Below are positions 1 to 64,000 of a stretch of DNA of 64,000 nucleotides, in pieces. Where the stretch lies: the NCBI GenBank assembly GCA_025517465.1, contig JAOPKE010000008.1:124001-188000 (forward strand), given 5' to 3'. The DNA comes from Halobacteria archaeon HArc-gm2 (GTDB lineage: Archaea > Halobacteriota > Halobacteria > Halobacteriales > Haloarculaceae). The notes beneath the pieces were generated by a model. The model saw nothing but the letters and a program-made list of their open reading frames with translations, ran no database searches and was not told the origin of the DNA. Within the stretch, counting starts at the first letter, position 1. Each line of letters opens with the position of its first letter. Position numbers and translations under genes: made by a program.

Positions 1-108
1 CCACCAGCCGGTGAGTACCCGGAGGATCGCCAGCCAGTACGCCGTCAACGGCCCGTCCATGGCCAACTCGAACTCGCCCGCCAGTGGGTTGGCTGTGTTA
101 GTAGACAT
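1..108 (-). CDS. DoxX-like membrane protein, N-terminal fragment
   Basis: Only the first 36 codons lie in the window; the gene runs off the left edge. It starts at an ATG on the minus strand at 108 and reads into a segment rich in Ala, Leu and Trp (AYWLAILRVLTGWW), which resembles the first membrane helix of haloarchaeal DoxX/quinol-oxidase-type proteins. These are small four-helix membrane proteins of unclear role. A TATA-like box lies about 40 bases upstream. The family call rests on a short stretch and the rest of the protein cannot be seen. Confidence 0.6.
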   Translation of the reverse strand, partial: MSTNTANPLAGEFELAMDGPLTAYWLAILRVLTGWW

Positions 109-446
109 CTGTGTGGCTCACATGTACGACTCCACCCTCATAGCAGGTATAAACGGGAGAGGGTTCCCGATAGCTGAAAATCCGGGTAGATGGGTTAAGT
201 GTGGACTTCTTCACTGGGGGTGTAGGCCACAGACGACCATCGCTTGACAGCTGGCCTACCTCTGGCGGTTTTCCTGTCGGTAGCCAGATATCACGAGGTG
301 ACGCTCTTCCCGGGGCGTGAGAACGACGCTCATGCTTGAAGGTGTGTCCAGGAGAAGTCGCTAGTAGATGCAGCGGTCGTATCACTGGGCCCGGGCGTCC
401 CGGTCTCCGGGCCACAAACCAGGCGTTCCACGCACGAGCCGACACC
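109..446. other. Intergenic region without a recognisable gene
   Basis: Apart from the TATA-like box at 146-154, nothing convincing was seen. Short open frames on both strands have no haloarchaeal protein character. The segment separates divergent genes and probably holds both promoters. Confidence 0.5.
146..154 (-). promoter_or_regulatory. Possible TATA box for the DoxX-like gene
   Basis: On the minus strand this reads GTTTATACC, close to the haloarchaeal TATA consensus. Transcription would start near 125, leaving a leader of under 20 bases before the ATG at 108. Confidence 0.4.
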
Positions 447-749
447 ATGACACTTCACGCCACACTCACCCCACTGATCGCCGTCGTGACGACCGTCGCG
501 GTCGTCATCGGCGCGACGATAACGGTTCTCGCCTTTCGAGCCGCAGATAGACACACGTCCCGGGCGCTCCGGCTGTTCAGCTACGGGTTCGGCGCCATCA
601 CCCTCGGGCTGCTCGTCGGTGGCGTCGGCGGCCTCGTGGTCGGTCTGGACGTCGAGCGAACCCTGCTGATCCAGGGCGCGCTGGTCGCCCCCGGATTCGT
701 GCTGTTGCTCCGGTCGCTGTACAGCATCCCGCGGTCCGTCAGCGCGTAG
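447..749 (+). CDS. Small membrane protein, DUF7521-like
   Basis: A 100-residue protein starting at the ATG at 447; an upstream in-frame extension is arginine-rich and non-membrane-like, so it was rejected. There are three hydrophobic segments, roughly residues 7-28, 43-65 and 72-92. The first is followed by the polar stretch RAADRHTSRALR. This layout matches a family of short haloarchaeal membrane proteins often found beside winged-helix regulators (DUF7521, named from memory). No catalytic residues are visible and the function is unknown. It is a stand-alone gene between divergent and convergent neighbours. Confidence 0.6.
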   Translation: MTLHATLTPLIAVVTTVAVVIGATITVLAFRAADRHTSRALRLFSYGFGAITLGLLVGGVGGLVVGLDVERTLLIQGALVAPGFVLLLRSLYSIPRSVSA

Positions 750-860
750 TCGAGCACGGCCGCGAAAGTGGAAAAGGAACGGAGCGGAAAGGGGCGCGGA
801 AACGGGAACGGAGCGGAAACGAGTGCAAACCGCCGGTTCTCAGGTCACCTCCCGGGTTCG

Positions 861-1616
861 TCACTCACTCCCGTCGAGAAACGCGGAAATTCGTCGCGCG
901 GAGTCCGCCAGGAGCGGGACGTCGTCGGTGAACACCTCGACGGCGACCGTCCCGTCGAAGCCGGCGAGGTGTTCGGTGACGAGGTCGTACTCGATTTCGC
1001 CCGCGCCGAGCGGGAGGTGGGTGTCGCCGCGCCCGCGGGCGTCGTGGACGTGGAGGTGGGAGACGAGGTCGGCGTACTCGCCGAGGAACCTGTCGACGCC
1101 GTCGTCGCCGTCCTCCATGTAGGCGTGGCCGACGTCGAAGCAGACGGCCGTCCCCGTCTCCTGCGCGATGTCACCGAGGACGGAGAGCTGTACCCCGCGG
1201 GCCTGGTGGCCGACGTTCTCGACGACGACCTCGACGCCGGCGTCCGCGCCGGCGGCGGCGATGGCCGAGAGCTGGTCGGCGAACACCGGGCGCTGGTCGG
1301 TGTCGTGCGGGTTCCGCATCGTCGCGTGGAGGACGGCCTTTCTCGCCCCGAGCGAGCCCGCCCACTCGAGCAGTTCCGACTGGTAGTCGACGATGGCGTC
1401 GTCGATCTGTGGAATCGCCGTCGCGACGACCTGGTCGAACGGGAGGTGGACACAGAGGTCAGCGTCGACGGCCGCCAGTGCCTCGCGGATCCGTGCCTCG
1501 TCCGTCTCGGCCGGAACGAGCGCCGACTCCCCGACCGAGAGTTCGACGAACGAAAAGCCGCCGCCGGTCGCTTCCAGCCGTTCGATCGAGTCTCCTACCG
1601 TGAGTCCGACGTCCAT
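861..1616 (-). CDS. Sugar phosphate isomerase/epimerase (AP endonuclease family 2 TIM barrel)
   Basis: A 251-residue protein starting at the ATG at 1616. Visible features of the xylose isomerase-like TIM barrel include CVHLPF near residue 55, KAVLHATM near 93 and VVVENVGHQ near 134, with Glu as a probable metal ligand. VCFDVGHAYMEDG near 157 has Asp and His ligands, HLHVHDARGRGDTHLPLGAGEI near 187 is the substrate and metal segment, and VAVEVF near 225 is the final strand Glu. The pattern supports a divalent-metal sugar isomerase or epimerase in the cytoplasm. The substrate cannot be told from sequence. It is transcribed alone, in the same direction as the downstream UspA gene's strand. Confidence 0.82.
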   Translation of the reverse strand: MDVGLTVGDSIERLEATGGGFSFVELSVGESALVPAETDEARIREALAAVDADLCVHLPFDQVVATAIPQIDDAIVDYQSELLEWAGSLGARKAVLHATMRNPHDTDQRPVFADQLSAIAAAGADAGVEVVVENVGHQARGVQLSVLGDIAQETGTAVCFDVGHAYMEDGDDGVDRFLGEYADLVSHLHVHDARGRGDTHLPLGAGEIEYDLVTEHLAGFDGTVAVEVFTDDVPLLADSARRISAFLDGSE

Positions 1617-1712
1617 GGGATCACGATAGTCCCGACGGGCCTTATGTGGTCGCCAGGGCGACGAACCCGGCCAGGGTCGCCGCCAGCGAACTGGGCGGCG
1701 GCCCTGGTCGGG

Positions 1713-2144
1713 TTAGCCCTCCTCGTCGGCCCGAACGGTGAGTACCGGAACGTCGGCAGCCCTGACGACCTTCTCGGTGACACTCCCCAGCAGGTACCGG
1801 TCCAGGCCCCGCCGTCCGTGCGTTCCCATGACGATCACGTCCGCGGCGGCCTCGTCCGCGTAGTCGAGGATCTCCCGGTACGGTTCGCCGCTCCGAATCG
1901 TCGTCGTGACGTCGACGCCGCGGTCGCGAACCCGGTCGGCCGACTCCTCGACGGTCGTCTCACCGGTCGTCCGGAGGGCGTCGACGGTCGTCGCTTCCGC
2001 GGCGCTGCCACCGAGGTACGTCGTGTTGACGACGAACAGCACGTGTATCGCCGCGTCGTGGACCGCCGCGAGGTCGAGCGCGTGTTCGAGCGCCGTCTCA
2101 GCACCGTCGCTCCCGTCCGTCGGGAACAGTATCCTGTCGTACAT
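1713..2144 (-). CDS. Universal stress protein, UspA family
   Basis: A 143-residue single-domain Usp starting at the ATG at 2144. It opens with YDRILFPTDGSDGAETALEHAL, the typical first strand and helix. Near the end is the ATP-binding signature MGTHGRRGLDRYLLGSVTEKV, matching G-2x-G-9x-G-S/T, followed by the last strand PVLTVRADE. Members bind ATP or AMP and act in stress responses; haloarchaea carry many copies. The specific role here is unknown. A hairpin array lies just upstream of its promoter region. Confidence 0.93.
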   Translation of the reverse strand: MYDRILFPTDGSDGAETALEHALDLAAVHDAAIHVLFVVNTTYLGGSAAEATTVDALRTTGETTVEESADRVRDRGVDVTTTIRSGEPYREILDYADEAAADVIVMGTHGRRGLDRYLLGSVTEKVVRAADVPVLTVRADEEG

Positions 2145-2337
2145 ACGTCGAACTTCACTGCCGAATCAGTTAATTGGGAGGTAGCGATCCCGCCGAGCAG
2201 GAATGAGAGGAAAACGTAAACCGGGGACCCGCTGTCCGTTCGTCCGATCGACGTCACTCGGGTGCAATCTGCTCCAAACCGACGACAGACGGCCGGCCCC
2301 AGACACGGGGTCTCATAGTGGTGGTTGTACGCCCGTC

Positions 2338-2572
2338 CCGGCGTCCTGTCGAGCGCAGCGAGACAGGGCTCGACGGACGAGCAGCGCGAGTCCGTCGGCG
2401 TCCCGACGAGCACGGCGAGTCGGGGCTCAGCAGTCGAGCGCAGCGAGTCTGCTGGCGTCCGGCCGAACTGTGTGAGGCCGGACTCGATAGACGAACGGAG
2501 TGAGTCTATCGGCGTCCTGTCGAGCGCAGCGAGACAGGGCTCATCGGATGAGCAGCGCGAATCCGATGGCGT
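2338..2572. repeat. Array of eight short hairpins with variable stems (array 1)
   Basis: Eight successive inverted repeats, each with a stem of 4-7 bp and an 11-nt loop that begins and ends in GA, such as GAGCGCAGCGA or GAACGGAGTGA. Stem pairs differ from unit to unit yet remain complementary: CTGTC/GACAG, GACGGAC/GTCCGTC, CCCGAC/GTCGGG, AGCAG/CTGCT, GGCC/GGCC, GATAGAC/GTCTATC, ATCGGAT/ATCCGAT. Linkers alternate between GGCGTC-like and GCTC-like. Open frames running through the array encode DERSES-like peptides and are not taken as genes. The same family recurs in inverse orientation near 47.3 kb. Confidence 0.85.
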
Positions 2573-2623
2573 TCGACGTGGCGGGTGCCGTCGAACGTCG
2601 GTGAAAAGGTACAACCACCTCTA

Positions 2624-3079
2624 TCAATCGTTGGCAGGGACACCGGTGGCGTCGCCGATCTCGACCTCGAGCGGGTCGTCCGTCCAGGTGACGTCCAGCG
2701 AGCGGCGCGAGCAGTAGGGCGCCAGCGTCGCCCTGGAGACGACGCCGTGGGAGACGCCCCGGTGGTCGACGACGGGGAGGTGTTTGACACCGGCACGGCG
2801 CATCCGCTCCGCCGCTTCGCGGACGGTCGCCGAGGGCCGTATCGTCGTCACGGGGGCGCTCATACACCGGGCGACCACGCCGAGGTCGTCCGTCTCGGCG
2901 ACGAGCGCTACGACGTCGGATTCGGTGACGACGCCGACGACGGTGTCGTCCTCGTCACAGACGAGGAGGACCCGCACGGCCGGGTCGCGAAGGTGCTGGG
3001 CGGCGTCCGGGACCGGGGTCGAGGGCGAGACGACGGGTGCCTCGTGCATCGGGGTCGTTTCGACGGGGAGATCGAGCAT
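2624..3079 (-). CDS. CBS domain-containing protein
   Basis: A 151-residue protein starting at the ATG at 3079. Two CBS motifs are visible: residues about 10-65 (VVSPSTPVPDAAQHL to VVGVVTESDVVALV) and 70-125 (MSAPVTTIRPSATVREAAERM to LPVVDHRGVSHGVVSRATLA). Tandem CBS pairs bind adenosyl nucleotides and act as energy or ionic-strength sensors. There is no fused effector domain; the C-terminal 30 residues are acidic and contain one Cys. Partner and ligand are unknown. The gene stands alone. Confidence 0.9.
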   Translation of the reverse strand: MLDLPVETTPMHEAPVVSPSTPVPDAAQHLRDPAVRVLLVCDEDDTVVGVVTESDVVALVAETDDLGVVARCMSAPVTTIRPSATVREAAERMRRAGVKHLPVVDHRGVSHGVVSRATLAPYCSRRSLDVTWTDDPLEVEIGDATGVPAND

Positions 3080-3260
3080 GGATTGGTAACAAGTGACAAT
3101 CGTGACGACATAACGCTAGTGGACATACAGGATAAATTGCCTAGAAACCCTAGTAGACAGCGAACGTGTGCGCCTGTCGAGAGCAATTTCGTCCAGAAAT
3201 CGGTCGAAAAGTGGACGAACGACAGTACAGAACGAGGTCGGGCGTCTGCGGTTCGCGCCC

Positions 3261-4397
3261 CTACCCCGCCGACCCGTCGGTCACGTTGACCCAGAGGTGG
3301 AGGTCCCGATACGAGTTCTCGACGCGCGGGTTCGCAGGCGCCTCGTCCGTATAGAGCAGGAACTGCAACCGGAGCCGGGTCCCCGTCGTCGTCGGCGTGA
3401 CCTCGTAGGGGTGGTGCCAGGTCTCGTTGTGGGCCAGTCGCGTCCCGAACCGGTCGAGTTCGCGCCGTTCGCGCACGCGCGTCTCGTTGTCGACGACGGC
3501 GACGTCCTGTAACTGGACCACCACCGTGTACGTCGTCGCCTCGTGCTCGTTGTTGCCGACACCGACCACCAGCGGTTGTCCCTCGCCGCGGACGAACTCA
3601 GTGGGGTAGCCGTCGGCGACGAGTTCGCCGTCCTCGCCCTCGGTGAGGAGGTAGAACTCGGAGAAGGACTCGCCCTCCTTGGGGACGGCGACGGCGTACC
3701 CGACGCTGGCGACGGCGACCAGCATGCTCAGCGCCAGCAGGACGTTCAGCGCCCCGTCGGTCCGCGTCTCGGGGGCAAACAGCTCTTGGCGAGCGCCGCG
3801 GTACCACTGCCGGTAGGGGACGCGGAAGCGCTCGTCGGCGGGCAAGGCCCACCGGCGACGGGCGCCGACGGCGGTACAGGCCAGCGTGACGCCGCTGACG
3901 CCGACGAGGATGGGGACGAGGCGGATGCCCCACGGCGTGAAGTTCAGGACCAGCCCCACCAGCGGCACCACGGCGATGCTCGTCCCGAAGGCGAGCGCGA
4001 CGCGTTCGATGCCGTCGATGCCGGCGTCGGCCACGCCGGACGTTCCGGTCGTCGAGCCGTCGGTGCCGGAGTGGTCGTCGTCCACCGACGACTCGCCCCA
4101 CGCCCCTCTCGTGACCCAGCCGGCTGTCTCCTCGTCGTCGGTGCCGCCGGAGTCGTCGGCTGGTTTCCCCACCCGGTCCGGTCCCGCCTCGGGGAACAGC
4201 GCGGCGACGAGCGCGTAGCCCGGAAGGAAGAGCAGGTACGGCAGGCCGAGGACGACCCGCAGCGGCGTCTCCGCGACCACGGGAAGCGTCGCGGCGAGGA
4301 CGGTGGCGAGCGTCAGGACGACGACCGTCGCCAGGTCGGCGGGCAGGTTCCTGAGCTGTGGCGGCAACAGTGCCCACAACCACCGGCGATTATTCAT
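3261..4397 (-). CDS. DUF1616 membrane protein
   Basis: A 378-residue protein. The start at 4397 was chosen because the longer frame adds a charged non-membrane leader and because a TATA-like box sits about 27 bases upstream. Residues 20-75 hold two helices with the typical PYLLFLPGYALVAALFP loop. An acidic linker follows, then paired helices near 145-200 and another near 235-260. The C-terminal 120 residues form a beta-rich extracytoplasmic part ending in HLWVNVTDG. DUF1616 proteins are common in archaeal surface-glycan neighbourhoods; biochemical function is unknown. A shorter paralogue lies at 33725-34702. Confidence 0.85.
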   Translation of the reverse strand: MNNRRWLWALLPPQLRNLPADLATVVVLTLATVLAATLPVVAETPLRVVLGLPYLLFLPGYALVAALFPEAGPDRVGKPADDSGGTDDEETAGWVTRGAWGESSVDDDHSGTDGSTTGTSGVADAGIDGIERVALAFGTSIAVVPLVGLVLNFTPWGIRLVPILVGVSGVTLACTAVGARRRWALPADERFRVPYRQWYRGARQELFAPETRTDGALNVLLALSMLVAVASVGYAVAVPKEGESFSEFYLLTEGEDGELVADGYPTEFVRGEGQPLVVGVGNNEHEATTYTVVVQLQDVAVVDNETRVRERRELDRFGTRLAHNETWHHPYEVTPTTTGTRLRLQFLLYTDEAPANPRVENSYRDLHLWVNVTDGSAG

Positions 4398-4759
4398 TGG
4401 CGTAACATGTGTGAGTGACCTAAAAGAAACCCGTGGAAGGCGTCCCACGACGCCGGTTCGGATCAGCGGTTGCGTACGGTGACCGAGGCGATCGCCTCGA
4501 GCACGGTGCCGACTGCCAACAGCCCCTTCACGACAGTCGGGAGCGCGCAGCCGAATCGAGTTCGCTTCTGCAACCTGCATCCGAACGTGAATTACTGCCA
4601 CTGCGTCGACTGGCGCATAAATTGATTGTTTTTCACGGGCATACTCCTAACAAAGTTGTATTAAACGCGGATAAGGATGTTCCTAACCCTGGCCAGGCCT
4701 TCAAATTATCTTGTCATATCAGCAAGTATTATGCCACTGTCGTTTGTCCAACCGATCAA
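4398..4759. other. Divergent intergenic region, AT-rich on the right
   Basis: This separates the DUF1616 gene from the VWER surface-protein gene. The left end holds the DUF1616 promoter. From about 4615 to 4760 the sequence is clearly richer in A and T than its surroundings, with promoter-like runs such as GTATTAAAC near 4656. No small gene was recognised. Confidence 0.45.
4420..4430 (-). promoter_or_regulatory. Probable TATA box for a leaderless DUF1616 transcript
   Basis: Reads GTTTCTTTTA on the minus strand, centred about 27 bases before the ATG at 4397. This is the spacing expected for a leaderless haloarchaeal mRNA. Confidence 0.5.
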
Positions 4760-6667
4760 ATGGTGGGATCCAGACTACCCCAGACGGTGGTGGCGACGAT
4801 ACTGGTGGGCATCGTGGTCGCCTCCGTCTCGACGATGGCGCTCGCCGGCGGGGCGACCGGAATCGCCCAGGCCGGTGACACACCCTCGAGTGGCGAAGTG
4901 TTTCAGCAGGGCGACATGGGCGTCTGGGAGCGGTCGATCGTGACCCTCCGCGCGGACGACGACGACGCGGCCTACGCCCTCCCGAACGCGGCCTGGCAGA
5001 TCGAGAGTACCAGCGGCGACCAGGCGTCGCTGAACCGGGACCCCGTTCCGGTGTACGACGACGGCCAGAAGGTCAGGCTGACTTTCGATCCGGACCGGGC
5101 CCAGAAGGCAGACGACTACCTCGCGGGCCAGAAGACACAGCTGATCGCCGCCCACCTCGAGGAGACCGGCAACGGCGACGTCCCGCGCACGACCGCCGAA
5201 GCGTTCGACCTGCTCGACACGGACAACGCCGACGACGCGAACGAGAACGTCTCGTTCTCCGTCGCCGACGGAAAGCGCAAACTCGCCGCTGGCGAAAACG
5301 AGTACTTCGATTCGGTCGAGGCGGGTCACACCGTCTACTTCCTCGTGACCGTGAAAGACGGGGACGGCGTCACCGTCTCCGACGACGACGTCACTGGCGT
5401 CGACGGCGAGGTGACGGTCGTCGGGCTTGAACACGTCGTCGCCCGCGCGGGCGCGGGTTCGGTCGACGCCCCCAGCAAGGTCAAACCGGGCGAGACCGCC
5501 TCCTTCGACGTCGACGCGTCGGAACTCGAGGCGGCCGACGCGGGGGAGACCATCAACCAGGGCGTCGTGATCTACGACGAAGAGAAGTACGTGAACCAGC
5601 GCTTCCTGATCGAACTGAACGACGGGGTGAGCCGGGACTTCGACGTCGACGAGGACGCCACGTTCCACTCCGATATCGACGAGGTCAACGGCGTCGCTCG
5701 CCTCGACGACCGGGTCAGTATCTTCGGTCGCCAGATCGGTGACAACCGGGTGGCCGGGAGCGCCGGCCTCGGGTTCCTCTTCGACTTCGTCGGCGAGCAG
5801 GCCGGCACTGACATGGGGAGCATCGAGGACGACTCGGCGGACACCGTCGTCCTCGACGCGTCGACGACGTTCGTCAGCGGGTCGAGCGCCGACCGAACCG
5901 TCGAGGTCGAGACGTTCAAGAACTGGTCGACCGGCGAGTACCGCTGGGTGTACGTCGGCATGGGCCAGGACAGCTCCGACATGGTCACACAGACCGGGAC
6001 CATACACGTGAAGAAGAAGTCGAAGGGCGGCAGCTCCGGCGGGAGCACCGGCGGCGATACCGGCGGTGACACCGGTGGGAGTACCGGTGGCGACGACGGC
6101 GGTGATTCCGGCGGTGACGACGGCGGAACGGGCGACGCCGGCACCGGCGGCACGGGCGCGCCCGACGCCGGCAACGAGACGGAGACCGAGAAGGACGCCG
6201 GCACCGGTGGCGACGACGACGATGACGACGACGGAGACGACACCGACGAGCCCGAGCCGGCCGCCATCGAGATTACGGACGCCTCGCTGAGCGCCTCAGA
6301 GATACCGGCCGGCGACTCGGTGAACGTCTCGGTCACCCTCGAGAACGACGGCGGCGAGGAGGGGTCCGCGACGATTCGCATCCGTGCGAACGAATCGGTC
6401 GTCGCGACCGAGCAGGTCACCGTCGGCGCGGGCGAGACGGTCACCGAGACTGTCGCTGTCACCTTCGACGAAGCGGGCACCTACGAAATCTCCGCCAACG
6501 GCACCTCGGCCGGGACGCTGACCGTCACCGAGGCCGGCGGCGGTGACGACACGCCCGGCGGTGCGGAGCCGCCCGAGGACGGCGGCGGACTGCCGGTCGT
6601 CGCCATCGGCGTCGTGGTCGTGTTCGCGGGCGGCGCGGGCGCGTTCTACGTCTTCTGGATCCGGTAG
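4760..6667 (+). CDS. Secreted, membrane-anchored VWER-motif surface protein with CARDB-like domain
   Basis: A 635-residue protein. The start at 4760 places a signal peptide first (VVATILVGIVVASVSTMALAGGA), then the mature region with GVWERSIVTLRAD at about residue 52, a signature shared with the product of 8027-9316. A long beta-rich region follows to about residue 420. Next comes a low-complexity Gly/Thr/Asp linker with GGDTGGD-type repeats (about 420-500). A CARDB-like beta-sandwich (ITDASLSASEIPAGDSVNV) runs about 500-590, and a single C-terminal helix ends in FYVFWIR. The C-terminus lacks a PGF motif, so it is a plain membrane anchor. Function is unknown, probably cell envelope. Confidence 0.75.
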   Translation: MVGSRLPQTVVATILVGIVVASVSTMALAGGATGIAQAGDTPSSGEVFQQGDMGVWERSIVTLRADDDDAAYALPNAAWQIESTSGDQASLNRDPVPVYDDGQKVRLTFDPDRAQKADDYLAGQKTQLIAAHLEETGNGDVPRTTAEAFDLLDTDNADDANENVSFSVADGKRKLAAGENEYFDSVEAGHTVYFLVTVKDGDGVTVSDDDVTGVDGEVTVVGLEHVVARAGAGSVDAPSKVKPGETASFDVDASELEAADAGETINQGVVIYDEEKYVNQRFLIELNDGVSRDFDVDEDATFHSDIDEVNGVARLDDRVSIFGRQIGDNRVAGSAGLGFLFDFVGEQAGTDMGSIEDDSADTVVLDASTTFVSGSSADRTVEVETFKNWSTGEYRWVYVGMGQDSSDMVTQTGTIHVKKKSKGGSSGGSTGGDTGGDTGGSTGGDDGGDSGGDDGGTGDAGTGGTGAPDAGNETETEKDAGTGGDDDDDDDGDDTDEPEPAAIEITDASLSASEIPAGDSVNVSVTLENDGGEEGSATIRIRANESVVATEQVTVGAGETVTETVAVTFDEAGTYEISANGTSAGTLTVTEAGGGDDTPGGAEPPEDGGGLPVVAIGVVVVFAGGAGAFYVFWIR

Positions 6668-6788
6668 CCCGCCCCGTCGTTTGGCGCCCACTACCAGCAA
6701 TTTTCCAGTTCCGTTCGGATGTTAGCAGGTTGCTTAATCCCTGAATAAACCCGTCGTTTCATCAGGGTTGCACGTTCCCTGTAGATGT

Positions 6789-7898
6789 ATGAACGCGCGC
6801 AACCTCACAGCCCTCCTCGCACTCGTCGTCGTGGTGAGCCTCGCCCCGGCGGCCGGTGCCCAGTCCGGCTTCGAAATCTCCTCCTCAGACACGACGCCCA
6901 TTCCGGAACGGACCGAAACCGTCGGCGGGAACACCTTCACGATCGACTCGATGATCCGCGCCGACGAGGGCGACACCGTCACGCTGGACGTGACCGCGCC
7001 GAACGAGGACATCTATCGGCTCGAACTCCGTAACAAAGACAACCAGGTCGTCGATCAACCCCAGGGGACAGGTGACGAGTCGTTCACGTTCGACCTCTCG
7101 AACTACGAGCACGGCTCCTACGCCTTCGCAGTGTCTCAGGACGGGAGCTACGAGAAGGTCCAGCCGTTGCTCGTCAGCGGCTACGACGTCGCGGTCGACG
7201 CGCCCGAGTCGGTCGGGAGCGACGGGAGCGCCGAGGTGACCGTCGACCTCACCGAGACGGCGGCGAGTGGCGACCCGGCGAACGTCCAGGTGATCGTCGC
7301 CCAGGGCGACACCACCGAGACGTTCGACGCCTCGGGCGGTGACGGCGAGTACACCGCGACCATCGACGGCGGCGCGCTGGAAGCGGGCGACTACACCGTC
7401 TACGCCGTCGCCCAGGGCGACGAAGAGGCGTTCGGCCGGAGCGAACTCCTCGGCCTCAGCGACGGCCACTCGCTCACCGTCGAGGCCGAGTCCGGCGGTA
7501 GTGGCGGTACGGGTGGCTCCGGCGACGACGGGACTGACGGCTCGGAGTCCACCGAGGAGTCGGAGACGACCGACGGAGACGACGCGAACGAGTCCGACGG
7601 CTCGGACGACGGGTCGAGTGACGGCGGCGACTCCGACGACGAGTCGGCGGACGACGGCGCAGCGAACCCGCCGGCCAACGAGACGACCGAGACGGAGACG
7701 ACGACCGAACCCCCCACCACGACCGTGGCGATGACAGAGACGGCGACCGAGACCGACGACGGCGTCGTCACGCCGGCCGACGACACCGAGACGGAGACGG
7801 AGACGGAGGCCACGGGCCTGGCCGGGCCCGGGTTCACCGCCGCCGGTGCGCTGGCGGCGCTCGTGCTGGTCGGGCTGCTGGGCCGACGCCGACTGTAG
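6789..7898 (+). CDS. PGF-CTERM surface glycoprotein-like protein
   Basis: A 369-residue protein starting at the ATG at 6789. The signal peptide covers residues 1-25 (LTALLALVVVVSLAPAAGAQ). Two beta-rich domains follow, roughly 30-120 and 125-235. A long acidic Ser/Thr/Glu/Asp-rich stalk (about 240-340) looks like a mucin-type glycosylated spacer. The end is AGPGFTAAGALAALVLVGLL plus three Arg, a complete PGF-CTERM signal processed by archaeosortase A and replaced by a lipid. It is therefore an exported, lipid-anchored surface protein. A TATA-like GAATAAACC near 6743 could drive it. Both neighbours are VWER-motif proteins. Confidence 0.88.
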   Translation: MNARNLTALLALVVVVSLAPAAGAQSGFEISSSDTTPIPERTETVGGNTFTIDSMIRADEGDTVTLDVTAPNEDIYRLELRNKDNQVVDQPQGTGDESFTFDLSNYEHGSYAFAVSQDGSYEKVQPLLVSGYDVAVDAPESVGSDGSAEVTVDLTETAASGDPANVQVIVAQGDTTETFDASGGDGEYTATIDGGALEAGDYTVYAVAQGDEEAFGRSELLGLSDGHSLTVEAESGGSGGTGGSGDDGTDGSESTEESETTDGDDANESDGSDDGSSDGGDSDDESADDGAANPPANETTETETTTEPPTTTVAMTETATETDDGVVTPADDTETETETEATGLAGPGFTAAGALAALVLVGLLGRRRL

Positions 7899-8026
7899 GA
7901 GAGTGGCGTCTACCGACTGGAGGAGCGCCGTCGCTCGTCTGGTGAGCGCACGCGAAAAATAGTCGAATCGTGTCGGGTCGAGTCAATTCGGATCGCGGTC
8001 GATTCTGTCGCCGACCGCCACCGAAT

Positions 8027-9316
8027 TCACTTGTCCGACCCCTGTCCGTTCCCTTGCTGGCCGCCGTCGTTCTGTCCGTTCCCCTGCTGGCCGCTGGGGT
8101 TCACGGTGATGCGGCCGTCGCTCGTGCTGATCTGGGAGCCGTTCTCGGCGGTGGCGACGTGGACGACGCGGTAGTCGCCGTTGGGCCAGTCATCGCCGGT
8201 CTGGACCGTCAGGACGCCGTTCGGGCCGCCTTCGACGGCCGTCATCGACGCGTGGAGGACGTTCTCCTGGCCGCTGCCCTGGCCGGAGCGGGACTCGGTG
8301 ACGACGACGTCGAACAGCCCGTCGAGGGTCATCGGGAGCTGGAACTGCTCGTCGGTGAGGTCGACGCCGAGCAGGGTGGCGTTCTCGCTGGTGGTCGTGG
8401 TCCCCTCGACCCGGTCGAGGGTCGTCTCGACGGTGAGCTGGTCGGTGCTAAGGTTCCGGTCGAGGTCGCCCTCGAGGGTAGCCGTCGCGCGCTGGCTGAC
8501 CAGTTCTGACTGCCGGTAGACGACGAGGCCGTGGGTGACGTTGTCCGCCTCGATGTTGGAGTCGACGTGGAACGAGGCTTTCTCGCCCGGTGCGACGCGG
8601 TCGGAGACCGGTTCGACGGTGGAGGAGGTGTCGTGGACGAGCGCACCGTCCATGCCGACGACGGTCACGTCGCTATCGGCCCGGAGGCTGTCGCCGTCGG
8701 TGGCGAAGCCGTCGCCGGACTCGACCGTCGCGAGCATGAAGAGGTAGCCCCCGGACTCGTTGGGCGTGTAGCTCACGTTCAGCCGGCCGTCCTGGTCGAT
8801 GGCTCCGACACCGTCCTCGTCGTCGAGCACCTCGACGGAGACGGCCTCGGAGTCGTTCTGCACGAGGTCGCGGACTTCGGTGACGGTGAACCCGTCGGTG
8901 AACCGCTGCATGCTGGACTCGTTCTCCAGCTGGACGGCGACGAGCTGGGCGTCGTCACCGGCGAAGGACTCCGTCCCCGCGCCCAGCGAGGACTCGAACA
9001 CCATCGATATCGGTTCGCCCTTGTCGTACACCGAGAGCGTCGGCTTGTTCAGCGGGACGTCGCCGGTGTTCTGCTGCGGGACGTTGAAGAAGAGGCTCAT
9101 CCCCTGTACCTGCGTCGGCCCACCCGGATCAGTACGCAGGGGGAGGGGCGCTCGCTCCCACACGGAGACGTTGTCCGTGACCGAGACCGTCCCGACCGAC
9201 GAGTCGCTGTCGACCTGCGACGCGGATGCGGACACGGCGCCGGTCACGGGCGCGGCCATCGATAGCAAAACCAGGCTACACACCGCTCCAACGGCCAGTT
9301 CTTGGAGTGTCGGCAT
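8027..9316 (-). CDS. Secreted VWER-motif protein without membrane anchor
   Basis: A 429-residue protein starting at the ATG at 9316; a TTG start five codons upstream is less likely. The signal peptide is at residues 1-27 (LAVGAVCSLVLLSMAAPVTGAVSA). The mature part has NVSVWERAPLPLRTDPGG near residue 50, matching the product of 4760-6667, and a similar order of beta-rich segments (VAPGEKASFHVDSN beside VKPGETASFDVDAS in the paralogue). The C-terminus is Gly/Gln/Asn-rich (QQGNGQNDGGQQGNGQ) with no helix, so the protein is probably released or held by a partner. Confidence 0.75.
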   Translation of the reverse strand: MPTLQELAVGAVCSLVLLSMAAPVTGAVSASASQVDSDSSVGTVSVTDNVSVWERAPLPLRTDPGGPTQVQGMSLFFNVPQQNTGDVPLNKPTLSVYDKGEPISMVFESSLGAGTESFAGDDAQLVAVQLENESSMQRFTDGFTVTEVRDLVQNDSEAVSVEVLDDEDGVGAIDQDGRLNVSYTPNESGGYLFMLATVESGDGFATDGDSLRADSDVTVVGMDGALVHDTSSTVEPVSDRVAPGEKASFHVDSNIEADNVTHGLVVYRQSELVSQRATATLEGDLDRNLSTDQLTVETTLDRVEGTTTTSENATLLGVDLTDEQFQLPMTLDGLFDVVVTESRSGQGSGQENVLHASMTAVEGGPNGVLTVQTGDDWPNGDYRVVHVATAENGSQISTSDGRITVNPSGQQGNGQNDGGQQGNGQGSDK

Positions 9317-9350
9317 GGGAACAACGACCAATCCGACGCCAATAGTACTT

Positions 9351-9360
9351 GTTATATTTC
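9351..9360 (-). promoter_or_regulatory. Probable TATA box for the secreted VWER gene
   Basis: Reads GAAATATAAC on the minus strand, about 35-45 bases before the ATG at 9316, implying a short leader. Confidence 0.5.
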
Positions 9361-9527
9361 CAACCAGTTATGGACGTTCGTCGCTTGCCAGTAGCGGGCC
9401 GCGTACTCACGGGACGCGACAGATTACTCACCGCTGGCAGCCGACTGGGTACGGGATACTCTGCGGTTTCTCGGCGGCGAAATCCGCTGCAAGGGTCCGG
9501 CCACACGGGGCGACGGCGGCCCGGGTC

Positions 9528-10058
9528 TCAGCCGAACTGGGCCCGGAGCCGCGCGGTCCCGGGCGCCCCGTCCCGGACCCAGCACGCGAGCGCGACGGCG
9601 ACCAGGGCGAACTCGAAGCAAAGGAACGGCGTCAGCTCCATCCCGAGAAAGTGGCCGACGAAGCTCCCGGGACCGTCGTAGACGACCGGCGGAAGGACCG
9701 GCCAGGCGAGGAAGGCCAGGTCGGCGACGTCCCCGGCGAGGGCGGGCTGCAGCGCGTCGCCGGCGAGGTGGAACGCGTAGCCGACGACGAACGCGACCCC
9801 GACCTCACGCTGCCCGATTCGACGCGCGACGGTGAGGACGACGACCCAGAGCAGGCCGGCGATCAGGACCGAGTGCGCGAGCGACCGGCCGTTCGGCAGG
9901 AGGGCGAACCACCACGCCAGGGGCTTGTCGACCAGGTCCGGCGCCTGCGTCCCGAACGCGAGGGCGACGGTGCCGCGCTCGGTCGGATAGCCGCCCGACC
10001 GGCGCCGGAGGAGGGCGTAGGCGAGATAGCCGACGGCGAGGTGTCCCCAGGGCCACAT
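9528..10058 (-). CDS. DUF457/YdjM-like membrane-bound metal-dependent hydrolase homologue
   Basis: A 176-residue membrane protein. The ATG at 10058 was preferred to a GTG four codons upstream because MWPWGHLAVGYLAYALLRR is the usual family start and a TATA box lies about 29 bases before it. Family features include WGHLAVGYL with a conserved His near the N-terminus, FGTQAPDLVDKP near residue 40, SLAHSVLIAGLLW near 63 and GYAFHLAGDAL near 98, giving several His/Asp residues suited to metal binding. Four to five helices are visible. Physiological substrate is unknown. Confidence 0.8.
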   Translation of the reverse strand: MWPWGHLAVGYLAYALLRRRSGGYPTERGTVALAFGTQAPDLVDKPLAWWFALLPNGRSLAHSVLIAGLLWVVVLTVARRIGQREVGVAFVVGYAFHLAGDALQPALAGDVADLAFLAWPVLPPVVYDGPGSFVGHFLGMELTPFLCFEFALVAVALACWVRDGAPGTARLRAQFG

Positions 10059-10082
10059 GGTATTCTCCACTCCGGCGGCCGG

Positions 10083-10091
10083 GTAAAATAG
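10083..10091 (-). promoter_or_regulatory. TATA box for a leaderless transcript of the DUF457-like gene
   Basis: TATTTTA on the minus strand, centred about 29 bases before the ATG at 10058, which supports the shorter start. Confidence 0.5.
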
Positions 10092-10183
10092 CCTGTCCGT
10101 TCGGCCCAGCGGCGGCCGTCCGGGTGGCTCGTCGATCCGAAATCCCGACAGCTTCTAACGGTTCGCGTGAGACGGTCCTGTCA

Positions 10184-10459
10184 ATGACAACTCGCCGGCG
10201 CCAGCGCTTCGTCATCGGGCAGGTCGTCTGGATGCTCGGGGCGGTTCTCGTGCTCGCGCTGCTGGGGTCGCTGTCGCTGGAGCTGTTCTTCGTCGTCTCG
10301 CTCATCGGCCTGCTGATCGTCGTCGAACTGACGGCGTCGTTCAGCGTCACGCCGACCTGGCGGTCGCGCCTGAAGTGGCTGATACTGCTGGGGCTGGTCG
10401 GGTTCACGTACGTCGTCGTCAGACGGATCCTGGAGATACTGCCGCCGGGGGTGATCTGA
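10184..10459 (+). CDS. Small two-to-three-helix membrane protein, first gene of the MoxR cluster
   Basis: A 91-residue protein starting at the ATG at 10184. Hydrophobic segments lie at about residues 10-28, 30-50 and 64-82, with a basic N-terminus (TTRRRQRF). The stop is two bases before the GTG of the DUF4350 gene, so the two are probably co-translated. Its position at the head of a DUF4350-MoxR operon suggests a membrane component of that system. No catalytic motif is visible and the function is unknown. Confidence 0.72.
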   Translation: MTTRRRQRFVIGQVVWMLGAVLVLALLGSLSLELFFVVSLIGLLIVVELTASFSVTPTWRSRLKWLILLGLVGFTYVVVRRILEILPPGVI

Positions 10460-10461
10460 AC

Positions 10462-11574
10462 GTGGCGCCGGACTATCCGCGGATGGCCCTCGCCGGCTTC
10501 ACGCTCGTGGTCGTCCTCGCGCTAGCCGTCGCCGGGAGCACCTCGGGAGCGGCCTTCGGCACGTACAACCCCTCATGGGACGGCACGGCGGAGTTCCGAT
10601 CGATCGCGGAGGGGACCGGCACGGACCAGGAGATCGCCCGGAACGCGAGCGTCTACCGGACGAGCCAGCCGAACGGGACGCTCGCCGTCGTCCTCTCACC
10701 CGAGACGGCCTACGACGAGCGGGAGAGCGCGGACGTTCGAGCGTTCGTCCGGGACGGCGGGACGCTGCTGGTCGCCGAGGACTTCGGCCCGAACGGGAAC
10801 CGCCTCCTCCGCGACGTGGGCGCACGGGCCCGCTTCGACGGCGACCGCCTCCGCGACGAACGCAACTACGAGAACTCGCCGGCCCTGCCCACCGCCTCGG
10901 CCGTCGCCAGTCACCCCTACACCCGCGACGTCGAGACGCTCGGACTGAACCACGCGACGGCCGTCGCCGGCAACGTGACCGAGAACGGGACGGCTGGCGC
11001 GACGACCAACGGGACGGCGAACGAGACGAACGCGAGCGTGCTCGTCGAGAGTTCGTCGTACGCCTACCTCGATTCGAACGGGAACGACCAGCTCGACGAC
11101 GACGAGACGCTGGCGAGTTCGCCCGTCGTGACCGTCGAATCCGTCGGCGAGGGGCAGGTTGTCGCGGTGAGCGACCCGAGCCTGTTCATCAACACGATGC
11201 TCGAGCGGGCGGACAACCGCGCGTTCGCGCGGAACCTCTACGAGACCCACGACCGGGTCGTCCTGGACGTCTCCCACGCCGGGTCGGTGCCGCCGCTCCA
11301 GGCCGCGGTGCTGACGCTCAGGGAGTCGCCGCTCCTGCAGGCAGCGGTCGGCGGAGCCGCGCTGGCGCTCGTCGCCGGCTGGGCCTCCCTCGCCAGCGCC
11401 GGACTGGCCCTCAGACGGCGGTTTGGCCGGGAATCGTCGACGATCGGTCGACTCGGTCGCGAGGCGATCGTCGCGGGCGTCCGCGAGCGCCATCCAGACT
11501 GGGACGAGACGCGGATCGAACGGGTAACGCAAGCAATTATGGACCGACCGCCGGAAGGGACGAACGATGAGTGA
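10462..11574 (+). CDS. DUF4350 domain protein
   Basis: A 370-residue protein; the GTG at 10462 was chosen for its two-base spacing from the previous stop, although an ATG at 10483 is possible. An N-terminal helix (residues about 8-30) is followed by an extracytoplasmic domain. This contains TLAVVLSPETAYDERE and VRAFVRDGGTLLVAEDFG, the DUF4350 core with a Rossmann-like fold, and many potential N-glycosylation sequons (NGT, NET, NAS). A C-terminal helix sits near 295-320, then a cytoplasmic tail. DUF4350 proteins are usually encoded with MoxR and DUF58. The last eight bases overlap the MoxR start. Confidence 0.85.
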   Translation: MAPDYPRMALAGFTLVVVLALAVAGSTSGAAFGTYNPSWDGTAEFRSIAEGTGTDQEIARNASVYRTSQPNGTLAVVLSPETAYDERESADVRAFVRDGGTLLVAEDFGPNGNRLLRDVGARARFDGDRLRDERNYENSPALPTASAVASHPYTRDVETLGLNHATAVAGNVTENGTAGATTNGTANETNASVLVESSSYAYLDSNGNDQLDDDETLASSPVVTVESVGEGQVVAVSDPSLFINTMLERADNRAFARNLYETHDRVVLDVSHAGSVPPLQAAVLTLRESPLLQAAVGGAALALVAGWASLASAGLALRRRFGRESSTIGRLGREAIVAGVRERHPDWDETRIERVTQAIMDRPPEGTNDE

Positions 11575-12622
11575 GCCTGCCGCCCTGTACGAGGCCATCG
11601 AAGCAGAGGTGTCGACGGTGCTCGTCGGTCACGACGAACTGGTCGAGCAGATCACCGTCGCGCTGCTCAGCCGCGGCCACGTCCTCCTCGAAGGAGTCCC
11701 CGGCGTCGCCAAGACGACGCTCGCGAACGTCTTCGCCCGGGCCAGTGGTCTCGCCTACAACCGCATCCAGATGACGCCCGACCTGCTGCCGGCCGACATC
11801 ACCGGGACCACCGTCTACCGCAGCGGGACCGGCGAGTTCGAACTCCAGAAGGGACCGGTGTTCGCCAACGTCGTCGTCGCCGACGAGATCAACCGCGCGA
11901 CGCCCAAGACCCAGTCGGCGCTGCTGGAGGCCATGGAGGAGAGCGCCGTCACCATCGAGGGAGAGACGCTCGCGCTCCCGGACCCGTTCATCGTCATCGC
12001 GACGCAGAACCCCATCGAGATGGAGGGGACCTTCGAGTTGCCCGAGGCCCAGCGCGACCGCTTCATGCTGAAGCTGACCGTCGACGTCCCCGACCGCGCC
12101 GACGAGCGCCAGATCATCGACCGCTTCTCGGCACAGCCTGACCTGGGCGCTGGCGACGTCGAACAGGTGGTCACCCCCGTGGAGATGCAACGGGCCCGCG
12201 AAGCGATCACCGAGGTCCACGTCGCCGACAGCGTCCGCGAGTACATCCTCGACCTCGTCGAGGCCACGCGGACCCACCCCGACGTCGAACACGGCGCCTC
12301 GGTCCGCGCCTCGCTCGCCCTGCTGTACACGGGCAAGGCCCGCGCGGCGATCCACGGCCGCGAGTACGTCATCCCCGACGACGTGAAGGCGATGGCCCGA
12401 CCCGTCCTGGTCCACCGGCTCGTGCTGAACACCGACGCTGAACTCGGCGACGTCGGCCCGACGGACGTCGTGGCTGCCGTCCTCGACGACGTGACCCCGC
12501 CCGGCGGCGACCCCGAGGCCGAACTCGACGCGGCGGAGACGATAGCCGAGGGGGCCGCCGACGGTGGCCGGTCGGGAACTGATTTCACCCCCGACGGGGG
12601 CGAAGCCGCAGACAGGCGATAA
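11567..12622 (+). CDS. MoxR family AAA+ ATPase
   Basis: A 351-residue protein whose ATG lies inside the end of the DUF4350 gene. Walker A is GVPGVAKTTL near residue 44, Walker B VVVADEINRA near 103, sensor 1 region VIATQNPIEMEGTFELPEAQRDRF near 144-167 with the arginine finger, and a C-terminal lid helix domain. MoxR ATPases act as chaperone-like partners for VWA or DUF58 proteins, often in metal insertion or envelope assembly. The partner here is probably the DUF58 protein encoded convergently at 14068-15495. The C-terminal 50 residues form an acidic, probably unstructured tail. Confidence 0.95.
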   Translation: MSEPAALYEAIEAEVSTVLVGHDELVEQITVALLSRGHVLLEGVPGVAKTTLANVFARASGLAYNRIQMTPDLLPADITGTTVYRSGTGEFELQKGPVFANVVVADEINRATPKTQSALLEAMEESAVTIEGETLALPDPFIVIATQNPIEMEGTFELPEAQRDRFMLKLTVDVPDRADERQIIDRFSAQPDLGAGDVEQVVTPVEMQRAREAITEVHVADSVREYILDLVEATRTHPDVEHGASVRASLALLYTGKARAAIHGREYVIPDDVKAMARPVLVHRLVLNTDAELGDVGPTDVVAAVLDDVTPPGGDPEAELDAAETIAEGAADGGRSGTDFTPDGGEAADRR

Positions 12623-12642
12623 CGCGCTGTCGGGGACCGTTT

Positions 12643-13611
12643 CTATTCGGTCTCGTCGCCGTTCTCCCTACCGTCGTCATTCTCCGACTGCCCGGTGTCC
12701 CACCGGAGCGTGGCGACCGCCTCGCCGTCCGAGTCGTCGAGTTCGACCGTGACCGGCCGGTCCAGGCCGCGCGCCAGGGCGACGGCGACGGTCGAGACGA
12801 TCGGATGGTCGAAGCGGGCGATGGAGCCGTAGGCGCCGTCGGTGACCGCCAGCGTGAGGCGACCGCCGGCGGGGTCGAGGTCGGTCCGGAGGGCGCCGGC
12901 GACCTCGAACTGTTCGACGACGGCCTCGCGCACCTGGCCAACCAGTTCGGCGGGGTCGCTGGCGAGCGGGCCGCCCAGCGCGGCCTCGAACTCGCGGAAC
13001 AGCGTCTCGCCGGTGGGTTCGAGGGAGACACCCCGGGTCGCCGCGTCGCCGGAGACGACGAACAGCGACTCCAGCGCGTCGACGTCGGGGAGCGTCCACT
13101 TCTCTCGCTGGGGGACGTACAGGCGAACGCCGATAGCCTCACTCCGTTCGTCTATCGATCCCGTGGGAACGTACACCCGCTCCTCGGAGAGGCCGAGGAC
13201 GAGACAGAGGCGCTCCTGGTTCCGGGCCAGCGCCTCGTAGACGGCGTCGCCGACGTCGGCCGAGACGAAGCGCTCGGGCGTGACGAACCAGGTCAGCAGG
13301 GCCGCGAACAGCCCCGTCCCGCCCAGCGCCAGCAGGACGGTCCGCGTCTCGGGGAAGAGGACGCCGCCGGCCGTGGCGAGCGCCCCGAGGGCGGCGAAGC
13401 CCAGCGCCGTCCGCCGGTACTGGCTCCGGCGGGCGCGGACGTAGGACTCGCGAAGGCGGTCGGCCTCCGCTCGCTGGCGCTCCAGTTCGGCCAGCAGCGT
13501 CTCCCGGTCCGGTTCCTCGGACGGGGCGTCGTCGGCCGACGGCTCGTCGGCTGACGCTGGTGGCTCGTGGGGCTGGGCCTCGGGGTCGGTGGCGGGTGTC
13601 TCAGAACTCAT
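12643..13611 (-). CDS. Uncharacterised coiled-coil/membrane protein of the MoxR-DUF58 cluster
   Basis: A 322-residue protein starting at the ATG at 13611, overlapping the end of the upstream gene by 11 bases. Residues 1-40 are acidic and disordered. Residues 35-70 form a charged coiled coil (RETLLAELERQRAEADRLRE). Two helices lie at about 72-90 and 92-112, then a cytoplasmic alpha/beta domain. Around residues 152-161 it contains IDERSEAIGV, encoded by a copy of the hairpin repeat of the non-coding arrays at 13131-13157. No known domain was recognised; operon position links it to the DUF58/MoxR system. Confidence 0.75.
   Translation of the reverse strand: MSSETPATDPEAQPHEPPASADEPSADDAPSEEPDRETLLAELERQRAEADRLRESYVRARRSQYRRTALGFAALGALATAGGVLFPETRTVLLALGGTGLFAALLTWFVTPERFVSADVGDAVYEALARNQERLCLVLGLSEERVYVPTGSIDERSEAIGVRLYVPQREKWTLPDVDALESLFVVSGDAATRGVSLEPTGETLFREFEAALGGPLASDPAELVGQVREAVVEQFEVAGALRTDLDPAGGRLTLAVTDGAYGSIARFDHPIVSTVAVALARGLDRPVTVELDDSDGEAVATLRWDTGQSENDDGRENGDETE
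13131..13157. repeat. Hairpin repeat unit embedded in a coding sequence
   Basis: The sequence at 13127-13162 is almost identical to array units near 47.5 kb, such as the one at 47417-47441, including the core CACTCCGTTCGTCTATCGA and the flanking ACGCC linker. It retains the stem GATAG/CTATC with an 11-13-nt loop. It lies in frame inside the gene at 12643-13611. Confidence 0.8.
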
Positions 13612-14071
13612 CGGTTACCTCGACGGTGACGACTGTGAAGCGGTGCAGCCCGTAAGCGACGACGGCGGCGACGGGGATCAGAAGTGCCGCGGTCTGCCAG
13701 AGCCGGTCGAGCCAGACGACGCCGGCGACCGCGAGGCCGACGAAGGCAGCGAGGGCGACGACGGCGGCGACCAGGGTTCCGACCGGGGCTCGCCAGTCGG
13801 TCAGGTCGACGAGCAGAATTGCGGCCAGCGGCGCCTCGACGAGCGCGATGGTCGCGAGGGACGCGTCGGCCGGAAGCAGCGGGGCGAACAGCACCTGGCC
13901 GAGGGCGACGACGACCACGGGCGGCGCGAGGAGCCATGCGACGACCAGCGCCGCGCCGGCGAGGATGCCCGAGACGCCGGCGACGAGGAAGCCCACGGCG
14001 ACGGCCCCGAGGGTCGCGAGACCGGTGAGGACGGCCGTGAGCCGGTCGTCGGTGTCGAGTACTCCCATCAT
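13601..14071 (-). CDS. Polytopic membrane protein of the MoxR-DUF58 cluster
   Basis: A 156-residue, very hydrophobic protein with five or six helices covering most of its length (for example LTGLATLGAVAVGFLVAGVSG and VGTLVAAVVALAAFVGLAVAG). The ATG at 14071 overlaps the stop of the DUF58 gene in an ATGA arrangement, showing translational coupling, and its own end overlaps the next gene. No catalytic residues are apparent. It is probably a membrane partner in the DUF58/MoxR system; family unassigned. Confidence 0.75.
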   Translation of the reverse strand: MMGVLDTDDRLTAVLTGLATLGAVAVGFLVAGVSGILAGAALVVAWLLAPPVVVVALGQVLFAPLLPADASLATIALVEAPLAAILLVDLTDWRAPVGTLVAAVVALAAFVGLAVAGVVWLDRLWQTAALLIPVAAVVAYGLHRFTVVTVEVTDEF

Positions 14072-15495
14072 GCGCTGGCCCTCCGTCGGCGGCGGTCCCG
14101 TCCGACCGACAGCACGGCCGCCAGTTTGTCGGCCGGCCCGACCTCGTAGGCCGAGACGCGCTCGAGGTTGGCCAGTTCGCGCCGGAACGCCTCGAACTCG
14201 CTGTATCGGTCGTAGGCCGCGTCCAGGTCCGCGACGTCGCCGTCGGCGAACAGCGCCGTCGGCGTCAGGAAGACGGTGACCTGGTCGGACTCGCCGCGGG
14301 CGTAGGTGACCGCCTCGCGCAGGGCGGCCCGGTCCGCATCGTCGGTGACGATGACGGTCCAGACGGCCGTCGCCGCGCCGAACTCGGCGTTCCTGACCGT
14401 CCGATAGAGCGGGCGCGAGTCGAACCGGCGGCGGTAGGCGTCCCGGTCCGCGAAGTAGGGAGCCAGCGTCCGGCCGAACGCGGAGTCGTCGGAATCGAGG
14501 TGTGCGCTCGCGGCGCGGGCCGCGGTCGGCCGGACCGGGTCGGACGCGGCCGGCGCGCCGCGCGTCGGTTCGACCTCGAACAGGTGGGTCCTGACCGGGC
14601 GCCAGGTCTCGGTCCTGGTTCCCGGGTCGATCAGCGCCGTGGTCCCGCCGTCGCCGACGGCGTAGTAGCCCAGTTTGTCGTCCGACCGGCCGACCTGGTC
14701 GACGAGGGCGACCGCGAGCTGGCGGGCGTAGTCGATCTTTCGCGTCCCGGGCCGGCCGTCGGCCATCGTGGCCCGGTGGTCGAAGAACAGCAGCGTCTCC
14801 CGGTCTGTGTTGCCCTCGAACTCGCGGACGTGGGGCTGGTCGAGGCGGGCGGTCGACTTCCAGTCGATCTGGCGGACGGCGTCGCCGGGGACGTACTCAC
14901 GGACCTCCGCAGGTTCGACGTCGCCGCCGGGCCGGCCCGCCTCGTGTTCGCCGAAGCCGGCCGCGATGCGGTCACCGCCCTCGCCGACGTGGACGTCCCG
15001 CGGCGCGCGCGGGTCCACCGCGACGTCGACGCCGACGTCCAGGGCGGCGGTCTGGCCGAACAGGCCGGCGTCGTCCGAAATCGTCGCGGTGACGTCGTCG
15101 ACCCGGAACGACCCGGCGACGGGCCAGGTGAGCGTCGCGTGGTCGACGGCTGCGCGCTCCCCGGAACCGAGCGTGACCGTCACGGGCTCGCCCCTCGCGC
15201 CGGGCGGCGGCGTCACCGTGACGGCGACCGTAACCGGGAGCGCGCGGGCCAGTTCGGCGTCGACGGAGAGCTGTGCGGACTCCTCGGCCATGAGACGCGG
15301 CGCCGTCGTCAGTGAGACGTCGAGCGTGGCGGGGACCCGGCCGACGGCCCGGGCGAACTGGAACTGCCTGGCCACCAGCCAGGCGGCGACACCGGCGGCG
15401 CCGAGCAGGGCCAGCGGCTGTGCGACGACGACCCCCCAGCACGCCAGAAACAGGCCGACGACGACGAGCGTCCAGTACCGGCGGGTCACCTCCAT
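14068..15495 (-). CDS. DUF58 domain protein
   Basis: A 475-residue protein starting at the ATG at 15495. Two N-terminal helices (about residues 8-42) are followed by a beta-sandwich region. The DUF58 signature is EVREYVPGDAVRQIDWKSTAR near residue 205, and a VWA-like fold follows with ETLLFFDHRATM. DUF58 proteins have a degenerate metal site and pair with MoxR ATPases. It leads the minus-strand operon 15495-12643, which converges on the MoxR operon. The separation of moxR and DUF58 into convergent operons is less usual than a single operon. Confidence 0.92.
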   Translation of the reverse strand: MEVTRRYWTLVVVGLFLACWGVVVAQPLALLGAAGVAAWLVARQFQFARAVGRVPATLDVSLTTAPRLMAEESAQLSVDAELARALPVTVAVTVTPPPGARGEPVTVTLGSGERAAVDHATLTWPVAGSFRVDDVTATISDDAGLFGQTAALDVGVDVAVDPRAPRDVHVGEGGDRIAAGFGEHEAGRPGGDVEPAEVREYVPGDAVRQIDWKSTARLDQPHVREFEGNTDRETLLFFDHRATMADGRPGTRKIDYARQLAVALVDQVGRSDDKLGYYAVGDGGTTALIDPGTRTETWRPVRTHLFEVEPTRGAPAASDPVRPTAARAASAHLDSDDSAFGRTLAPYFADRDAYRRRFDSRPLYRTVRNAEFGAATAVWTVIVTDDADRAALREAVTYARGESDQVTVFLTPTALFADGDVADLDAAYDRYSEFEAFRRELANLERVSAYEVGPADKLAAVLSVGRDRRRRRASA

Positions 15496-15591
15496 AGCTG
15501 GTGAGTGCCACGGGGCGCCATTGAAGCTACTGGTCTAGTCAGTCAAGTTGATCGTTCCGTCCGCGGCGATCAGCTCCCCGCCCGGCGCCGC

Positions 15592-15663
15592 GCTAGAATA
15601 TCGATCTCAGTTTTGATACCGGTACGGCACGTTTATGGCCCAGAATATATCTCCTATTCTAGC
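15592..15663. promoter_or_regulatory. Inverted repeat and AT-rich promoter region upstream of the metalloprotease gene
   Basis: GCTAGAATA at 15592-15600 is exactly complementary to TATTCTAGC at 15655-15663, separated by 54 bases that include the TATA-like AGAATATATC at about 15642-15651. This could be a pair of operator half-sites around a promoter. It lies between divergent DUF58 and protease genes. Confidence 0.35.
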
Positions 15664-15749
15664 AGGTAGAGCAGATTTGAAGACGATCTTGAGGTTGCGT
15701 AATTGCCAGCCAGTCTCTAAAACTCGAAATCGATATTGATTCCAGACGA

Positions 15750-16889
15750 ATGACGACCGAACCAGCCGAACCGTCCGAGGAGTCGCCGACAGCGACGCGC
15801 GAGCGCCGGCAGCGCGTCCGGTCGGCGCTGCCGGTCGTCTTCGTCGTGGTCCTCGCCGTCCTCACGACGGGATTTCTCGTGGCGGGTGGGCCGGTCCCGG
15901 ACCAGAACGACGCCGCGGAGCGAGCGGCCGAGGGAACGCCGGGCGCCGAAGCCGACCGGCAGGACGGCGACGGGGCGACGTCGGCGCCGTTCGAGACACT
16001 CCGCTCGGCGGGAGCTGAGACAGACGCGACCGGCGGAAACGACGGCGGGGCGAGCGCCGCCCAGCCCCCGAAAGGAATCGTCGGGCCGAACGAGAGCGGG
16101 GTGAACGACACCGACGGCGACGGCATCACGGACGCGGCCGAGCGAGATATCTACGGAACCGACCCGACCGACCCTGACACGGACGGCGACGGCTACGCTG
16201 ACGGTATGGAGGTCGCTTGCGGCGGTTTGCTTCCCGGCGCGGACCCGCGCCACCACGACGTCTTCGTGGAGGTCGACACCGTCCGCGGGACGCACCTGGA
16301 CCCGGCCGCCGTCGGGCGCCTCCGGGCGGCCTTCGCCGACGCGCCGGTCGACAACCCCGACGGCGAGTCGGGTATCGCCCTCCACGTCAGGCGGAGCGAC
16401 TCCGGCCTGCCGGTGAACGGGTCGGTCGACAGCGGCGCGCGGCCCGGCGACCACAACGACCTCCGAGACTACCGGGAGCGGTACGTCGACCACGGCGACT
16501 CGGGGTACTACTACGTCCTCGTGACGACGGAGGCCGCCTTCCGGGGTGACGACTACTACGCGGGGTCTGGCGTCGACGGCGCCGCAGTCGTGGAGTCGTT
16601 CGACTCGCCGAAGATCACGAGTTCACTGTTGATGCACGAACTCGGCCACGCCTTCGGGCTGGGCCCCGGCGAAGTCGGCGTCGACGAAGAGACCTTCGAC
16701 GCGACCGACTACCGCAGCGTGATGAACTACAACGCCCTCTACGAGGTCGAGACGTACTCGGACGGCTCGGGCGATGTGGGCCGCGACGAGTGGTCCTTCG
16801 TCGCCGAGGACCGCTACCGGCCCCCCGTCGAGTGCGAAGACGACGGGACGGGTGGTGCCTGTGCGACCGCCTGCGTCGCCGGCCAGTGA
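15750..16889 (+). CDS. Secreted metzincin-like zinc metalloprotease with calcium-binding repeats
   Basis: A 379-residue protein starting at the ATG at 15750. Residues 1-25 are polar, then an uncleaved-looking signal anchor at 26-48 (LPVVFVVVLAVLTTGFLVAGG) and an acidic linker. Residues 112-150 hold thrombospondin type 3-like repeats (DTDGDGITDAAERDIYGTDPTDPDTDGDGY) that bind calcium. The catalytic part has HELGHAFGLGP near residue 296, giving HExxHxxG with two His ligands and the Glu base, followed by SVMNYN near 322, a Met-turn. The third ligand would be residue GP/E-adjacent rather than a standard His. It is probably an extracellular or membrane-anchored protease. Confidence 0.82.
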   Translation: MTTEPAEPSEESPTATRERRQRVRSALPVVFVVVLAVLTTGFLVAGGPVPDQNDAAERAAEGTPGAEADRQDGDGATSAPFETLRSAGAETDATGGNDGGASAAQPPKGIVGPNESGVNDTDGDGITDAAERDIYGTDPTDPDTDGDGYADGMEVACGGLLPGADPRHHDVFVEVDTVRGTHLDPAAVGRLRAAFADAPVDNPDGESGIALHVRRSDSGLPVNGSVDSGARPGDHNDLRDYRERYVDHGDSGYYYVLVTTEAAFRGDDYYAGSGVDGAAVVESFDSPKITSSLLMHELGHAFGLGPGEVGVDEETFDATDYRSVMNYNALYEVETYSDGSGDVGRDEWSFVAEDRYRPPVECEDDGTGGACATACVAGQ

Positions 16890-16961
16890 TTACGGACGGC
16901 GGCCCGCCCCGTTCTCGCCCCGTGCCAGTCCATTAATGGGGACTGCCGCCCTCTACCCGGT

Positions 16962-17621
16962 ATGAGCCAGCTCCACGCGCTCGTCATCGGCGAGCGCACG
17001 TTCCCGTTCCACAGCTTCGACGAGATGGGGCCCCACGTCGAGGCGGCACTCGGCGACGGCGTCGACGCCACCCTCACCGAGGACCGCGACGACCTGCTCG
17101 ACCTCTCGGGCTACGACCTCGTCGTCGACTACCTCACCGACAGCACGCTGACCGACGACCAGCAGGCGAGCCTCCTCTCGTTCGTCGAGGACGGCGGCGG
17201 CTACCTGGGCGTCCACTGCGCGTCGGACATCACCAGCACCCACGACGGCGAAGGTGGGATCGACTCGCGGGACGAACCCATCCCCGAGTTGCACGAGCTG
17301 ATCGGCGGCTACTTCCTCACCCACCCCGAGCAGTCCACCTTCGACGTGACCGTCGTCGACGACGACCACCCGGTCACCGCGGGCGTTTCGGACTTCTCGG
17401 TGTTCGACGAGCCCTACCAGGTCGACTACGACGCCGACCGCGTCCAGGTGCTCGCGCGGATGGACCACCCCGACCTGGAGGACTACCCCGTCGTCTGGGT
17501 CCGCGACCACGGCGCGGGACGGGTCTGCTACGCGTCGCTCGGCCACACCGAAGAATCGCTCGAACACCCCGAGTACCGTCGAATCCTGCAGAACGCCGCC
17601 GACTGGGTCGCTGGCGCGTAG
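16962..17621 (+). CDS. ThuA domain-containing protein
   Basis: A 219-residue protein with the ThuA fold, related to class I glutamine amidotransferases. Visible features include ALVIGERTFPFHSF at the N-terminus, YDLVVDYLTDSTLTDDQQASLLSFVEDGGGYLGVHCA at about residues 50-88, GGYFLTHPEQ near 112, VDDDHPVTAGV near 129 and VVWVRDHGAGRVCYASLGHT near 174. ThuA-type proteins take part in sugar or polyol catabolism, often next to Gfo/Idh/MocA dehydrogenases. Such a gene lies convergently just 36 bases downstream, so a shared carbohydrate route is likely. Substrate unknown. Confidence 0.88.
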   Translation: MSQLHALVIGERTFPFHSFDEMGPHVEAALGDGVDATLTEDRDDLLDLSGYDLVVDYLTDSTLTDDQQASLLSFVEDGGGYLGVHCASDITSTHDGEGGIDSRDEPIPELHELIGGYFLTHPEQSTFDVTVVDDDHPVTAGVSDFSVFDEPYQVDYDADRVQVLARMDHPDLEDYPVVWVRDHGAGRVCYASLGHTEESLEHPEYRRILQNAADWVAGA

Positions 17622-17657
17622 TTCGGCAGCGCGGTCGCTTCTTCTGAAAACGAGGGT

Positions 17658-18752
17658 TCAGTACTCCGCCGGCCACGCGCCCGGCAGCGGCTCGGGCCGA
17701 TCGAGAGCGGCGTCGAAGGACTGGTGTTCGCCCGTCTCCGAGGACTCCCGGATCCCGGCGAGGACGTCGAGGACGTGGGCGGCCAGGTCACCGCTCGTCC
17801 GGTGGGCCCAGTCGGTCCGGACCGCGGCGGCCAGGTCGGCGACGCCCGCGCCTCGTCCAGCGGTGTACTCGTGCGTGAGGTCGACTTCTTCGAACTCGCG
17901 CTCGCCCCGTTTCTGGACGCGGACCGGCCCCTCGAAGTGGTTCGGGTCGGGCAGGGCCAGGGTCCCCTCGGTGCCGTAGAGTTCGAACGCGGGCATCGGG
18001 AACGTCGACCCCTGGACGTCGAAGCTCGTCAGGAGGTTAGCGGTGGCGCCGCCGGCGAACTCGATCAGGCCCGACTCGTGGGTCGGCACCTCGACGTCGA
18101 TGGTCTCGCCGTTGCGTGGCTCGCTCGTGATGGTGCGCTCGTCGCTGGCCCGGGTGACCGACCCCGTGACCCGCGTCGCCGGACCGAGCAGGGAGACCAG
18201 CGCCGTCACGTAGTACGGCCCCATGTCGAACAGCGGCCCGCCGCCCTCCTGGTAGTACAGGTCCGGGTTCGGGTGCCAGACCTCGTGACCCGGACTCGTC
18301 CAGATGGCCGTCGCGCCCACGGGCTCGCCGATCAACCCCTCGTCGAGGACCTGCCGGCAGGTCTGCAGGCCCGCGCCGAGGAAGGTGTCCGGCGCGGACC
18401 CGACCAGCAGTCCCTCGCGCTCGGCGGTCTGGAGGATGGACCGGGCGCCCTCGACGGTCGCCGCAAGCGGCTTCTCGACGTAGACGTGGTTTCCCGCCTC
18501 CAGCGCCTGCGTGCAGGTCGCCTCGTGGACCGACGGCGGCGTGAGGTTGATGATTATCTCGATTTCAGGGTCGGCGAGCATCTCCTCGGGAGCCATCGCG
18601 GTGACGCCGTACTCGTCGGCCGCCTGTTCGGCGCGTTCCGTATCGAGGTCGGCGCACGCGGTGATCTCGTAGGCGTCGAAGCGGTCGCCAGCGGAGAGGT
18701 AGGCGTCGCTGATAGTTCCACAGCCGAGTACGCCGGCTTTTACAACGTCCAT
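17658..18752 (-). CDS. Gfo/Idh/MocA family oxidoreductase
   Basis: A 364-residue protein starting at the ATG at 18752. The N-terminal Rossmann domain has VLGCGTISDAYLSAG (GxGxxx) and the conserved HVYVEKPLA near residue 90, containing the catalytic EKP lysine. The C-terminal alpha/beta domain has PLFDMGPYYVTALVSLLGP near 172 and a hydrophobic core typical of sugar dehydrogenases. It uses NAD(P) to oxidise a sugar or derivative in the cytoplasm. Convergent with the ThuA gene; the pair is typical of carbohydrate degradation. Exact substrate cannot be inferred. Confidence 0.92.
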   Translation of the reverse strand: MDVVKAGVLGCGTISDAYLSAGDRFDAYEITACADLDTERAEQAADEYGVTAMAPEEMLADPEIEIIINLTPPSVHEATCTQALEAGNHVYVEKPLAATVEGARSILQTAEREGLLVGSAPDTFLGAGLQTCRQVLDEGLIGEPVGATAIWTSPGHEVWHPNPDLYYQEGGGPLFDMGPYYVTALVSLLGPATRVTGSVTRASDERTITSEPRNGETIDVEVPTHESGLIEFAGGATANLLTSFDVQGSTFPMPAFELYGTEGTLALPDPNHFEGPVRVQKRGEREFEEVDLTHEYTAGRGAGVADLAAAVRTDWAHRTSGDLAAHVLDVLAGIRESSETGEHQSFDAALDRPEPLPGAWPAEY

Positions 18753-18827
18753 ACTCCCCCAAACCGACGAGCGGAAAAAGAGGTGTTGGGTCGCCAGTGG
18801 CGACTGGCGGGGGACTGGCGGCGGAGA

Positions 18828-19340
18828 TCAGTTCTGGTCGTCCGCCCGCTCCCGGATCAGCGAGTTCTCGTCGACGTAGTAGACGTACGTCAGAGTGGAC
18901 CAGTCGGAGATGAGTTCGGTGACAGCCTCCGTTCCTTCAGCCGGTCCGCCGGTGTTCGAGGAGCCGGAACAGCTCACCGTCGCCTCGTACCAGCCATCGC
19001 GCTCGGTGACATTCTGGAGTTCGCAGTCGAGGGTCACCTCGCTGTGCTCGCTGTACCACAGACCGTTGTACGCGTACCGGTACTCGTGGGTCTTCACGAA
19101 CTCGCCAACGGAGTCTTCGGTGAGCCTCCCAGGGCGCTCCGGCCGTTCCTTGGGGCCCTCTGGGAGCTCCACCGTCCGATTGGGCAGCGGGGTCTGGACG
19201 TCGGTGGCGGTGTCGGTTGGCGACTGGACAGCTTCGGAATGCGTCGCCGTCGGAGGACCAGCGGGACCCTCGACGCAGCCCGCCGTGAGGACGACGAGGG
19301 CGAGGACGGCGATCAGTGAGAGGGGCGAATTCGGGGACAC
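18828..19340 (-). CDS. Small secreted lipoprotein of unknown function
   Basis: A 170-residue protein. The GTG at 19340 was chosen because the signal peptide (SPLSLIAVLALVVLTAGC) begins immediately after it; the longer frame adds an unlikely arginine-rich leader. The lipobox TAGC marks Cys near residue 20 as a lipidation site. A Thr/Pro/Glu-rich spacer follows, then a globular domain of about 110 residues with two more Cys (TLDCEL and VSCSGSS), which may form a disulphide. No family recognised. It is divergent from mcm. Confidence 0.65.
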   Translation of the reverse strand: MSPNSPLSLIAVLALVVLTAGCVEGPAGPPTATHSEAVQSPTDTATDVQTPLPNRTVELPEGPKERPERPGRLTEDSVGEFVKTHEYRYAYNGLWYSEHSEVTLDCELQNVTERDGWYEATVSCSGSSNTGGPAEGTEAVTELISDWSTLTYVYYVDENSLIRERADDQN

Positions 19341-19576
19341 GTGCCGGCGTACCGACGGATCCGGTAAATGCTTTCTACCGGCGTGGCGATTCCGGGGCGC
19401 GAAAACCGCCGATCGTCGCACAGAGCCGCCACAGAGACCCAAGGGAAACGCTACAGAGACCCCACAGATGCTCGCAGAAGCCTTGTCGTTCCAGGTACTC
19501 GTCGATTGACCGCGACCACTTCCGCTACGGATGGCGAACCTTCTTGAGCGAGGACGCAGTACCTACCCTCGATCGA

Positions 19577-22500
19577 ATGGCCACTGCCGAGAACACCGAA
19601 CTCACCGACGCGTTCGAGGAGTTCTACCGCAACTACTACCGGAACGAGATCGGTGAGCTCGCCCAGAAGTACCCGACCGACCAGAAGTCGCTGTGGATCG
19701 ACTGGCAGGACCTGTACCGCTTCGACCCCGACCTGGCCGACGACTTCAGGAACAAGCCGGCCCAGCTTCAGGACTACGCCGAGGAGGCGCTGCGGCTGTA
19801 CGACCTGCCGGTGGACGTCAAGCTCGGCCAGGCCCACGTCCGCGTGCACAACCTCCCGCAGTCGGAGGACATCCGCGCCATCCGGCACGAGCACCACGGT
19901 AACCTCATCTCCGTCCAGGGCATCGTCCGCAAGGCCACGGACGTCCGTCCCAAGGTCACCAACGCCGCCTTCGAGTGCCAGCGCTGTGGCACCCTGACCA
20001 GGATTCCGCAGGTCGCCGGCGACTTCCAGGAGCCCCACGAGTGCCAGGGCTGTGAGCGACAGGGCCCCTTCCGGCTCAACATGGACCAGTCGGAGTTCGT
20101 CGACGCCCAGAAACTCCGCGTCCAGGAGTCCCCCGAGGGGCTGCGCGGCGGCGAGACGCCCCAGGCCATCGACGTCAGCATCGAAGACGACATCTGCGGC
20201 GAGGTGACGGCGGGCGACCACGTCAACGTCACTGGCGTCCTCAAGCTCGACCAACAGGGCAACGACCGCGAGAAGTCGCCCATGTTCGACCTCTACATGG
20301 ACGGCGTCGACGTCTCCATCGAGGACCAGCAGTTCGAGGACATGGACATCACCGACGAGGACAAGAAGGACATCGTCGAGCTCTCGAACGAGGACGGCCT
20401 CTACGAGAAGATGGTCGGCGCCATCGCCCCCTCCATCTACGGCTACGACCAGGAGAAGCTCGCGATGATCCTCCAGCTCTTCTCGGGCGTCACCAAACAC
20501 CTCCCCGACGAGTCCCGCATCCGCGGCGACCTCCACATGCTGATGATCGGGGATCCCGGTACTGGTAAGTGCGTCAGCGGCGACACCCGGGTAACCCTGG
20601 CAGACGGATCCAGAGTCGCGATCCGTGACCTCGTTGAGGACAACCTCGACGACCCGAAGCCCATCGACGACGGGGTCTGGGACGACGTCGACTTCGACGT
20701 CCCGTCGCTCCAGGACGACGGCACGATAGCGAAGCAACGTGCGACCAAAGTCTGGAAACGAGAGGCGCCCGAGCGCCTCTATCACATTCGAACGCAAACC
20801 GGCCGTGAGCTCGACGTGACACCGTCGCATCCGTTGTTCGTACAGTCCGACGGCCGGTTCGAAGCGGTCAAAGCGGAGCAGCTTACGGAAGGCGAGTTCA
20901 TCGGCGTCCCGCGCCGACTTCGCGCGGACGGAACAGACGAACTCGACGTCGACTTCCGACAGGCGAAGTCGCACAATCGGATCGATCTGGACCTCCCGGA
21001 CGAGTGGACGCCGTCGCTCGCACGACTCCTCGGATACATCGTTGCCGAAGGATACGTCGAACAGCGCGCTGACAACACCGGGTTCGTTTCGATAACCAAC
21101 AACGACCGGGAAGTACTCGATGACGCGGCCGAAGCGATCCAGTCACTCAACCTCAATGTTACTGAACGGTCGTCTCACGACGGAAAGGACGCCCGTGAAC
21201 TCATGTGCTCTGCCGGTGAGTTCGTGAGCTTCCTCTCGGGACTCGATGAAACGCTCCTCAAACCCTCCGGTAAACGCCGCGTCCCGACTGCGGTGATGGG
21301 GGCGAGCACCGAAACGAAGGCCGAGTTCGTCAGAGGCTACATCGAAGGCGAAGGTCACGTCTCGGCGTCACAGCGAGAGATTTCGGTTGCCTCGATGAGC
21401 AAGCCGTTGCTCGAAGACGTCCGGTCGCTGCTCCTCTCAGTCGGCATCACCTCACAGTTACAGCCCAGAGACAATGGGAGTTATCGACTCCGGATCTCGG
21501 GCAACTCCTTCGCTCGTTACGTCGATCGCATCGGATTCGTCACCGAACGGAAGTCAAAGGCGTGTACCGAGTACGCGGAGACGGTCGGCAATACTAATCT
21601 GGACGTGGTTCCCGACATCGGAAGCGAACTCCGTCGGATCCGAGAAGCACTCGACCTGACCCAGCACGACTGTGGAATCCCCCGTTCCACGTATCAGCAC
21701 TACGAGCGTGGCCGACGGAATCCGAGTCGAGAGAGTCTCAGGGAAGTCGTCGAAGCGTTCGAATCACACATCAGTGACCAGGACTCCACGCCGACTGGGG
21801 AAGCGGGCACGGTGGCTGATGGCGGGGGCAGTATCGCGCTCAGGCGCGACGTACAGGCACTGCGATCGTTCGTCGATGGTGACGTCGCCTGGGACCGGAT
21901 CGAATCCATCGAAGCCGTCGAACCGGACGATGAGTGGGTGTACGACCTCGAAATCGAGGGGACGCACAACTACCTCACGAACGGCGTCGTCTCCCACAAC
22001 TCGCAGATGCTATCCTACGTCGAGAACATCGCCCCGCGCTCGGTCTACACCTCCGGCAAGGGGTCGTCCTCGGCCGGTCTGACGGCCGCCGCGGTCCGCG
22101 ACGACTTCGGCGAGGGACAGCAGTGGACCCTCGAAGCGGGCGCGCTCGTCCTCGCCGACCAGGGCATCGCCGCTATCGACGAACTCGACAAGATGAATCC
22201 GGACGACCGCTCCGCGATGCACCAGGCCCTGGAGCAACAGGAGATCAGCATCAACAAGGCCGGCATCAACGCGACGCTCAAGAGCCGATGTTCGCTGCTG
22301 GGCGCGGCGAACCCGAAGTACGGTCGCTTCGACCAGTTCGAGCCCATCGGCGAACAGATAGACCTCGAACCCGCCCTGATATCCCGATTCGACCTCATCT
22401 TCACCGTCACCGACCAGCCCGACGAGGAGGAGGACGCCAACCTCGCCGACCACATCATCCAGACCAACTACGCCGGCGAGTTGAACACCCACCGCGAGAT

Positions 22501-23104
22501 GAACGCCACGTCGGACTACAGCGAGGAGGAGGTGGCGAACGTCACCGACGAGGTCGCCCCCACCATCGAGCCGGAGCTACTCCGGAAGTACATCGCCTAC
22601 GCCAAGCGGAACTGCTACCCGACGATGACGGAGGAGGCCAAGGAGGCCATCCGGGACTTCTACGTCGACCTGCGGGCCAAGGGGCAGGACGACGACGCGC
22701 CGGTCCCGGTCACGGCCCGAAAGCTGGAGGCGCTGGTCCGCCTGGCCGAGGCGTCGGCGCGCATCCGCCTCTCCGATACCGTCGAGGAGGAGGACTCCGA
22801 ACGGGTCATCCAGATCGTCCGGTCCTCGATGGAGGACATCGGCGTCGACCCGGAGACCGGCGAGTTCGACGCCGACGTCGTCGAGACGGGGACCTCCAAG
22901 ACCCAGCGCGACCGCATCCAGAACATCAAGGGCATCATCAACGACATCGAGTCCGAGTACGACGAGGGCGCACCCATCGACGTCGTCGTCGAGCGCGCCG
23001 AGGAGGTCGGCGTCGACCAGTCCAAGGCCGAACACGAGATCGAGCAGCTCAAACAGAAGGGCGAGGTGTACGAGCCCCGCACCGACCACCTGCGGACGAC
23101 GTAG
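19577..23104 (+). CDS. mcm: Replicative DNA helicase MCM, interrupted by an intein
   Basis: The 1175-residue precursor starts at the ATG at 19577; removing a 477-residue intein (residues 332-808) leaves 698 residues, the normal haloarchaeal MCM length. The N-terminal OB domain carries a zinc ribbon (CQRCG, then CQGC) near residues 137-160. Walker A GDPGTGK ends exactly at the intein insertion. After splicing come the presensor region, Walker B (IAAIDELDKM), SRFDLIF with the arginine finger, and a C-terminal winged helix. MCM forms the ring that unwinds DNA at replication forks. A small gene follows after one base. Loss of splicing would destroy the ATPase site. Confidence 0.97.
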   Translation: MATAENTELTDAFEEFYRNYYRNEIGELAQKYPTDQKSLWIDWQDLYRFDPDLADDFRNKPAQLQDYAEEALRLYDLPVDVKLGQAHVRVHNLPQSEDIRAIRHEHHGNLISVQGIVRKATDVRPKVTNAAFECQRCGTLTRIPQVAGDFQEPHECQGCERQGPFRLNMDQSEFVDAQKLRVQESPEGLRGGETPQAIDVSIEDDICGEVTAGDHVNVTGVLKLDQQGNDREKSPMFDLYMDGVDVSIEDQQFEDMDITDEDKKDIVELSNEDGLYEKMVGAIAPSIYGYDQEKLAMILQLFSGVTKHLPDESRIRGDLHMLMIGDPGTGKCVSGDTRVTLADGSRVAIRDLVEDNLDDPKPIDDGVWDDVDFDVPSLQDDGTIAKQRATKVWKREAPERLYHIRTQTGRELDVTPSHPLFVQSDGRFEAVKAEQLTEGEFIGVPRRLRADGTDELDVDFRQAKSHNRIDLDLPDEWTPSLARLLGYIVAEGYVEQRADNTGFVSITNNDREVLDDAAEAIQSLNLNVTERSSHDGKDARELMCSAGEFVSFLSGLDETLLKPSGKRRVPTAVMGASTETKAEFVRGYIEGEGHVSASQREISVASMSKPLLEDVRSLLLSVGITSQLQPRDNGSYRLRISGNSFARYVDRIGFVTERKSKACTEYAETVGNTNLDVVPDIGSELRRIREALDLTQHDCGIPRSTYQHYERGRRNPSRESLREVVEAFESHISDQDSTPTGEAGTVADGGGSIALRRDVQALRSFVDGDVAWDRIESIEAVEPDDEWVYDLEIEGTHNYLTNGVVSHNSQMLSYVENIAPRSVYTSGKGSSSAGLTAAAVRDDFGEGQQWTLEAGALVLADQGIAAIDELDKMNPDDRSAMHQALEQQEISINKAGINATLKSRCSLLGAANPKYGRFDQFEPIGEQIDLEPALISRFDLIFTVTDQPDEEEDANLADHIIQTNYAGELNTHREMNATSDYSEEEVANVTDEVAPTIEPELLRKYIAYAKRNCYPTMTEEAKEAIRDFYVDLRAKGQDDDAPVPVTARKLEALVRLAEASARIRLSDTVEEEDSERVIQIVRSSMEDIGVDPETGEFDADVVETGTSKTQRDRIQNIKGIINDIESEYDEGAPIDVVVERAEEVGVDQSKAEHEIEQLKQKGEVYEPRTDHLRTT
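20570..22000 (+). other. Intein in the MCM Walker A motif, with LAGLIDADG endonuclease and an XRE-like HTH segment
   Basis: A 477-residue in-frame insertion from Cys1 (CVSGDTRVTLADG, block A) to HN (THNYLTNGVVSHN, block G), followed by Ser as the first downstream extein residue. PSHPLFV near 20822 is the block B region. Two LAGLIDADG-type motifs are present: LLGYIVAEGYV near 21026-21058 and FVRGYIEGEGHV near 21325-21360, so the homing endonuclease looks intact. Between the second motif and the C-terminal splicing domain, about 21613-21770, is LTQHDCGIPRSTYQHYERG, an XRE/Cro-like helix-turn-helix. Base composition looks less GC-rich than the flanking extein. Confidence 0.93.
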
Positions 23105-23105
23105 G

Positions 23106-23375
23106 ATGGACCGGATCTCGGCGCTGCGGAACGTGGAGGAATCGCTGGCCCGCTTCGAGGCGGGCGAGTGCTCGCTGGCGGAGCTGGAACGGGACGTCCG
23201 CGGCGTGCTCCGGACCTACGCCACCGACTTCGACGGGGAGTTGCGGGCTTACGAGGCGTCGGGCGAGGCCCTGGGGACGCTCACCGTCCTGGCGTCGTCC
23301 CGCGACGAGGCCCGCGAGCGCGTCGCGGACCTGGTCGAGGAACCGGGCAACTTCGCCGTCGAATCTGTCGAGTGA
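23106..23375 (+). CDS. Small uncharacterised protein coupled to mcm
   Basis: An 89-residue acidic protein whose ATG begins one base after the mcm stop codon, so it is almost certainly co-translated. It is mostly helical at the N-terminus (RISALRNVEESLARFEAGECSLAELERDVRGVLRTYATDF) followed by an alpha/beta tail (LTVLASSRDEARERVADLV). No DNA-binding or enzymatic motif was seen. The linkage to mcm suggests a role near the replisome, but this is inference. Family number not assigned here. Confidence 0.75.
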   Translation: MDRISALRNVEESLARFEAGECSLAELERDVRGVLRTYATDFDGELRAYEASGEALGTLTVLASSRDEARERVADLVEEPGNFAVESVE

Positions 23376-23423
23376 GGGGAAAATGGGAACAAATATGTTG
23401 TGGTATCGACAACTGCTGGGACG

Positions 23424-24008
23424 ATGACCGGGGTCGCCGAGATGGTCGACGGTGTCACCACGACGCTGCTGTGCGGGGCGTCGCTGGGCGGCGAGACGCG
23501 GGAGTGCTGTGAAGCGTTACTCACGGCGGGCGCCGACGATGGCCGAGATGTGCTGTGGGTGACCTACACGCGGCCGCCGGCTGACTGTCTCGCGTCGGTG
23601 CCCGACGACGTGTCCGTCCGCGGCGTCCTCGCCGTCGGCGACGCGCCCCACTGGGAGACGTCCATCGACGGCGTCGACGTCGAGGTGGTCGCGACGCCCG
23701 GCGACATCACCGCGCTGGGGATCAAGCTGAGCCGGTTCCTCTCGGCCGGCGACGGCGACCTGACCGTCTGTTTCGACTCCGTGACGGCGATGTGCCAGTA
23801 CGTCGAGCCGGAGACGGCCTACGGCTTCCTCCACACCATCGCCGTCCAGCTGTACGCCGCCGACGCGACAGCCCACTTCCACATCGACCCCGCGGCCCAC
23901 GACGAGTCCACGGTCGACCTGTTCGCGTCGCTGTGTGACGCCGTGGTGAACGTCGGCGACGACGGCGACGACGAACCAGCCGTCCGGACGCGGCCCGTGC
24001 TCGACTAG
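23424..24008 (+). CDS. DUF7504-like protein with degenerate RecA/KaiC fold
   Basis: A 194-residue protein; the ATG at 23424 was preferred to a GTG eight codons upstream. The N-terminus (TTTLLCGASLGGETRECCEALL) lies where RecA/KaiC proteins have a P-loop, but reads GGET instead of GKT/S, so ATP binding is doubtful. LTVCFDSVTAMCQYVEPETAYGFLHTIAVQL near residue 115 resembles the Walker B strand and following helix of KaiC-like proteins. The same arrangement is seen in the product of 48426-49055. Probably a signalling or scaffolding protein; function unknown. Confidence 0.7.
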   Translation: MTGVAEMVDGVTTTLLCGASLGGETRECCEALLTAGADDGRDVLWVTYTRPPADCLASVPDDVSVRGVLAVGDAPHWETSIDGVDVEVVATPGDITALGIKLSRFLSAGDGDLTVCFDSVTAMCQYVEPETAYGFLHTIAVQLYAADATAHFHIDPAAHDESTVDLFASLCDAVVNVGDDGDDEPAVRTRPVLD

Positions 24009-24086
24009 ACGGGCTCGTCGGACCGTCACTCGGCCGGCTCCATCCGGAAGCGCTGGATAAGAGAGATATTACCTCTTTAGTTTTGG

Positions 24087-24095
24087 TTAATTTTA
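24087..24095 (+). promoter_or_regulatory. TATA box for the leaderless 24122 transcript
   Basis: TTAATTTTA centred about 31 bases before the GTG at 24122, in a locally AT-rich stretch. It supports the GTG start over the ATG at 24095, which would overlap the box. Confidence 0.55.
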
Positions 24096-24121
24096 TGCAA
24101 GATCAAGTGGCAACTAGATAC

Positions 24122-24457
24122 GTGCTCCTCGTGATAACCTACTCGCGGGCGGCCCGACAGTCACTCCGGAACGTCTGCCGGGCCCACGAGGACAGCGTCG
24201 TGCGCCGGTTCGGTCGTGCCGCCCTGCTGGAGTCCACGGGGTTCGGCGCGTTCCAGGCGCTCAGGCTGCAGGCGAAACACGGCCTCGACGTCCAGGTCGA
24301 ACGCGTCGAACCGTTCGTCGAGAGCGACGTGCCCGAGCGTGTTCGCGAAGCCGCCACCGCCTACGAGAACCGCGACCAGTCGTCGGTTCCCTACCGGCAG
24401 TTCGCGTCCGGGACCGACTACCCGTCGCCGGAGTCGCTCCGGGAGACCGACGTGTGA
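24122..24457 (+). CDS. Conserved haloarchaeal protein of the MinD-coupled operon (DUF7855-like)
   Basis: A 111-residue protein. The GTG at 24122 was chosen because the product then begins VLLVITYSRAARQSLRNVCRAHEDSV, the usual start as remembered for this family, and because the TATA box is correctly placed. It is basic for a haloarchaeal protein in its first half and has no membrane segment. Its stop overlaps the GTG of the next gene (GTGA). It is the first of four coupled genes ending in a MinD-like ATPase. No catalytic motif recognised; DUF number is from memory. Confidence 0.7.
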   Translation: MLLVITYSRAARQSLRNVCRAHEDSVVRRFGRAALLESTGFGAFQALRLQAKHGLDVQVERVEPFVESDVPERVREAATAYENRDQSSVPYRQFASGTDYPSPESLRETDV

Positions 24458-25287
24458 TCCTCCGCGTCGGTGGGCAGACCTTCTGCGGTGCCGTCGTCGA
24501 CCTGCGAGACGTCGACGTCGACGCCAGCAGCGATGGAGCGTCGATCGCGGCCGCAATCCGTGGCGAGGAATCCCGCTGTGGCGTGCACTGTCCGCCGGCG
24601 TCGCCGGTCCACGCCCGGGCGGGGTACGTCAGGCCGGGGATGGGACTGTCGACGCGGACCGCACTCGCCGCCGCCGGTCGGTCGCGCGGACTCGATACGC
24701 CGTCCGACGACGAACTGGCCGCGGTCCGCTCGGAACTGGCGGCGCTCGACGGCGACGAAACCGAGTGTCCGTCCGCGCCGACGACGGCCCCAGACGCCGA
24801 CCGGGAACGCTTGCGCGAGCGAGTCGCGGAGCTACGGGGTCGCGTCCAGGCGCTTGAATCGACCGACCGCGACGCCAGCAACGCCCGGTCGAAACTCCGG
24901 GACGCCGCCCGTCGGCTCTCGGAACTGGAGACCGAACGCGTGGCCGCCGTCGAGACGCGCGAGCGATCGCGTGCGCTGCGGGACCGGCGAGAACGTCGAC
25001 TCAAACTCCAGGACCGGGGGGCGAACCTCGAACGCGACGCGCGCGCTCACCTCGTCGCCGACCTCCGCGAGGAGTTCGCCGCGGCGGTCGACTCGCTGCA
25101 GGCGGTGAGTGCCGGGGGCGCCACGGCGAACGACCGCGACCACCCGTTCGACGTCGACCCGGTCACGGCGGCCCTGGCAATCCTGCGGATCGCCGCGGTT
25201 CGTGCCCCGGTCGTCCTCACCGTCGACCGGTTCGAGCACCCCGCAGCGGCCGCCCGGTGGCTGGCGGCGCCGGTCGTCCGTCTGTGA
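24454..25287 (+). CDS. Coiled-coil protein of the MinD-coupled operon (DUF7856-like)
   Basis: A 277-residue protein starting at a GTG that overlaps the preceding stop. The N-terminal 70 residues form a small beta-rich domain with three Cys (QTFCGAVV, SRCGVHCPP). Residues about 108-180 are a long charged coiled coil (RERLRERVAELRGRVQALE). The C-terminus (VVLTVDRFEHPAAAARWL) resembles the final strand and helix of a nucleotide-related fold. Coiled coils commonly mediate partner contact in MinD/ParA systems, so an adaptor or scaffold role is plausible but unproven. Confidence 0.7.
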   Translation: MILRVGGQTFCGAVVDLRDVDVDASSDGASIAAAIRGEESRCGVHCPPASPVHARAGYVRPGMGLSTRTALAAAGRSRGLDTPSDDELAAVRSELAALDGDETECPSAPTTAPDADRERLRERVAELRGRVQALESTDRDASNARSKLRDAARRLSELETERVAAVETRERSRALRDRRERRLKLQDRGANLERDARAHLVADLREEFAAAVDSLQAVSAGGATANDRDHPFDVDPVTAALAILRIAAVRAPVVLTVDRFEHPAAAARWLAAPVVRL

Positions 25288-25327
25288 CTGCCCGGAGTTT
25301 ATACCGGAGGACGGGCCCAGCCCCGCC

Positions 25328-26116
25328 ATGGTATCACTCACCTGTGACGCCGACCACCGGGACGGGGTCACCCTGGTCACCGTCCGCCTCGACGGGGCGG
25401 GCGTCGCCCAGCGCGTCCGGTTGGCGAACCGACTCGACGGGCCGGTCTGGCCGCCGCGCCGGCACGGGGTTCCGGCGGCAGGCTGGACCGACGACGGCTT
25501 CGAGACGGTCGTGCCGGCCGACGGAGTCGTCGCCGTCGGCTACGCCTCGCCCGCACCGCCGGTCGACGCACCGGTCGCCGTCGTCGACCGCGAAATCGTC
25601 GAGGAAGGAACGGACGAGAGGGTCGCGACGGCGGCCGACGCGCTCCGCGACCTGGGCGACCCGTCGCCGCCCCGGGACGCGGTGCCGGTGCCGGTCGACG
25701 ACGCGCCGGAGCCGGCAGCGGAACCCGAGCCCATCGACCCCGAGCATGCCGACGACGGAACCGCTGAGACGTCGGCCCGGGAGCGTGCCGGCGGAGCGAC
25801 CCGCGATCCGACCCCGAAAACGGAGACGGCACCCGAGCCGTCACCAGACGGCGAGATTCCAGCGGCCGTCACGGCGTGGCTCGACGACGTCGAGGAACGG
25901 GTCGCGACGGCCGAACGACTCGCAGCGGCCGAGACGGTCCCCGAGGCGACGGCCGCGATGCGGGCAGCTGGCGGGCTGGACGACGCCGAAGCACTGGTCG
26001 AACGGCTCCAGCAGGACCAGCAGTCCCTGGAATCCGTCGCGAGCCGGGCCGACGCTCTCGCCGAGCGAACGAGGGCCGCGGACGTACCCCTCGAGACGCT
26101 GGAGCGACTCGCATGA
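25328..26116 (+). CDS. Beta-domain plus acidic linker protein of the MinD-coupled operon (DUF7857-like)
   Basis: A 262-residue protein starting at the ATG at 25328. Residues 1-100 form a beta-sandwich-like domain (CDADHRDGVTLVTVRLDGAGVAQRVRLANRLDGPVWPPR). Residues about 110-180 are an acidic Pro/Glu/Ala-rich disordered linker. Residues 183-262 are helical (AAVTAWLDDVEERVATAERLA). Its stop overlaps the ATG of the MinD-like gene in an ATGA arrangement, so the two products are probably made in proportion and may interact. Function unknown. Confidence 0.72.
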   Translation: MVSLTCDADHRDGVTLVTVRLDGAGVAQRVRLANRLDGPVWPPRRHGVPAAGWTDDGFETVVPADGVVAVGYASPAPPVDAPVAVVDREIVEEGTDERVATAADALRDLGDPSPPRDAVPVPVDDAPEPAAEPEPIDPEHADDGTAETSARERAGGATRDPTPKTETAPEPSPDGEIPAAVTAWLDDVEERVATAERLAAAETVPEATAAMRAAGGLDDAEALVERLQQDQQSLESVASRADALAERTRAADVPLETLERLA

Positions 26117-26778
26117 TCCTGGCCGTCACCGGCGGGAAGGGCGGCGTCGGCAAGTCGACCGTCGCCTACAACCTCGCCGCGGAACTGGACGGCGTCGTCG
26201 TCGACGCAGACCTCGGGATGGCCGACCTGCCGGCCTCACGCGGGCCGGACCTGCACGACGTGCTCGCCGGTCGTGCCGCGCCGCTAGAGGCCGTCCGCGA
26301 ATCGGGTCCCGTCGCGATCCTTCCCTGCGGGCGCTCGCTCGCGGGCGCACGTGCCGCGGACCCGGCTCGACTCTGTGACGCCGTCGAGGCGGTCGAACGG
26401 GCCTACGGGACCGTCGTCGTCGACTGTCCGGCCGGCCTGCGGGCCGATGCGGGCCTGCCGCTGGTCGTCGCCTCTGCCTGCGTCGTCGTGACGACGCCCT
26501 CGGAGGCCGCCATCGCGGACGCGGTGCGGGCCCGCGAACTCGCCCGGGAGTTCGACGCCGGGCTGGTCCGTGTGGCCGTCAACCGCGCCGGATCGACCCC
26601 CCCGACCGCCCGGGTCGCCGACCTGTTCGGCGCGCCGGCGGTCCCCATCCCCGACTCGGAACGGCTCGGACGGGCCCAGTCGTCGGGCCAGCCCGTCCGC
26701 TCGCTGGCGCCGGCGTCGGCACGGGTCGTCGAGCAGTTCGAAACCCTCGCGCGGGCGGTTCAGTCCTGCAGGGCCTGA
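26113..26778 (+). CDS. MinD/ParA family ATPase
   Basis: A 221-residue deviant Walker A ATPase starting at the ATG at 26113. The deviant P-loop is AVTGGKGGVGKSTVAYNLAAEL, with both signature lysines. Switch I region VVVDADLGMADLP follows at about residue 32, and Walker B-like VVVDCPAGL at about 102. The C-terminus lacks an obvious amphipathic membrane-targeting helix, unlike canonical MinD. Such ATPases position proteins or DNA by dimerising on ATP binding. It is the last gene of a coupled set of four and its 3-prime end overlaps the convergent TFB gene by 19 bases. Confidence 0.88.
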   Translation: MILAVTGGKGGVGKSTVAYNLAAELDGVVVDADLGMADLPASRGPDLHDVLAGRAAPLEAVRESGPVAILPCGRSLAGARAADPARLCDAVEAVERAYGTVVVDCPAGLRADAGLPLVVASACVVVTTPSEAAIADAVRARELAREFDAGLVRVAVNRAGSTPPTARVADLFGAPAVPIPDSERLGRAQSSGQPVRSLAPASARVVEQFETLARAVQSCRA

Positions 26779-27620
26779 TACGTCGACCGAAGCGTGACCG
26801 GACTGACGTCCGCGGCGTCGGCCGCCGCCACCTGCGTGAGGTCGTGTCCCAGTTCCCTGGCGGCGGTGTACAGACAGCCCGCAGCGACGCCGCCGGGGTT
26901 CCGGCCGGCGACGACGCCCTCGTCGTGGGCGCGCTCGACCAGTTCCCCGGCCCGTCGCTCGACGTCGTGGGACACGTCGAGGTCGCTGGCGAACCGCGGC
27001 AGGTACTCGGCGGGGTCGATGGGGCCGGTCGGAAGCCCAAGTTCCCGGTTCAGCGCGTCGTAGGCGACACGCAACTCGTCCTCGGTGGCCTGAGCCGCGC
27101 CGGCGACCTCGTGGAGCGTCCGGGCCACGCCCGACGTCCGGCAGTTCGCGTACACCGCGGCGGCGGCGAATCCCTCGATGGAGCGCCCGACCAGCAGGTC
27201 CTCGCTCTGGGCAGACTCGAACAGCACGCACGCCCGGTCGCGGATCGTCCTGGAGAGGTCCAGGCCGCTGACGACGCGGCGGACCTCGATGAACCCGAGC
27301 ATCCTGTTCCGGTCGCGTTTCGACTCCGTCTGGGCGCGCCGGTGCTGCCGACGCAGGCGGCGCATCCGGCGGCGCTTGCGTCCCTTGAGTCGGGTCGACC
27401 GGCCGATCTCCGTCGACAGTCCCCGGTCGTGGCGCGACCGGGTGAGGGGCGCGCCGGTCCGGGCCTTCTCCGTCTCGTCGTCTTCGAACGACCGCCACTC
27501 CGGCCCGCGGTCGATGGCGTCCTCGGCCACCACCAGCCCGCAGCTCGCACACACTGTCTCGCAGTCCGACGCTTCCAGCGCCCCGTCACACTCGGGGCAG
27601 CCCTGAGATGTGATACTCAT
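26760..27620 (-). CDS. tfb: Transcription initiation factor IIB (TFB)
   Basis: A 286-residue TFB starting at the ATG at 27620. The zinc ribbon has CPECDG and CASCG (residues 8-29), followed by the B-reader/linker region (EWRSFEDDETEKARTGAPLTRSRHDRGLSTEIG). Two cyclin-like repeats follow at about residues 100-190 and 200-285. TFB bridges TBP and RNA polymerase at archaeal promoters; haloarchaea carry several paralogues with different promoter sets, and this one cannot be matched to a numbered paralogue. The protein ends soon after the second repeat. Its stop lies inside the convergent MinD-like gene. Confidence 0.93.
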   Translation of the reverse strand: MSITSQGCPECDGALEASDCETVCASCGLVVAEDAIDRGPEWRSFEDDETEKARTGAPLTRSRHDRGLSTEIGRSTRLKGRKRRRMRRLRRQHRRAQTESKRDRNRMLGFIEVRRVVSGLDLSRTIRDRACVLFESAQSEDLLVGRSIEGFAAAAVYANCRTSGVARTLHEVAGAAQATEDELRVAYDALNRELGLPTGPIDPAEYLPRFASDLDVSHDVERRAGELVERAHDEGVVAGRNPGGVAAGCLYTAARELGHDLTQVAAADAADVSPVTLRSTYQALQD

Positions 27621-27792
27621 TACAGTTCGAACTTCGTCTCGAAGGGGAATGTAAAGACCGGGGGAATCACCGACTCGGCGGCGTCGGCCGGCGGATCTAC
27701 CGACCGGTAACCGGTAGGTGATTCGGCGGCAACCGGACCCGTCGATACCGCAGCCGACAGGCTTACGTTCTGTCAACTGGATCGTGAAACGA

Positions 27793-28302
27793 ATGGCGCT
27801 GTCGGACATCGCTGCGGGGATCGAGGTCACTACCGAGCAGCGCGACCGCGGCGTCGCGAGCGTCGACCGGACCGACGAGGCGCTGGCCGACCGACTGGCC
27901 GGCGCCGCCGACGACCTGCCGTGCGACGCCGAGACCGCGGCGACGCTGGTCGAACGCTACGCCGCGGGCGAGTCAATTGGCGACGCGGGACGGGCCGCCG
28001 GCGTCGCGCCGATCACCGCCGCGAAGACGCTGCATCACGTCGGCGAGCACGTCTCACCGCTCTCGCCGACCGCCCGCGACGTCGTCCGGGACTGGCTCGA
28101 CGGGCGGGTCTCGCGGAGCGAGGCGCTCGCGCTCACCGGCGCGAGCGAACGGGAGTTCGCGCTTGGCGTCTACGTGGAGACCCACGAGCCCTCGGCCGAC
28201 GCCCAGGCCGCCGCGGAAGGCTATCTGACCAGTGAAGACGCCACCGGCGAGAAACGGGCATCGCTCGGCGAGTCGGTGGAAGCCGGCGACGGACTGCGGT
28301 AG
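27793..28302 (+). CDS. Uncharacterised helical protein (DUF7858-like)
   Basis: A 169-residue soluble protein starting at the ATG at 27793. It is mostly helical and includes VERYAAGESIGDAGRAAGVAPITAAKTLHHVG near residue 54, which has the spacing of a helix-turn-helix, and a second similar segment DWLDGRVSRSEALALTGASEREFALGVYVE near 100. A DNA-binding role is possible but not shown. It is divergent from tfb and ends one base before the convergent htpX stop. DUF number is from memory. Confidence 0.68.
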   Translation: MALSDIAAGIEVTTEQRDRGVASVDRTDEALADRLAGAADDLPCDAETAATLVERYAAGESIGDAGRAAGVAPITAAKTLHHVGEHVSPLSPTARDVVRDWLDGRVSRSEALALTGASEREFALGVYVETHEPSADAQAAAEGYLTSEDATGEKRASLGESVEAGDGLR

Positions 28303-28303
28303 T

Positions 28304-29128
28304 CTACGAGCGGAGTCGCTGGATGCGCTTCTCCGTCGGCGGGTGCGTCGAGAACACTCGCTGGAGGAGACCCCCGTCGGCGTTGAAGATACAGAGGGCG
28401 TTTACGCTGTCCTCGACGGTCGACTCGCGGCCCTCCGCGCCGCGGGATATCTTCTCGAGCGCGCGTGCCAGCGGGTCGCCAGTGCCGATGGCGTCGCGTG
28501 CGTCGGCGTCGGCGACGTACTCCCGGTACCGCGAGATAGCCATGACGAACACCATCACGAGCGCGTTCGCAAGCGACGAGGCGACCATCGCCAGAATCCA
28601 CGAACCCACGTTCCGCTCGCCGCCGAACAACACCGCGAAGTAGGCGACGTAGCCCACGAGCATCCCGATCGACTGCCCGACGACCATCGTGATCACGTCC
28701 CGGTTCTTGATGTGGGCCAGTTCGTGGGCGACGACGCCCTCGAGTTCGTCGTCGTCGAGCAGTTGCATAAGCTCGGTCGAGACGACGACCACGCCCGCAC
28801 CCTTCCGCCCGACGGCGAAGGCGTTGGGGACGCCCATCTCCATCGTCATCAGGCGCGGTTCCGCCAGGTCCATGTCGCGGCAGAGCCGCCTGACCATCTG
28901 GTGGACGTGTCCGTACTGGCCGTCATCGGGCATGTCCCGCGCTCCCCGGAGCGCCATCCACTTCCCGAGTTTGTACTGCACGGCTGGTACGACGAGAATG
29001 CCGAGGAGCAGGACCGGCACCAGCGGAAGGCCGAGGAGGGCCGACAGTGCGGTCCCGGCGAAGAGGTAGAACGCGAACAGGATCGCGCCGACGACGAGCA
29101 TCCGCAGTTGCAGTCCCGTGTCTGTCAT
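28304..29128 (-). CDS. htpX: HtpX-like M48 family metalloprotease
   Basis: A 274-residue membrane protease starting at the ATG at 29128. Two N-terminal helices lie at residues 9-50. The zinc motif is VVAHELAHIKNRD at about residue 143, with both His and catalytic Glu present. Two further helices (about 157-205) follow, then SRYREYVADADARDA near 210, supplying the third zinc ligand Glu. The end STHPPTEKRIQRL is the conserved C-terminal motif. HtpX degrades damaged membrane proteins with the active site facing the cytoplasm. Length and topology match the family. Confidence 0.94.
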   Translation of the reverse strand: MTDTGLQLRMLVVGAILFAFYLFAGTALSALLGLPLVPVLLLGILVVPAVQYKLGKWMALRGARDMPDDGQYGHVHQMVRRLCRDMDLAEPRLMTMEMGVPNAFAVGRKGAGVVVVSTELMQLLDDDELEGVVAHELAHIKNRDVITMVVGQSIGMLVGYVAYFAVLFGGERNVGSWILAMVASSLANALVMVFVMAISRYREYVADADARDAIGTGDPLARALEKISRGAEGRESTVEDSVNALCIFNADGGLLQRVFSTHPPTEKRIQRLRS

Positions 29129-29250
29129 ACGGCGGATGGAAGGCCGTCTGGCGGTAAAAGCCTCTTGGTGACCACCTGGATCCGGGCCACTAACCAGCCA
29201 GCTCTCGCTCGGCGGGTGGCCGGTGGTCGCGGGCCGGTGACGGCAGACCC

Positions 29251-29973
29251 TCAGCCGAAAAACCCGTCCGAAGAGCGGTCGACCTCGACGTCGCGGTCGA
29301 AGAGGGCCGAGGTCACGTCCGCCATCGTCGCTGCGAACTCGCTGTCTGGCGCGACACAGGTTGGCGTCACGACGCCGTCCTCCCCCGTCGGGACGACGTG
29401 GTCGGCCTCGGGGAGGTGGGTCGGGGTTCCGTCCGCGACGCGGTTGGCGACCAGCGCGTCGGACTCGGAACCGAGGTCGACCAGTCGTCCCCGCATCCGG
29501 GGGAGCAGGTCCGCGCCGCGGCGGGCGTCGGGCGCGACGAGAACGCGCCGGTCCACGCCCGTGACGGCAGCGACCGACTGGTTGTCGGCCACTGGCGGGA
29601 CGTCGACGACGACGTGGTCGAACTGGCGAGCGGCGTGGTCGACGCAGGTCTCGAACTGGCGCGCGGCGTCGGGCGCTTTCGCGCGGGCGACGCGCTCGAA
29701 AGGCGCGTGGACCGGAGCGATCGCGGCGCGGCCGTCCAGATCCGGCCAGACGTCCACGAGAGCGTCGCCGAAGGCGGCCTCGTCGGTGAGGACGCGGGTC
29801 AGGTCCGGGTCGATGCGGCCCTCGACGTGGGTGGCCAGTCCCTGGGTAGCGAACGCGGCGTCGAGGACGGCCACGGAGTGGCCGGCGCGGGCGAGCGTCG
29901 CCCCGACCTCGACGCTGACGCGCGTCGTCCCCGCTCCGCCGGTCACCCCGACGAACGCGACAGTCGTGCTCAT
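29251..29973 (-). CDS. ParA/MinD-like ATPase with atypical P-loop
   Basis: A 240-residue protein starting at the ATG at 29973. The N-terminus VAFVGVTGGAGTTRVSVEVGATLARAG aligns with MinD but reads GGAGTTR instead of GGxGKST, so both signature lysines are missing. The switch-like segment VAVLDAAFATQGLATHV and VVVDVPPVADNQSV are retained. GAGTT variants of this type occur in other haloarchaeal MinD-like proteins. It may bind nucleotide weakly or act as a pseudo-ATPase. It lies alone, divergent from the small RNA locus at 30.1 kb. Confidence 0.8.
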   Translation of the reverse strand: MSTTVAFVGVTGGAGTTRVSVEVGATLARAGHSVAVLDAAFATQGLATHVEGRIDPDLTRVLTDEAAFGDALVDVWPDLDGRAAIAPVHAPFERVARAKAPDAARQFETCVDHAARQFDHVVVDVPPVADNQSVAAVTGVDRRVLVAPDARRGADLLPRMRGRLVDLGSESDALVANRVADGTPTHLPEADHVVPTGEDGVVTPTCVAPDSEFAATMADVTSALFDRDVEVDRSSDGFFG

Positions 29974-30091
29974 CGTAAATTCACTGTGTCGTCCCCCGAT
30001 AAAAAGTGTCGGACGACCGCGTCCGTCGGCCAGGACCGATAGCGACCGGGCGAAGGCGGTCACTACCAGTTGCGTCCGGGCCGCCGTCGTA

Positions 30092-30106
30092 ACCACAAAA
30101 CATATT
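30092..30106 (+). promoter_or_regulatory. Promoter-like box of the first small RNA
   Basis: The sequence ACCACAAAACATATT is shared, with one difference, with the box at 31393-31407. In both places it lies 44-45 bases before the conserved hairpin. Confidence 0.6.
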
Positions 30107-30128
30107 CCCCCCGTCTCGCATGTACGTG

Positions 30129-30180
30129 GTACGAAGTGGGCAGCGGGTAGGGGTACTCGTGCGTTCTGCCCACCATTATC
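30129..30180 (+). ncRNA. Probable structured small RNA, copy 1
   Basis: Between the promoter-like box and the convergent gene lies GTACGAAG, then an 8-bp stem GTGGGCAG/CTGCCCAC (30136-30143 with 30166-30173). This encloses an inner hairpin CGGGT-AGGGGT-ACTCG and an unpaired TGCGTT. The same structure and promoter recur at 31430-31480. The transcript start is inferred from spacing to the AT-rich box. No open frame is plausible. It does not match any RNA class I can name. Direction is taken from the promoter position. Confidence 0.6.
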
Positions 30181-30213
30181 TCACTCCCGAGAGCCTTCTC
30201 CGTCCGGCGCGCG

Positions 30214-30933
30214 CTACAGCGAGACGGTGGAGAGTTCCTCGGAGATCTCCCGGACGTGGTCGTTGTACGCCTCTACGAAGGCCGGAACGTCCTCGACGTG
30301 GCGGCGCAGGTCCTTCGGCGACGGCGGTTCGTACTGGGAGAGGAGGTAGACGCCGCCTTCGCCGCCGACCCGGAGGTACTGCGCCCGGCCGTCCTCCCAC
30401 TTGAGTTCCCACCGGCTGCCGCCGACGCGGGTGTCGAAAGTGCCGTAGTTCGACCCCGCGACGCGGTGGAGTTCGCCAGCCATCCGGTCGGCACACTCCC
30501 GGATCCGACTGAGGACCCGCTCGCGCTCGGCGACGATGTCCTCGGTCGATTCGACTGCGGGAAAGTCTGTCTCGACCTGGTCGAGCACGCCGTCGAGCGA
30601 CCGGACGTGGTCGGCGAACGCCCGCACGAACGCGCCGTAGTCTTCCATCGCCGCGGCCAGCGCCTCGGGTTCGGGCTGTTGCTTCGAGGAGACGACGTAC
30701 GTCTCCGTGCCGCCGTCCTCGAACCGGAGGTACTGGACGGTGCCGGCCTCGTACTTCAGCGTCCAGGTCCCGCGGCCGGTGTCGAACTCGGCCTGGCCGT
30801 AGTCCCCGCCCTGAAGTATCGAGAGTTCCCGGGCGACCAGGCTGGCGTGTTCGGTGACCTCGGCGACGACCTCGTCGCGGCGTTCCGTGGCGGCTTCGAC
30901 GCCGGCGACGTCGGCGTCCAGTCCCTCGATCAT
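30214..30933 (-). CDS. Uncharacterised protein with two tandem homologous domains
   Basis: A 239-residue protein starting at the ATG at 30933. It consists of two related halves of about 105 residues. Half one runs RDEVVAEVTEHASLVAREL through GGDYGQAEFDTGRGTWTLKYEAGTVQYLRF to EALAAAMEDYGAFVRAFADHV. Half two runs RERVLSRIRECADRMAGEL through GSNYGTFDTRVGGSRWELKWEDGRAQYLRV to DLRRHVEDVPAFVEAYNDHV. Each half is helix, beta-sheet, helix, suggesting an intramolecular dimer. No catalytic residues or family recognised. It sits between the two small RNA copies. Confidence 0.78.
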   Translation of the reverse strand: MIEGLDADVAGVEAATERRDEVVAEVTEHASLVARELSILQGGDYGQAEFDTGRGTWTLKYEAGTVQYLRFEDGGTETYVVSSKQQPEPEALAAAMEDYGAFVRAFADHVRSLDGVLDQVETDFPAVESTEDIVAERERVLSRIRECADRMAGELHRVAGSNYGTFDTRVGGSRWELKWEDGRAQYLRVGGEGGVYLLSQYEPPSPKDLRRHVEDVPAFVEAYNDHVREISEELSTVSL

Positions 30934-31043
30934 GGTTGTAGAGAGGAGGGGATCGAGGGGGATAACGGCGTCGCATCGCCGCCGCGAGTCGCTTCTGGAA
31001 CCGCCGTCACGCTCCCCGAGAGGTCCTCGAGTGGCCAATTCGC

Positions 31044-31235
31044 TCAGCCAGTCGGGGCGTCCCACTGGTCCGGTTCGTCAGGGTAGGCGAACAGGTCGAC
31101 GAGGTGGTCCTCGTGACACCCCCGGCAGACGTAGTAGTCGTCGACCCCCTCGGCGTAGCTCGGGTTGAGCATGACGTGGACGGTGGCGTCGAAGGACGTC
31201 GTGGACCCGCAGATGGCGCAGTGTTCGGTCGGCAT
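31044..31235 (-). CDS. Small zinc-ribbon protein
   Basis: A 63-residue protein with CAICG at residues 6-10 and CRGCH near 37-41, giving four Cys suited to one structural zinc. Between them is a beta-hairpin-like stretch (SFDATVHVMLNPSYAEGVDDYYV). The acidic C-terminus reads DEPDQWDAP. Small zinc proteins of this type are abundant in haloarchaea and mostly uncharacterised. It lies upstream of the tandem-domain gene on the same strand, about 110 bases away, and may share a transcript. Confidence 0.72.
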   Translation of the reverse strand: MPTEHCAICGSTTSFDATVHVMLNPSYAEGVDDYYVCRGCHEDHLVDLFAYPDEPDQWDAPTG

Positions 31236-31392
31236 CGCTGACTCACCTGTGTTGATAGTTCACACCCAACGCACGTAAGTTGTCGTGTCCGGAGCGGTTC
31301 GTGGCGGGAGCGTCCGTTCGAAGGGGCTCGACCGTTTTCAGGCCGCATACCGTCGAAAACCGGGAGAACGGATCGTTGTTCACCAGTTACGG

Positions 31393-31407
31393 ACCACAAA
31401 ACCTATT
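31393..31407 (+). promoter_or_regulatory. Promoter-like box of the second small RNA
   Basis: ACCACAAAACCTATT, differing by one base from 30092-30106 and at the same distance from the hairpin. Conservation of this box at two loci is the main argument for transcription. Confidence 0.6.
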
Positions 31408-31429
31408 ACACACTTCGAGAACCCACCGA

Positions 31430-31480
31430 GTACGAAGGTGGGCAGCGGGTAGGGGTACTCGTATTCTGCCCACCGGAATC
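31430..31480 (+). ncRNA. Probable structured small RNA, copy 2
   Basis: A 9-bp stem GGTGGGCAG/CTGCCCACC (31437-31445 with 31467-31475) encloses CGGGT-AGGGGT-ACTCG and an unpaired TATT. Compared with copy 1, the stems and the inner hairpin are identical while the unpaired strand differs (TATT versus TGCGTT), and the outer stem gains one pair. The upstream GTACGAAG and promoter box are conserved. This pattern fits selection on RNA structure. Function and family unknown. Confidence 0.6.
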
Positions 31481-31767
31481 CCGTTTCGTGAGCGACGGCG
31501 CCGTCCATCGCGATCGACTGGAGCGGGTCCCCTATTGGTAGGTGCTCTATAGCGCTGGTTTCAGGCACTCTCTCCCGATAGCGCTCGAGTGAGCCGAGGC
31601 GTCAGTCGGCGCGTAACAATGGCCGGAGACCGCAAGGGCCGATCCATGACTTCGAGCGAGGGACCGAGACGAACGGGCAGACAGACGTCGCGTCGACGGG
31701 CAAGGGGTGACTGGCGACCCGCGGATCGCGCCGGCGGGCGAGCAACTGGCCGTGAGGTCGATCGCGA
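31481..31767. other. Spacer before the surface-glycan cluster
   Basis: With the small RNA region this completes a gap of over 500 bases without a protein gene (31236-31767). AGCGCT occurs twice, near 31551 and 31579. No gene was recognised and the promoter of the following operon is not obvious. Confidence 0.35.
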
Positions 31768-33720
31768 ATGAGCAACCGGGCAGTCAGGACCGACGGCTGG
31801 CTGGACGGCCGGATAGACCAGATCGGTGCGGTCGCCGGCCTGCTGCTGGCGGCCGCCCTCTTCCCGCTGCGCTTCCTGACAGAGAACCTGTTCATCCAGG
31901 TCGTGCCGGTTCTCATCGGCATCGGAAGCGGGCTCTACCTGGTGACGGCCCACTTCGGGCGCGAGGACGTCGCGGCCGTCCGGTGGCGCCTCTCCGACCT
32001 GGCGGGCCGGAGCCTCGGCGGCGTGACGCTGCTGGCCGTCGGTTCGCTGGGGCTCGTCGCGACGACGACCGGCGGTCGGAGCCTCCCTTTCTTCGGCCTG
32101 GCGTCGGCCGTCGGCGCGCTGATCTTCGTCCAGGTCCTGTTCGTCCGGGACTCGGCGTTACGCCCCGGGTCGATCGTCCTGCAGGTGGTCGCCTTCGCCC
32201 TCGTGGTGCGGTTCGCGGCGCTGGCGACGACGCCGGGACTGATCGGCGTCGACAGCTGGACCCACGTCACCGAGTACGCGCAGGCGATCCGCGAGGGCGG
32301 GTCACTCGCGGCCATCGCGGACGTGAAGTACGTCGCCGCGCCGCTGTATCACCTGCTGGCCGTCGTCGCCGCCGAGGCGTTCAACACATCGATCCGGCTG
32401 GCCGTCTACGCGACGCTCGGGCTGGTGATGCCCCTCTCCGTCGTGCTCGTCTACCTGACGACCCGGCACTTCCTCCCCGTCCGCTGGTCGCTGTTCGCGA
32501 TGGCCACCTACGCCGTCGCCGACCACGTCGTTCGGTGGGGCGTCCACCTCATCCCGACGAGCATGGGGCTGGTCTTCTTCCTGGTGGTCGTCTACGGCAT
32601 CACGAAGCTGTTCTTCGTCGACCGCGAGGGGCCCGTCTTCGGACTGACGATACTGGTCGGCGTCGCCGTCGTGCTCACGCACCAGATATCGGCGTTCGTC
32701 ACGCTCTGCTTCCTGGCGGCGGCCGTGGCCGCCCAGTGGGTCGTCTGGCTCGCCGACAGGCACGGCTCGCTCGGCCGGGTCACGGCCGGCCGGGAGACGA
32801 CGAACGTGACGCCGGTGTTCGCATTGGTCTGCGGGCTCACCGTCGTCAACTGGGCGTTCACGCCCTACGGGTCGGGGACGTTCATCGAGACGATGGTCGG
32901 CAGCCTCCGGCGGGCCCTCGACGGCTCGGTCGGCTTCCTCCAGTTGATGGGGTCAGAGCCGGCCGCGGGCGGCGCCCTCGCGGCCGTCGTGACGGACGTC
33001 CCGAAGTGGGTCGAGTTCGTCGACGCGCTGGGCTTCTTCCTGCTGTTGACCGCGGTCGTCCTCGGCTCGCTGACGCTCGTCCGGAGCGACCGGTTCTCCC
33101 AGCTCTCGCTCACCTACGTCATCGCTGCCGCGGGGATGCTCGTGGTGGTGCTGGGGCTGCCGCTGTTCGGGCTGAACCTCTTCCTCCCCGGCCGGTGGTA
33201 CGCGTTCATGTACGCGCCGATGGCCATCATCGCGGCCATCGGGGTGCGGTACCTCTCGACGCGGCTCTCCTCGCGGGCCGTCGTCGCGGGCCTGCTCGTC
33301 CTCGCGCTGGTGTTCCCCGGCGCGATGCTCGCCTCGAACAAGGCGGCGCCGGGCGACCCGATGTTCGACGAGCACTACCCGCGCTACTCCGGGACGAGTG
33401 CCGAACTGGCCGCCGTCGAGACGGTGAGCGCCATCCACCCCGACGGCGCCCCAGCGCTCCAGACCGACCACCCCTACCGAACGCTGTTCACCCGCTGGCA
33501 GGGCGAGGAGGTAGAGGGGCTGGCGCTCGGTGAGGACGGCACCGTCAGCGCCGACGCCGCCGTCTACCGGGAGTACCAGACCCACGGCGCGGCCTCCGCG
33601 AGATACCAGGACGACTGGGTCCAGGTCCAGCTACAGGAATCGACCGTCTGCGGCGGCGAAACGGCCGTCCTCTACGCCAACGAGGAGGTTCGCTACTGCC
33701 AGTCGCCCGCCGCACTCTAG
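31768..33720 (+). CDS. Polytopic membrane protein resembling GT-C glycosyltransferases
   Basis: A 650-residue protein with about twelve to fourteen membrane helices between residues 20 and 530, followed by an extracytoplasmic C-terminal domain of about 110 residues with two Cys. GVDSWTHVTEYAQAIREGGSL near residue 156 sits in the first large outside loop, where GT-C enzymes (PMT/oligosaccharyltransferase type) carry a catalytic Asp. This supports, but does not prove, a lipid-linked sugar transferase. It is the first gene of a coupled set; the DUF1616 gene starts four bases after its stop. Confidence 0.7.
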   Translation: MSNRAVRTDGWLDGRIDQIGAVAGLLLAAALFPLRFLTENLFIQVVPVLIGIGSGLYLVTAHFGREDVAAVRWRLSDLAGRSLGGVTLLAVGSLGLVATTTGGRSLPFFGLASAVGALIFVQVLFVRDSALRPGSIVLQVVAFALVVRFAALATTPGLIGVDSWTHVTEYAQAIREGGSLAAIADVKYVAAPLYHLLAVVAAEAFNTSIRLAVYATLGLVMPLSVVLVYLTTRHFLPVRWSLFAMATYAVADHVVRWGVHLIPTSMGLVFFLVVVYGITKLFFVDREGPVFGLTILVGVAVVLTHQISAFVTLCFLAAAVAAQWVVWLADRHGSLGRVTAGRETTNVTPVFALVCGLTVVNWAFTPYGSGTFIETMVGSLRRALDGSVGFLQLMGSEPAAGGALAAVVTDVPKWVEFVDALGFFLLLTAVVLGSLTLVRSDRFSQLSLTYVIAAAGMLVVVLGLPLFGLNLFLPGRWYAFMYAPMAIIAAIGVRYLSTRLSSRAVVAGLLVLALVFPGAMLASNKAAPGDPMFDEHYPRYSGTSAELAAVETVSAIHPDGAPALQTDHPYRTLFTRWQGEEVEGLALGEDGTVSADAAVYREYQTHGAASARYQDDWVQVQLQESTVCGGETAVLYANEEVRYCQSPAAL

Positions 33721-33724
33721 ACCG

Positions 33725-34702
33725 ATGTCAGGAACTACCACCACCTCCGGACGCGTCGCATCGCACACCGACCTGGCCGTCGCCGCCGGCTACGTCGTCG
33801 CAGTGACCGCCGTGCTGGCGCTCGTCGGCGACCTGCCGACCGCCGTCGCCGTCCCGCTGGCCCTGCCCGTCCTGCTGTTCGCGCCGGGGTACGCCGTCGT
33901 GACGGCAATCGCGCCCGCCACGGCCACCCCGACAGGTGCCGACGGGCCCGGTGACCGCCTCGGCGTCCGCCAGACCCACGACGGCCTCTCGCGGCTCGAA
34001 CGGCTGGTCCTGTCCGTCGTGGCGAGCGTCGCCGTCGTCCCGCTGGTCGCGCTCGCGCTCGACTTCGTCGTCGGCGTCGCCCTGGTGCCCGTGCTGGCCG
34101 GCGTCGCCGCCGTCACCGTCGTCGCCGCACTCGTCGCCGCGTACCGACGCGGGTCCGGTGCAGCACGAGGTGCTGGTGCGGCGGGCGGACCGGCGACCGA
34201 CCGGTCGCTGCTGGCCGGCGTCCCGACCGACGGCATCACACTCGGCTGTGCAACCATCGCGGTCCTCATGCTCGTCGGCAGCGCCACCATGGCCGTCACC
34301 GGCGACCAGGCCGCCGAGACGGAGTTCTACCTGGTCACGGAGACGGCCGACGGCGAGTACGAGGCCAGCGGCTACACGACCGACCTCGCCGACGGCGAGA
34401 CGGCCGAGTACACGCTGGGCATCGAACAGCACAGTGCACAGCCACGGGAGTACACCGTCGTCGCCCAGTTACAGGAGCGGTCGGGCGCTGGCGCGAACGC
34501 GACGGTCGAGAGCCGGGAGGAACTCGACCGGTTCTCGACCACGGTCCGACCCGGCGACGCGACCATGGAGACGGCGACGGTGACCCCGACGACGACCGGC
34601 GAGCACACGCTGGCCTTCTTCCTCTACGAGGGGAAGGCGCCCGCGGAGCCCGACCGGGCGTCGGCCCACCGGGTCGTCCACCTGCCGGTCGAGGTGACGT
34701 AG
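33725..34702 (+). CDS. DUF1616 membrane protein (second copy)
   Basis: A 325-residue paralogue of the product of 3261-4397. After a short polar start, helices lie at about residues 18-36 and 38-60 with LLFAPGYAVVTAIAP matching the family loop. A second helix pair is near 95-135 and another near 165-185. The beta-rich C-terminal part contains AETEFYLVTETADGEYEASGY, TVVAQLQE and TVTPTTTGEHTLAFFLYEGKAP, also found in the paralogue. It starts four bases after the upstream membrane protein, so they are co-translated. Probably part of surface glycan handling; biochemical role unknown. Confidence 0.87.
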   Translation: MSGTTTTSGRVASHTDLAVAAGYVVAVTAVLALVGDLPTAVAVPLALPVLLFAPGYAVVTAIAPATATPTGADGPGDRLGVRQTHDGLSRLERLVLSVVASVAVVPLVALALDFVVGVALVPVLAGVAAVTVVAALVAAYRRGSGAARGAGAAGGPATDRSLLAGVPTDGITLGCATIAVLMLVGSATMAVTGDQAAETEFYLVTETADGEYEASGYTTDLADGETAEYTLGIEQHSAQPREYTVVAQLQERSGAGANATVESREELDRFSTTVRPGDATMETATVTPTTTGEHTLAFFLYEGKAPAEPDRASAHRVVHLPVEVT

Positions 34703-34857
34703 TCGGTAGATCACCGGACTGCGGTCGGCCGGAGTTCGGCAGTACACGATGCATAACTAACGAGCGATGCGGTGACGTTCCGGACGAGACCGGAGACAAA
34801 CGAGTGAGTAACTGATGGTATCTGACACGACGACGCGCCGACACGCAGGTGACGCGG

Positions 34858-36012
34858 ATGGCGAGTGACGTCGGTTCGGACGGCGGGGACGGGCGACCGC
34901 CGTGGCGACGGCGCAGCGACCCGTCCGGCGGACGGAACGGCTCGCCCGGCGAACGAAACGACGCCCAGTGGTCACTCCGTCGCGCGGAGACCCGACCCGG
35001 GCGAAGGACGGCCGAATCGAGTGACCTCCCGTCGCTGTCCGTCGTCGTCCCGACGTACAACGAGGAAGACCGGATCGAGACCTGCCTGGAGTCGATCCTG
35101 GCGGCCGTCGCGGACGACCCGTCGCACGAGGTGATCGTCGTCGACTCGAACTCGACGGACCGGACGGTCGAACGCGCCCGCCGGTTCCCGGTGACGGTAC
35201 TGCGGATCCCGGACGACGACCTGACGACCCCGGGTGCGGGCCGCTACGTCGGCCAGCGATACGCCACCGGCGACCAGTTGCTGTTCGTCGACGGCGACAT
35301 GCGCATCTCGGGGGAGTGGCTCGACCGCGCCCGGCGCGTGCTCGACCAGCGCGACGACGTCGCCGGCATCGACGGCCACCTCAACACCGCCGAGGCCACC
35401 GACCCCGAGCCGGTCGAGGCGCTCCGTGGCGTCGTGCTCTACGACGCCGACGTGCTCGACCAGGTCGACGGGTTCGACCCGTTCCTGCGGGCGCTCGAAG
35501 ACGTGGAACTGGGCTACCGGATCACGGAGGCGGGCTACGACGTCCGGCGCCTCCCGATGGTCGCTGCCTCCCACCCCTACTCGCCCGGGGCGGCCGAACT
35601 GCGCCGGCGGTGGCGCAACGGCTACTACTTCGGCCTCGGGCAGGCCGTCCGGAAGAACCTCCGCTCACCGCGGACAGTGTGGAAGTTCGTCGACCGGTAT
35701 CGCTACCGGGCGGCCTTCTACGGCTGGCTCGTCGTCGGGGCGGCGAGCCTGCTCGTCCAGCCCATCCTGGTGGTGGTGTGGCTCGCCGTCTCGCTCGTCA
35801 TGTTCGCCGCCGACGTCGCCTGGGAGGGTCACGCCGACGCGACCCAGCGGCTGGGCAAGTACGTCCTCAGCAGCGCCGGGTTCGTCCGCGGCTTCTTCAT
35901 GCCGCCACCCGAGCACTCGGCGTTCCCCGTCGACGTCGCCGAAGAGGTCGCCGAACCGGACGCCGTCGAGGGCCAGCGATCCGTCGCCGACGGTGGCGAC
36001 GTCGTCGAGTAG
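34858..36012 (+). CDS. Family 2 glycosyltransferase
   Basis: A 384-residue protein; the ATG at 34858 was chosen over a GTG three codons earlier. A 58-residue polar arginine-rich leader precedes the GT-A domain, which starts SVVVPTYNEEDRIETCL. DSNSTD near residue 95 and FVDGDMRI near 145 supply nucleotide-sugar and metal ligands, and EDVELGYRI near 215 is the acceptor-base region. Two helices at about 285-330 anchor it to the membrane. It transfers a sugar from a nucleotide donor to a lipid or glycan; specificity unknown. Context fits surface polysaccharide synthesis. Confidence 0.9.
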   Translation: MASDVGSDGGDGRPPWRRRSDPSGGRNGSPGERNDAQWSLRRAETRPGRRTAESSDLPSLSVVVPTYNEEDRIETCLESILAAVADDPSHEVIVVDSNSTDRTVERARRFPVTVLRIPDDDLTTPGAGRYVGQRYATGDQLLFVDGDMRISGEWLDRARRVLDQRDDVAGIDGHLNTAEATDPEPVEALRGVVLYDADVLDQVDGFDPFLRALEDVELGYRITEAGYDVRRLPMVAASHPYSPGAAELRRRWRNGYYFGLGQAVRKNLRSPRTVWKFVDRYRYRAAFYGWLVVGAASLLVQPILVVVWLAVSLVMFAADVAWEGHADATQRLGKYVLSSAGFVRGFFMPPPEHSAFPVDVAEEVAEPDAVEGQRSVADGGDVVE

Positions 36013-36176
36013 GCGACGATTGCCCGTCGCCGGTCGATGCAATGGAGACACAGCGGCTGCGTAACTAACCCGCAGGCAAGGAACTCACACCACATGATCA
36101 CCGACGACGCCGCGCCCGCTCGGTCGCTCCAGAGCGGGCCACCCGCCCACGCAGAAGCGGCGCCCGCGAGTCAGCC

Positions 36177-37616
36177 ATGACCGGCGACCGTCCCTCCAGG
36201 CGGTCGTTCCTCCGTCGCGGGGCCGCCGTCGCCCTCCCGGCCGCCGTCGCGGGCTGCCAGTTCCGAGAGGACGCGCCCGAGACGACGAGTCCGGTACGAG
36301 ACCGGACGACGGACACACCCACGCCGACGACGCCGACCTCGCGGGAGCGCCTCGCGTCGGCGTACGACGACCGGTTCGACGAGTACGTCGACGTCGTCGC
36401 CGCCGGCGCCAGCCCAGACGGATCCGAGCCCATCGACGACGTCCTGGAGCGGGTCGTCGCCGACGACACCCTGGCGTACGTCCCGGCGGGCACCTACCGG
36501 GTGAACTCGCTCCGCGTCGAGGGCGTCGAGAACGCCGGCCTGGTCGCCGAGTCACCCGACGAGACGAGCCTCGTCCCCGGCCGGCCCGCCGTCGACATCG
36601 GTCACCAGTTCCTGCAGTTCCACGGCGTCAGCGATTTCCTGTTCGAGGGGTTCACGCTGGACTACCGCGCGTCCGGCGCCGGCGGCGCGACGCAGGTCTT
36701 CTCCCGGGGCGACTTCGCGGTGCGAGACGTCCGCGTGCGCGGGACCATGCCCGACGAGTCGCTGCCGGGCAACCCCGCCGCCTTCCGGTTCGACGTCCGC
36801 GAGGAGTCGGCGACCGGCACCGTCGAGCACGTCGTCGCGACCGACGGCGGCCACGACGGGGGCAACGCCGTCGGCCTCTACGTCGGCGCCGCCCACGCCG
36901 GCACCCTCGAGTTCGTCGACTGCGAGGTGAGCAACTTCCCGAACAACGGGCTGTACGCCTCCGCGCCGGGCCGTGACGACGAGGCCCTGCGGGGCCGGGA
37001 CGGCACGGTCCACGTCCGCGGCGGGCGCTACGCGAACAACAACATCGCCAACGTCCGCCTCGGGTCGACCGACTCGACGGCGCGGGACGTCACCGTCGTC
37101 GTCGACGAGCGCCCGCCCTCCCACGCTGGCGCGATGAACGCCCGCGGCATCCGCCTGCGCAACCGGAGCGGTATCGTCGTCGAGGACTGCGACGTCGTCG
37201 TCGGCGCCGACGCCGGCGAGGGGTTCGGCGGCCTCGTCTTCCATCCGAACGCCGGGACGTCGACGATCCGGGACACGACCGTCCGCGTCGACCGCGACGA
37301 CACCCCAGCCATCCGGGCCCTCGACGACGACCCGGCGGACCCGTCCCCGGGCCCGACCTTCGAGAACGTGACCGTCACCGGGTCGGCCGCCGGCGGGTGG
37401 GCCGTCGAGATCGCCGGCCGCGCGGACGTCGCCTTCGAGGACTGCACCGTCAGCGGGACCGGTCCGGGCCGCAACGGCCTCTCCTTCACGGCCTGCGAGA
37501 ACTGCGTCGTCGACGGCGGCGAGATCGACGTGCCCGGGATTCCGGTCCGGGGACGACGGTCGACGGTGGAGACGCTCGACGTTCGAACGGGCGACGCGCT
37601 GGATAGCGAGCAGTGA
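36177..37616 (+). CDS. Tat-exported lipoprotein with right-handed parallel beta-helix
   Basis: A 479-residue protein. The Tat signal (RRSFLRRGAAVALPAAVAGC) ends in a lipobox, making Cys near residue 24 the lipidation site. A Thr/Pro spacer follows. From about residue 70 the protein shows repeated short strands with Asn/Gly turns (VRNSLRVEGVENAGLV, VENSNFPNNGLYA-like rungs), typical of pectate-lyase-like beta-helices. Related folds act on or bind polysaccharides. No catalytic triad is clear. It is one of three such exported proteins in this cluster. Confidence 0.8.
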   Translation: MTGDRPSRRSFLRRGAAVALPAAVAGCQFREDAPETTSPVRDRTTDTPTPTTPTSRERLASAYDDRFDEYVDVVAAGASPDGSEPIDDVLERVVADDTLAYVPAGTYRVNSLRVEGVENAGLVAESPDETSLVPGRPAVDIGHQFLQFHGVSDFLFEGFTLDYRASGAGGATQVFSRGDFAVRDVRVRGTMPDESLPGNPAAFRFDVREESATGTVEHVVATDGGHDGGNAVGLYVGAAHAGTLEFVDCEVSNFPNNGLYASAPGRDDEALRGRDGTVHVRGGRYANNNIANVRLGSTDSTARDVTVVVDERPPSHAGAMNARGIRLRNRSGIVVEDCDVVVGADAGEGFGGLVFHPNAGTSTIRDTTVRVDRDDTPAIRALDDDPADPSPGPTFENVTVTGSAAGGWAVEIAGRADVAFEDCTVSGTGPGRNGLSFTACENCVVDGGEIDVPGIPVRGRRSTVETLDVRTGDALDSEQ

Positions 37617-37722
37617 GGAGAGGGACCAGGACCAGTTCGGGAGCTCGGCCGTAGGTCGTTTCTACGCCCCGTCAGCCGAGAAATAACAATCGGTCGGGGG
37701 TCGGACGGTCCACCCGAGACCG

Positions 37723-39120
37723 ATGACATCGCTACGACGACGAACGCTGCTGAAGCTGGCGGGGGCCTCCTCGGCCGCCGTCGCCGGCTGTCAGGGGTTG
37801 AATCTGGACGCGGGGCAGGGAGCGGCGAAGACCGACCAGCAGGCGTCGGGTAGAGAGGTGACGACCCGGGAGGCCATCGAGACGGGACTGCTGAACGGCA
37901 TTCCGCAGGTCCGGGCGCAGGCCGACGAAGGCTCGGGGACGCGCGAGGACCCCTACCAGGTGCCCCCGGACCTGTTCGCGGACTACCACGGCACCGTCGA
38001 GTTCGGCAGCGGCTGGTTCGAGACCGACGGCGTCGAGACCGACCCGGGCTTCGACTACAGCGACACGTCGACGTACCTCAACGGCGAGGGAGTCCGGACG
38101 ACCACGCTGCGCCACGCCGCGGACGAGCCGTCGACGCCGACCGTACGGCTGGCCGGCGAGGCGGGCAACTTCGGCGGCGTCCGCAACATGACCGTCTACG
38201 GCGCCGGCGAGGGCGACCGCTCCGGCGACGCCAACATCGTCGAGACGGACGGCAACGTCATCGACTACACCTTCGAGAACGTCATCTTCCGCTGGGGCGG
38301 CGGCGACGCGCTCCACCTCGCGGCCAGCGCCAGCGGCTGTCGCGTCCAGAACGCCTGGGTCGAGAACGTGAACGGCCACGCGCTCTATCTCGGCGGGGGC
38401 AACCGGCTGAAGGTCGACAACGTCCACGCCATCGGGTCGGGGTTCAAGATAGAGGGCGCCGAGAGCCACTTCACGAACGTCACCATCTTCTCGGCGGGGG
38501 GCAACGACGGCATCGTCAACACGACGCCGGGCAACCAGTACGCCGACGTCATCCTGAAAGAGGGGCTGAACGCCGGCTTCCGGGGGACCTCGCGCTTTTC
38601 CATCTCGAACATGCACGTCGAGGGCGCGAAGCAGAGCGCCATCGTCGACGGCACCGGTAACTCGCCCATCTCGAACGTCTTCGCGCGGAACTGGGGACGC
38701 GACGACGGCTGGCGGCCGCTGCTACGGGCCAGCGGGTCGTCGGTGCGGGCCAGCGGCGTCTGGGGCGACCGGACGAGCGAGGAGTACTCGACCACCTTGC
38801 TCCGCGTCGAAGACGACGACTGCTACGTGAACGGCATCGGCGGCACCGCCGGCGAGCCGTGGTCGATCACGATCACGAGTGGCACCGAGAGCGTCCTCGA
38901 CAACGTCGCCAACGTCGACTACGAGCACGTCACCGACGAAGGTGTCCGGACGCTGATCAACCGCTGGGGGACCAACGACGGCGACCCGGCCGTCGAGGGG
39001 GAGTGGAACGGGCACGCCGACTACGCCGGCGCGACGAACGCCACCGTCTGGGATACGTCGACCGAGCCCTGGACCGCCTACCGCGCCCAGCCGGACGGCC
39101 AGAACTGGGTCGAACTGTAA
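37723..39120 (+). CDS. Tat-exported lipoprotein with beta-helix fold
   Basis: A 465-residue protein. The Tat signal (RRRTLLKLAGASSAAVAGC) ends in a lipobox at Cys near residue 23. The mature region contains many short strands with Asn and Gly at turns (NFGGVRNMTVYGAG, CRVQNAWVENVNGHALYL, NRLKVDNVHAIGSG), consistent with a right-handed parallel beta-helix. It follows a similar gene after 106 bases, yet the sequences are not close copies. Probable surface polysaccharide-active or -binding protein. Confidence 0.8.
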   Translation: MTSLRRRTLLKLAGASSAAVAGCQGLNLDAGQGAAKTDQQASGREVTTREAIETGLLNGIPQVRAQADEGSGTREDPYQVPPDLFADYHGTVEFGSGWFETDGVETDPGFDYSDTSTYLNGEGVRTTTLRHAADEPSTPTVRLAGEAGNFGGVRNMTVYGAGEGDRSGDANIVETDGNVIDYTFENVIFRWGGGDALHLAASASGCRVQNAWVENVNGHALYLGGGNRLKVDNVHAIGSGFKIEGAESHFTNVTIFSAGGNDGIVNTTPGNQYADVILKEGLNAGFRGTSRFSISNMHVEGAKQSAIVDGTGNSPISNVFARNWGRDDGWRPLLRASGSSVRASGVWGDRTSEEYSTTLLRVEDDDCYVNGIGGTAGEPWSITITSGTESVLDNVANVDYEHVTDEGVRTLINRWGTNDGDPAVEGEWNGHADYAGATNATVWDTSTEPWTAYRAQPDGQNWVEL

Positions 39121-39256
39121 GGGAATCCGGCGCATCCCGGGCGGGGTGTAGTGAGGCGTGGTTCCGGAACGGGCCACCGTGCCGTCGATCCACGCCACTG
39201 GCGACGGTACTGTAGCGAAGGCATAACTACGTGGAACGTCGTGGAACTGGGCTGGT

Positions 39257-40561
39257 ATGCCAAGCGTCGCCCTCGTCGTGCTGGACACGCTGCGGTCGGA
39301 TACCTTCGACGACCACTTCGAGTGGGTCCCGGGCCGGCACTTCTCGCGGGCCTACTCGACGTCGCACTGGACCGTCCCCGCCCACGCCTCGCTGTTCACC
39401 GGCACGTACGCCAGCGAGGTGGGCGTCCACGGCCACGCCGGCGACCTCGACTGCGACGAACCGGTCCTCGCGGAGTCGCTCCGGAACGCCGGCTACCGCA
39501 CCCGGTGTCTCACGGCGAACCCGCAGCTGTTCCAGCACGACGGCTGGGACCGCGGCTTCGACGAGTTCGTCGGCCGCGACAGCCTGCCGTCGTTCGCGGC
39601 CGACGCCTTCGACTGGGGGGAGTGGTTCGACGGCCTCGATGCGACGGGCGTCAGGCAGTACCTCGAGGCCATCTGGCGCTGTGTCCGCTCGGACTGCGCG
39701 ACGCGCGCGTCGATCCGGCAGGGGTACGAGCTGTACTCGCGTTCGGCGGCCGACGGCGGCGCGGCGGCGGTCCGCGACCGGGTCCGGGCCACCGACTTCG
39801 GCGACGAGGAGTTCCTGTTCGTCAACCTCGTGGAGACCCACACGCCCTACCACCCGGCGCGGCCGGACGACGACCCCGTCACGGTGGTCGCCGCCGACGC
39901 CTTCACCGACGAGGAGACGGACCTCCAGGCTGCCCGTCGGGCCTACGAGCGCTCGGCGGCCTATCTCTCGGACCGCTACCGCGAGATATTCGACGAACTC
40001 TCCGAGAACTTCGACTACGTGGTCACTCTCTCGGACCACGGCGAGCTGTTCGGCGAGCACGGGATGGTGAACCACTCCTTCGGTCTCCACCCGGAACTGG
40101 TCCAGGTTCCGCTGGTTATCAGCGGCGACGGCGTCGCGGACGACGTCGACCACGGCGTCGTCAGCCTGCTGGACGTTCACCGGACCGTGGCCGACCTGGC
40201 GGGCGTCGACGTCGACTCCCGTGGCCGGAATCTGCTGGCGGCTGACCGCGAATCGCGGGACTTCCGCACGGAGTACCACGGCCTGCTCCCCTTCCACGAG
40301 GCCCAGTTCGCTCGCGAGGACGTCCCCGAAGCCGAGTACGAGAAGCGCGACGCGCCACTGTCCGGGTTCGTCTCCCGGACCGGCGCCTACGCCTACGAGA
40401 CCCACACCGACGGCTTCCGGACCCTCGGGGAGTTCGCCGTCGACCCGCGCGAGCGCCTCGACGAACTCGACGACGCGGTCGACGTCCGGGCGGTGACCGA
40501 CGGCGACCCGACGGTCGACGAGGACGTCCGGGACCGGCCGGAGCGGGTCGGCTACGCCTGA
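39257..40561 (+). CDS. Sulfatase/alkaline phosphatase superfamily hydrolase
   Basis: A 434-residue protein starting at the ATG at 39257, with a TATA-like GCATAACTAC about 33 bases before it. The N-terminus VALVVLDTLRSDTF provides the first metal Asp residues. SHWTVPAHASLFTGTY near residue 36 occupies the nucleophile position, with Thr or Ser rather than the Cys converted to formylglycine in canonical sulfatases. VTLSDHGELFGEHG near 257 supplies the second metal pair. No signal peptide, so it is probably cytoplasmic. It may act on sulfated or phosphorylated glycan precursors. Confidence 0.85.
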   Translation: MPSVALVVLDTLRSDTFDDHFEWVPGRHFSRAYSTSHWTVPAHASLFTGTYASEVGVHGHAGDLDCDEPVLAESLRNAGYRTRCLTANPQLFQHDGWDRGFDEFVGRDSLPSFAADAFDWGEWFDGLDATGVRQYLEAIWRCVRSDCATRASIRQGYELYSRSAADGGAAAVRDRVRATDFGDEEFLFVNLVETHTPYHPARPDDDPVTVVAADAFTDEETDLQAARRAYERSAAYLSDRYREIFDELSENFDYVVTLSDHGELFGEHGMVNHSFGLHPELVQVPLVISGDGVADDVDHGVVSLLDVHRTVADLAGVDVDSRGRNLLAADRESRDFRTEYHGLLPFHEAQFAREDVPEAEYEKRDAPLSGFVSRTGAYAYETHTDGFRTLGEFAVDPRERLDELDDAVDVRAVTDGDPTVDEDVRDRPERVGYA

Positions 40562-40700
40562 GCGCGAGGGTGGGGACGCTGCTCGACGCCGGCATCTGGC
40601 TGCGTCGGTCGACGCCGGCGCTCGTGGCGTCACTCGGCGTGGTCGGTGAATCGCGAAAACAGCGTTCAGCGAGGAAAACGGACGCGTGACCGGACTCGGA

Positions 40701-40748
40701 GACAGCCGACCTCGGGGACAGCCGACCTCAGGGACAGCCGATGTCCGA
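40701..40748. repeat. Three tandem 16-bp repeats across a stop codon
   Basis: GACAGCCGAC recurs at 40701, 40717 and, with one change, 40733. The third copy encodes the last residues (DIGCP) of the gene at 40728-42641 and the stop TGA is formed at the junction. The pattern looks like replication slippage at the gene end. Confidence 0.75.
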
Positions 40749-42641
40749 CGACGGCGGCGTCGAGGAGCCGTAGTGATTGTTCTCGAACTCGACGTTCTGC
40801 CAGCTGGTGGTGTGGACCTGGATGATGGCCTCGTCGGTCCAGCCGTCGGGGGTGCTCCGGGGTTCCTCGGGGTTGTAGAACCAGTTGTCGTGGACGTACG
40901 CTCCGTCGGAGGGGACGCCGCGGATGGCCACCGCCGGCGCGTTCTTGTCCTTCCGGTCCTGGTCGACGACCTCGACGGTGTTGTTGTAGATCTCGATCCG
41001 GTCGCCGCCGGGCTTGTGCTGGTCGAAGACGTGAGAGATAGCCTTCCCGGTGACGTGGTTGTAGCGGGCCGTGTAGTCGCCGCCCGTCGACTCGACGCTG
41101 TGGCGGTTGTCGTAGAAGTGGTTGTACTCGACGAGGACGTCGTTCGCGCTCGTCGTCGCCACGCCGTAGCCCGAGCCGTCCTCGGTGTTGGTGTGGAGTT
41201 CGCTGTGGTGGACGTGGGCCGACTGCTGGCACCGGACCGCCGCCCAGCCCCAGCCGTAGGCCTCCACGTTGTCGACCTCACAGCCGCTGCCGGCCAGCGT
41301 CAGGCCCTGTTCGAGGACGCCGCGGTCGTACCAGTCGCGCCGGGGACCCTCGATCCGGAGGCCGGTGACGCGGACGTCGTCGGCCGCTTCGAGCATCGGC
41401 CACGGGTGGCGGTCGGTGTAGAGCCGGCCGCCGGCCGCGCCGTCGATGCCCCGGTCCGAGGCGAGCGTGACGCCGCTCGGGATGGAGAACTCGCTTTCCC
41501 CCATGTAGATGTCGGCGTCGCCGCTGACGTAGACGACGTCACCGGCGCTCGCGCCCTGGAGCGCGTCGTTCAGCTGGGCTTTCGTCGAGACGACGACGTC
41601 GGCCGCGGACTCGGGGACCGTGTTCGCGTATCCCTCGCCGCCGCCGATGACTGGTCCGTCGTTCTCCGGCGGTTCCTCACCGGTGAGCTCGTAGGCCGAA
41701 ACCTCCTCGCCGTCGAGGGTGAGCGTGAACTCGCCCTCCATCGGGGAGAAAGCGGTGACGTCGCCCGTCAGGTCGAAGGTGTCGCCGTATCCGTTCCCGG
41801 TGAGTCCGCTGACCTGGTAGGTGCCGTCGGCGTTCTGCTCGATGGTGTCGTTGTTGGTCTCGGCCGCGAACTTGCTGCCGTCCTCGACGCGCTCGGCGCC
41901 GTCGGTGACGGTGAAGGTGTAGTCGATCTCCGTGGGCGAGACGATGCGCAGGCGCTTCGACTGTTCGGGTTGCTGGCCGGTGAGCTCGTAGGCGGTCATC
42001 TCCTGACCGTCGACGGTGATCGTGTGGTCGCCCTCGAGCGGCGTGAACTCGGTGACGTCGCCGTAGACGGTGAAGGAGTCGCCGTAGCCGTTGCCGGTGA
42101 AGCCGTCGGCGGTGACCGTCCCGTCGTCGTTCTCGGTGATCGAGTCGTTCCGGGTCTCGGCGGCGTTCCGGCTCCCGTCCTCGATGCGCTCGATGTCGTC
42201 GGTCGCCGTGAACTGGTAGTCCACCTCGGTCGGCGAGGTGACGACGATCTCCCGGCCCGTGTCGGGGAACAGCGCCTCGGCCGAGTCACCGAAGCGGACG
42301 TAGGCCCGGCCGTCGATCTCGATGGTCGAGACCCAGCCGGCGTACCTGATAGCGACGTAGCCCTGGTCGACCTCGCCCTCGACGCGGGTGTCGGTCGCGG
42401 TCGAGACGGTGTTCCCGTCGGTCGGGACGACCTCGATGGCCTCCGAGGCCTCGACGACGTAGTGGCAGACCTCCTCGGTGTCGGTCGTGTCCAGCAGCAT
42501 GTACTTCGAGGGGGTGGTCTGGGCGCCGGCGCTCCCGACGCCGAGTAGCGTCGCGGCCGCGGCCGAACCCGTCAGCGTCAGCATACTGCGTCTATCGATT
42601 AATCGCTCCTTACCGGCAGTAGCGTCGTCTTTCTCTGTCAC
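40728..42641 (-). CDS. Tat-exported beta-helix protein with duplicated N-terminal module
   Basis: A 637-residue protein starting at a GTG at 42641, needed to include the Tat motif DRRSMLTLTGSAAAATLLGV. Two homologous segments of about 85 residues follow at about 130-215 and 217-305. They share VSPTEVDYxFTxTD, DDGTV/ADGTY, GNGYGDxFxxxGDVTxFxPxEG and a closing xxYELTG. Residues about 330-637 form a parallel beta-helix with Asn-rich turns (YGVATTSANDVLVEYNHFYDNRHSVES) similar to pectate lyases. It has no lipobox and no anchor, so it is probably secreted. It is convergent with the sulfatase gene. Confidence 0.82.
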   Translation of the reverse strand: MTEKDDATAGKERLIDRRSMLTLTGSAAAATLLGVGSAGAQTTPSKYMLLDTTDTEEVCHYVVEASEAIEVVPTDGNTVSTATDTRVEGEVDQGYVAIRYAGWVSTIEIDGRAYVRFGDSAEALFPDTGREIVVTSPTEVDYQFTATDDIERIEDGSRNAAETRNDSITENDDGTVTADGFTGNGYGDSFTVYGDVTEFTPLEGDHTITVDGQEMTAYELTGQQPEQSKRLRIVSPTEIDYTFTVTDGAERVEDGSKFAAETNNDTIEQNADGTYQVSGLTGNGYGDTFDLTGDVTAFSPMEGEFTLTLDGEEVSAYELTGEEPPENDGPVIGGGEGYANTVPESAADVVVSTKAQLNDALQGASAGDVVYVSGDADIYMGESEFSIPSGVTLASDRGIDGAAGGRLYTDRHPWPMLEAADDVRVTGLRIEGPRRDWYDRGVLEQGLTLAGSGCEVDNVEAYGWGWAAVRCQQSAHVHHSELHTNTEDGSGYGVATTSANDVLVEYNHFYDNRHSVESTGGDYTARYNHVTGKAISHVFDQHKPGGDRIEIYNNTVEVVDQDRKDKNAPAVAIRGVPSDGAYVHDNWFYNPEEPRSTPDGWTDEAIIQVHTTSWQNVEFENNHYGSSTPPSSDIGCP

Positions 42642-42897
42642 TGTACCCGGCTTTCTCTGGAGTTTTAGGTTAAGTGTTGTCGCGAGTAACTGGCTGAAAC
42701 CTCCCTGATTGGCGTCGGTTACGTCCCGGGAGGGACCAGTTACACCGAGTTAGTTACCAGGTAGAGGCGAACTCCTCGTCCGAAAGGGCGGATAAAGAGC
42801 CACTCTGATAACAAGAAGAGGGTAGTACGGTCCGCTTACCAGGCCGTAACGCGTTAATACTGGCCACGCGCGTCCCGGACGGTAGCCCGTTGAGAGC

Positions 42898-44400
42898 CTA
42901 CGAGACGATCAGCCGGACGCCGCGTTCGACCGGGTCCGGCAACAGTTCCGCGGCTTCGAGCAGTTCCTCGGCGTCGAGGGCGCCGGTGCCGAGCGCGACG
43001 GCGGCGAACGCGAGGAAGCCGACGGCGGGGACGACGGCGAACGCGACGAGCGTGTTCGAGACGAGCGCGTCGAGCCCGACGATCAGCGGCGCGCCGACGG
43101 CGACCGTCGCGAGGAGTCTGGCCGGTCGCAGCCCCGAGAGCGGGTCGTAGCCGAGGTAGCGAGCGCAGGCGACCTGGAGGACGAACATCGACCCGTAGCC
43201 GATACTCGTCGCGGCGGCGGCCCCTGACATGCCGTACAGGGGGATCAGGGCGTAGTTCAGGCCGGCGTTGACGGCGGCCGCCCCGCCGGTGGCGACGATG
43301 AGCGGCCGGAGGTTCCCGTTGGCCTGGTTGATCCCGTACAGCGGCCGGGCGAGCGCGAAGCCGAGGGCGCCCGGCAACAGCAGCGTCAGCGGCTCCAGCA
43401 GGACGACGAACGCCTGGCCGTAGTAGAACGGGACGAATCGGTCGGCCAGCGCGTAGACGCCGATGGCCAGCAGCGCCGTCAGCAGGAACGCGTAGCGCGT
43501 GACCCTGGTGGCCAGCTCTGAGATGGCCTCACGCCGGTCGTTCGACCAGAGGTTCGACGTCGAGTGGAGCAACAGCGTCTGCAGCGAGATCGGGACGAGC
43601 CACATGTACTCGGCCAGCGCCAGCGCCGCCTTGTAGTAGCCCGTCTGCGCGCTGTTACCCAGGAGCCGGAGCATCACGATGTCCACGTGGAACAGCGACA
43701 TGAGCAACAGGACGAGGACGATGTTGAGCCCGTTGAACGACAGCAGCTCACGCCGCGGAAAGGAGGGCGCACTCGACCGAAGGACGCGGGGGATCGAGAC
43801 GTGTCGCGAGAGGACGAACCCGCCGACGACGGCCGTGAGCGCGGAGGCGGCGATCTTGCCGATCAGGAAACCCGCGACGCCGTAGCCGATCCACGCCAGC
43901 CCCAGGCTGACGCCGAGCCAGGTGAGCTTCCCGGTCACGACCAGCGACTCGGAGTACTTCTCGAGGCCGACGCCCATCAGCGACCGCCGGACGAACGCCC
44001 GGAGCTGTGCCGCGACCACCAGCCCCGCGAGCAGGTAGAAGTACGTCCTGAACCGGGGCGAGAGCAGGCCGTCGACCAGCCCGAACCAGGTGGCGCCCGC
44101 GAGGAGGACGCTGCCGACCAGCGCGAGCGCGACGGCGAGTTTCCCGTAGAAGCCCAGCACCTGCTCGCGCCACCCCGCGACGTCGCGCTCCTCGGCGACG
44201 AACTTCTGGACCCCCTCGGTGACCCCGGAGCTCACCAGGATCATCAGCATGGAGAACGTCGACATGAGGAAGGCGTAGTCGCCGTACCCGTCGGCGCCCA
44301 GTGCGCGGACGACGAAGGGCAGGGAGAGCACGCCGACGAACGAGACCAGTATCTTGGCGTTCAGGATCGAGAGGAAGCCGCTGGTCAGTTTGCGATTCAT
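42898..44400 (-). CDS. Oligosaccharide flippase (MATE-like, Wzx/polysaccharide biosynthesis family)
   Basis: A 500-residue protein starting at the ATG at 44400; the longer frame adds an arginine-rich non-membrane leader. It begins LTSGFLSILNAKILVSFVGVLSLPFVVRALGADGYGDYAFLMS, the typical Wzx start with the conserved Gly-Tyr-Gly turn, and has about fourteen membrane helices across its length. Such proteins move lipid-linked oligosaccharides across the membrane for N-glycosylation or capsule export. It closes the surface-glycan cluster on the right and is transcribed toward it. Confidence 0.92.
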   Translation of the reverse strand: MNRKLTSGFLSILNAKILVSFVGVLSLPFVVRALGADGYGDYAFLMSTFSMLMILVSSGVTEGVQKFVAEERDVAGWREQVLGFYGKLAVALALVGSVLLAGATWFGLVDGLLSPRFRTYFYLLAGLVVAAQLRAFVRRSLMGVGLEKYSESLVVTGKLTWLGVSLGLAWIGYGVAGFLIGKIAASALTAVVGGFVLSRHVSIPRVLRSSAPSFPRRELLSFNGLNIVLVLLLMSLFHVDIVMLRLLGNSAQTGYYKAALALAEYMWLVPISLQTLLLHSTSNLWSNDRREAISELATRVTRYAFLLTALLAIGVYALADRFVPFYYGQAFVVLLEPLTLLLPGALGFALARPLYGINQANGNLRPLIVATGGAAAVNAGLNYALIPLYGMSGAAAATSIGYGSMFVLQVACARYLGYDPLSGLRPARLLATVAVGAPLIVGLDALVSNTLVAFAVVPAVGFLAFAAVALGTGALDAEELLEAAELLPDPVERGVRLIVS

Positions 44401-44580
44401 CGCCGTCTGCGCCCCGCTCGGCCCCGAATCGATCCGACGCTGTCCTGCCCGGTGCGGCCGGGCGCACGCGCTCGCGACGCGACCGCTGGTAGCCCCGTCG
44501 AGACGATCGGCAGTCCCATCGCTCCGATCCGTGCACGGCCCGGGCAAGGTAATACGGCGTCTACCAGTGAGACACGCGCC

Positions 44581-44838
44581 TCATTCCGCCTCGACGGTCG
44601 CCGTGATCGCGACGGCGTCCGCGTCCGACCGCTCGACGGAGACGCGACAGTCGGCGTACTCGAAGCTGAGCGCCAGCGGTTCGGCGCGTCCGGACGGGCG
44701 GGGCGCGAGGAGCGCGTCGAGAGCCTCCGGGTCGATCGTCCGGAACAGCGGCGGCAGGTCCATCTCGTCGCGCGACGTCGCGTCGGCGACCGTCTCGATC
44801 ACGGCCCGGCTGATCGCCTGTTCGTCCCCCAGTGTCAT
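44581..44838 (-). CDS. HalOD1 output domain protein
   Basis: An 85-residue protein; the ATG at 44838 was preferred to a GTG eight codons earlier. It shows the compact HalOD1 pattern: AISRAVIETVADATSRDEMDLPPLFRTIDPEALDALL, then a beta-hairpin LALSFEYADCRVSVE, and a final strand. HalOD1 is a haloarchaeal output domain found alone or in signalling proteins; its partner is unknown. It lies beside the bat-type regulator, about 110 bases away on the same strand, so they may act together. Confidence 0.85.
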   Translation of the reverse strand: MTLGDEQAISRAVIETVADATSRDEMDLPPLFRTIDPEALDALLAPRPSGRAEPLALSFEYADCRVSVERSDADAVAITATVEAE

Positions 44839-44946
44839 CACCGTTCGTCGTCGCTCGCTCACGGTGCTATCACGACAGTGTGTTGCGCGTCGTCCCGGAT
44901 AGCGGCTGTTTGTACGTCTGTAGAATCGGGTCGCCCCGGGGGGGTG

Positions 44947-46890
44947 CTATCGCCGACGGGCACCGCCGTCGTCGTCGAATATCGGCGTCAGGAGCTTGCG
45001 GAGACTGTCCCGGAGGTGGCGGTTGAACGTCGGCTGGCTGACGTCGAGGCGCTCGCCGACCTCCTGGCCGGAGCGCTCCCGGGGCCACTCGAAGTAGCCG
45101 CTCAGGTAGGCCATCTGGAGCGCGTCCCACTGGCGGTCGGTGAGCCGCTCGCGCAGCGCCGCCCGGAAGTCCGCCCGGGTCGTCGACTCGGCCTCGACCT
45201 CGCGACGGGCCACCAGGTCGGTCCCGGGGTATCGGTCCCGGACCATGCCGACGAACGAGGCGACGTCGGTCCCCGGGGGAAGTCGGACGACTGCGCGGCC
45301 GCCCTCGCCGTCGGGCGCCACCGACTTCGGGACGACCGCGTGGTCGAGCAACGTGCCGAGCAGTCCCTCGCCGTCGACGACCGCGTCGTAGGTCACCTCG
45401 CCGTCCCGCTCGGCGACCAGGGAGAGCGAGGCGAACGCGCCGACCGCCGCCGCGGCCGTCTCGACCCGTTCGGGTGTCACCCCCTCGACGGTGAGAAACA
45501 CGCCCAGTCGACCGGCCGTCTCGCCGTCCGCGTCCTGTTCCGGCACGACGCCGTCCACCTGGACCGTCTCGCCCGTCCGGACGGCGAAGTCGACGAAGGG
45601 GTCGCCGTCGGGGAGGGCGAGTGCGAGTTCGGTCGCCCGGCCGCTGACGAGGGCCCGGCGCCGGTCCATCGCGTTGCAGGCGAAGGCGACCGCCCGCCCG
45701 ACGTCGGCGAGCACCGACTGCGCCCGGTCGTCGAAGGCCCCCGGTTCGTCGCCGTAGACGGACACCACCCCGTAGGAGACGCCCTCGTAGACGAGGGGCA
45801 CCGCGACGACGGCGTCGAACCCGCGGTCGCGGGCCGCCCCTCGCCAGTCGGCGTCGTCGGTCGCCGCGCCGACGTCGTCGACGACCTGCACCGAACCGGT
45901 TGCCGCCGCGCGGCCCGCCGGTTCCGCCGCCAGATCGGCCGTCGCGGCGACTGGCACGTCGTCCGGGTACGACGCAGACTCCCCGGCCGTCGCTCTCGGG
46001 GTGAGTCGGTCGCTCGTCGCGTTCGTCTCCCCGACCCAGGCGAAGCGCCAGCCCGGGACGTCGGTCAGGGCGTCGCAGACTTCACAGTCGACCGCCTCGC
46101 GGGCCGACGCCGTCACCAGGGCCGCGATCACGTCCCCCACGAGTTGCCGGTACGACCGGGCACTGACCCGACGCTCGCGCTGGGCGCGGACGGCGTCGAT
46201 CTGGCGGTCCACGGTCGCCTCGGTCGGGCCGTCGGCCAGGAACTCGTCCGGGGGGACGTAGAACGCGTTCGGACAGACCGCCCCGTCGGCGACCAGTCTG
46301 GGATGGGTCCGGACGACGTCCCGCAACACGGCCGGCGGAAACTGGCCGCGGTCGTACTGGCAGAGGCCGGTCATCGGCACGTCCGACCAGAAGTCGTTGA
46401 GCGTCGCCTCGTACTCGACGAGCGCGTCGGCGACCGCGCCGCGCTCGCCACCGGCCGCCCACGTCATCTCGGCGGTGAACCTGACGTGGTCGTACCCCCC
46501 GTTCTCGACGGCGTCGGACACTGTCTCGTCCAGGAACTCGATCGTCTCCGCCGGGTCGAACGACCCGCCAGAGCGGTAGACGTCGTCCGTCGAGTGGAAG
46601 GTGAGTTGCCCCGTCTCTCGGGCCGCCGCGACGGCGAGTCCCGCCCGTTCCATCGCCGCGACGACGTCGGCCGTCGCGGTGTCGTCGACGACGTAGAGGC
46701 ACCGGTCGCCGCGTTCCAGGCCCGCGCGGACGAACGGGACGGCGGCCCCGAACTGCTCGTCCCGGCTCTCGTAGAGGAGGGCCGCGTGGTTGGCCGGGCC
46801 GCCGTGGTCGAACGCGGCGTCGATCCGCCGCTGCTCGGCGCCCAGGAGGTCACCACCGCCGCTGGCGTCGGATCCGAGAGGGTGTTGCAT
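44947..46890 (-). CDS. MEDS-GAF-bat type HTH transcriptional regulator
   Basis: A 647-residue protein starting at the ATG at 46890. Residues about 35-190 form a MEDS/DcmR-like sensory domain (HAALLYESRDEQFGAAVPFVRAGL). A GAF domain with several Cys (EAVDCEVCDALTDVPGWRFAWVGE) spans about 245-400. A bacterioopsin-activator GAF-like region spans about 410-560. The C-terminal HTH-10 domain (LTDRQWDALQMAYLSGYFEWPRERSGQEVGERL then SQPTFNRHLRDSLRKLL) is at about 585-640. Such proteins sense redox, light or small molecules and activate transcription. Targets are not visible; nearby HalOD1 and HalX genes suggest a regulatory group. Confidence 0.92.
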   Translation of the reverse strand: MQHPLGSDASGGGDLLGAEQRRIDAAFDHGGPANHAALLYESRDEQFGAAVPFVRAGLERGDRCLYVVDDTATADVVAAMERAGLAVAAARETGQLTFHSTDDVYRSGGSFDPAETIEFLDETVSDAVENGGYDHVRFTAEMTWAAGGERGAVADALVEYEATLNDFWSDVPMTGLCQYDRGQFPPAVLRDVVRTHPRLVADGAVCPNAFYVPPDEFLADGPTEATVDRQIDAVRAQRERRVSARSYRQLVGDVIAALVTASAREAVDCEVCDALTDVPGWRFAWVGETNATSDRLTPRATAGESASYPDDVPVAATADLAAEPAGRAAATGSVQVVDDVGAATDDADWRGAARDRGFDAVVAVPLVYEGVSYGVVSVYGDEPGAFDDRAQSVLADVGRAVAFACNAMDRRRALVSGRATELALALPDGDPFVDFAVRTGETVQVDGVVPEQDADGETAGRLGVFLTVEGVTPERVETAAAAVGAFASLSLVAERDGEVTYDAVVDGEGLLGTLLDHAVVPKSVAPDGEGGRAVVRLPPGTDVASFVGMVRDRYPGTDLVARREVEAESTTRADFRAALRERLTDRQWDALQMAYLSGYFEWPRERSGQEVGERLDVSQPTFNRHLRDSLRKLLTPIFDDDGGARRR

Positions 46891-47249
46891 TGGAGAGTCG
46901 CTCGTCGTCGCGGTCACGCTCGATGGTCGGTGACGGCCCTTCCGTTCCTCCCCTCCCCGGGCCACCGATTTCACCGGCGACGACCGACAACGCGCGTACG
47001 AAGTGCGTATGCGATACGAAGTGAAGGGGGCATGGCCTAGCTCTTTAGGTACCCCAGTCGGCAGCGGTCGGGACCGACCGCCAGCAGGCGACGATTCACC
47101 GTTCCTCGCACCGTACGCACTCGAAAATTACCGAGGACCCCGCCGGTTCAGCGACCAGGCCGGCCGCGCCACGGGCGGTCGGACGAACCCGGATCGTGGT
47201 GTCGGTTGTACGCCCGTACAGTCGTTCGACGGCACCGGTCACGTCGAAC
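46891..47249. other. Spacer between the bat-type regulator and hairpin array 2
   Basis: About 360 bases with no convincing gene. It must contain the promoter of the bat-type gene. Near 47032 GGCCTAG and GTACC tracts occur but no element was recognised. Confidence 0.35.
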
Positions 47250-47764
47250 ACCGGCAGACTCGCTGCACTCGTCTCCCGAGCCCCGACTCGCCATGCTCGT
47301 CGGGACGCCATCGGATTCGCGCTGCTCATCCGATGAGCCCTGTCTCGCTACGCTCGACAGGACGCCGATAGACTCACTCCGTTCGTCTATCGAGCCCTCT
47401 CGCTACGCTCGACAGGACGCCGATAGACTCACTCCGTTCGTCTATCGAGCCCACGCTCGCTTCGTTCGCGTGGACGCCCATAGACTCACTCCGCTCGTCT
47501 CCCGAGCCCCGACTCGCCATGCTCGTCGGGACGCCCATAGACTCACTCCGTTCGTCTATCGAGCCCCGACTCGCCATGCTCGTCGGGACGCCATCGGATT
47601 CGCGCTGCTCATCCGATGAGCCCTGTCTCGCTACGCTCGACAGGACGCCGATAGACTCACTCCGTTCGTCTATCGAGCCCACGCTCGCTTCGTTCGCGTG
47701 GACGCCCTGAGACTCCCTGCGCTCGTCTCCCGAGCCCCGACTCGCCATGCTCGTCGGGACGCCG
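47250..47764. repeat. Array of about eighteen short hairpins with variable stems (array 2)
   Basis: The same family as array 1 in inverse orientation. Stems include CCCGAC/GTCGGG, ATCGGAT/ATCCGAT, CCTGTC/GACAGG, GATAGAC/GTCTATC and CCACGC/GCGTGG around 11-nt loops such as TCGCTACGCTC or TCACTCCGTTC. Linkers alternate GAGC and GACGCC. Individual units recur several times in different order (for example the CCCGAC unit four times, the GATAGAC unit three times), so the array grows by duplication and shuffling. One unit near 47396 is truncated. The array ends about 25 bases before the HalX gene stop. Confidence 0.85.
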
Positions 47765-47787
47765 GTGAAAAGGGACAACCGACAGTA

Positions 47788-48372
47788 TCAGTCCCGGGAC
47801 AGCGCGACCTCGAAGGCGTCGCCGTCTTCCAGCGAGTCGCCGACGTCGTCGAGTTCCTCGCGAAGCCGGGCGAGTTGCTCCTCGACGGAGGCCAGTTCGT
47901 CGGCGGTCGCGTCAGTGCCCGTCACGAGTTCGGCGTAGCGCTCCGAGAGCGAGTAGTACGTCGCGAGCGTCCGGTCGTACCGGCCGCGGCGGTGGAGCCA
48001 GCGGACCGTGGTCCGGAGCGTCTGGTCGTCGATCGGGTTCTCGACGACCCCGTCACACCGGTCGCGGAGCGACTCGGCGACGGGCGCGTCGGCGATGGCC
48101 GCGACCTGAAAGCGACAGTCGCGCTCCGTGCCCGTCTCGACCAGGCGGTCGAGGGCGAACTCGTCGCTCGTCTCGTCGACGACGAGGACGGTGACGTTGC
48201 CGTCCAGGCTGGCGAGCGCGTCGGACTCGGAGTCGGCCGTCCGGACCGGGTAGTCCTGCCTGAGCACCGACGCCAGCCGCGCCCGCTCGGTCCCGTCGGT
48301 CACACACACCAGCACCGCGTCGTTCCTCGTACCGATACCGACTTCGGCGTCGTCTAGATATGTCCTGTCCAT
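47788..48372 (-). CDS. HalX-type response regulator with degenerate receiver
   Basis: A 194-residue protein starting at the ATG at 48372. Residues 18-125 resemble a receiver domain (AVLVCVTDGTERARLASVLRQDYPVRTADSESDALASL), with the phospho-acceptor Asp probably in VTVLVVDE. The conserved Lys-Pro is replaced by ENP (VVENPIDDQTLRTTV) and the acidic pair is reduced, so phosphorylation may be altered. Residues 130-194 form a HalX domain (YDRTLATYYSLSERYAELVTG with a coiled-coil tail). It is downstream of the DUF7504-like gene on the same strand. Confidence 0.85.
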   Translation of the reverse strand: MDRTYLDDAEVGIGTRNDAVLVCVTDGTERARLASVLRQDYPVRTADSESDALASLDGNVTVLVVDETSDEFALDRLVETGTERDCRFQVAAIADAPVAESLRDRCDGVVENPIDDQTLRTTVRWLHRRGRYDRTLATYYSLSERYAELVTGTDATADELASVEEQLARLREELDDVGDSLEDGDAFEVALSRD

Positions 48373-48425
48373 AGTCACTCACTCCGGCCTGGGGCCGCCG
48401 CTCGGACCGGCACCAGCGGCCCCGC

Positions 48426-49055
48426 TCACGTCGGACCCCCTGTGGGAGTCCCGGAGCCACCAGGGGGCCGGTTCCGGTCGAACTGGACGACGAGGTCGAA
48501 CAGCGTCGACAGCTTGACGAGCGTCGCCGGGTCGTGGACGTCGGCGTCGACGTGGTAGACGCCGCGGGCGCCGTTGCGTCGCACGCGCGAGAGGACGACG
48601 TGGAGGAAGTCGAAGGCCGTCTCCACGTCGACGTACTCCAGCAGGTCGGTCAGCGAGTAGAAACACATCGCCGTTCCGGCGCCGTGGTCGGCCACCTCGT
48701 CGGCGACGGTCTGGCCGAACGCCTCGACGGGGAGGACGTCGTCGACGTGCGTGACGTCCGAACCCGTCCCAGCGTCGTCGGTGGTGTCCGCGGCGGCCAC
48801 CGACCGCGAGATGCCGTCGGTCGAGACGAACGAGAACGACGTCGACCCGCGCGGGAACGACCGTCGCCACGGCTCCAGGAAGTCCCACGGCGACTTCGAC
48901 ATCGTCACGCCGACGACGTGGTCCGGCGGTGATTCGAGCGATACCAGTAGTTCGGCGAAGAGCGACTCGACGGACTGGCCGACTTCCGGTGCGACGAGGA
49001 GGACGTTCGTCGCGTCGTCGAGGGCCGCCTGGTCGAGGTGGGGGAAGCCGGTCAT
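48426..49055 (-). CDS. DUF7504-like protein (second copy)
   Basis: A 209-residue protein starting at the ATG at 49055. It has a KaiC/RecA-like order of elements. The first strand and loop (NVLLVAPEVGQSVESLFAELL) lack a P-loop lysine. A later segment TAMCFYSLTDLLEYVDVETAFDFLHVVLSRVRRNG matches the Walker B strand and helix of the product of 23424-24008, and GVYHVDADVHDPATLVKLSTLFDLVVQF matches its C-terminal part. It is therefore a probable pseudo-ATPase. It shares a strand with the HalX gene 53 bases downstream, suggesting an operon. Confidence 0.78.
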   Translation of the reverse strand: MTGFPHLDQAALDDATNVLLVAPEVGQSVESLFAELLVSLESPPDHVVGVTMSKSPWDFLEPWRRSFPRGSTSFSFVSTDGISRSVAAADTTDDAGTGSDVTHVDDVLPVEAFGQTVADEVADHGAGTAMCFYSLTDLLEYVDVETAFDFLHVVLSRVRRNGARGVYHVDADVHDPATLVKLSTLFDLVVQFDRNRPPGGSGTPTGGPT

Positions 49056-49100
49056 GCGCCGGGCCACCTGCGTTCGCCCAGTTGGGGCATAATCGTTGTT

Positions 49101-49110
49101 AGGTATAGCA
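49101..49110 (-). promoter_or_regulatory. Probable TATA box for the DUF7504-HalX operon
   Basis: TGCTATACCT on the minus strand, about 46-55 bases before the ATG at 49055, in an AT-rich divergent promoter region shared with the small membrane gene. Confidence 0.45.
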
Positions 49111-49216
49111 TTCTACACCCTCTTAAGTATTTTCTCGGCCGGAGAATCGCACCACTGCAGGGTATTTTATCGTTCAGTGACTGTTTCGATTCGTATTCTT
49201 ACAGTTATTTTTACGG

Positions 49217-49226
49217 TTAAAATATT
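49217..49226 (+). promoter_or_regulatory. Probable TATA box for the 46-residue membrane protein gene
   Basis: TTAAAATATT followed by a second AT-rich box TTTAGATAAAT at 49234-49244, the latter nearer the correct distance for a short leader before 49272/49278. Confidence 0.45.
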
Positions 49227-49277
49227 GTATTTCTTTAGATAAATTGAATGCAGTTGGCATCCACTACCGACATGGAT

Positions 49278-49418
49278 ATGAGCCAGACAGAATCCACGAC
49301 CGCGGCGTTCCTCGAATCGCACCCCAAGCTCCTCGGCGCGCTGTTCATGGCGCTCGTCCTGCTGACCCAGGCCGGCGCGGCGGCAGGTGCCATCGCCGGG
49401 ACGACGGCAGGCCCCTAG
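49278..49418 (+). CDS. 46-residue single-helix membrane protein, DUF7503-like
   Basis: ATG at 49278 (an ATG two codons upstream is possible) reads STTAAFLESHPKLLGALF, then a hydrophobic helix MALVLLTQAGAAAGAIAG, and ends in GTTAGP with TAG at 49416-49418. The pattern of short polar start, Pro-containing turn, one helix and a Gly-rich end fits the DUF7503 family of haloarchaeal micro-membrane proteins. The stop codon overlaps the stop of the convergent CHAT gene by two bases. An upstream AT-rich promoter supports expression. Function unknown; a partner or regulator of the CHAT protease is inferred from position. Confidence 0.75.
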   Translation: MSQTESTTAAFLESHPKLLGALFMALVLLTQAGAAAGAIAGTTAGP

Positions 49419-51580
49419 AGCACGGTCGACGAAGAGATCTCGTTACTCCAGTACAGCGTGTCGTCCACGACCACTGGAATCGTCTCCATCTCCAGAAACT
49501 CGTCCAGTTCGTCGGCAGTCATCACGAAACGGTCGAAGAGCCCCGAGTTGAGATACTGGACGTCCTGGTCGTCGAAGTAGACCGACGACAGTGAGCCGAG
49601 GTGGTAGTTTTTGGACGGATAGCCGTACAGTCCGACCCGAACCTGGTCTGAGCCGTCTCGTTCGACGGTGGCCGAAAGCGACGTCCCCGACTCGCTCTGG
49701 ACGATGGAGGCGTTCCCGTCACCGACGACCATGTACCGCTGGGCCAGGCGATGGCTCTCCTCCAGCAGGTCGAGCATCGACAGCAGGGAGAATCCCTGGT
49801 TCAGGAGGTGTGAGACCGTCCGCCCGATCTCCGTCGCGGTCCGGTTGAGCACCTCGGTCAGCGTGACGACGCCGCCGAGGGCGCCGGCGTCGACGAGCCC
49901 CTGGCCCTGGTCGTAGGACTGGCAGGCGTTCAGCAGGAAGGCGCCGACGTTCACCTCGGTCAGCGAGCGGGCGTCGAGGTGGCCGTCGGCACAGCGGATC
50001 CCGTCGTCGTCGACGTGGCCGATGTAGTGGAGGAAGTCGTAGTTCTCCCGGAGCAGGTCGGTGAGTTCGTCGGTGGTGACCCCCTCGCGCGTGGTGATGT
50101 CGAACTCGATCCACTCGCGCATGCCGTAGACGTCGCCGACGGCGTTCTCCTCGCGCATCGCGGGGTCGTTACACACCACGAGGACGCGGATGCGCTCGTC
50201 GGTCGTGGGCTCGACCGCCAGCCGGCGGTAGAGCTGGTCGACGGATATCTTGCTCGCGCCGAGCGGGACGCCCGACCCGATGTAGGTCTGCTCGATGCTG
50301 TCGGCCGGCGGCGGTTCGAACACGAGTTCGTCGGTAGTCGACTCGTCGTCGTTCTGTTCGGGACCGCTGGAGCGGGTGTTCGACCCGCGGACGAAGCCCG
50401 GCCGGGCGGTGGCTCCTCCCGACCAGGCCACGTCGACCCCTGGCTGGCCGCGGAAGAACGAGCGCACCTCGGGCGTCGAGTCGTCGAGCGAGCGCGAGTG
50501 CAGGGTCGCCGCCGCCGGACAGCGGATCGCCGCGAGTTCGTTCGCGAGGAACGGGAGGGCGGAGACGTGCTCGGCGTCCGGGACGACGTCGGCGGTGAGC
50601 TTCCACGCCGGGACGGCCCCGGCGATGGCCTCGTAGGGGACCGCGAGGTACTCGCGGAGCTGGGCGGCCAGCGGCTCGTCGTACAGCGACGCGAAGTCCA
50701 GGTCGACCGCGTCCTCGACGAGGCCACGCTCGTGGAGGTCGACGTCGTAGTACCCCTCCGTGCGCGTGACGCAGTCCAGCAGGAACGCCTGGCGAAGGAC
50801 GCGGGTCACCGTCGCCTCGACGTCGCCGTCGGCATCCAGCGGGAAGGATGCCCCGTCGGCCCGTAGCACCGGTTCCCCGCCGATCTCGACGGACGCGCCG
50901 AGGTAGTACGCCAGCGACGCGACGGGGAAGAGATAGCCCAGGTCCGGCGGCACCTCGATGGTGACGCCGGTGTCGGGCGCCTCGATGGCGTCGGGGACGT
51001 CGAGTTCCGGGCCGAGTTCGATCAGCGGCGGGTGCCCCCGGAGCGTCGGGAACGAGCGCTCGCAACTGAGCGTCTTCAGCGCCGACCCGAGGTGGGACAG
51101 CGCCGTCGCGACGTCCGCGGGGTCGGTCGTCGTCTGGATAGTGGCCGCGGGCTGCTCGTGGAACGAGCGCGCGCCGACGGTCACCGACGCGGCGTCGGGG
51201 AACGTCAGCCGGACCCGACCGTCGCGCGGTTCGACGTCGACGCCCCCTTCGACGCCGAGGTAGAGCTTCATCTTGGCCGAGGACAGTTCCACGTAGTACT
51301 CGCCGGGGGGGAGCGACACCGACTCGCCGCTGGTACACTGGGCGACGAGGTTCACGTCCGCGTCGCGGACCCAGACGTCGACGAGGTGGGGCGTCTCCAG
51401 TTCGGTCGTGGCGACGGTCACCGCGGTGTCGACGGGCAGCGCGAACGCGTCGGTGTCCGCGCGGGTCGGATGGACCGGGACGGGCGTGAGGAGCGTGAAC
51501 TGGGCGCTCTCGATGGGGTCGGAGATCCGGATCCCGGTGGGGCCAGTGATCGGCTCGACGTCCGGTGTCGTGTCCCTCAT
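49415..51580 (-). CDS. CHAT domain (caspase-like) protease
   Basis: A 721-residue protein starting at the ATG at 51580. The C-terminal third carries the CHAT peptidase fold. The probable catalytic His is in LHYIGHVDDDG at about residue 521 and the catalytic Cys in LLNACQSYDQGQGLVDAGALGGV at about 552, with correct spacing and context. The N-terminal 150 residues are beta-rich; the middle has helical segments and an Asp/Glu-rich linker near 430-460. No membrane segment. CHAT proteases act in separase-like processing and in CRISPR- or other immunity modules; the substrate here is unknown. It converges on the small membrane gene with overlapping stops. Confidence 0.88.
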   Translation of the reverse strand: MRDTTPDVEPITGPTGIRISDPIESAQFTLLTPVPVHPTRADTDAFALPVDTAVTVATTELETPHLVDVWVRDADVNLVAQCTSGESVSLPPGEYYVELSSAKMKLYLGVEGGVDVEPRDGRVRLTFPDAASVTVGARSFHEQPAATIQTTTDPADVATALSHLGSALKTLSCERSFPTLRGHPPLIELGPELDVPDAIEAPDTGVTIEVPPDLGYLFPVASLAYYLGASVEIGGEPVLRADGASFPLDADGDVEATVTRVLRQAFLLDCVTRTEGYYDVDLHERGLVEDAVDLDFASLYDEPLAAQLREYLAVPYEAIAGAVPAWKLTADVVPDAEHVSALPFLANELAAIRCPAAATLHSRSLDDSTPEVRSFFRGQPGVDVAWSGGATARPGFVRGSNTRSSGPEQNDDESTTDELVFEPPPADSIEQTYIGSGVPLGASKISVDQLYRRLAVEPTTDERIRVLVVCNDPAMREENAVGDVYGMREWIEFDITTREGVTTDELTDLLRENYDFLHYIGHVDDDGIRCADGHLDARSLTEVNVGAFLLNACQSYDQGQGLVDAGALGGVVTLTEVLNRTATEIGRTVSHLLNQGFSLLSMLDLLEESHRLAQRYMVVGDGNASIVQSESGTSLSATVERDGSDQVRVGLYGYPSKNYHLGSLSSVYFDDQDVQYLNSGLFDRFVMTADELDEFLEMETIPVVVDDTLYWSNEISSSTVL

Positions 51581-51779
51581 GTGCGGTCGTCGGTGTCCAT
51601 CATATGCGGTCCTCGACAGGCCACAGCGTCCCGTCCGGGACGCCGGCCGTCGTCGTTCGTGCCGTGTCAAGATCCTAGCCGGAGAAAAGCCTTCCTCACA
51701 GCGCGTTCGAATCCGTCGCCCGCTTGCTATTTCCCACGTCGGATCCGTCCCTGCGGCCATGCTGGCCCACCGCGTCTGC

Positions 51780-52205
51780 TCACCGCTCGGCCTGGATGGC
51801 CGCAGCGATCTCGTCCATCTCCTCGTCGCCGACGCCCGGCCGGTCGTCGAAGAGCGCGTGGATCGGCCGCTGGCCGTCGTCACCGGACCGCGGGACGACA
51901 TGCCCGTGGACGTGAGGCACCTCCTGGCCTGCCGCCTCGCCGTTGTTGAACGCCACCGTCGTCGCGGGCGCGTCGACCGCCGCCTCGACGGCCGGGACGA
52001 CGTCGTGGAGCAGCCCCAGCACCTCGGCCGCGACGTCGTCGGGCACGTCGTTCAGCCGGGGGTAGTGTTCCCTCGGGATGACCAGTGTGTGCCCCGGCGT
52101 CAGCGGATTGGCGTCGAGGAAGGCGACGGCGTCGTCCGTCTCGGCCACGACGTTTGCGGGGATGTCACCGGCCACGATCTGACAGAAGATGCAGTCCGAG
52201 TCCAT
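51780..52205 (-). CDS. HIT family nucleotide hydrolase/transferase
   Basis: A 141-residue protein starting at the ATG at 52205. It begins DCIFCQIVAGDIPANVVAE, with the CxxC zinc pair, then HTLVIPREHYPRL, and the HIT motif HVHGHVVPR at about residue 97, including the catalytic His. Proteins of this type hydrolyse nucleotide phosphoramidates or AppppA-like compounds. Length matches the family. A foldback repeat element lies immediately upstream, beginning about 110 bases before the start codon. Confidence 0.95.
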   Translation of the reverse strand: MDSDCIFCQIVAGDIPANVVAETDDAVAFLDANPLTPGHTLVIPREHYPRLNDVPDDVAAEVLGLLHDVVPAVEAAVDAPATTVAFNNGEAAGQEVPHVHGHVVPRSGDDGQRPIHALFDDRPGVGDEEMDEIAAAIQAER

Positions 52206-52312
52206 GTGCGGGGATGCGAGCGGCCCGGCTATGAAAGTTGGTGTGAGAGGCACTTCTCGGTCGGGTTGTCGGAGTGCGCGTTTCGGATGGAGATCGATCG
52301 GTTCGCTCACTA

Positions 52313-52513
52313 GGAGTCGGCGTCGATACAACAAACGCCTCGAAAGCCCTCGGCCCGCTCTCTGGAGTCGGCGTCGATACCGCAAACACCTCGAAAGCCC
52401 TCGGCCCGCTCTCTGGAGTCGGCGTCGATACCGCAAACACCTCGAAAGCCCTCGGCCCGCTCTCTGGAGTCGGCGTCGATACCGCAAACACCTCGAAAGC
52501 CCTCGGCCCGCTC
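52313..52513. repeat. Four tandem copies of a 51-bp unit at the end of foldback element A
   Basis: Copies begin at 52313, 52364, 52415 and 52466. The first is slightly diverged and the last runs into the unique arm. Each carries the element tip ACACCTCGAAAGCCCTCGG. A 51-bp period keeps long frames open, giving false ORFs on both strands. Confidence 0.92.
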
Positions 52514-52890
52514 GACTCGTGCGAACCCGCTGTGCGCGCTCGTTCCTCGCGTGCTTGCGGGTTCGGACTTCGCCGACCGTGCCTCGCCCTTTCAGTCCTC
52601 CAGGGGCAGCGTTGCTCGCGCCACGGAGGCGCTCGCGATTGAGTCCGCCACTCCTCCCCGAATTCGCGGCGTCCGCCGCGAATCACGCTTCCTTCCGCAA
52701 CCGCGCGGCGGTTGGCCGGGAGCGCGTTTCATCGCGCGACCAGGGGAAGGGCAGGGCTGCGGTGCCTGGAGGACTGAAAGGGCGAGGCGGGGTCCGGGAA
52801 CCCCGGACCTTCAAGCACCGCAGCGCAGCGAGGAGCGCAGGAGGTCCGCGGGACCGGAGCTCGCCGAGGGCTTTCGAGGTGTTGGTGGTC
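52313..52890. repeat. Foldback (paired-arm) non-coding element A
   Basis: Two imperfect inverted arms of about 110 bp flank a core. Both arms start at the tip with CGAAAGCCCTCGG and end inside with CCTCGCCCTTTCAGTCCTCC. The core includes CCCCGAATTCGCGGCG at about 52656. The left tip is reiterated four times with a 51-bp period. A second copy in opposite orientation lies at 57340-57951. No open frame in it looks like a protein. The stretch from 52891 to 53214 between the element and the MFS gene holds no recognised feature. Confidence 0.82.
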
Positions 52891-53214
52891 TCGTTTCTTT
52901 CAGTACCAACCCAGAAGAACCACCCACTCACTTTACACACCGACGGACCGGGGCGGACGTCGATGGACGGAGCGAACCCGCCTTCTCTCGAACTGTTCCA
53001 CGCAGATTGCTCAACACGGGAGTCTTCGACCCGAAACTCCCCGCCGCGACGTGACAGCGAATTTTAGAGTGCTATGGGCCGGAAGCGAGGGGTTCAAGCC
53101 CGCGAGGCGGCGATCCGTAGGCGTGCATCTGACGTTCGTCGTCGGCGTCCGTCCCCCCGCGGACGGATCTGTCGATGAGACCACTGGCCGGCCAGCACCG
53201 CTTCCCCGTCGCCC

Positions 53215-54408
53215 ATGAGTGAGTCGGCGACAGCGAAGCCCCCGGGCCGCCTGGGCGTCTTCGTCTCTATCTGTACGTTCTCCTTCCTGGTGAACTTCGG
53301 CCGGATCGCCTTCGCGCCGCTGGTGGACTTCTTCATCAGCAACGACATCAGCCCGGCGGCGGCGGGCCTGGCGGCGACGGCGGTGTGGGTCGGGAGTGCG
53401 TTGCCGCGCTTGCCGACGGGCTACCTGCTCACGTTCGTCAGCCGCCACCGGACGCTCCTGGGGATGGGGCTGGGGCTCTCCGCGGCGGCGGCGTTCACCG
53501 CGCTCGCGCCGGGCATCTGGCTGACGGTCGTCGGCGCGCTGTTCGTCGGCCTCGCGACGGGAGTGTTCTTCATCGCGGCCAATCCCCTGGTGAGCGAACT
53601 CTACCCCGAGAACGTCGGGATCGCGGTGGGGTTGCGCGGGATGTCCTCGCAGATCGCCGCCGTCAGCGCGCCGTTCCTCGTCGCCGTGGCCATCGGCATG
53701 GGCTCGTGGCGTATCGCCTTCGGCGCGCTCGCTGTGCTGGCGCTCGCTGGAACGGCGGCGTTCGCCCTCGCCGTCCGCCGGGCCGAGTTGCCCGACGCCG
53801 GCCGGGACGACCGCGACCTCATCGCCGGCATCCGGGCCCAGTGGCCGCTGGTCGCCGCCGGCGTCGTCTTCGTCGGCTTCACGGGCTTCGTCTGGCAGGG
53901 CGTGTTCAACTTCTACGTCACCTACCTCGGCGCCGCCAAGGACATCCCGCCGGGGACGGCCAACAACCTGCTGACGCTCACCTTCGCCGCCGGCGTCCCG
54001 TCGTTCATCGTCGCCGGCCGACTGGCCGACCGCTTCTCTTACCTCTCGATACTCCTCTCGGTGCTCGGCGGCTTCGTCGTCACGCTCGTCGCGTTCACGA
54101 TGGTCGAGGGCGTCGTCGCCATCGCCGCCGTCTCCGTCGTGATGGGCCTGGTCGTCCACGGCCTCTTTCCGGTGGGCGACGCCTACCTGCTGGACAACCT
54201 CCCCGACGAGAACCGCGCGAGCGCGTACTCGGGCTTTAGCGCGACGATGATGCTCATCCAGGCGCCCGGGAGCGTGGCAGTGGGGCTTCTGGCGCAGGCT
54301 GGGTTGTCGTATTCGGGTGTGTTCTACGGCTACGCGGGGCTTGTGGCGGTGATCGCTATCGGGATGGCGGTGTTAGCGAGGGCCGGGAAGTTGCCGACTG
54401 GTTCGTGA
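53215..54408 (+). CDS. Major facilitator superfamily transporter
   Basis: A 397-residue protein with twelve predicted helices in two halves. The loop between helices 2 and 3 reads GSALPRLPTGYLLTFVSRHRTLLG, a variant of the MFS signature, and the matching loop of the second half reads SFIVAGRLADRFSYLS. VGLRGMSSQIAAVSAPFLV near residue 140 lies in helix 5. Overall it resembles NarK/OxlT-type anion or carboxylate carriers, but substrate cannot be assigned. It stands alone between foldback element A and an AT-rich gene. Confidence 0.9.
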   Translation: MSESATAKPPGRLGVFVSICTFSFLVNFGRIAFAPLVDFFISNDISPAAAGLAATAVWVGSALPRLPTGYLLTFVSRHRTLLGMGLGLSAAAAFTALAPGIWLTVVGALFVGLATGVFFIAANPLVSELYPENVGIAVGLRGMSSQIAAVSAPFLVAVAIGMGSWRIAFGALAVLALAGTAAFALAVRRAELPDAGRDDRDLIAGIRAQWPLVAAGVVFVGFTGFVWQGVFNFYVTYLGAAKDIPPGTANNLLTLTFAAGVPSFIVAGRLADRFSYLSILLSVLGGFVVTLVAFTMVEGVVAIAAVSVVMGLVVHGLFPVGDAYLLDNLPDENRASAYSGFSATMMLIQAPGSVAVGLLAQAGLSYSGVFYGYAGLVAVIAIGMAVLARAGKLPTGS

Positions 54409-54612
54409 AGCTCTCTATAAAACTTACTCAACGATGGTCCAATTTCAATAAATTATAGATGTTGGCTTATAAGAGTGGCAACCTTACTCCGATCAGTATA
54501 ATTGGTCGACAACCGAACAATATTCTTATAGATTAAATGGTTAACAACACAACTGACATGGACTTCCTATGGATATTCTTATGTGTATAGCCTGGGGAAA
54601 AACTGGGACAAT

Positions 54613-55491
54613 ATGGATTTACTGGATCTCGAAGATGAAGCTATTCTTTTTGTAATTGGATTCGTTATGGCCCTTTTTGTTGCAGGAATCATCGCAGTGT
54701 CATATTTGACGATTGACTTGACAGAGAGTGCTCAAGCGCAAATTATTGCTACTGTGTTGGGTGCTATTGGGACATTAGCGTTAGCACTGGCGACTGTGTA
54801 TAATATTTTCCAGACTAATCGGAATCTGGCTCTACAAGAAAAAGATAGAAGAAAACCTATAGTAAAAGATGAACTCACGAATCTAATCCAGCCGGCCATC
54901 AATTCTCTCCAAGAGAATCTACAAACAATTGAAGAATCTGACCAAGACGGATGTACCTTTGATTGGGTTTATCTTGATCAGCCAACTCTCTACTCTGTTA
55001 GTCGTGGGCCACAGTCGGTCCAAACACCGGACTCACTTCCATCAGCCCGGCTATTCTCTGAGGATCAAATGTTATATGGGACGCTAAACGCACATGACAA
55101 TTATGTTTCCAAAGTTGCAAACGAGGCATCTAAATTCCATAAAGAGATGGTTCCAGAATATGAAAGACTATTGGAAGAAGATAACACTTCACTTGAAGAT
55201 CAGAGTCTAAAGGTCATCTCCACACAGGTATTAGCGGAATTAGATCACTTTGCCGAAGGCCATGATCTGTACGAATTCTGGGAAGAGAACCGGAACTCTC
55301 TGATCGAATATGCGACAAACGTACCTGAGGTAACGCTGCAAGATATTCAAGCTGCAGAAAGGGTTTATCGGCGCGAAATTGTGGAAGATGGTCTTTCTAA
55401 GCTAAAACAGAGGAAAGCGAGACTAAAACAGGAATACGGGATCTCGGAAAGTGAGATTATCTCCATGAATGATGAGTGGAGAGATTGGTGA
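54613..55491 (+). CDS. AT-rich, probably acquired membrane protein of unknown function
   Basis: A 292-residue protein. The ATG at 54613 was chosen over a GTG ten codons earlier. Two N-terminal helices lie at about residues 10-31 (AILFVIGFVMALFVAGIIAVSY) and 42-62 (IIATVLGAIGTLALALATVYNIF). A long helical cytoplasmic part with Lys and Gln follows (TNRNLALQEKDRRKPIVKDEL). Codon choice favours A and T at third positions, unlike every neighbour, and the protein is less acidic. It lies next to tRNA-Arg, a common integration site. No family recognised. Confidence 0.75.
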   Translation: MDLLDLEDEAILFVIGFVMALFVAGIIAVSYLTIDLTESAQAQIIATVLGAIGTLALALATVYNIFQTNRNLALQEKDRRKPIVKDELTNLIQPAINSLQENLQTIEESDQDGCTFDWVYLDQPTLYSVSRGPQSVQTPDSLPSARLFSEDQMLYGTLNAHDNYVSKVANEASKFHKEMVPEYERLLEEDNTSLEDQSLKVISTQVLAELDHFAEGHDLYEFWEENRNSLIEYATNVPEVTLQDIQAAERVYRREIVEDGLSKLKQRKARLKQEYGISESEIISMNDEWRDW

Positions 55492-55662
55492 GGCCAATCT
55501 TTAAATTAGGCTGTATTTTCAGATTCCCACCGGCTGACTTACATTGTGGTATCTTATCTGACGGTTTGGAGAATCCCGACACAAGGCCGTCTCTACCTTT
55601 CTCCTGTACTACAACCGATAAGCATTGGATCCTATTGTCTGGGAAATTATACGTCGAGTAAA

Positions 55663-55710
55663 GCACGATGGGACTGAGCGAAACCGGAGGTTTCGCGAAG
55701 GTCATCGTGC
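55663..55710. repeat. Nested perfect hairpin beside tRNA-Arg
   Basis: Outer stem GCACGATG (55663-55670) pairs with CATCGTGC (55703-55710), and inner stem GCGAAACC (55678-55685) pairs with GGTTTCGC (55689-55696) around a GGA loop. The left outer arm plus three bases (GCACGATGGGA) also matches the tRNA 3-prime end at 55738-55748. It could be a recombination remnant or an RNA terminator-like structure. Confidence 0.7.
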
Positions 55711-55734
55711 ACGCGAACGAGCGCAGCGAGTGAG

Positions 55735-55809
55735 CGGGCACGATGGGATTCGAACCCACGGCCGTCGGATTAGAAGTCCGACGCTCTATCCAGACTGAGC
55801 TACGTGCCC
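55735..55809 (-). tRNA. tRNA-Arg (anticodon TCT)
   Basis: A 75-nt cloverleaf on the minus strand. The acceptor stem is GGGCACG/CGTGCCC with discriminator G, the D stem GCTC/GAGC, the anticodon stem TCGGA/TCCGA with loop CTTCTAA, and the T arm GTGGG-TTCGAAT-CCCAT. The anticodon at loop positions 3-5 is TCT, decoding AGA (and AGG by wobble). No intron and no encoded CCA. An AT-rich gene and a partial copy of its 3-prime end lie on the 3-prime side. Confidence 0.97.
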
Positions 55810-55867
55810 TCGCCGGTTTGTACCCGGGCCCGTGCAAAAAGCAGTGTGGATCCGTCGGTGGGGCGCG

Positions 55868-56908
55868 TCAGGACTCCGAGGATCCGATAGTGGCGTCGAG
55901 GAACCGCTTGATCGGCTCCGGCCCCGCTCGCGGCGTGCCCGGAATCAGCGACCGCGGAGCCTCGCTTTCCCCGACGTGGACGGTTTCGGAGACGGACTGG
56001 GCGGGTGTGGGCGCGGTCGTCAGGAGCTCCATCGCGACGCGTTCGGACTCGATGGCGTCGGGGCCGCCGTGGGCGAAGACGTGGTTCAGGCCGTGGAGTT
56101 CGTACAGCGCTGCATCGACGCCGGCGTCGGCCAGCGCGTCGGCCAGGACGTGGCTGTGGTCGACTGGGACCACCTCGTCGGCGCGGCCGTGCATCATGAG
56201 GAAGGGCGGGGCGTCGGGGGAGACGTGGGTCACCGGGCTCGCCGCTTCGTACTTCGCCCCGTTCTCGGCCTTCGGCCCGCCGATCAGGAGCGCCTCGGGC
56301 GTGCCGGGGTCGCCCACCGTCAGCGAGAGGTCGTTGACGCCGTACCAGTCGACGACGGCCTGCACCGCGCCGGACTCGTCGGGCGCGACGTCCTTCGCGA
56401 GTTCCGATTCCGAGTACGCCTCGCCCACCAGGTCCGTCACGTCGTCGACGACGCCGGCGAGTGCGGCGAGGTGGCCGCCGGCCGAGGCGCCCCACGCGGC
56501 GACCCGCTCGGCGTCGTAGCCGAACTCGTCGGCGTGGGCGCGGAGCCACCGGATCGAGGCCTTCGCGTCGACGAAGTGGTCCGGGAAGACGCCCCGTGGT
56601 ACGGTGTTGTCCGGCTCGGCAGTGTACTCCGCATCCACGCCCTCGGGCACCGCGGAGAGCCGGTAGTCCACGCTCGCGATGGCGTAGCCCAGTTCCGCCG
56701 CGTAGCGCGCCGGGTCGGGGACGTTGTCGCGCGTCGCCATCACCCAGGCGCCGCCGTGGAAGTAGACGACCAGCGGCGGGTCCTCGCGCTCGGGAACGAA
56801 CAGGTCGAGTTGCAGGTCGCCGACGTCGCGCTCGGCGTAGGTGATGCCCTCGTGGACGCGGACGTCGCCGGCGTCGGGCGCTTCGCTGGTGTCGGTCTGT
56901 CGGTCCAT
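55868..56908 (-). CDS. Alpha/beta hydrolase, esterase/lipase (HSL-like)
   Basis: A 346-residue protein starting at the ATG at 56908. The oxyanion motif is VVYFHGGAWVMA near residue 49, the nucleophile elbow AAWGASAGGHLAAL near 144 with Ser in GASAGG, the acid probably in MMHGRADEVVPVDHS near 242, and the catalytic His in LYELHGLNHVFAHGG near 270. It hydrolyses carboxyl esters in the cytoplasm; the true substrate is unknown. The C-terminal 55 residues extend beyond the fold. No operon partner is evident. Confidence 0.9.
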   Translation of the reverse strand: MDRQTDTSEAPDAGDVRVHEGITYAERDVGDLQLDLFVPEREDPPLVVYFHGGAWVMATRDNVPDPARYAAELGYAIASVDYRLSAVPEGVDAEYTAEPDNTVPRGVFPDHFVDAKASIRWLRAHADEFGYDAERVAAWGASAGGHLAALAGVVDDVTDLVGEAYSESELAKDVAPDESGAVQAVVDWYGVNDLSLTVGDPGTPEALLIGGPKAENGAKYEAASPVTHVSPDAPPFLMMHGRADEVVPVDHSHVLADALADAGVDAALYELHGLNHVFAHGGPDAIESERVAMELLTTAPTPAQSVSETVHVGESEAPRSLIPGTPRAGPEPIKRFLDATIGSSES

Positions 56909-56967
56909 GCTCAACGCCGACGGCCGGCCGGTACGTAAGAGCTGGTGGAGCGGGCCGGGGCGGAGCG

Positions 56968-57270
56968 TTATCGCTCTTCGTCCGCCGGTTCGAAGTCCTC
57001 CTCGGCCTCGTCGGGGTGTATTCCGATGGCGTCGGCGGTCTGGACCGCGTCGACGCCCCTGACGTGACAGACGGCCTCGACGTCCTCGTGGCGGACCGTC
57101 GCCAGCAGGTCGTCGAACTGGAGGCGGCGGTCGATGGTGGCGCCGGCGGCTTCGAGGTGGGTGACGACCGACTCCAGGTCGGCGTCGGGGTCGGTCTCGA
57201 ACACGAGGTCGATCTCCTCGCCCGGGACGGGGTCGTCGCGGATCGTCGCGACGGCTCTGGAGACGTGCAT
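56968..57270 (-). CDS. Small conserved-looking protein, possible I9-like fold
   Basis: A 100-residue acidic protein starting at the ATG at 57270. It contains an alternating strand-helix-strand order: IDLVFETDPDADLESVVTHLEAAGATIDRRLQFDDLLATVRHEDVEAVCHVRGVDAVQT. This order resembles the peptidase inhibitor I9/subtilisin propeptide fold, where the two helices pack on a sheet, but the match is by pattern only. No protease gene is adjacent. The longer frame upstream runs into foldback element B and was rejected. Confidence 0.65.
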   Translation of the reverse strand: MHVSRAVATIRDDPVPGEEIDLVFETDPDADLESVVTHLEAAGATIDRRLQFDDLLATVRHEDVEAVCHVRGVDAVQTADAIGIHPDEAEEDFEPADEER

Positions 57271-57339
57271 GCGCGAGGGTACTGGTCGACCCGATTTGAC
57301 TGTGGCGACTCTGGAAACTGAAACCGAACCGTGACCGCC

Positions 57340-57951
57340 AACAGGGGAAAGCCCTTGGCGCGCTCGCCTCGTGCGACTCGCTGCGCTCCTCACTTCGTTG
57401 CGGTGCTTACGTCGTCGGACGTCGGCGACCGCACCTCGCCCTTTCAGTCCACCGTCAGAGCAAGCTCTGACGAGCCCTGCCTCGCTACGCTCGGCAGGAC
57501 CCCAGGCCAGCACCGCAGCCCTGCCCTTCCCCTTCCACGCGAGCGAAGCGAGTGTGGGCTCGAAAGACGAGGTGTGCCGAGTCTTTCGGTGGGTCGCGCG
57601 ATAAAACGCGCTCTCACGGCTGCGCCGTTCGAGCAAACGCGGTCGCTTCGCGCCCGCTCCGCTCCCGGCCGACCGCCGCGCGGTTGCGGGAGGAAGCGTG
57701 ATTCGCGGCGGACGCCGCGAATTCGGGGAGGAGTGGCGGTTCAATCGCGAGCGCCTCCGTGGTGCGAGCAATGCGTATTCCTGGCGGATGAAAGGGCGAG
57801 GCGTGGTCGGGGAAGCCGGGACCCTCAAGCACCGGAGCGAAGCGAGGAGCGCAGAGTGGTCCCCGCGACCCGAGCACGTCGAGGGCTTTCCTTTGTTGGT
57901 GACGTCGCCGAGCACTGCTAGCGAGCGGGCCGAGGGCTTTCCTTTGTTCGC
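57340..57951. repeat. Foldback (paired-arm) non-coding element B, with inserted hairpins
   Basis: Homologous to element A in opposite orientation. The left arm begins GGGGAAAGCCCTTGGC and ends CCTCGCCCTTTCAGTCC. The right arm mirrors it and its tip CGAGGGCTTTCCTTTG is present twice, at 57880 and 57931, again with a 51-bp period. The core around 57672-57741 matches that of A. Relative to A, element B has three extra blocks at about 57454-57501, 57533-57589 and 57613-57663, containing hairpins. The remaining stretch to the DUF373 stop (57952-58011) shows nothing. Confidence 0.82.
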
Positions 57952-58011
57952 GGTACGCTATCAACTGTTAGTGGTCCCGAAACGCTCGATGTACCACCGA
58001 AAACAACCCCT

Positions 58012-59082
58012 CTACGCAGGCTCTGCACGATCAAATCGCGTCTCTGCCACGGCGAACGCAAGCGTGCTCCCCAGTCCAAGTAACGTCCCGCCGGTGAGCG
58101 TAATCGCCAAATACGAGATGCCCACGGAGTCGAACAGGAAGTAGGCGCTGACGCCGTGCAGGACGACGGCGATGGCCAGGACGTAGAAGGGGGCGTTGAG
58201 GAAGCGCCACTCGAAGCGGCCGTCGAGGTACTCGTCGGTGACGTGGCCGAGGCTGCTCGTGACGCCGGCGGCGGCGAACCACTGGATGGAGCCGTAGACG
58301 AGTGCGGCCAGCACGTCCAGGACGGAGGACCTGTCGGCCTGATCGAGGGTCTGGACGCCGCTGACGCCGCCGATGACCAGCAGCGCCGCGGCGACGACGT
58401 AGGTGATGAGCGTGACGCGGCCGCCGAACAGGCCCGAGCGGACGCGCTCGACGGCGGCGTCGAGGGTCTGCTCGGCACCCAGGCCGCGGGCGAGGATGTA
58501 GAGGCCCAGCAGGCCGGAGATGATGCCCAGCGCCGAGCCGGGGAGTTCGAGGCTGTCGGCGACGATGGAGAGGGGATAGATCAGCAGGAGGATGCCCAGG
58601 GGAACCAGAATCGTCCCGCGGGTCTCGGGGTCGTCGAGTACCTGCTTGATGGTGTAGTACATCGACTCCAGGTCCTGGGACTGGCGGACGACGACGCGGC
58701 GGACGCCGTCGATGTGGATGCGCGAGCGGATGACGGGGACGACCGACTCGTCCTGGGCGCCGTCGGTCACGAGCAGGGCGCGGACGTCCTCGCTGGAGGA
58801 CAGCGACGCGAGCACCTGGTCCACCTCCTCGCCGACCGCGCGGTTTGCCGCGACGTCGTTGCCGTCGACGCCGGTGACGGCGGCCACCTCCACGGCCTCG
58901 TCGTCGACCTCGTCGTAGATGTGGATGCCCTCGAAGAGGACGTTCACGTCGGAGTCCTCCGGGTCGGTCTCCGCCAGTGCGACGGCGGCCGACTCGACGG
59001 CGTCACGGCCGATGACCGGCGTCTCGACGCCCGTCTTCCGGCCGAGGTCGTCGTCGAGGTCGACACAGAGCACCAGCAGCAT
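58012..59082 (-). CDS. DUF373 family membrane protein
   Basis: A 356-residue protein starting at the ATG at 59082. The N-terminal soluble domain has LLVLCVDLDDDLGRKTGVETPVIGRDAV, the family signature with an acidic cluster, and VRALLVTDGAQDESVVPVIRSRI near residue 98. The C-terminal half holds about six membrane helices (for example GTILVPLGILLLIYPLSIVADSL). DUF373 proteins are archaeal and uncharacterised; the acidic cluster suggests nucleotide or metal binding. Monocistronic and divergent from the polysaccharide deacetylase gene. Confidence 0.92.
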   Translation of the reverse strand: MLLVLCVDLDDDLGRKTGVETPVIGRDAVESAAVALAETDPEDSDVNVLFEGIHIYDEVDDEAVEVAAVTGVDGNDVAANRAVGEEVDQVLASLSSSEDVRALLVTDGAQDESVVPVIRSRIHIDGVRRVVVRQSQDLESMYYTIKQVLDDPETRGTILVPLGILLLIYPLSIVADSLELPGSALGIISGLLGLYILARGLGAEQTLDAAVERVRSGLFGGRVTLITYVVAAALLVIGGVSGVQTLDQADRSSVLDVLAALVYGSIQWFAAAGVTSSLGHVTDEYLDGRFEWRFLNAPFYVLAIAVVLHGVSAYFLFDSVGISYLAITLTGGTLLGLGSTLAFAVAETRFDRAEPA

Positions 59083-59215
59083 TAGGTGTGGGTATGCTAC
59101 CGGTGTTTAACTTCTTTCGGGACTGCGAAGGGATGCACGCACCCGGTCCGCCCCGTTGCGTCGATCGCGGTCTTTTTGGGGTCACTCCCTGACCACCTGA
59201 CGATCACGTACGCAC

Positions 59216-60427
59216 ATGACCGACCCTGATTCGGACTCGCGTCCCACGATCGATCGACGGAAGTTCCTGACTCTCGCTGGCGCCACCGGCATCGCCGGCC
59301 TCGCCGGCTGCGACGGCGGGGGAACGACGGGTGACACTCCCTCCGGGACGGCGACGGACACGCCGACGGATACCGACACGCCGACCGAGACGTCCACCGA
59401 CACGCCGACGGAAACCGACACGCCGACCGAGACGGCGACGGAGCCCCCCGCCGAGAACGGGCCGTTCGCCGAGATACCGGCGCCTTCGGGCGAGGGCGTC
59501 GAGCGCCCGTCCGGCGACGCGGGCACCCTCCAGGTGCTCGACTGGGCGGGCTTCGAGAGCGCCGTCACCTACACCTTCGACGACGGCCAGCCGTCCCACG
59601 TCGCCCACTACGACGAACTCGAAGCCACCGGCGCCGACGTGACGTTCTACGTCTCGGTGAACGCCGAGCCCGAGGGTGCACAGGAGACCTGGAAACAGGC
59701 AATCGAGGACGGCCACGAGATCGGCAACCACACCGTGAGTCACCCCCACGACGATCTCTCGGGGAGTAGCTTCGGCGAACCCGAGGACAGCCTGGCGGCC
59801 GAGATCGAGGACTGTACCGAGTACATCACCGAGACGCTGGGCCAGGGGGACGTCTGGACCTTCGCCGCCCCCTTCGGCGAGGGCGGGTGGACAGAACCGG
59901 CCCGGGAGTCGGACCTGTTCCTCAACCGCGGCGTCGGCGGCGGCTCGATAGCGCCCGGCGACGGGACGGACCCGTACAACCTCTCGTGTTACATGGCCAC
60001 GGAGGGCGACACCGCCGACACGTTCAACGGGAAGATCGACTCGGCCCGCTCGAACGGCGAGTGGCTGATCTTCCTGTTCCACTCGATCCGGCCGACCGAC
60101 CAGGAGTGGTTCGCGCCGGTCGACGTCGGCGAGATCACCGGGAGCGTCGAGCACGCCACGGGCTACGACGACGTCTGGGTCGACACCGTCGCCAACGTCG
60201 GCGCGTACTGGCGCGGCCAGCAGATCCTCGAATCGGCGGCGGCCGAGGAGTCCGGCGACGAGACCACGTGGACGTGGACGGTCCCCGAGGACTACCCATC
60301 CCACCAGACCGTGCGGGTCACCGTCGACGGCGGGACGCTCTCCCAGAACGGGACCGAACTCGAGTGGAACTCCAGCGGCTACTACGAGGTCGCGCTCGAC
60401 GAGGAGTCCCTGACGCTTTCGCCCTAG
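59216..60427 (+). CDS. Tat-exported lipoprotein, polysaccharide deacetylase (NodB-like)
   Basis: A 403-residue protein starting at the ATG at 59216. The Tat signal DRRKFLTLAGATGIAGLAGC ends in a lipobox at Cys near residue 32. A Thr/Glu/Pro stalk with TDTPTET repeats follows. The NodB domain begins at about residue 115 with AVTYTFDDGQPSHVAHYDEL (catalytic and metal Asp residues) and has IGNHTVSHPHDDL near 170 (His metal ligands). It removes acyl groups from polysaccharides at the cell surface. The C-terminal 60 residues form a beta-rich module. Confidence 0.9.
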   Translation: MTDPDSDSRPTIDRRKFLTLAGATGIAGLAGCDGGGTTGDTPSGTATDTPTDTDTPTETSTDTPTETDTPTETATEPPAENGPFAEIPAPSGEGVERPSGDAGTLQVLDWAGFESAVTYTFDDGQPSHVAHYDELEATGADVTFYVSVNAEPEGAQETWKQAIEDGHEIGNHTVSHPHDDLSGSSFGEPEDSLAAEIEDCTEYITETLGQGDVWTFAAPFGEGGWTEPARESDLFLNRGVGGGSIAPGDGTDPYNLSCYMATEGDTADTFNGKIDSARSNGEWLIFLFHSIRPTDQEWFAPVDVGEITGSVEHATGYDDVWVDTVANVGAYWRGQQILESAAAEESGDETTWTWTVPEDYPSHQTVRVTVDGGTLSQNGTELEWNSSGYYEVALDEESLTLSP

Positions 60428-60467
60428 GGGGCGTCGCTACCGCTGGCACCCGGGCGGCGTGACGTGC

Positions 60468-62267
60468 TCACCCCTGTTCCAGGATCGATTCCATCGTCGC
60501 CAGTTCGCGGTCGAGCGAGTCGTCGCCGATGGCCGCGGCCTCCGTCTCGAAGTAGTCGGCGAACGCGCCGATGCGCTCGGCGTAGCGCTCGGAGACGGTC
60601 AGCGGCACCGACTGCTGTTCCCACTCGCCTAACCCCTTCTCTTCGGGTGGAACTTCGATGCCAGTCGTCTCTCCGTCCGCCTCCCCGTCTCCCTCGTCCC
60701 CATCTCTCTCGTCCGCGTCGGGAGTGACGGCGTCGTCGCCCGCGCGCTCGGCGACCATCCAGTTCTTCAGGAGGTCGGCGTACCGCGAGAGGAGGACGGC
60801 CTTGCGGACGCCCGTGTTGGCGAACCGCTCGGGCTCGGCGTCTGGGAACGAGATGGTCGTCTCCGTCTCGCTCCGGTCGCCCTGGCGGTCCTCCCAGCTG
60901 GCCGAGAGTCGCATCGTCGCGTCGTCGGACTGGCGCTCGACCTGCAGTAGGACGACCCCGCCGCGGGTCTTCCCGTCCTTCGTCGGCGACGCGAACAGGG
61001 TGTTCACCCCCAGCAGTTCGTCGGTGGCGTCCTCGGCAGCAGTAGAGCCGTACACCTGCTTTACGTCGTACCCCTCCGCCTCCACCTGGAGCGAGACGTC
61101 GAACGCCAGCGGCGTCACCATGTACTCGAACTCCTCGCCGAGCGTCCGCTCGAACTCGTCGGCGGAGTGGACGGCGTAGTAGTTCGCCCCGCGGATGGCG
61201 GTGAGTTCGTCCACGAGGTCGGCGTTGAAGTCGACGCCGACGCCGACGAACGTGGCGTGGAGGTTCCGCTCGGCGTTGTCGGCGAGTTTGTCGCGCAGGC
61301 TCTCGTCGTCCGTGTCACCGAGGTTCGGCATGGCGTCGGTGACGACGACCATCCGGTTCTCGTAGGTGGACTGGTCGGCGTCTTCGTACTCCGAAAGGAG
61401 TTCCGTCGCGTCGGCGAGGCCGGCGTCGAGGTTGGTCCCGCCGTCGGCCCGGACGTCCTCCCGGATGTGGTCGCGGATGGCGTCCATGTCGGTGGCTTCG
61501 ACGGGGCGGAGCGGCTTGGCGACGGCCGACTCGTCGTCGTAGAGGACGACGCCGAGGCGGTCGCCCTCCCGGAGCTGTTCGGTCAGGGCGACCAGCGCGT
61601 CGCGAGCCACCTCGATCTTCGGCCGGTCGGTGTCGCCCTCGGGGGTCTGTTCGTTGCCGTACTGGTCGTAGTAGTACTCTGAGAACGGCGACGACATCGA
61701 TCCGGAGATGTCCAGAACCACCACGAGGTTCAGCTTCTTGCGGTCGAACTGGCTGGCGTCGAGCCCGGAGTTCAGCCCCACCGTCAGGTACCGCTCCGTC
61801 TCGCCGGAGAGGGGGTCGGCGGTGACTGCCGGCGAGTAGCTGGGACAGAACAGCGAGTCACAGGAGCCGTCGCCACCGGTGTCGAAGTAGTAGTTGTAGA
61901 ACAGCCCCTCGTAGGCCAGGCTCTCGGGCTGGGGGAGGTACCCCCCCTCGATATTCCGCCGGAAGGACGCGATGCGCTTGGCGCCGCCGGCCGAGAGGCC
62001 GACGCTGCCGCCGTCGCCCGACGCGGCGCTCGCCGACTGGAAGGACGCGCCACCGCCACCGCTCGTCAGATTGAACAGTCCGCCGCCGCCACCGTCCTCG
62101 CGTTCGTCCGGGTCGTACTGCCAGTCGTCGATCTTTTCGGGCTCGTCCGGTGACTCGTCGCCGGGCCGTCCGCCGGGCGCGGCGAGCGAGGAACAGCCGG
62201 CGAGGGCGGTCCCGGCGCCGGCGGCCAGGAGTCGGAGGTATCGTCTGCGGGGATCGCTTTCCACCAT
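60468..62267 (-). CDS. Tat-exported lipoprotein with VWA domain
   Basis: A 599-residue protein starting at the ATG at 62267. The signal has RRRYLRLLAAGAGTALAGC with a lipobox. A Gly-rich acidic region follows to about residue 90. LNLVVVLDISGSM near residue 178 carries the MIDAS DxSxS motif, TNLDAGLADATELL near 275 the Thr of the MIDAS, and VVVTDAMPNLGDTDDE near 305 the third ligand. The C-terminal region (about 370-510) resembles the extension of YfbK-like proteins, then an acidic tail. It is probably a surface adhesion or assembly protein binding a divalent metal. Confidence 0.87.
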   Translation of the reverse strand: MVESDPRRRYLRLLAAGAGTALAGCSSLAAPGGRPGDESPDEPEKIDDWQYDPDEREDGGGGGLFNLTSGGGGASFQSASAASGDGGSVGLSAGGAKRIASFRRNIEGGYLPQPESLAYEGLFYNYYFDTGGDGSCDSLFCPSYSPAVTADPLSGETERYLTVGLNSGLDASQFDRKKLNLVVVLDISGSMSSPFSEYYYDQYGNEQTPEGDTDRPKIEVARDALVALTEQLREGDRLGVVLYDDESAVAKPLRPVEATDMDAIRDHIREDVRADGGTNLDAGLADATELLSEYEDADQSTYENRMVVVTDAMPNLGDTDDESLRDKLADNAERNLHATFVGVGVDFNADLVDELTAIRGANYYAVHSADEFERTLGEEFEYMVTPLAFDVSLQVEAEGYDVKQVYGSTAAEDATDELLGVNTLFASPTKDGKTRGGVVLLQVERQSDDATMRLSASWEDRQGDRSETETTISFPDAEPERFANTGVRKAVLLSRYADLLKNWMVAERAGDDAVTPDADERDGDEGDGEADGETTGIEVPPEEKGLGEWEQQSVPLTVSERYAERIGAFADYFETEAAAIGDDSLDRELATMESILEQG

Positions 62268-62438
62268 AGCCGGTGGTTGTACACAATGTCAGTAATAGAC
62301 GACGTTCGCTCAAACGGCGCTTGTACCCATGGACGAGGGGCGAACCGGCCGCCCGGCGCGACGCGTGGGACCCCACCCCAGGGTTCAGCGGCCGTTTCGC
62401 ACGCTTTTTCCCGCTCGGGTGAAAATAGAAGGTACCGA

Positions 62439-63473
62439 ATGATCTCCGAGGGTTGCGAGCAGTGCGCGAAAGGCGGCAAGATGGTCATGTTCGTCTACGG
62501 CTACTGTGACCAGCGGGACTGTTTCTATTGCCCCCTCGGCGAGAACCGCAAGAACGTCGACCAGGTGTACGCCAACGAGCGGCCCGTCGAGTCCGACGAG
62601 GACGTCATCCAGGAGGCAAAGCGCATGTCCGCGCTGGGCACCTCCATCACCGGCGGCGAACCCCAGGAGGCCCTCGACCGGACCTGTCACTACCTCTCTC
62701 TCCTGAAGGACGAGTTCGGCGAGGACCACCACACGCACCTCTACACCGGCATCACGGGCGGGCGCGAGAACATGCGCCGCCTGAGCGAGGCCGGCCTCGA
62801 CGAGATCCGCTTCCACCCGCCCCTGGAACTGTGGGGCGACATGCACGGCACCGAGTGGGAGGAGATCCTCTACATCGCGCGCGAAGAGGGCCTCACGCCC
62901 GCCTTCGAGATTCCCGGCATCCGCGCCGAGGAGGAGTTCCTGGAGTTCCTCGACGAGGGCGCCGCCGACTTCTGTAACATCAACGAGTTCGAGATGTCCG
63001 ACGGCAACTACCGCCGGATGCAGGAGGAGGGGTTCGAACTGAAGGAGGACCACATGAGCGCCGTCGAGGGGAGCCACGACATCCTGGAGACGATGGGCGA
63101 CCACGAGCGAGTCTACTTCTGTACGAGCGTCTTCAAGGACGCCGCCCAGCACCGCTCCCGCCTGAAGCGCATGGCCCGGAACATCCGCCGGGAGTTCGAC
63201 GACGTCACCGACGACGGCACGCTCGTCTACGGCAAGGCCTGGGTCGGCGAGGACCGCCTCGTCGAGCTTGGTGTCCCCGAGGAGTTCTACGCCGTCAAGT
63301 CCGACCACGTCGAACTCGCCTGGTGGCTCCTCGAAGAGATGGTCGAGGACGGCGACGTCCCCAAGGGCGAAATCGTGGAGCAGTACCCGACCTACGACGG
63401 GACTGTCGTGGAGCGGACGCCGCTGTCTGGCGGCGCGAGCGCGAGCGGCGGTCGCTCGCCGGCCGACGACTAG
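62439..63473 (+). CDS. Radical SAM protein with CX4CX2C cluster motif
   Basis: A 344-residue protein starting at the ATG at 62439, with the AT-rich GAAAATAG shortly before. GYCDQRDCFYCPLGENRKN near residue 20 provides three Cys with spacing CX4CX2C instead of the usual CX3CX2C. SITGGEPQEAL near 70 is the GGEP motif that contacts SAM. HLYTGITGG and EIRFHPPLEL follow as further barrel strands, and FEIPGIRAEEEF near 157 is another. It probably binds a 4Fe-4S cluster and SAM; its substrate is unknown. The last 20 residues (Ser/Gly/Ala-rich) lie in a segment duplicated downstream. Confidence 0.87.
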   Translation: MISEGCEQCAKGGKMVMFVYGYCDQRDCFYCPLGENRKNVDQVYANERPVESDEDVIQEAKRMSALGTSITGGEPQEALDRTCHYLSLLKDEFGEDHHTHLYTGITGGRENMRRLSEAGLDEIRFHPPLELWGDMHGTEWEEILYIAREEGLTPAFEIPGIRAEEEFLEFLDEGAADFCNINEFEMSDGNYRRMQEEGFELKEDHMSAVEGSHDILETMGDHERVYFCTSVFKDAAQHRSRLKRMARNIRREFDDVTDDGTLVYGKAWVGEDRLVELGVPEEFYAVKSDHVELAWWLLEEMVEDGDVPKGEIVEQYPTYDGTVVERTPLSGGASASGGRSPADD

Positions 63474-63700
63474 TAGTCGTACCGAACGCGAGCGAAGCGA
63501 GCGTTCGGCCTTTTTCACCGACGTTTTTCGAGGAGAGGGTCCCGCAGCGAACGGAGTGAGCGAGGAACCCCGACGAAGAAAAAGGTCGGACTGGGACCGT
63601 CGTGGAGCGGACGCCGCTGTCCGGCGGCGCGAGCGCGAGCAGCGGTCGCTCGCCGGCCGACGACTGAGCAGTCGTCCCGAACGCGAGCGAGGAACTCCGT
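63402..63700. repeat. Duplicated 3-prime end of the radical SAM gene plus hairpins
   Basis: The segment 63402-63500 recurs about 196 bases further on at 63598-63690 with a few changes, so the last 20 or so codons and stop are present twice. Immediately after the first copy is the hairpin CCGAACGC-GAGCGAAGCGA-GCGTTCGG (about 63484-63510), of the same type as the array hairpins. A pair of CCTTTTTC/GAAAAAGG tracts also occurs. No further gene is seen in 63474-63725. Confidence 0.78.
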
Positions 63701-63725
63701 CGAAAAAGGTCAGTCAGGGACGGGG

Positions 63726-64000
63726 TCAGGCGCCCAGGTAGAGCCGCAGCTCACCGTCGTCCTGTAGCTGGGCGGCCAGCAGATGCTCCGTCACCGGCAT
63801 CGAGATCTGCTGTCCGATCTGGCGCTGGATCTTCTCCTCGAAGCGGTCGCTGACGGTGTGGTCGACGATCTCCTGGAAGCCGAGGGTGAGCAGCTCCTGC
63901 CACCAGGCCGAATCCACGTGGTGGCGCTCCCGGACGATGCTGACGACCACGTTTCCGTCCCGCGCCTCGAACGCGAGGAACAGGTCGAGGTCGACGCTGG
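63726..64000 (-). CDS. C-terminal part of an unrecognised protein
   Basis: The gene enters from beyond the right edge and ends with TAG/TGA-type stop at 63726-63728; the visible part covers about the last 90 residues. It begins SVDLDLFLAFEARDGNVVVSIVRERH and continues HVDSAWWQELLTLGFQEIVDHTVSDRFEEKIQRQIGQQIS, ending LQDDGELRLYLGA. The mix of strands and amphipathic helices indicates a soluble protein. No family was recognised. Confidence 0.65.
   Translation of the reverse strand, partial: SVDLDLFLAFEARDGNVVVSIVRERHHVDSAWWQELLTLGFQEIVDHTVSDRFEEKIQRQIGQQISMPVTEHLLAAQLQDDGELRLYLGA

What the first reader, a model, noticed from the sequence alone, without database searches (positions are those of the whole stretch)
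57454..57663. Filled versus empty sites: hairpin modules appear to have inserted into a foldback element
Element B (57340-57951) and the reverse complement of element A (52313-52890) align through the same blocks: TTTCAGTCC, then ACCGCAGCCCTGCCCTTCCCC, then GGTCGCGCGAT, AAACGCGCTC, CCGGCC and CCGCCGCGCGGTTGCGG. B has three extra blocks. Block 1 (about 57454-57501) contains GTCAGAG/CTCTGAC and CCTGCC-TCGCTACGCTC-GGCAGG. Block 2 (about 57533-57589) contains CCACGC-GAGCGAAGCGA-GTGTGG and AAAGAC/GTCTTT. Block 3 (about 57613-57663) contains ACGGC/GCCGT. The loops in blocks 1 and 2 match the hairpin arrays elsewhere in the window. The simplest reading is that these hairpins are small mobile or insertable elements.
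Basis: seen in the sequence. Interest (0 to 1): 0.9.

Follow-up and report, generated by a model that had tools for sequence, protein, structure and literature searches.

The report
Mobile double-hairpin DNA modules in haloarchaea
Two of the three extra blocks in this repeat are copies of a tiny (about 57-base) two-hairpin DNA element that has slipped, with exact edges, into many places in salt-loving archaea (other repeats, tRNA genes, and even protein genes without breaking the reading frame), and nobody knows what moves it.

Summary
Observation confirmed. The window (genus Halomicrobium) carries foldback copies A and B of a family with about 80 copies per genome. I extracted 96 copies from this genome and two relatives; most lack B's extra blocks, and junctions are exact. 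A is not a lone deletion.

Blocks 1 and 2 belong to one family, here called DH1: target GGYG, then TCC-hairpin A-GGGCTC-hairpin B-GGYG, usually 57 or 51 nt. A covariance model built from 57-nt units finds both blocks and 137 units in this genome: 29 in foldbacks, 108 at 67 other loci. It also matches 51 of 59 related genomes.

Filled and empty sites exist outside the foldback: a small TIR element (21 empty copies), a histidine kinase (0, 1, 2 or 3 units, in frame, inside the ATPase domain), duplicated ends of sucD and an epimerase gene, and three tRNA genes. Stems covary strongly but show no G-U preference, which argues for folded DNA rather than RNA.

Block 3 is unrelated and unproven. Foldback copies also exchange hairpins freely, so a filled state can spread by conversion too. 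The layout resembles a minimal IS200/IS605 element, but no DH1-flanked transposase was found; the mobiliser is unknown.

The parts
57340..57951 (+). Foldback element copy B; core between the conserved CTCGCCCTTTCA...TGAAAGGGCGAG marks is 57435-57800 (366 nt; typical empty core 187-240 nt)
52313..52890 (-). Foldback element copy A, empty of modules; core 52583-52786 (204 nt). 52304-52513 holds a 51-nt tandem repeat of the outer end
57454..57503 (-). Block 1 = DH1 unit in antisense; TCC-hpA-GGGCTC-hpB lies between CACC (57450-57453 = GGTG) and CCCC (57500-57503 = GGGG)
   Evidence: exact junction against empty copies; covariance model R1 match 57450-57503, E 4.2e-10
57534..57591 (+). Block 2 = DH1 unit; 58-nt sequence identical in 11 foldback copies of two species
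   Evidence: R1 match 57530-57591, E 2.2e-10
57609..57664 (+). Block 3: 51-nt hairpin-bearing insert flanked by CGCTC; not DH1; one other copy at the same site (L120, sister species)
   Evidence: no R1 match; fold z -0.45
2340..2571 (+). Tandem array of DH1 units with GGCG linkers
2315..2624 (+). Carrier TIR element (ATAGTGGTGGTTGTA...TACAACCACCTCTAT) filled with the DH1 array; empty carriers elsewhere read GTACC-GGCG-TTCGACG
47249..47763 (-). Tandem array of about nine DH1 units in a second filled carrier (about 47197-47788)
13128..13177 (-). Hairpin-B half of a DH1 unit in frame in the ORF 12643-13611 (minus strand), giving GSIDERSEAIG

Best explanation
Blocks 1 and 2 are copies of a mobile double-hairpin DNA element (DH1), made of TCC-hairpin A-GGGCTC-hairpin B-GGYG. 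It inserts just 3' of a target that is usually GGYG, so GGYG ends up on both sides and units can stack head to tail. Shown: exact edges, empty and filled sites in at least six unrelated kinds of host sequence, covarying stems, spread across the class Halobacteria, and in-frame tolerance in a kinase gene. Inferred: the element moves as folded single-stranded DNA and is moved in trans by an enzyme not yet identified, in the manner of a minimal IS200/IS605 or PATE element. The target tetranucleotide lies outside on the left and the element's own GGYG closes the right end. Within the foldback family, copies also exchange hairpins by conversion, which passes filled states on.
For: Most of 96 foldback copies lack blocks 1 and 2 and the edges are identical. 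Orthologous foldbacks in the sister species differ in modules while flanks are 87-96% identical. Model R1 finds 137 units in this genome, 29 in foldbacks and 108 at 67 other loci, and matches 51 of 59 related genomes. Sites with a known empty state: carrier GTACC-GGCG-TTCGACG, 21 empty copies in this genome and 8 in the sister against filled ones; histidine kinase ERH|GGDI with 0 units in paralogs and 1, 2 and 3 units in three species, in frame; sucD 3'-end duplicate; epimerase-type gene duplicates; three tRNA genes at GAGCACC|. One orthologous locus differs by exactly one 57-nt unit. 158 compensatory cells against 50 in shuffles. GT 15 against AC 13 of 645 pair cells, so no RNA-like wobble preference. 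Element-borne GGYG: where the left tetramer is CCCT (block 2) or GGCA (epimerase), the right one is still GGTG.
Against: No transposase gene is flanked by DH1: 13 of 14 fetched Y1 loci had no DH1 nearby, and the fourteenth had it only about 1 kb to one side. One genome of the genus has no Y1 hit yet has 11 DH1 matches. Left and right tetramers are associated (Fisher p 0.015), which could also mean a true 4-bp target duplication. Many sites were found with a GGYG-containing pattern, so the target rule is partly ascertained. Hairpin alleles reassort freely among foldback copies, so conversion explains part of the presence/absence there. No insertion was observed in real time.
Confidence: 0.78

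Rival explanations
1. Each module entered the foldback family once, and filled or empty states at single loci now change only by gene conversion or recombination among the roughly 80 copies.
For: Orthologous cores are no more alike than random paralogs (ortholog ranks from 1 to 65 of 65). H2, H4 and H5 hairpin alleles show no linkage (p 0.47, 0.72, 0.15). Block 2 is identical in 11 copies.
Against: It does not explain DH1 at 67 loci outside foldbacks or in tRNA and kinase genes, nor four different DH1 sequences at the block 1 site. Block 2 sits 5 nt from several different H2 hairpins.
Confidence: 0.3
2. The hairpins are RNA modules: the foldback is a structured non-coding RNA, and the modules are expansion segments kept by selection on RNA folding.
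For: Strong compensatory change in DH1 and variable, nearly perfectly paired stems in the foldback core. Conserved unpaired linkers such as CAGCCCTGCCCTTCCCC and CCGGGGAGG.
Against: G-U is not favoured over A-C in the stems (15 vs 13 in DH1; H2 2 vs 5 and H4 2 vs 0). No Rfam family matches the window apart from one tRNA. Modules occur in either orientation and inside protein genes.
Confidence: 0.1
3. Deletion: the filled state is ancestral, and A and the other copies lost the blocks.
For: One orthologous array differs by a single unit, which could be a loss.
Against: The majority of copies in two species are empty with one and the same clean junction. In the kinase, tRNA and sucD sites the empty form is the normal gene.
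Confidence: 0.04
4. The modules arise locally by hairpin-templated replication errors (template switching), without a mobile element.
For: Perfect stems without wobble bias fit palindrome correction by template switching. Internal tandem duplications of hairpin blocks occur in several copies (L016, L018, L020, L032, L046, L079, L104).
Against: A shared two-hairpin layout with conserved TCC, GGGCTC and GGYG across the class and recurrent GGYG targets need a common source.
Confidence: 0.08

Closest known systems
Rickettsia palindromic elements (RPE; reviewed in PMC10969869)
   Same: Small hairpin-forming repeats found between genes and in frame inside unrelated protein genes; mobiliser unknown
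   Different: Archaeal; 57 or 51 nt with two hairpins instead of one palindrome of about 150 bp; GGYG on both sides; head-to-tail arrays; also inside tRNA genes and other repeats; no sequence relation tested
PATEs of Haloquadratum, especially the 52-bp terminal-only forms (PMC3119063)
   Same: Haloarchaeal, non-coding, two near-terminal palindromes, no terminal inverted repeats, about 50 bp
   Different: Sequence does not resemble the IS605-type ends seen in this genome; forms head-to-tail arrays; enters reading frames and tRNA genes
Short mobile repeats SMR-A/B of Haloquadratum (PMC3119063)
   Same: Small haloarchaeal repeats that insert into the palindromes of larger elements; movement called enigmatic
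   Different: SMRs are about 80-110 bp with prominent inverted terminal repeats and over 95% identical; DH1 lacks such repeats and its stems vary widely
CGTC-tagged REP repeats (PMC3733652)
   Same: CGTC or TGTC tag at one end (GG-CGTC-C in DH1), no dedicated transposase, sometimes inside genes; two RPE families belong here
   Different: REPs there are single 8-9 bp hairpins with 4-5 nt loops and mostly CCA tails, reported from bacteria; DH1 has two hairpins with GA bulges, a triloop and no CCA tail
IS200/IS605 transposons
   Same: Target on the left outside, hairpin near each end, cleavage tetranucleotide on the right (comparison from general knowledge)
   Different: No transposase gene linked to DH1 was found

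Membership tests
Rickettsia palindromic elements | In-frame insertion in unrelated protein genes | tested here: met
   Histidine kinase in three species with empty paralogs; methyltransferase L181 and acyl-CoA synthetase-like L198 read through a unit
Rickettsia palindromic elements | Single palindrome of about 100-150 bp | tested here: not met
   Units of 57 or 51 nt with two hairpins
PATE | Near-terminal palindromes without inverted terminal repeats, too short to code | tested here: met
PATE | Palindromes related to those of IS605-type transposons | tested here: not met
   Ends of the IS605-type element L049 differ; 13 of 14 Y1 loci have no DH1 and none is flanked by it. Only this genus was checked
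PATE | No target duplication | tested here: inconclusive
   GGYG occurs once in empty and twice in filled sites; block 2 and the epimerase case point to an element-borne GGYG, tetramer association points the other way
SMR-A/B | Prominent inverted terminal repeats, about 80-110 bp | tested here: not met
SMR-A | Preferential insertion into palindromes of larger elements | tested here: inconclusive
   29 of 137 units lie in foldbacks, others in a TIR carrier, genes and tRNAs
CGTC REP | CGTC or TGTC tag at one end | tested here: met
   GGYGTCC invariant or nearly so
CGTC REP | 8-9 bp stem, 4-5 nt loop, mostly CCA tail | tested here: not met
   Two hairpins with GA/GA bulges and 3-nt loop, GGYG end
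Classical MITE | Terminal inverted repeats shared with a transposon | tested here: not met
   No inverted terminal repeat in DH1
IS200/IS605-type mobility | Mobilisation by a Y1 transposase through single-stranded DNA | not testable with these tools
   Geometry fits, biochemistry needed; Y1 genes present in 6 of 7 genomes of the genus

The most novel reading that the evidence does not exclude
DH1 is a class-wide archaeal counterpart of protein-invading palindromes: a minimal two-hairpin element of about 57 nt (19 codons), moved as folded single-stranded DNA by an unknown enzyme, with its own GGYG end that serves as the next target, so that it builds arrays, remodels proteins in steps of 19 residues and invades tRNA genes.
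Probability: 0.4. Interest if true: 0.85.

Novelty: new variant of a known kind. Interest (0 to 1): 0.7.

Why it matters
Protein-coding palindromes are best known from Rickettsia. A family with about 137 recognisable units in one archaeal genome, filled and empty sites in several kinds of host, and unit numbers of 0 to 3 inside one kinase makes their mobility and mechanism testable in harmless, genetically tractable archaea. The constant fold with changing stems offers a handle on which enzyme reads the hairpins. It also suggests that recurrent haloarchaeal peptides of the type GVxxSExxxGSxDERSES are insertions rather than functional motifs.

Tried and rejected
Deletion of the blocks from A: rejected, since most copies are empty with the same clean junction. 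Y1/REP-type transposase as neighbour: one Y1 gene in this genome, IS605-type with different ends, and none of 14 Y1 loci in the genus is flanked by DH1. RNA element: no Rfam family other than one tRNA and no G-U preference. An early G-T count was discarded because its stem filter excluded A-C mismatches; it was repeated without that filter. A first linkage test used a faulty H2 pattern and was redone. The exact DH1 pattern found nothing in viral contigs. The clean empty carrier locus hoped for at L263/L136 was not clean. Paper searches found no report of this family in haloarchaea, but most subscription journals are not held.

Full report
Setting. The window lies in an 18-contig, 4.25 Mb archaeal genome (G000:C17:124001-188000). 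Its genus is Halomicrobium: a contig of genus-mate G001 has the same length, 2,964,157 bases, as the Halomicrobium katesii record. G006 is the close relative used for orthologous comparison (flank identity mostly 87-96%).

The observation. A and B align as described and B carries three extra blocks. The foldback family is large: its conserved half-site occurs 163 times in G000 and 145 times in G006, against 0-1 for the reversed control, so about 80 and 72 copies. I extracted 96 distinct copies with both half-sites (65 from G000, 30 from G006, 1 from G004). Empty cores are 187-240 nt. Alignment of filled copies to empty ones shows discrete inserts, each with fixed edges. The block 1 site is filled in 10 of the 65 G000 copies by four different kinds of sequence (L010, L014, L018, L020, L025, L032, L044, L082, L099, L102). 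Block 2 is filled in 11 copies, counting one truncated copy (L029) and one from G006, all 58 nt identical. Block 3 occurs in B and one G006 copy (L120). A (L043) is empty, and so is its G006 ortholog L115.

Orthologous loci. Nineteen orthologous pairs of foldbacks were compared. Their positions are conserved, but their cores are 79-93% identical and no closer than random paralogs. The hairpin alleles H2, H4 and H5 are in linkage equilibrium (p 0.47, 0.72, 0.15). So copies exchange small pieces, and a filled state can be copied over. Modules differ at the same locus: L128 empty and L025 with blocks 1 and 2; L140 empty and L009 with block 2; L135 with three units and L033 empty. B's ortholog L114 is filled with other modules and lies inverted relative to the flanks.

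The module family. Blocks 1 and 2 and the window arrays share one plan: GGYG-TCC-hairpin A-GGGCTC-hairpin B-GGYG. Unit lengths peak at 57 and 51 nt, both multiples of three. In 43 diverse 57-nt units, each hairpin reads stem-C-GA-2 bp-3 nt-2 bp-GA-G-stem. 92.7% of cells pair, and 158 cells are changed on both sides against 50 in shuffles. DNA folding returns the same structure for blocks 1 and 2. G-T and A-C mispairs are equally rare (15 and 13 of 645), which speaks for a DNA-level structure. From general knowledge, GNA triloops and tandem G.A pairs next to C-G are unusually stable in DNA; this was not tested here.

Membership of blocks 1 and 2. Model R1 was built from 57-nt units with GGYG at both ends, so neither block was in the training set. 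It finds block 1 (E 4.2e-10) and block 2 (E 2.2e-10) but not block 3 (E-values from this model are rough). In G000 it lists 137 units: 29 in foldbacks and 108 at 67 other loci. It matches 51 of 59 related genomes, with about 90 matches each in G000, G004 and G006. An exact pattern occurs in 67 stretches of named genomes, all Halobacteria except one Salinivenus MAG contig, and in no viral contig.

Known empty sites. (1) A TIR element of about 95 bp occurs empty as GTACC-GGCG-TTCGACG in 21 places in G000 and 8 in G006 (up to 3 mismatches), and filled with 1 to about 9 units, including both window arrays. (2) A histidine kinase reads ERH|GGDI in paralogs (CGCCAC|GGCGGCGAC) and carries 1, 2 and 3 units in G000, G004 and G006. 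The frame stays open in the G004 and G006 copies and the HATPase_c match falls into two stretches. (3) Beside intact sucD lies a copy of its 3' end with one unit at GGCG, here and in H. katesii. (4) In G003, two tandem partial copies of an epimerase-type gene carry a unit at GGCA. (5) Three tRNA genes in tRNA clusters of Halorientalis regularis and Haloarcula argentinensis are split at GAGCACC|, where intact counterparts read on. (6) One locus differs between G000 and G006 by exactly one 57-nt unit, with the phase shifted to the repeated GGGCTC, so array gain or loss is equally possible. Other in-frame cases are a methyltransferase (L181), an acyl-CoA synthetase-like gene (L198) and the N-terminal part of a tryptophanyl-tRNA synthetase-like ORF (L174). 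For these three the empty form was not fetched.

Target. GGYG is present once in empty and twice in filled sites. Left and right tetramers agree more often than chance (Fisher p 0.015), which suggests a duplication. But in block 2 (left CCCT) and in the epimerase copies (left GGCA) the right side is still GGTG, which fits an element that carries its own GGYG end. I favour the second reading. Many sites were found with a GGYG pattern, so the binomial figure is biased and I do not rely on it.

Mechanism. Shown: discrete units, exact edges, several host contexts, conserved fold. Inferred: movement as folded single-stranded DNA by a trans-acting enzyme, by analogy with IS200/IS605 and with the 52-bp terminal-only PATEs of Haloquadratum (PMC3119063). 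Not shown: any transposase. G000 has one Y1 gene, in an IS605-type element with other ends. Of 14 Y1 loci in the genus, only one has DH1 nearby, about 1 kb to one side.

Comparison with known kinds. RPEs share in-frame insertion (PMC10969869) but not size or plan. SMRs share insertion into palindromes but have inverted repeats and other sizes (PMC3119063). CGTC REPs share the CGTC tag and the missing transposase but not stem, loop or tail, and were reported from bacteria (PMC3733652). I therefore file DH1 as a new variant of small palindromic mobile repeats, not as a member of any of these.

Verdict. The finding is real. Blocks 1 and 2 are insertions of a mobile double hairpin. Block 3 remains open. 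The foldback is one host among several.

Noticed in passing
window 52313-52890 and 57340-57951; L009-L048, L070-L146: The foldback family (about 80 copies) keeps its genomic positions between two species while its sequences are reshuffled to the level of random paralogs, with hairpin alleles in linkage equilibrium.
   Followed up: partly
window 13128-13177: A lone hairpin-B half of a DH1 unit lies in frame inside the ORF 12643-13611 (minus strand), encoding GSIDERSEAIG.
   Followed up: partly
window 55660-55810: Part of the tRNA gene's end (GCACGATGGGA) is repeated about 75 nt away, with hairpin sequences between the copies.
   Followed up: no
L179 3180-3400; L212 240-1060: Three tRNA genes in tRNA clusters are interrupted by DH1 between the D stem and the anticodon stem.
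   Followed up: partly
L150, L200, L293: Intact genes (sucD, an epimerase-type gene) sit next to partial copies of their own ends that carry DH1; the same pattern in three genomes.
   Followed up: partly
L018, L025, L031, L032, L036, L047, L114, L123, L154: Further double-hairpin module families with other sequences: GTGGTTCGA..., TTGAGCCGAGCACGG..., GGCGCCGACCGGAGG..., each at its own sites.
   Followed up: no
L293 1480-1540: A Y1 transposase gene of G003 appears to carry an in-frame pair of GAA-loop hairpins near its start.
   Followed up: no
window 52304-52513: The outer end of copy A is repeated in tandem about four times with a 51-nt period; other copies show differing numbers of such units.
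   Followed up: no
L201: One exact DH1 pattern match is in a Salinivenus (bacterial) MAG contig; transfer or binning error not resolved.
   Followed up: no
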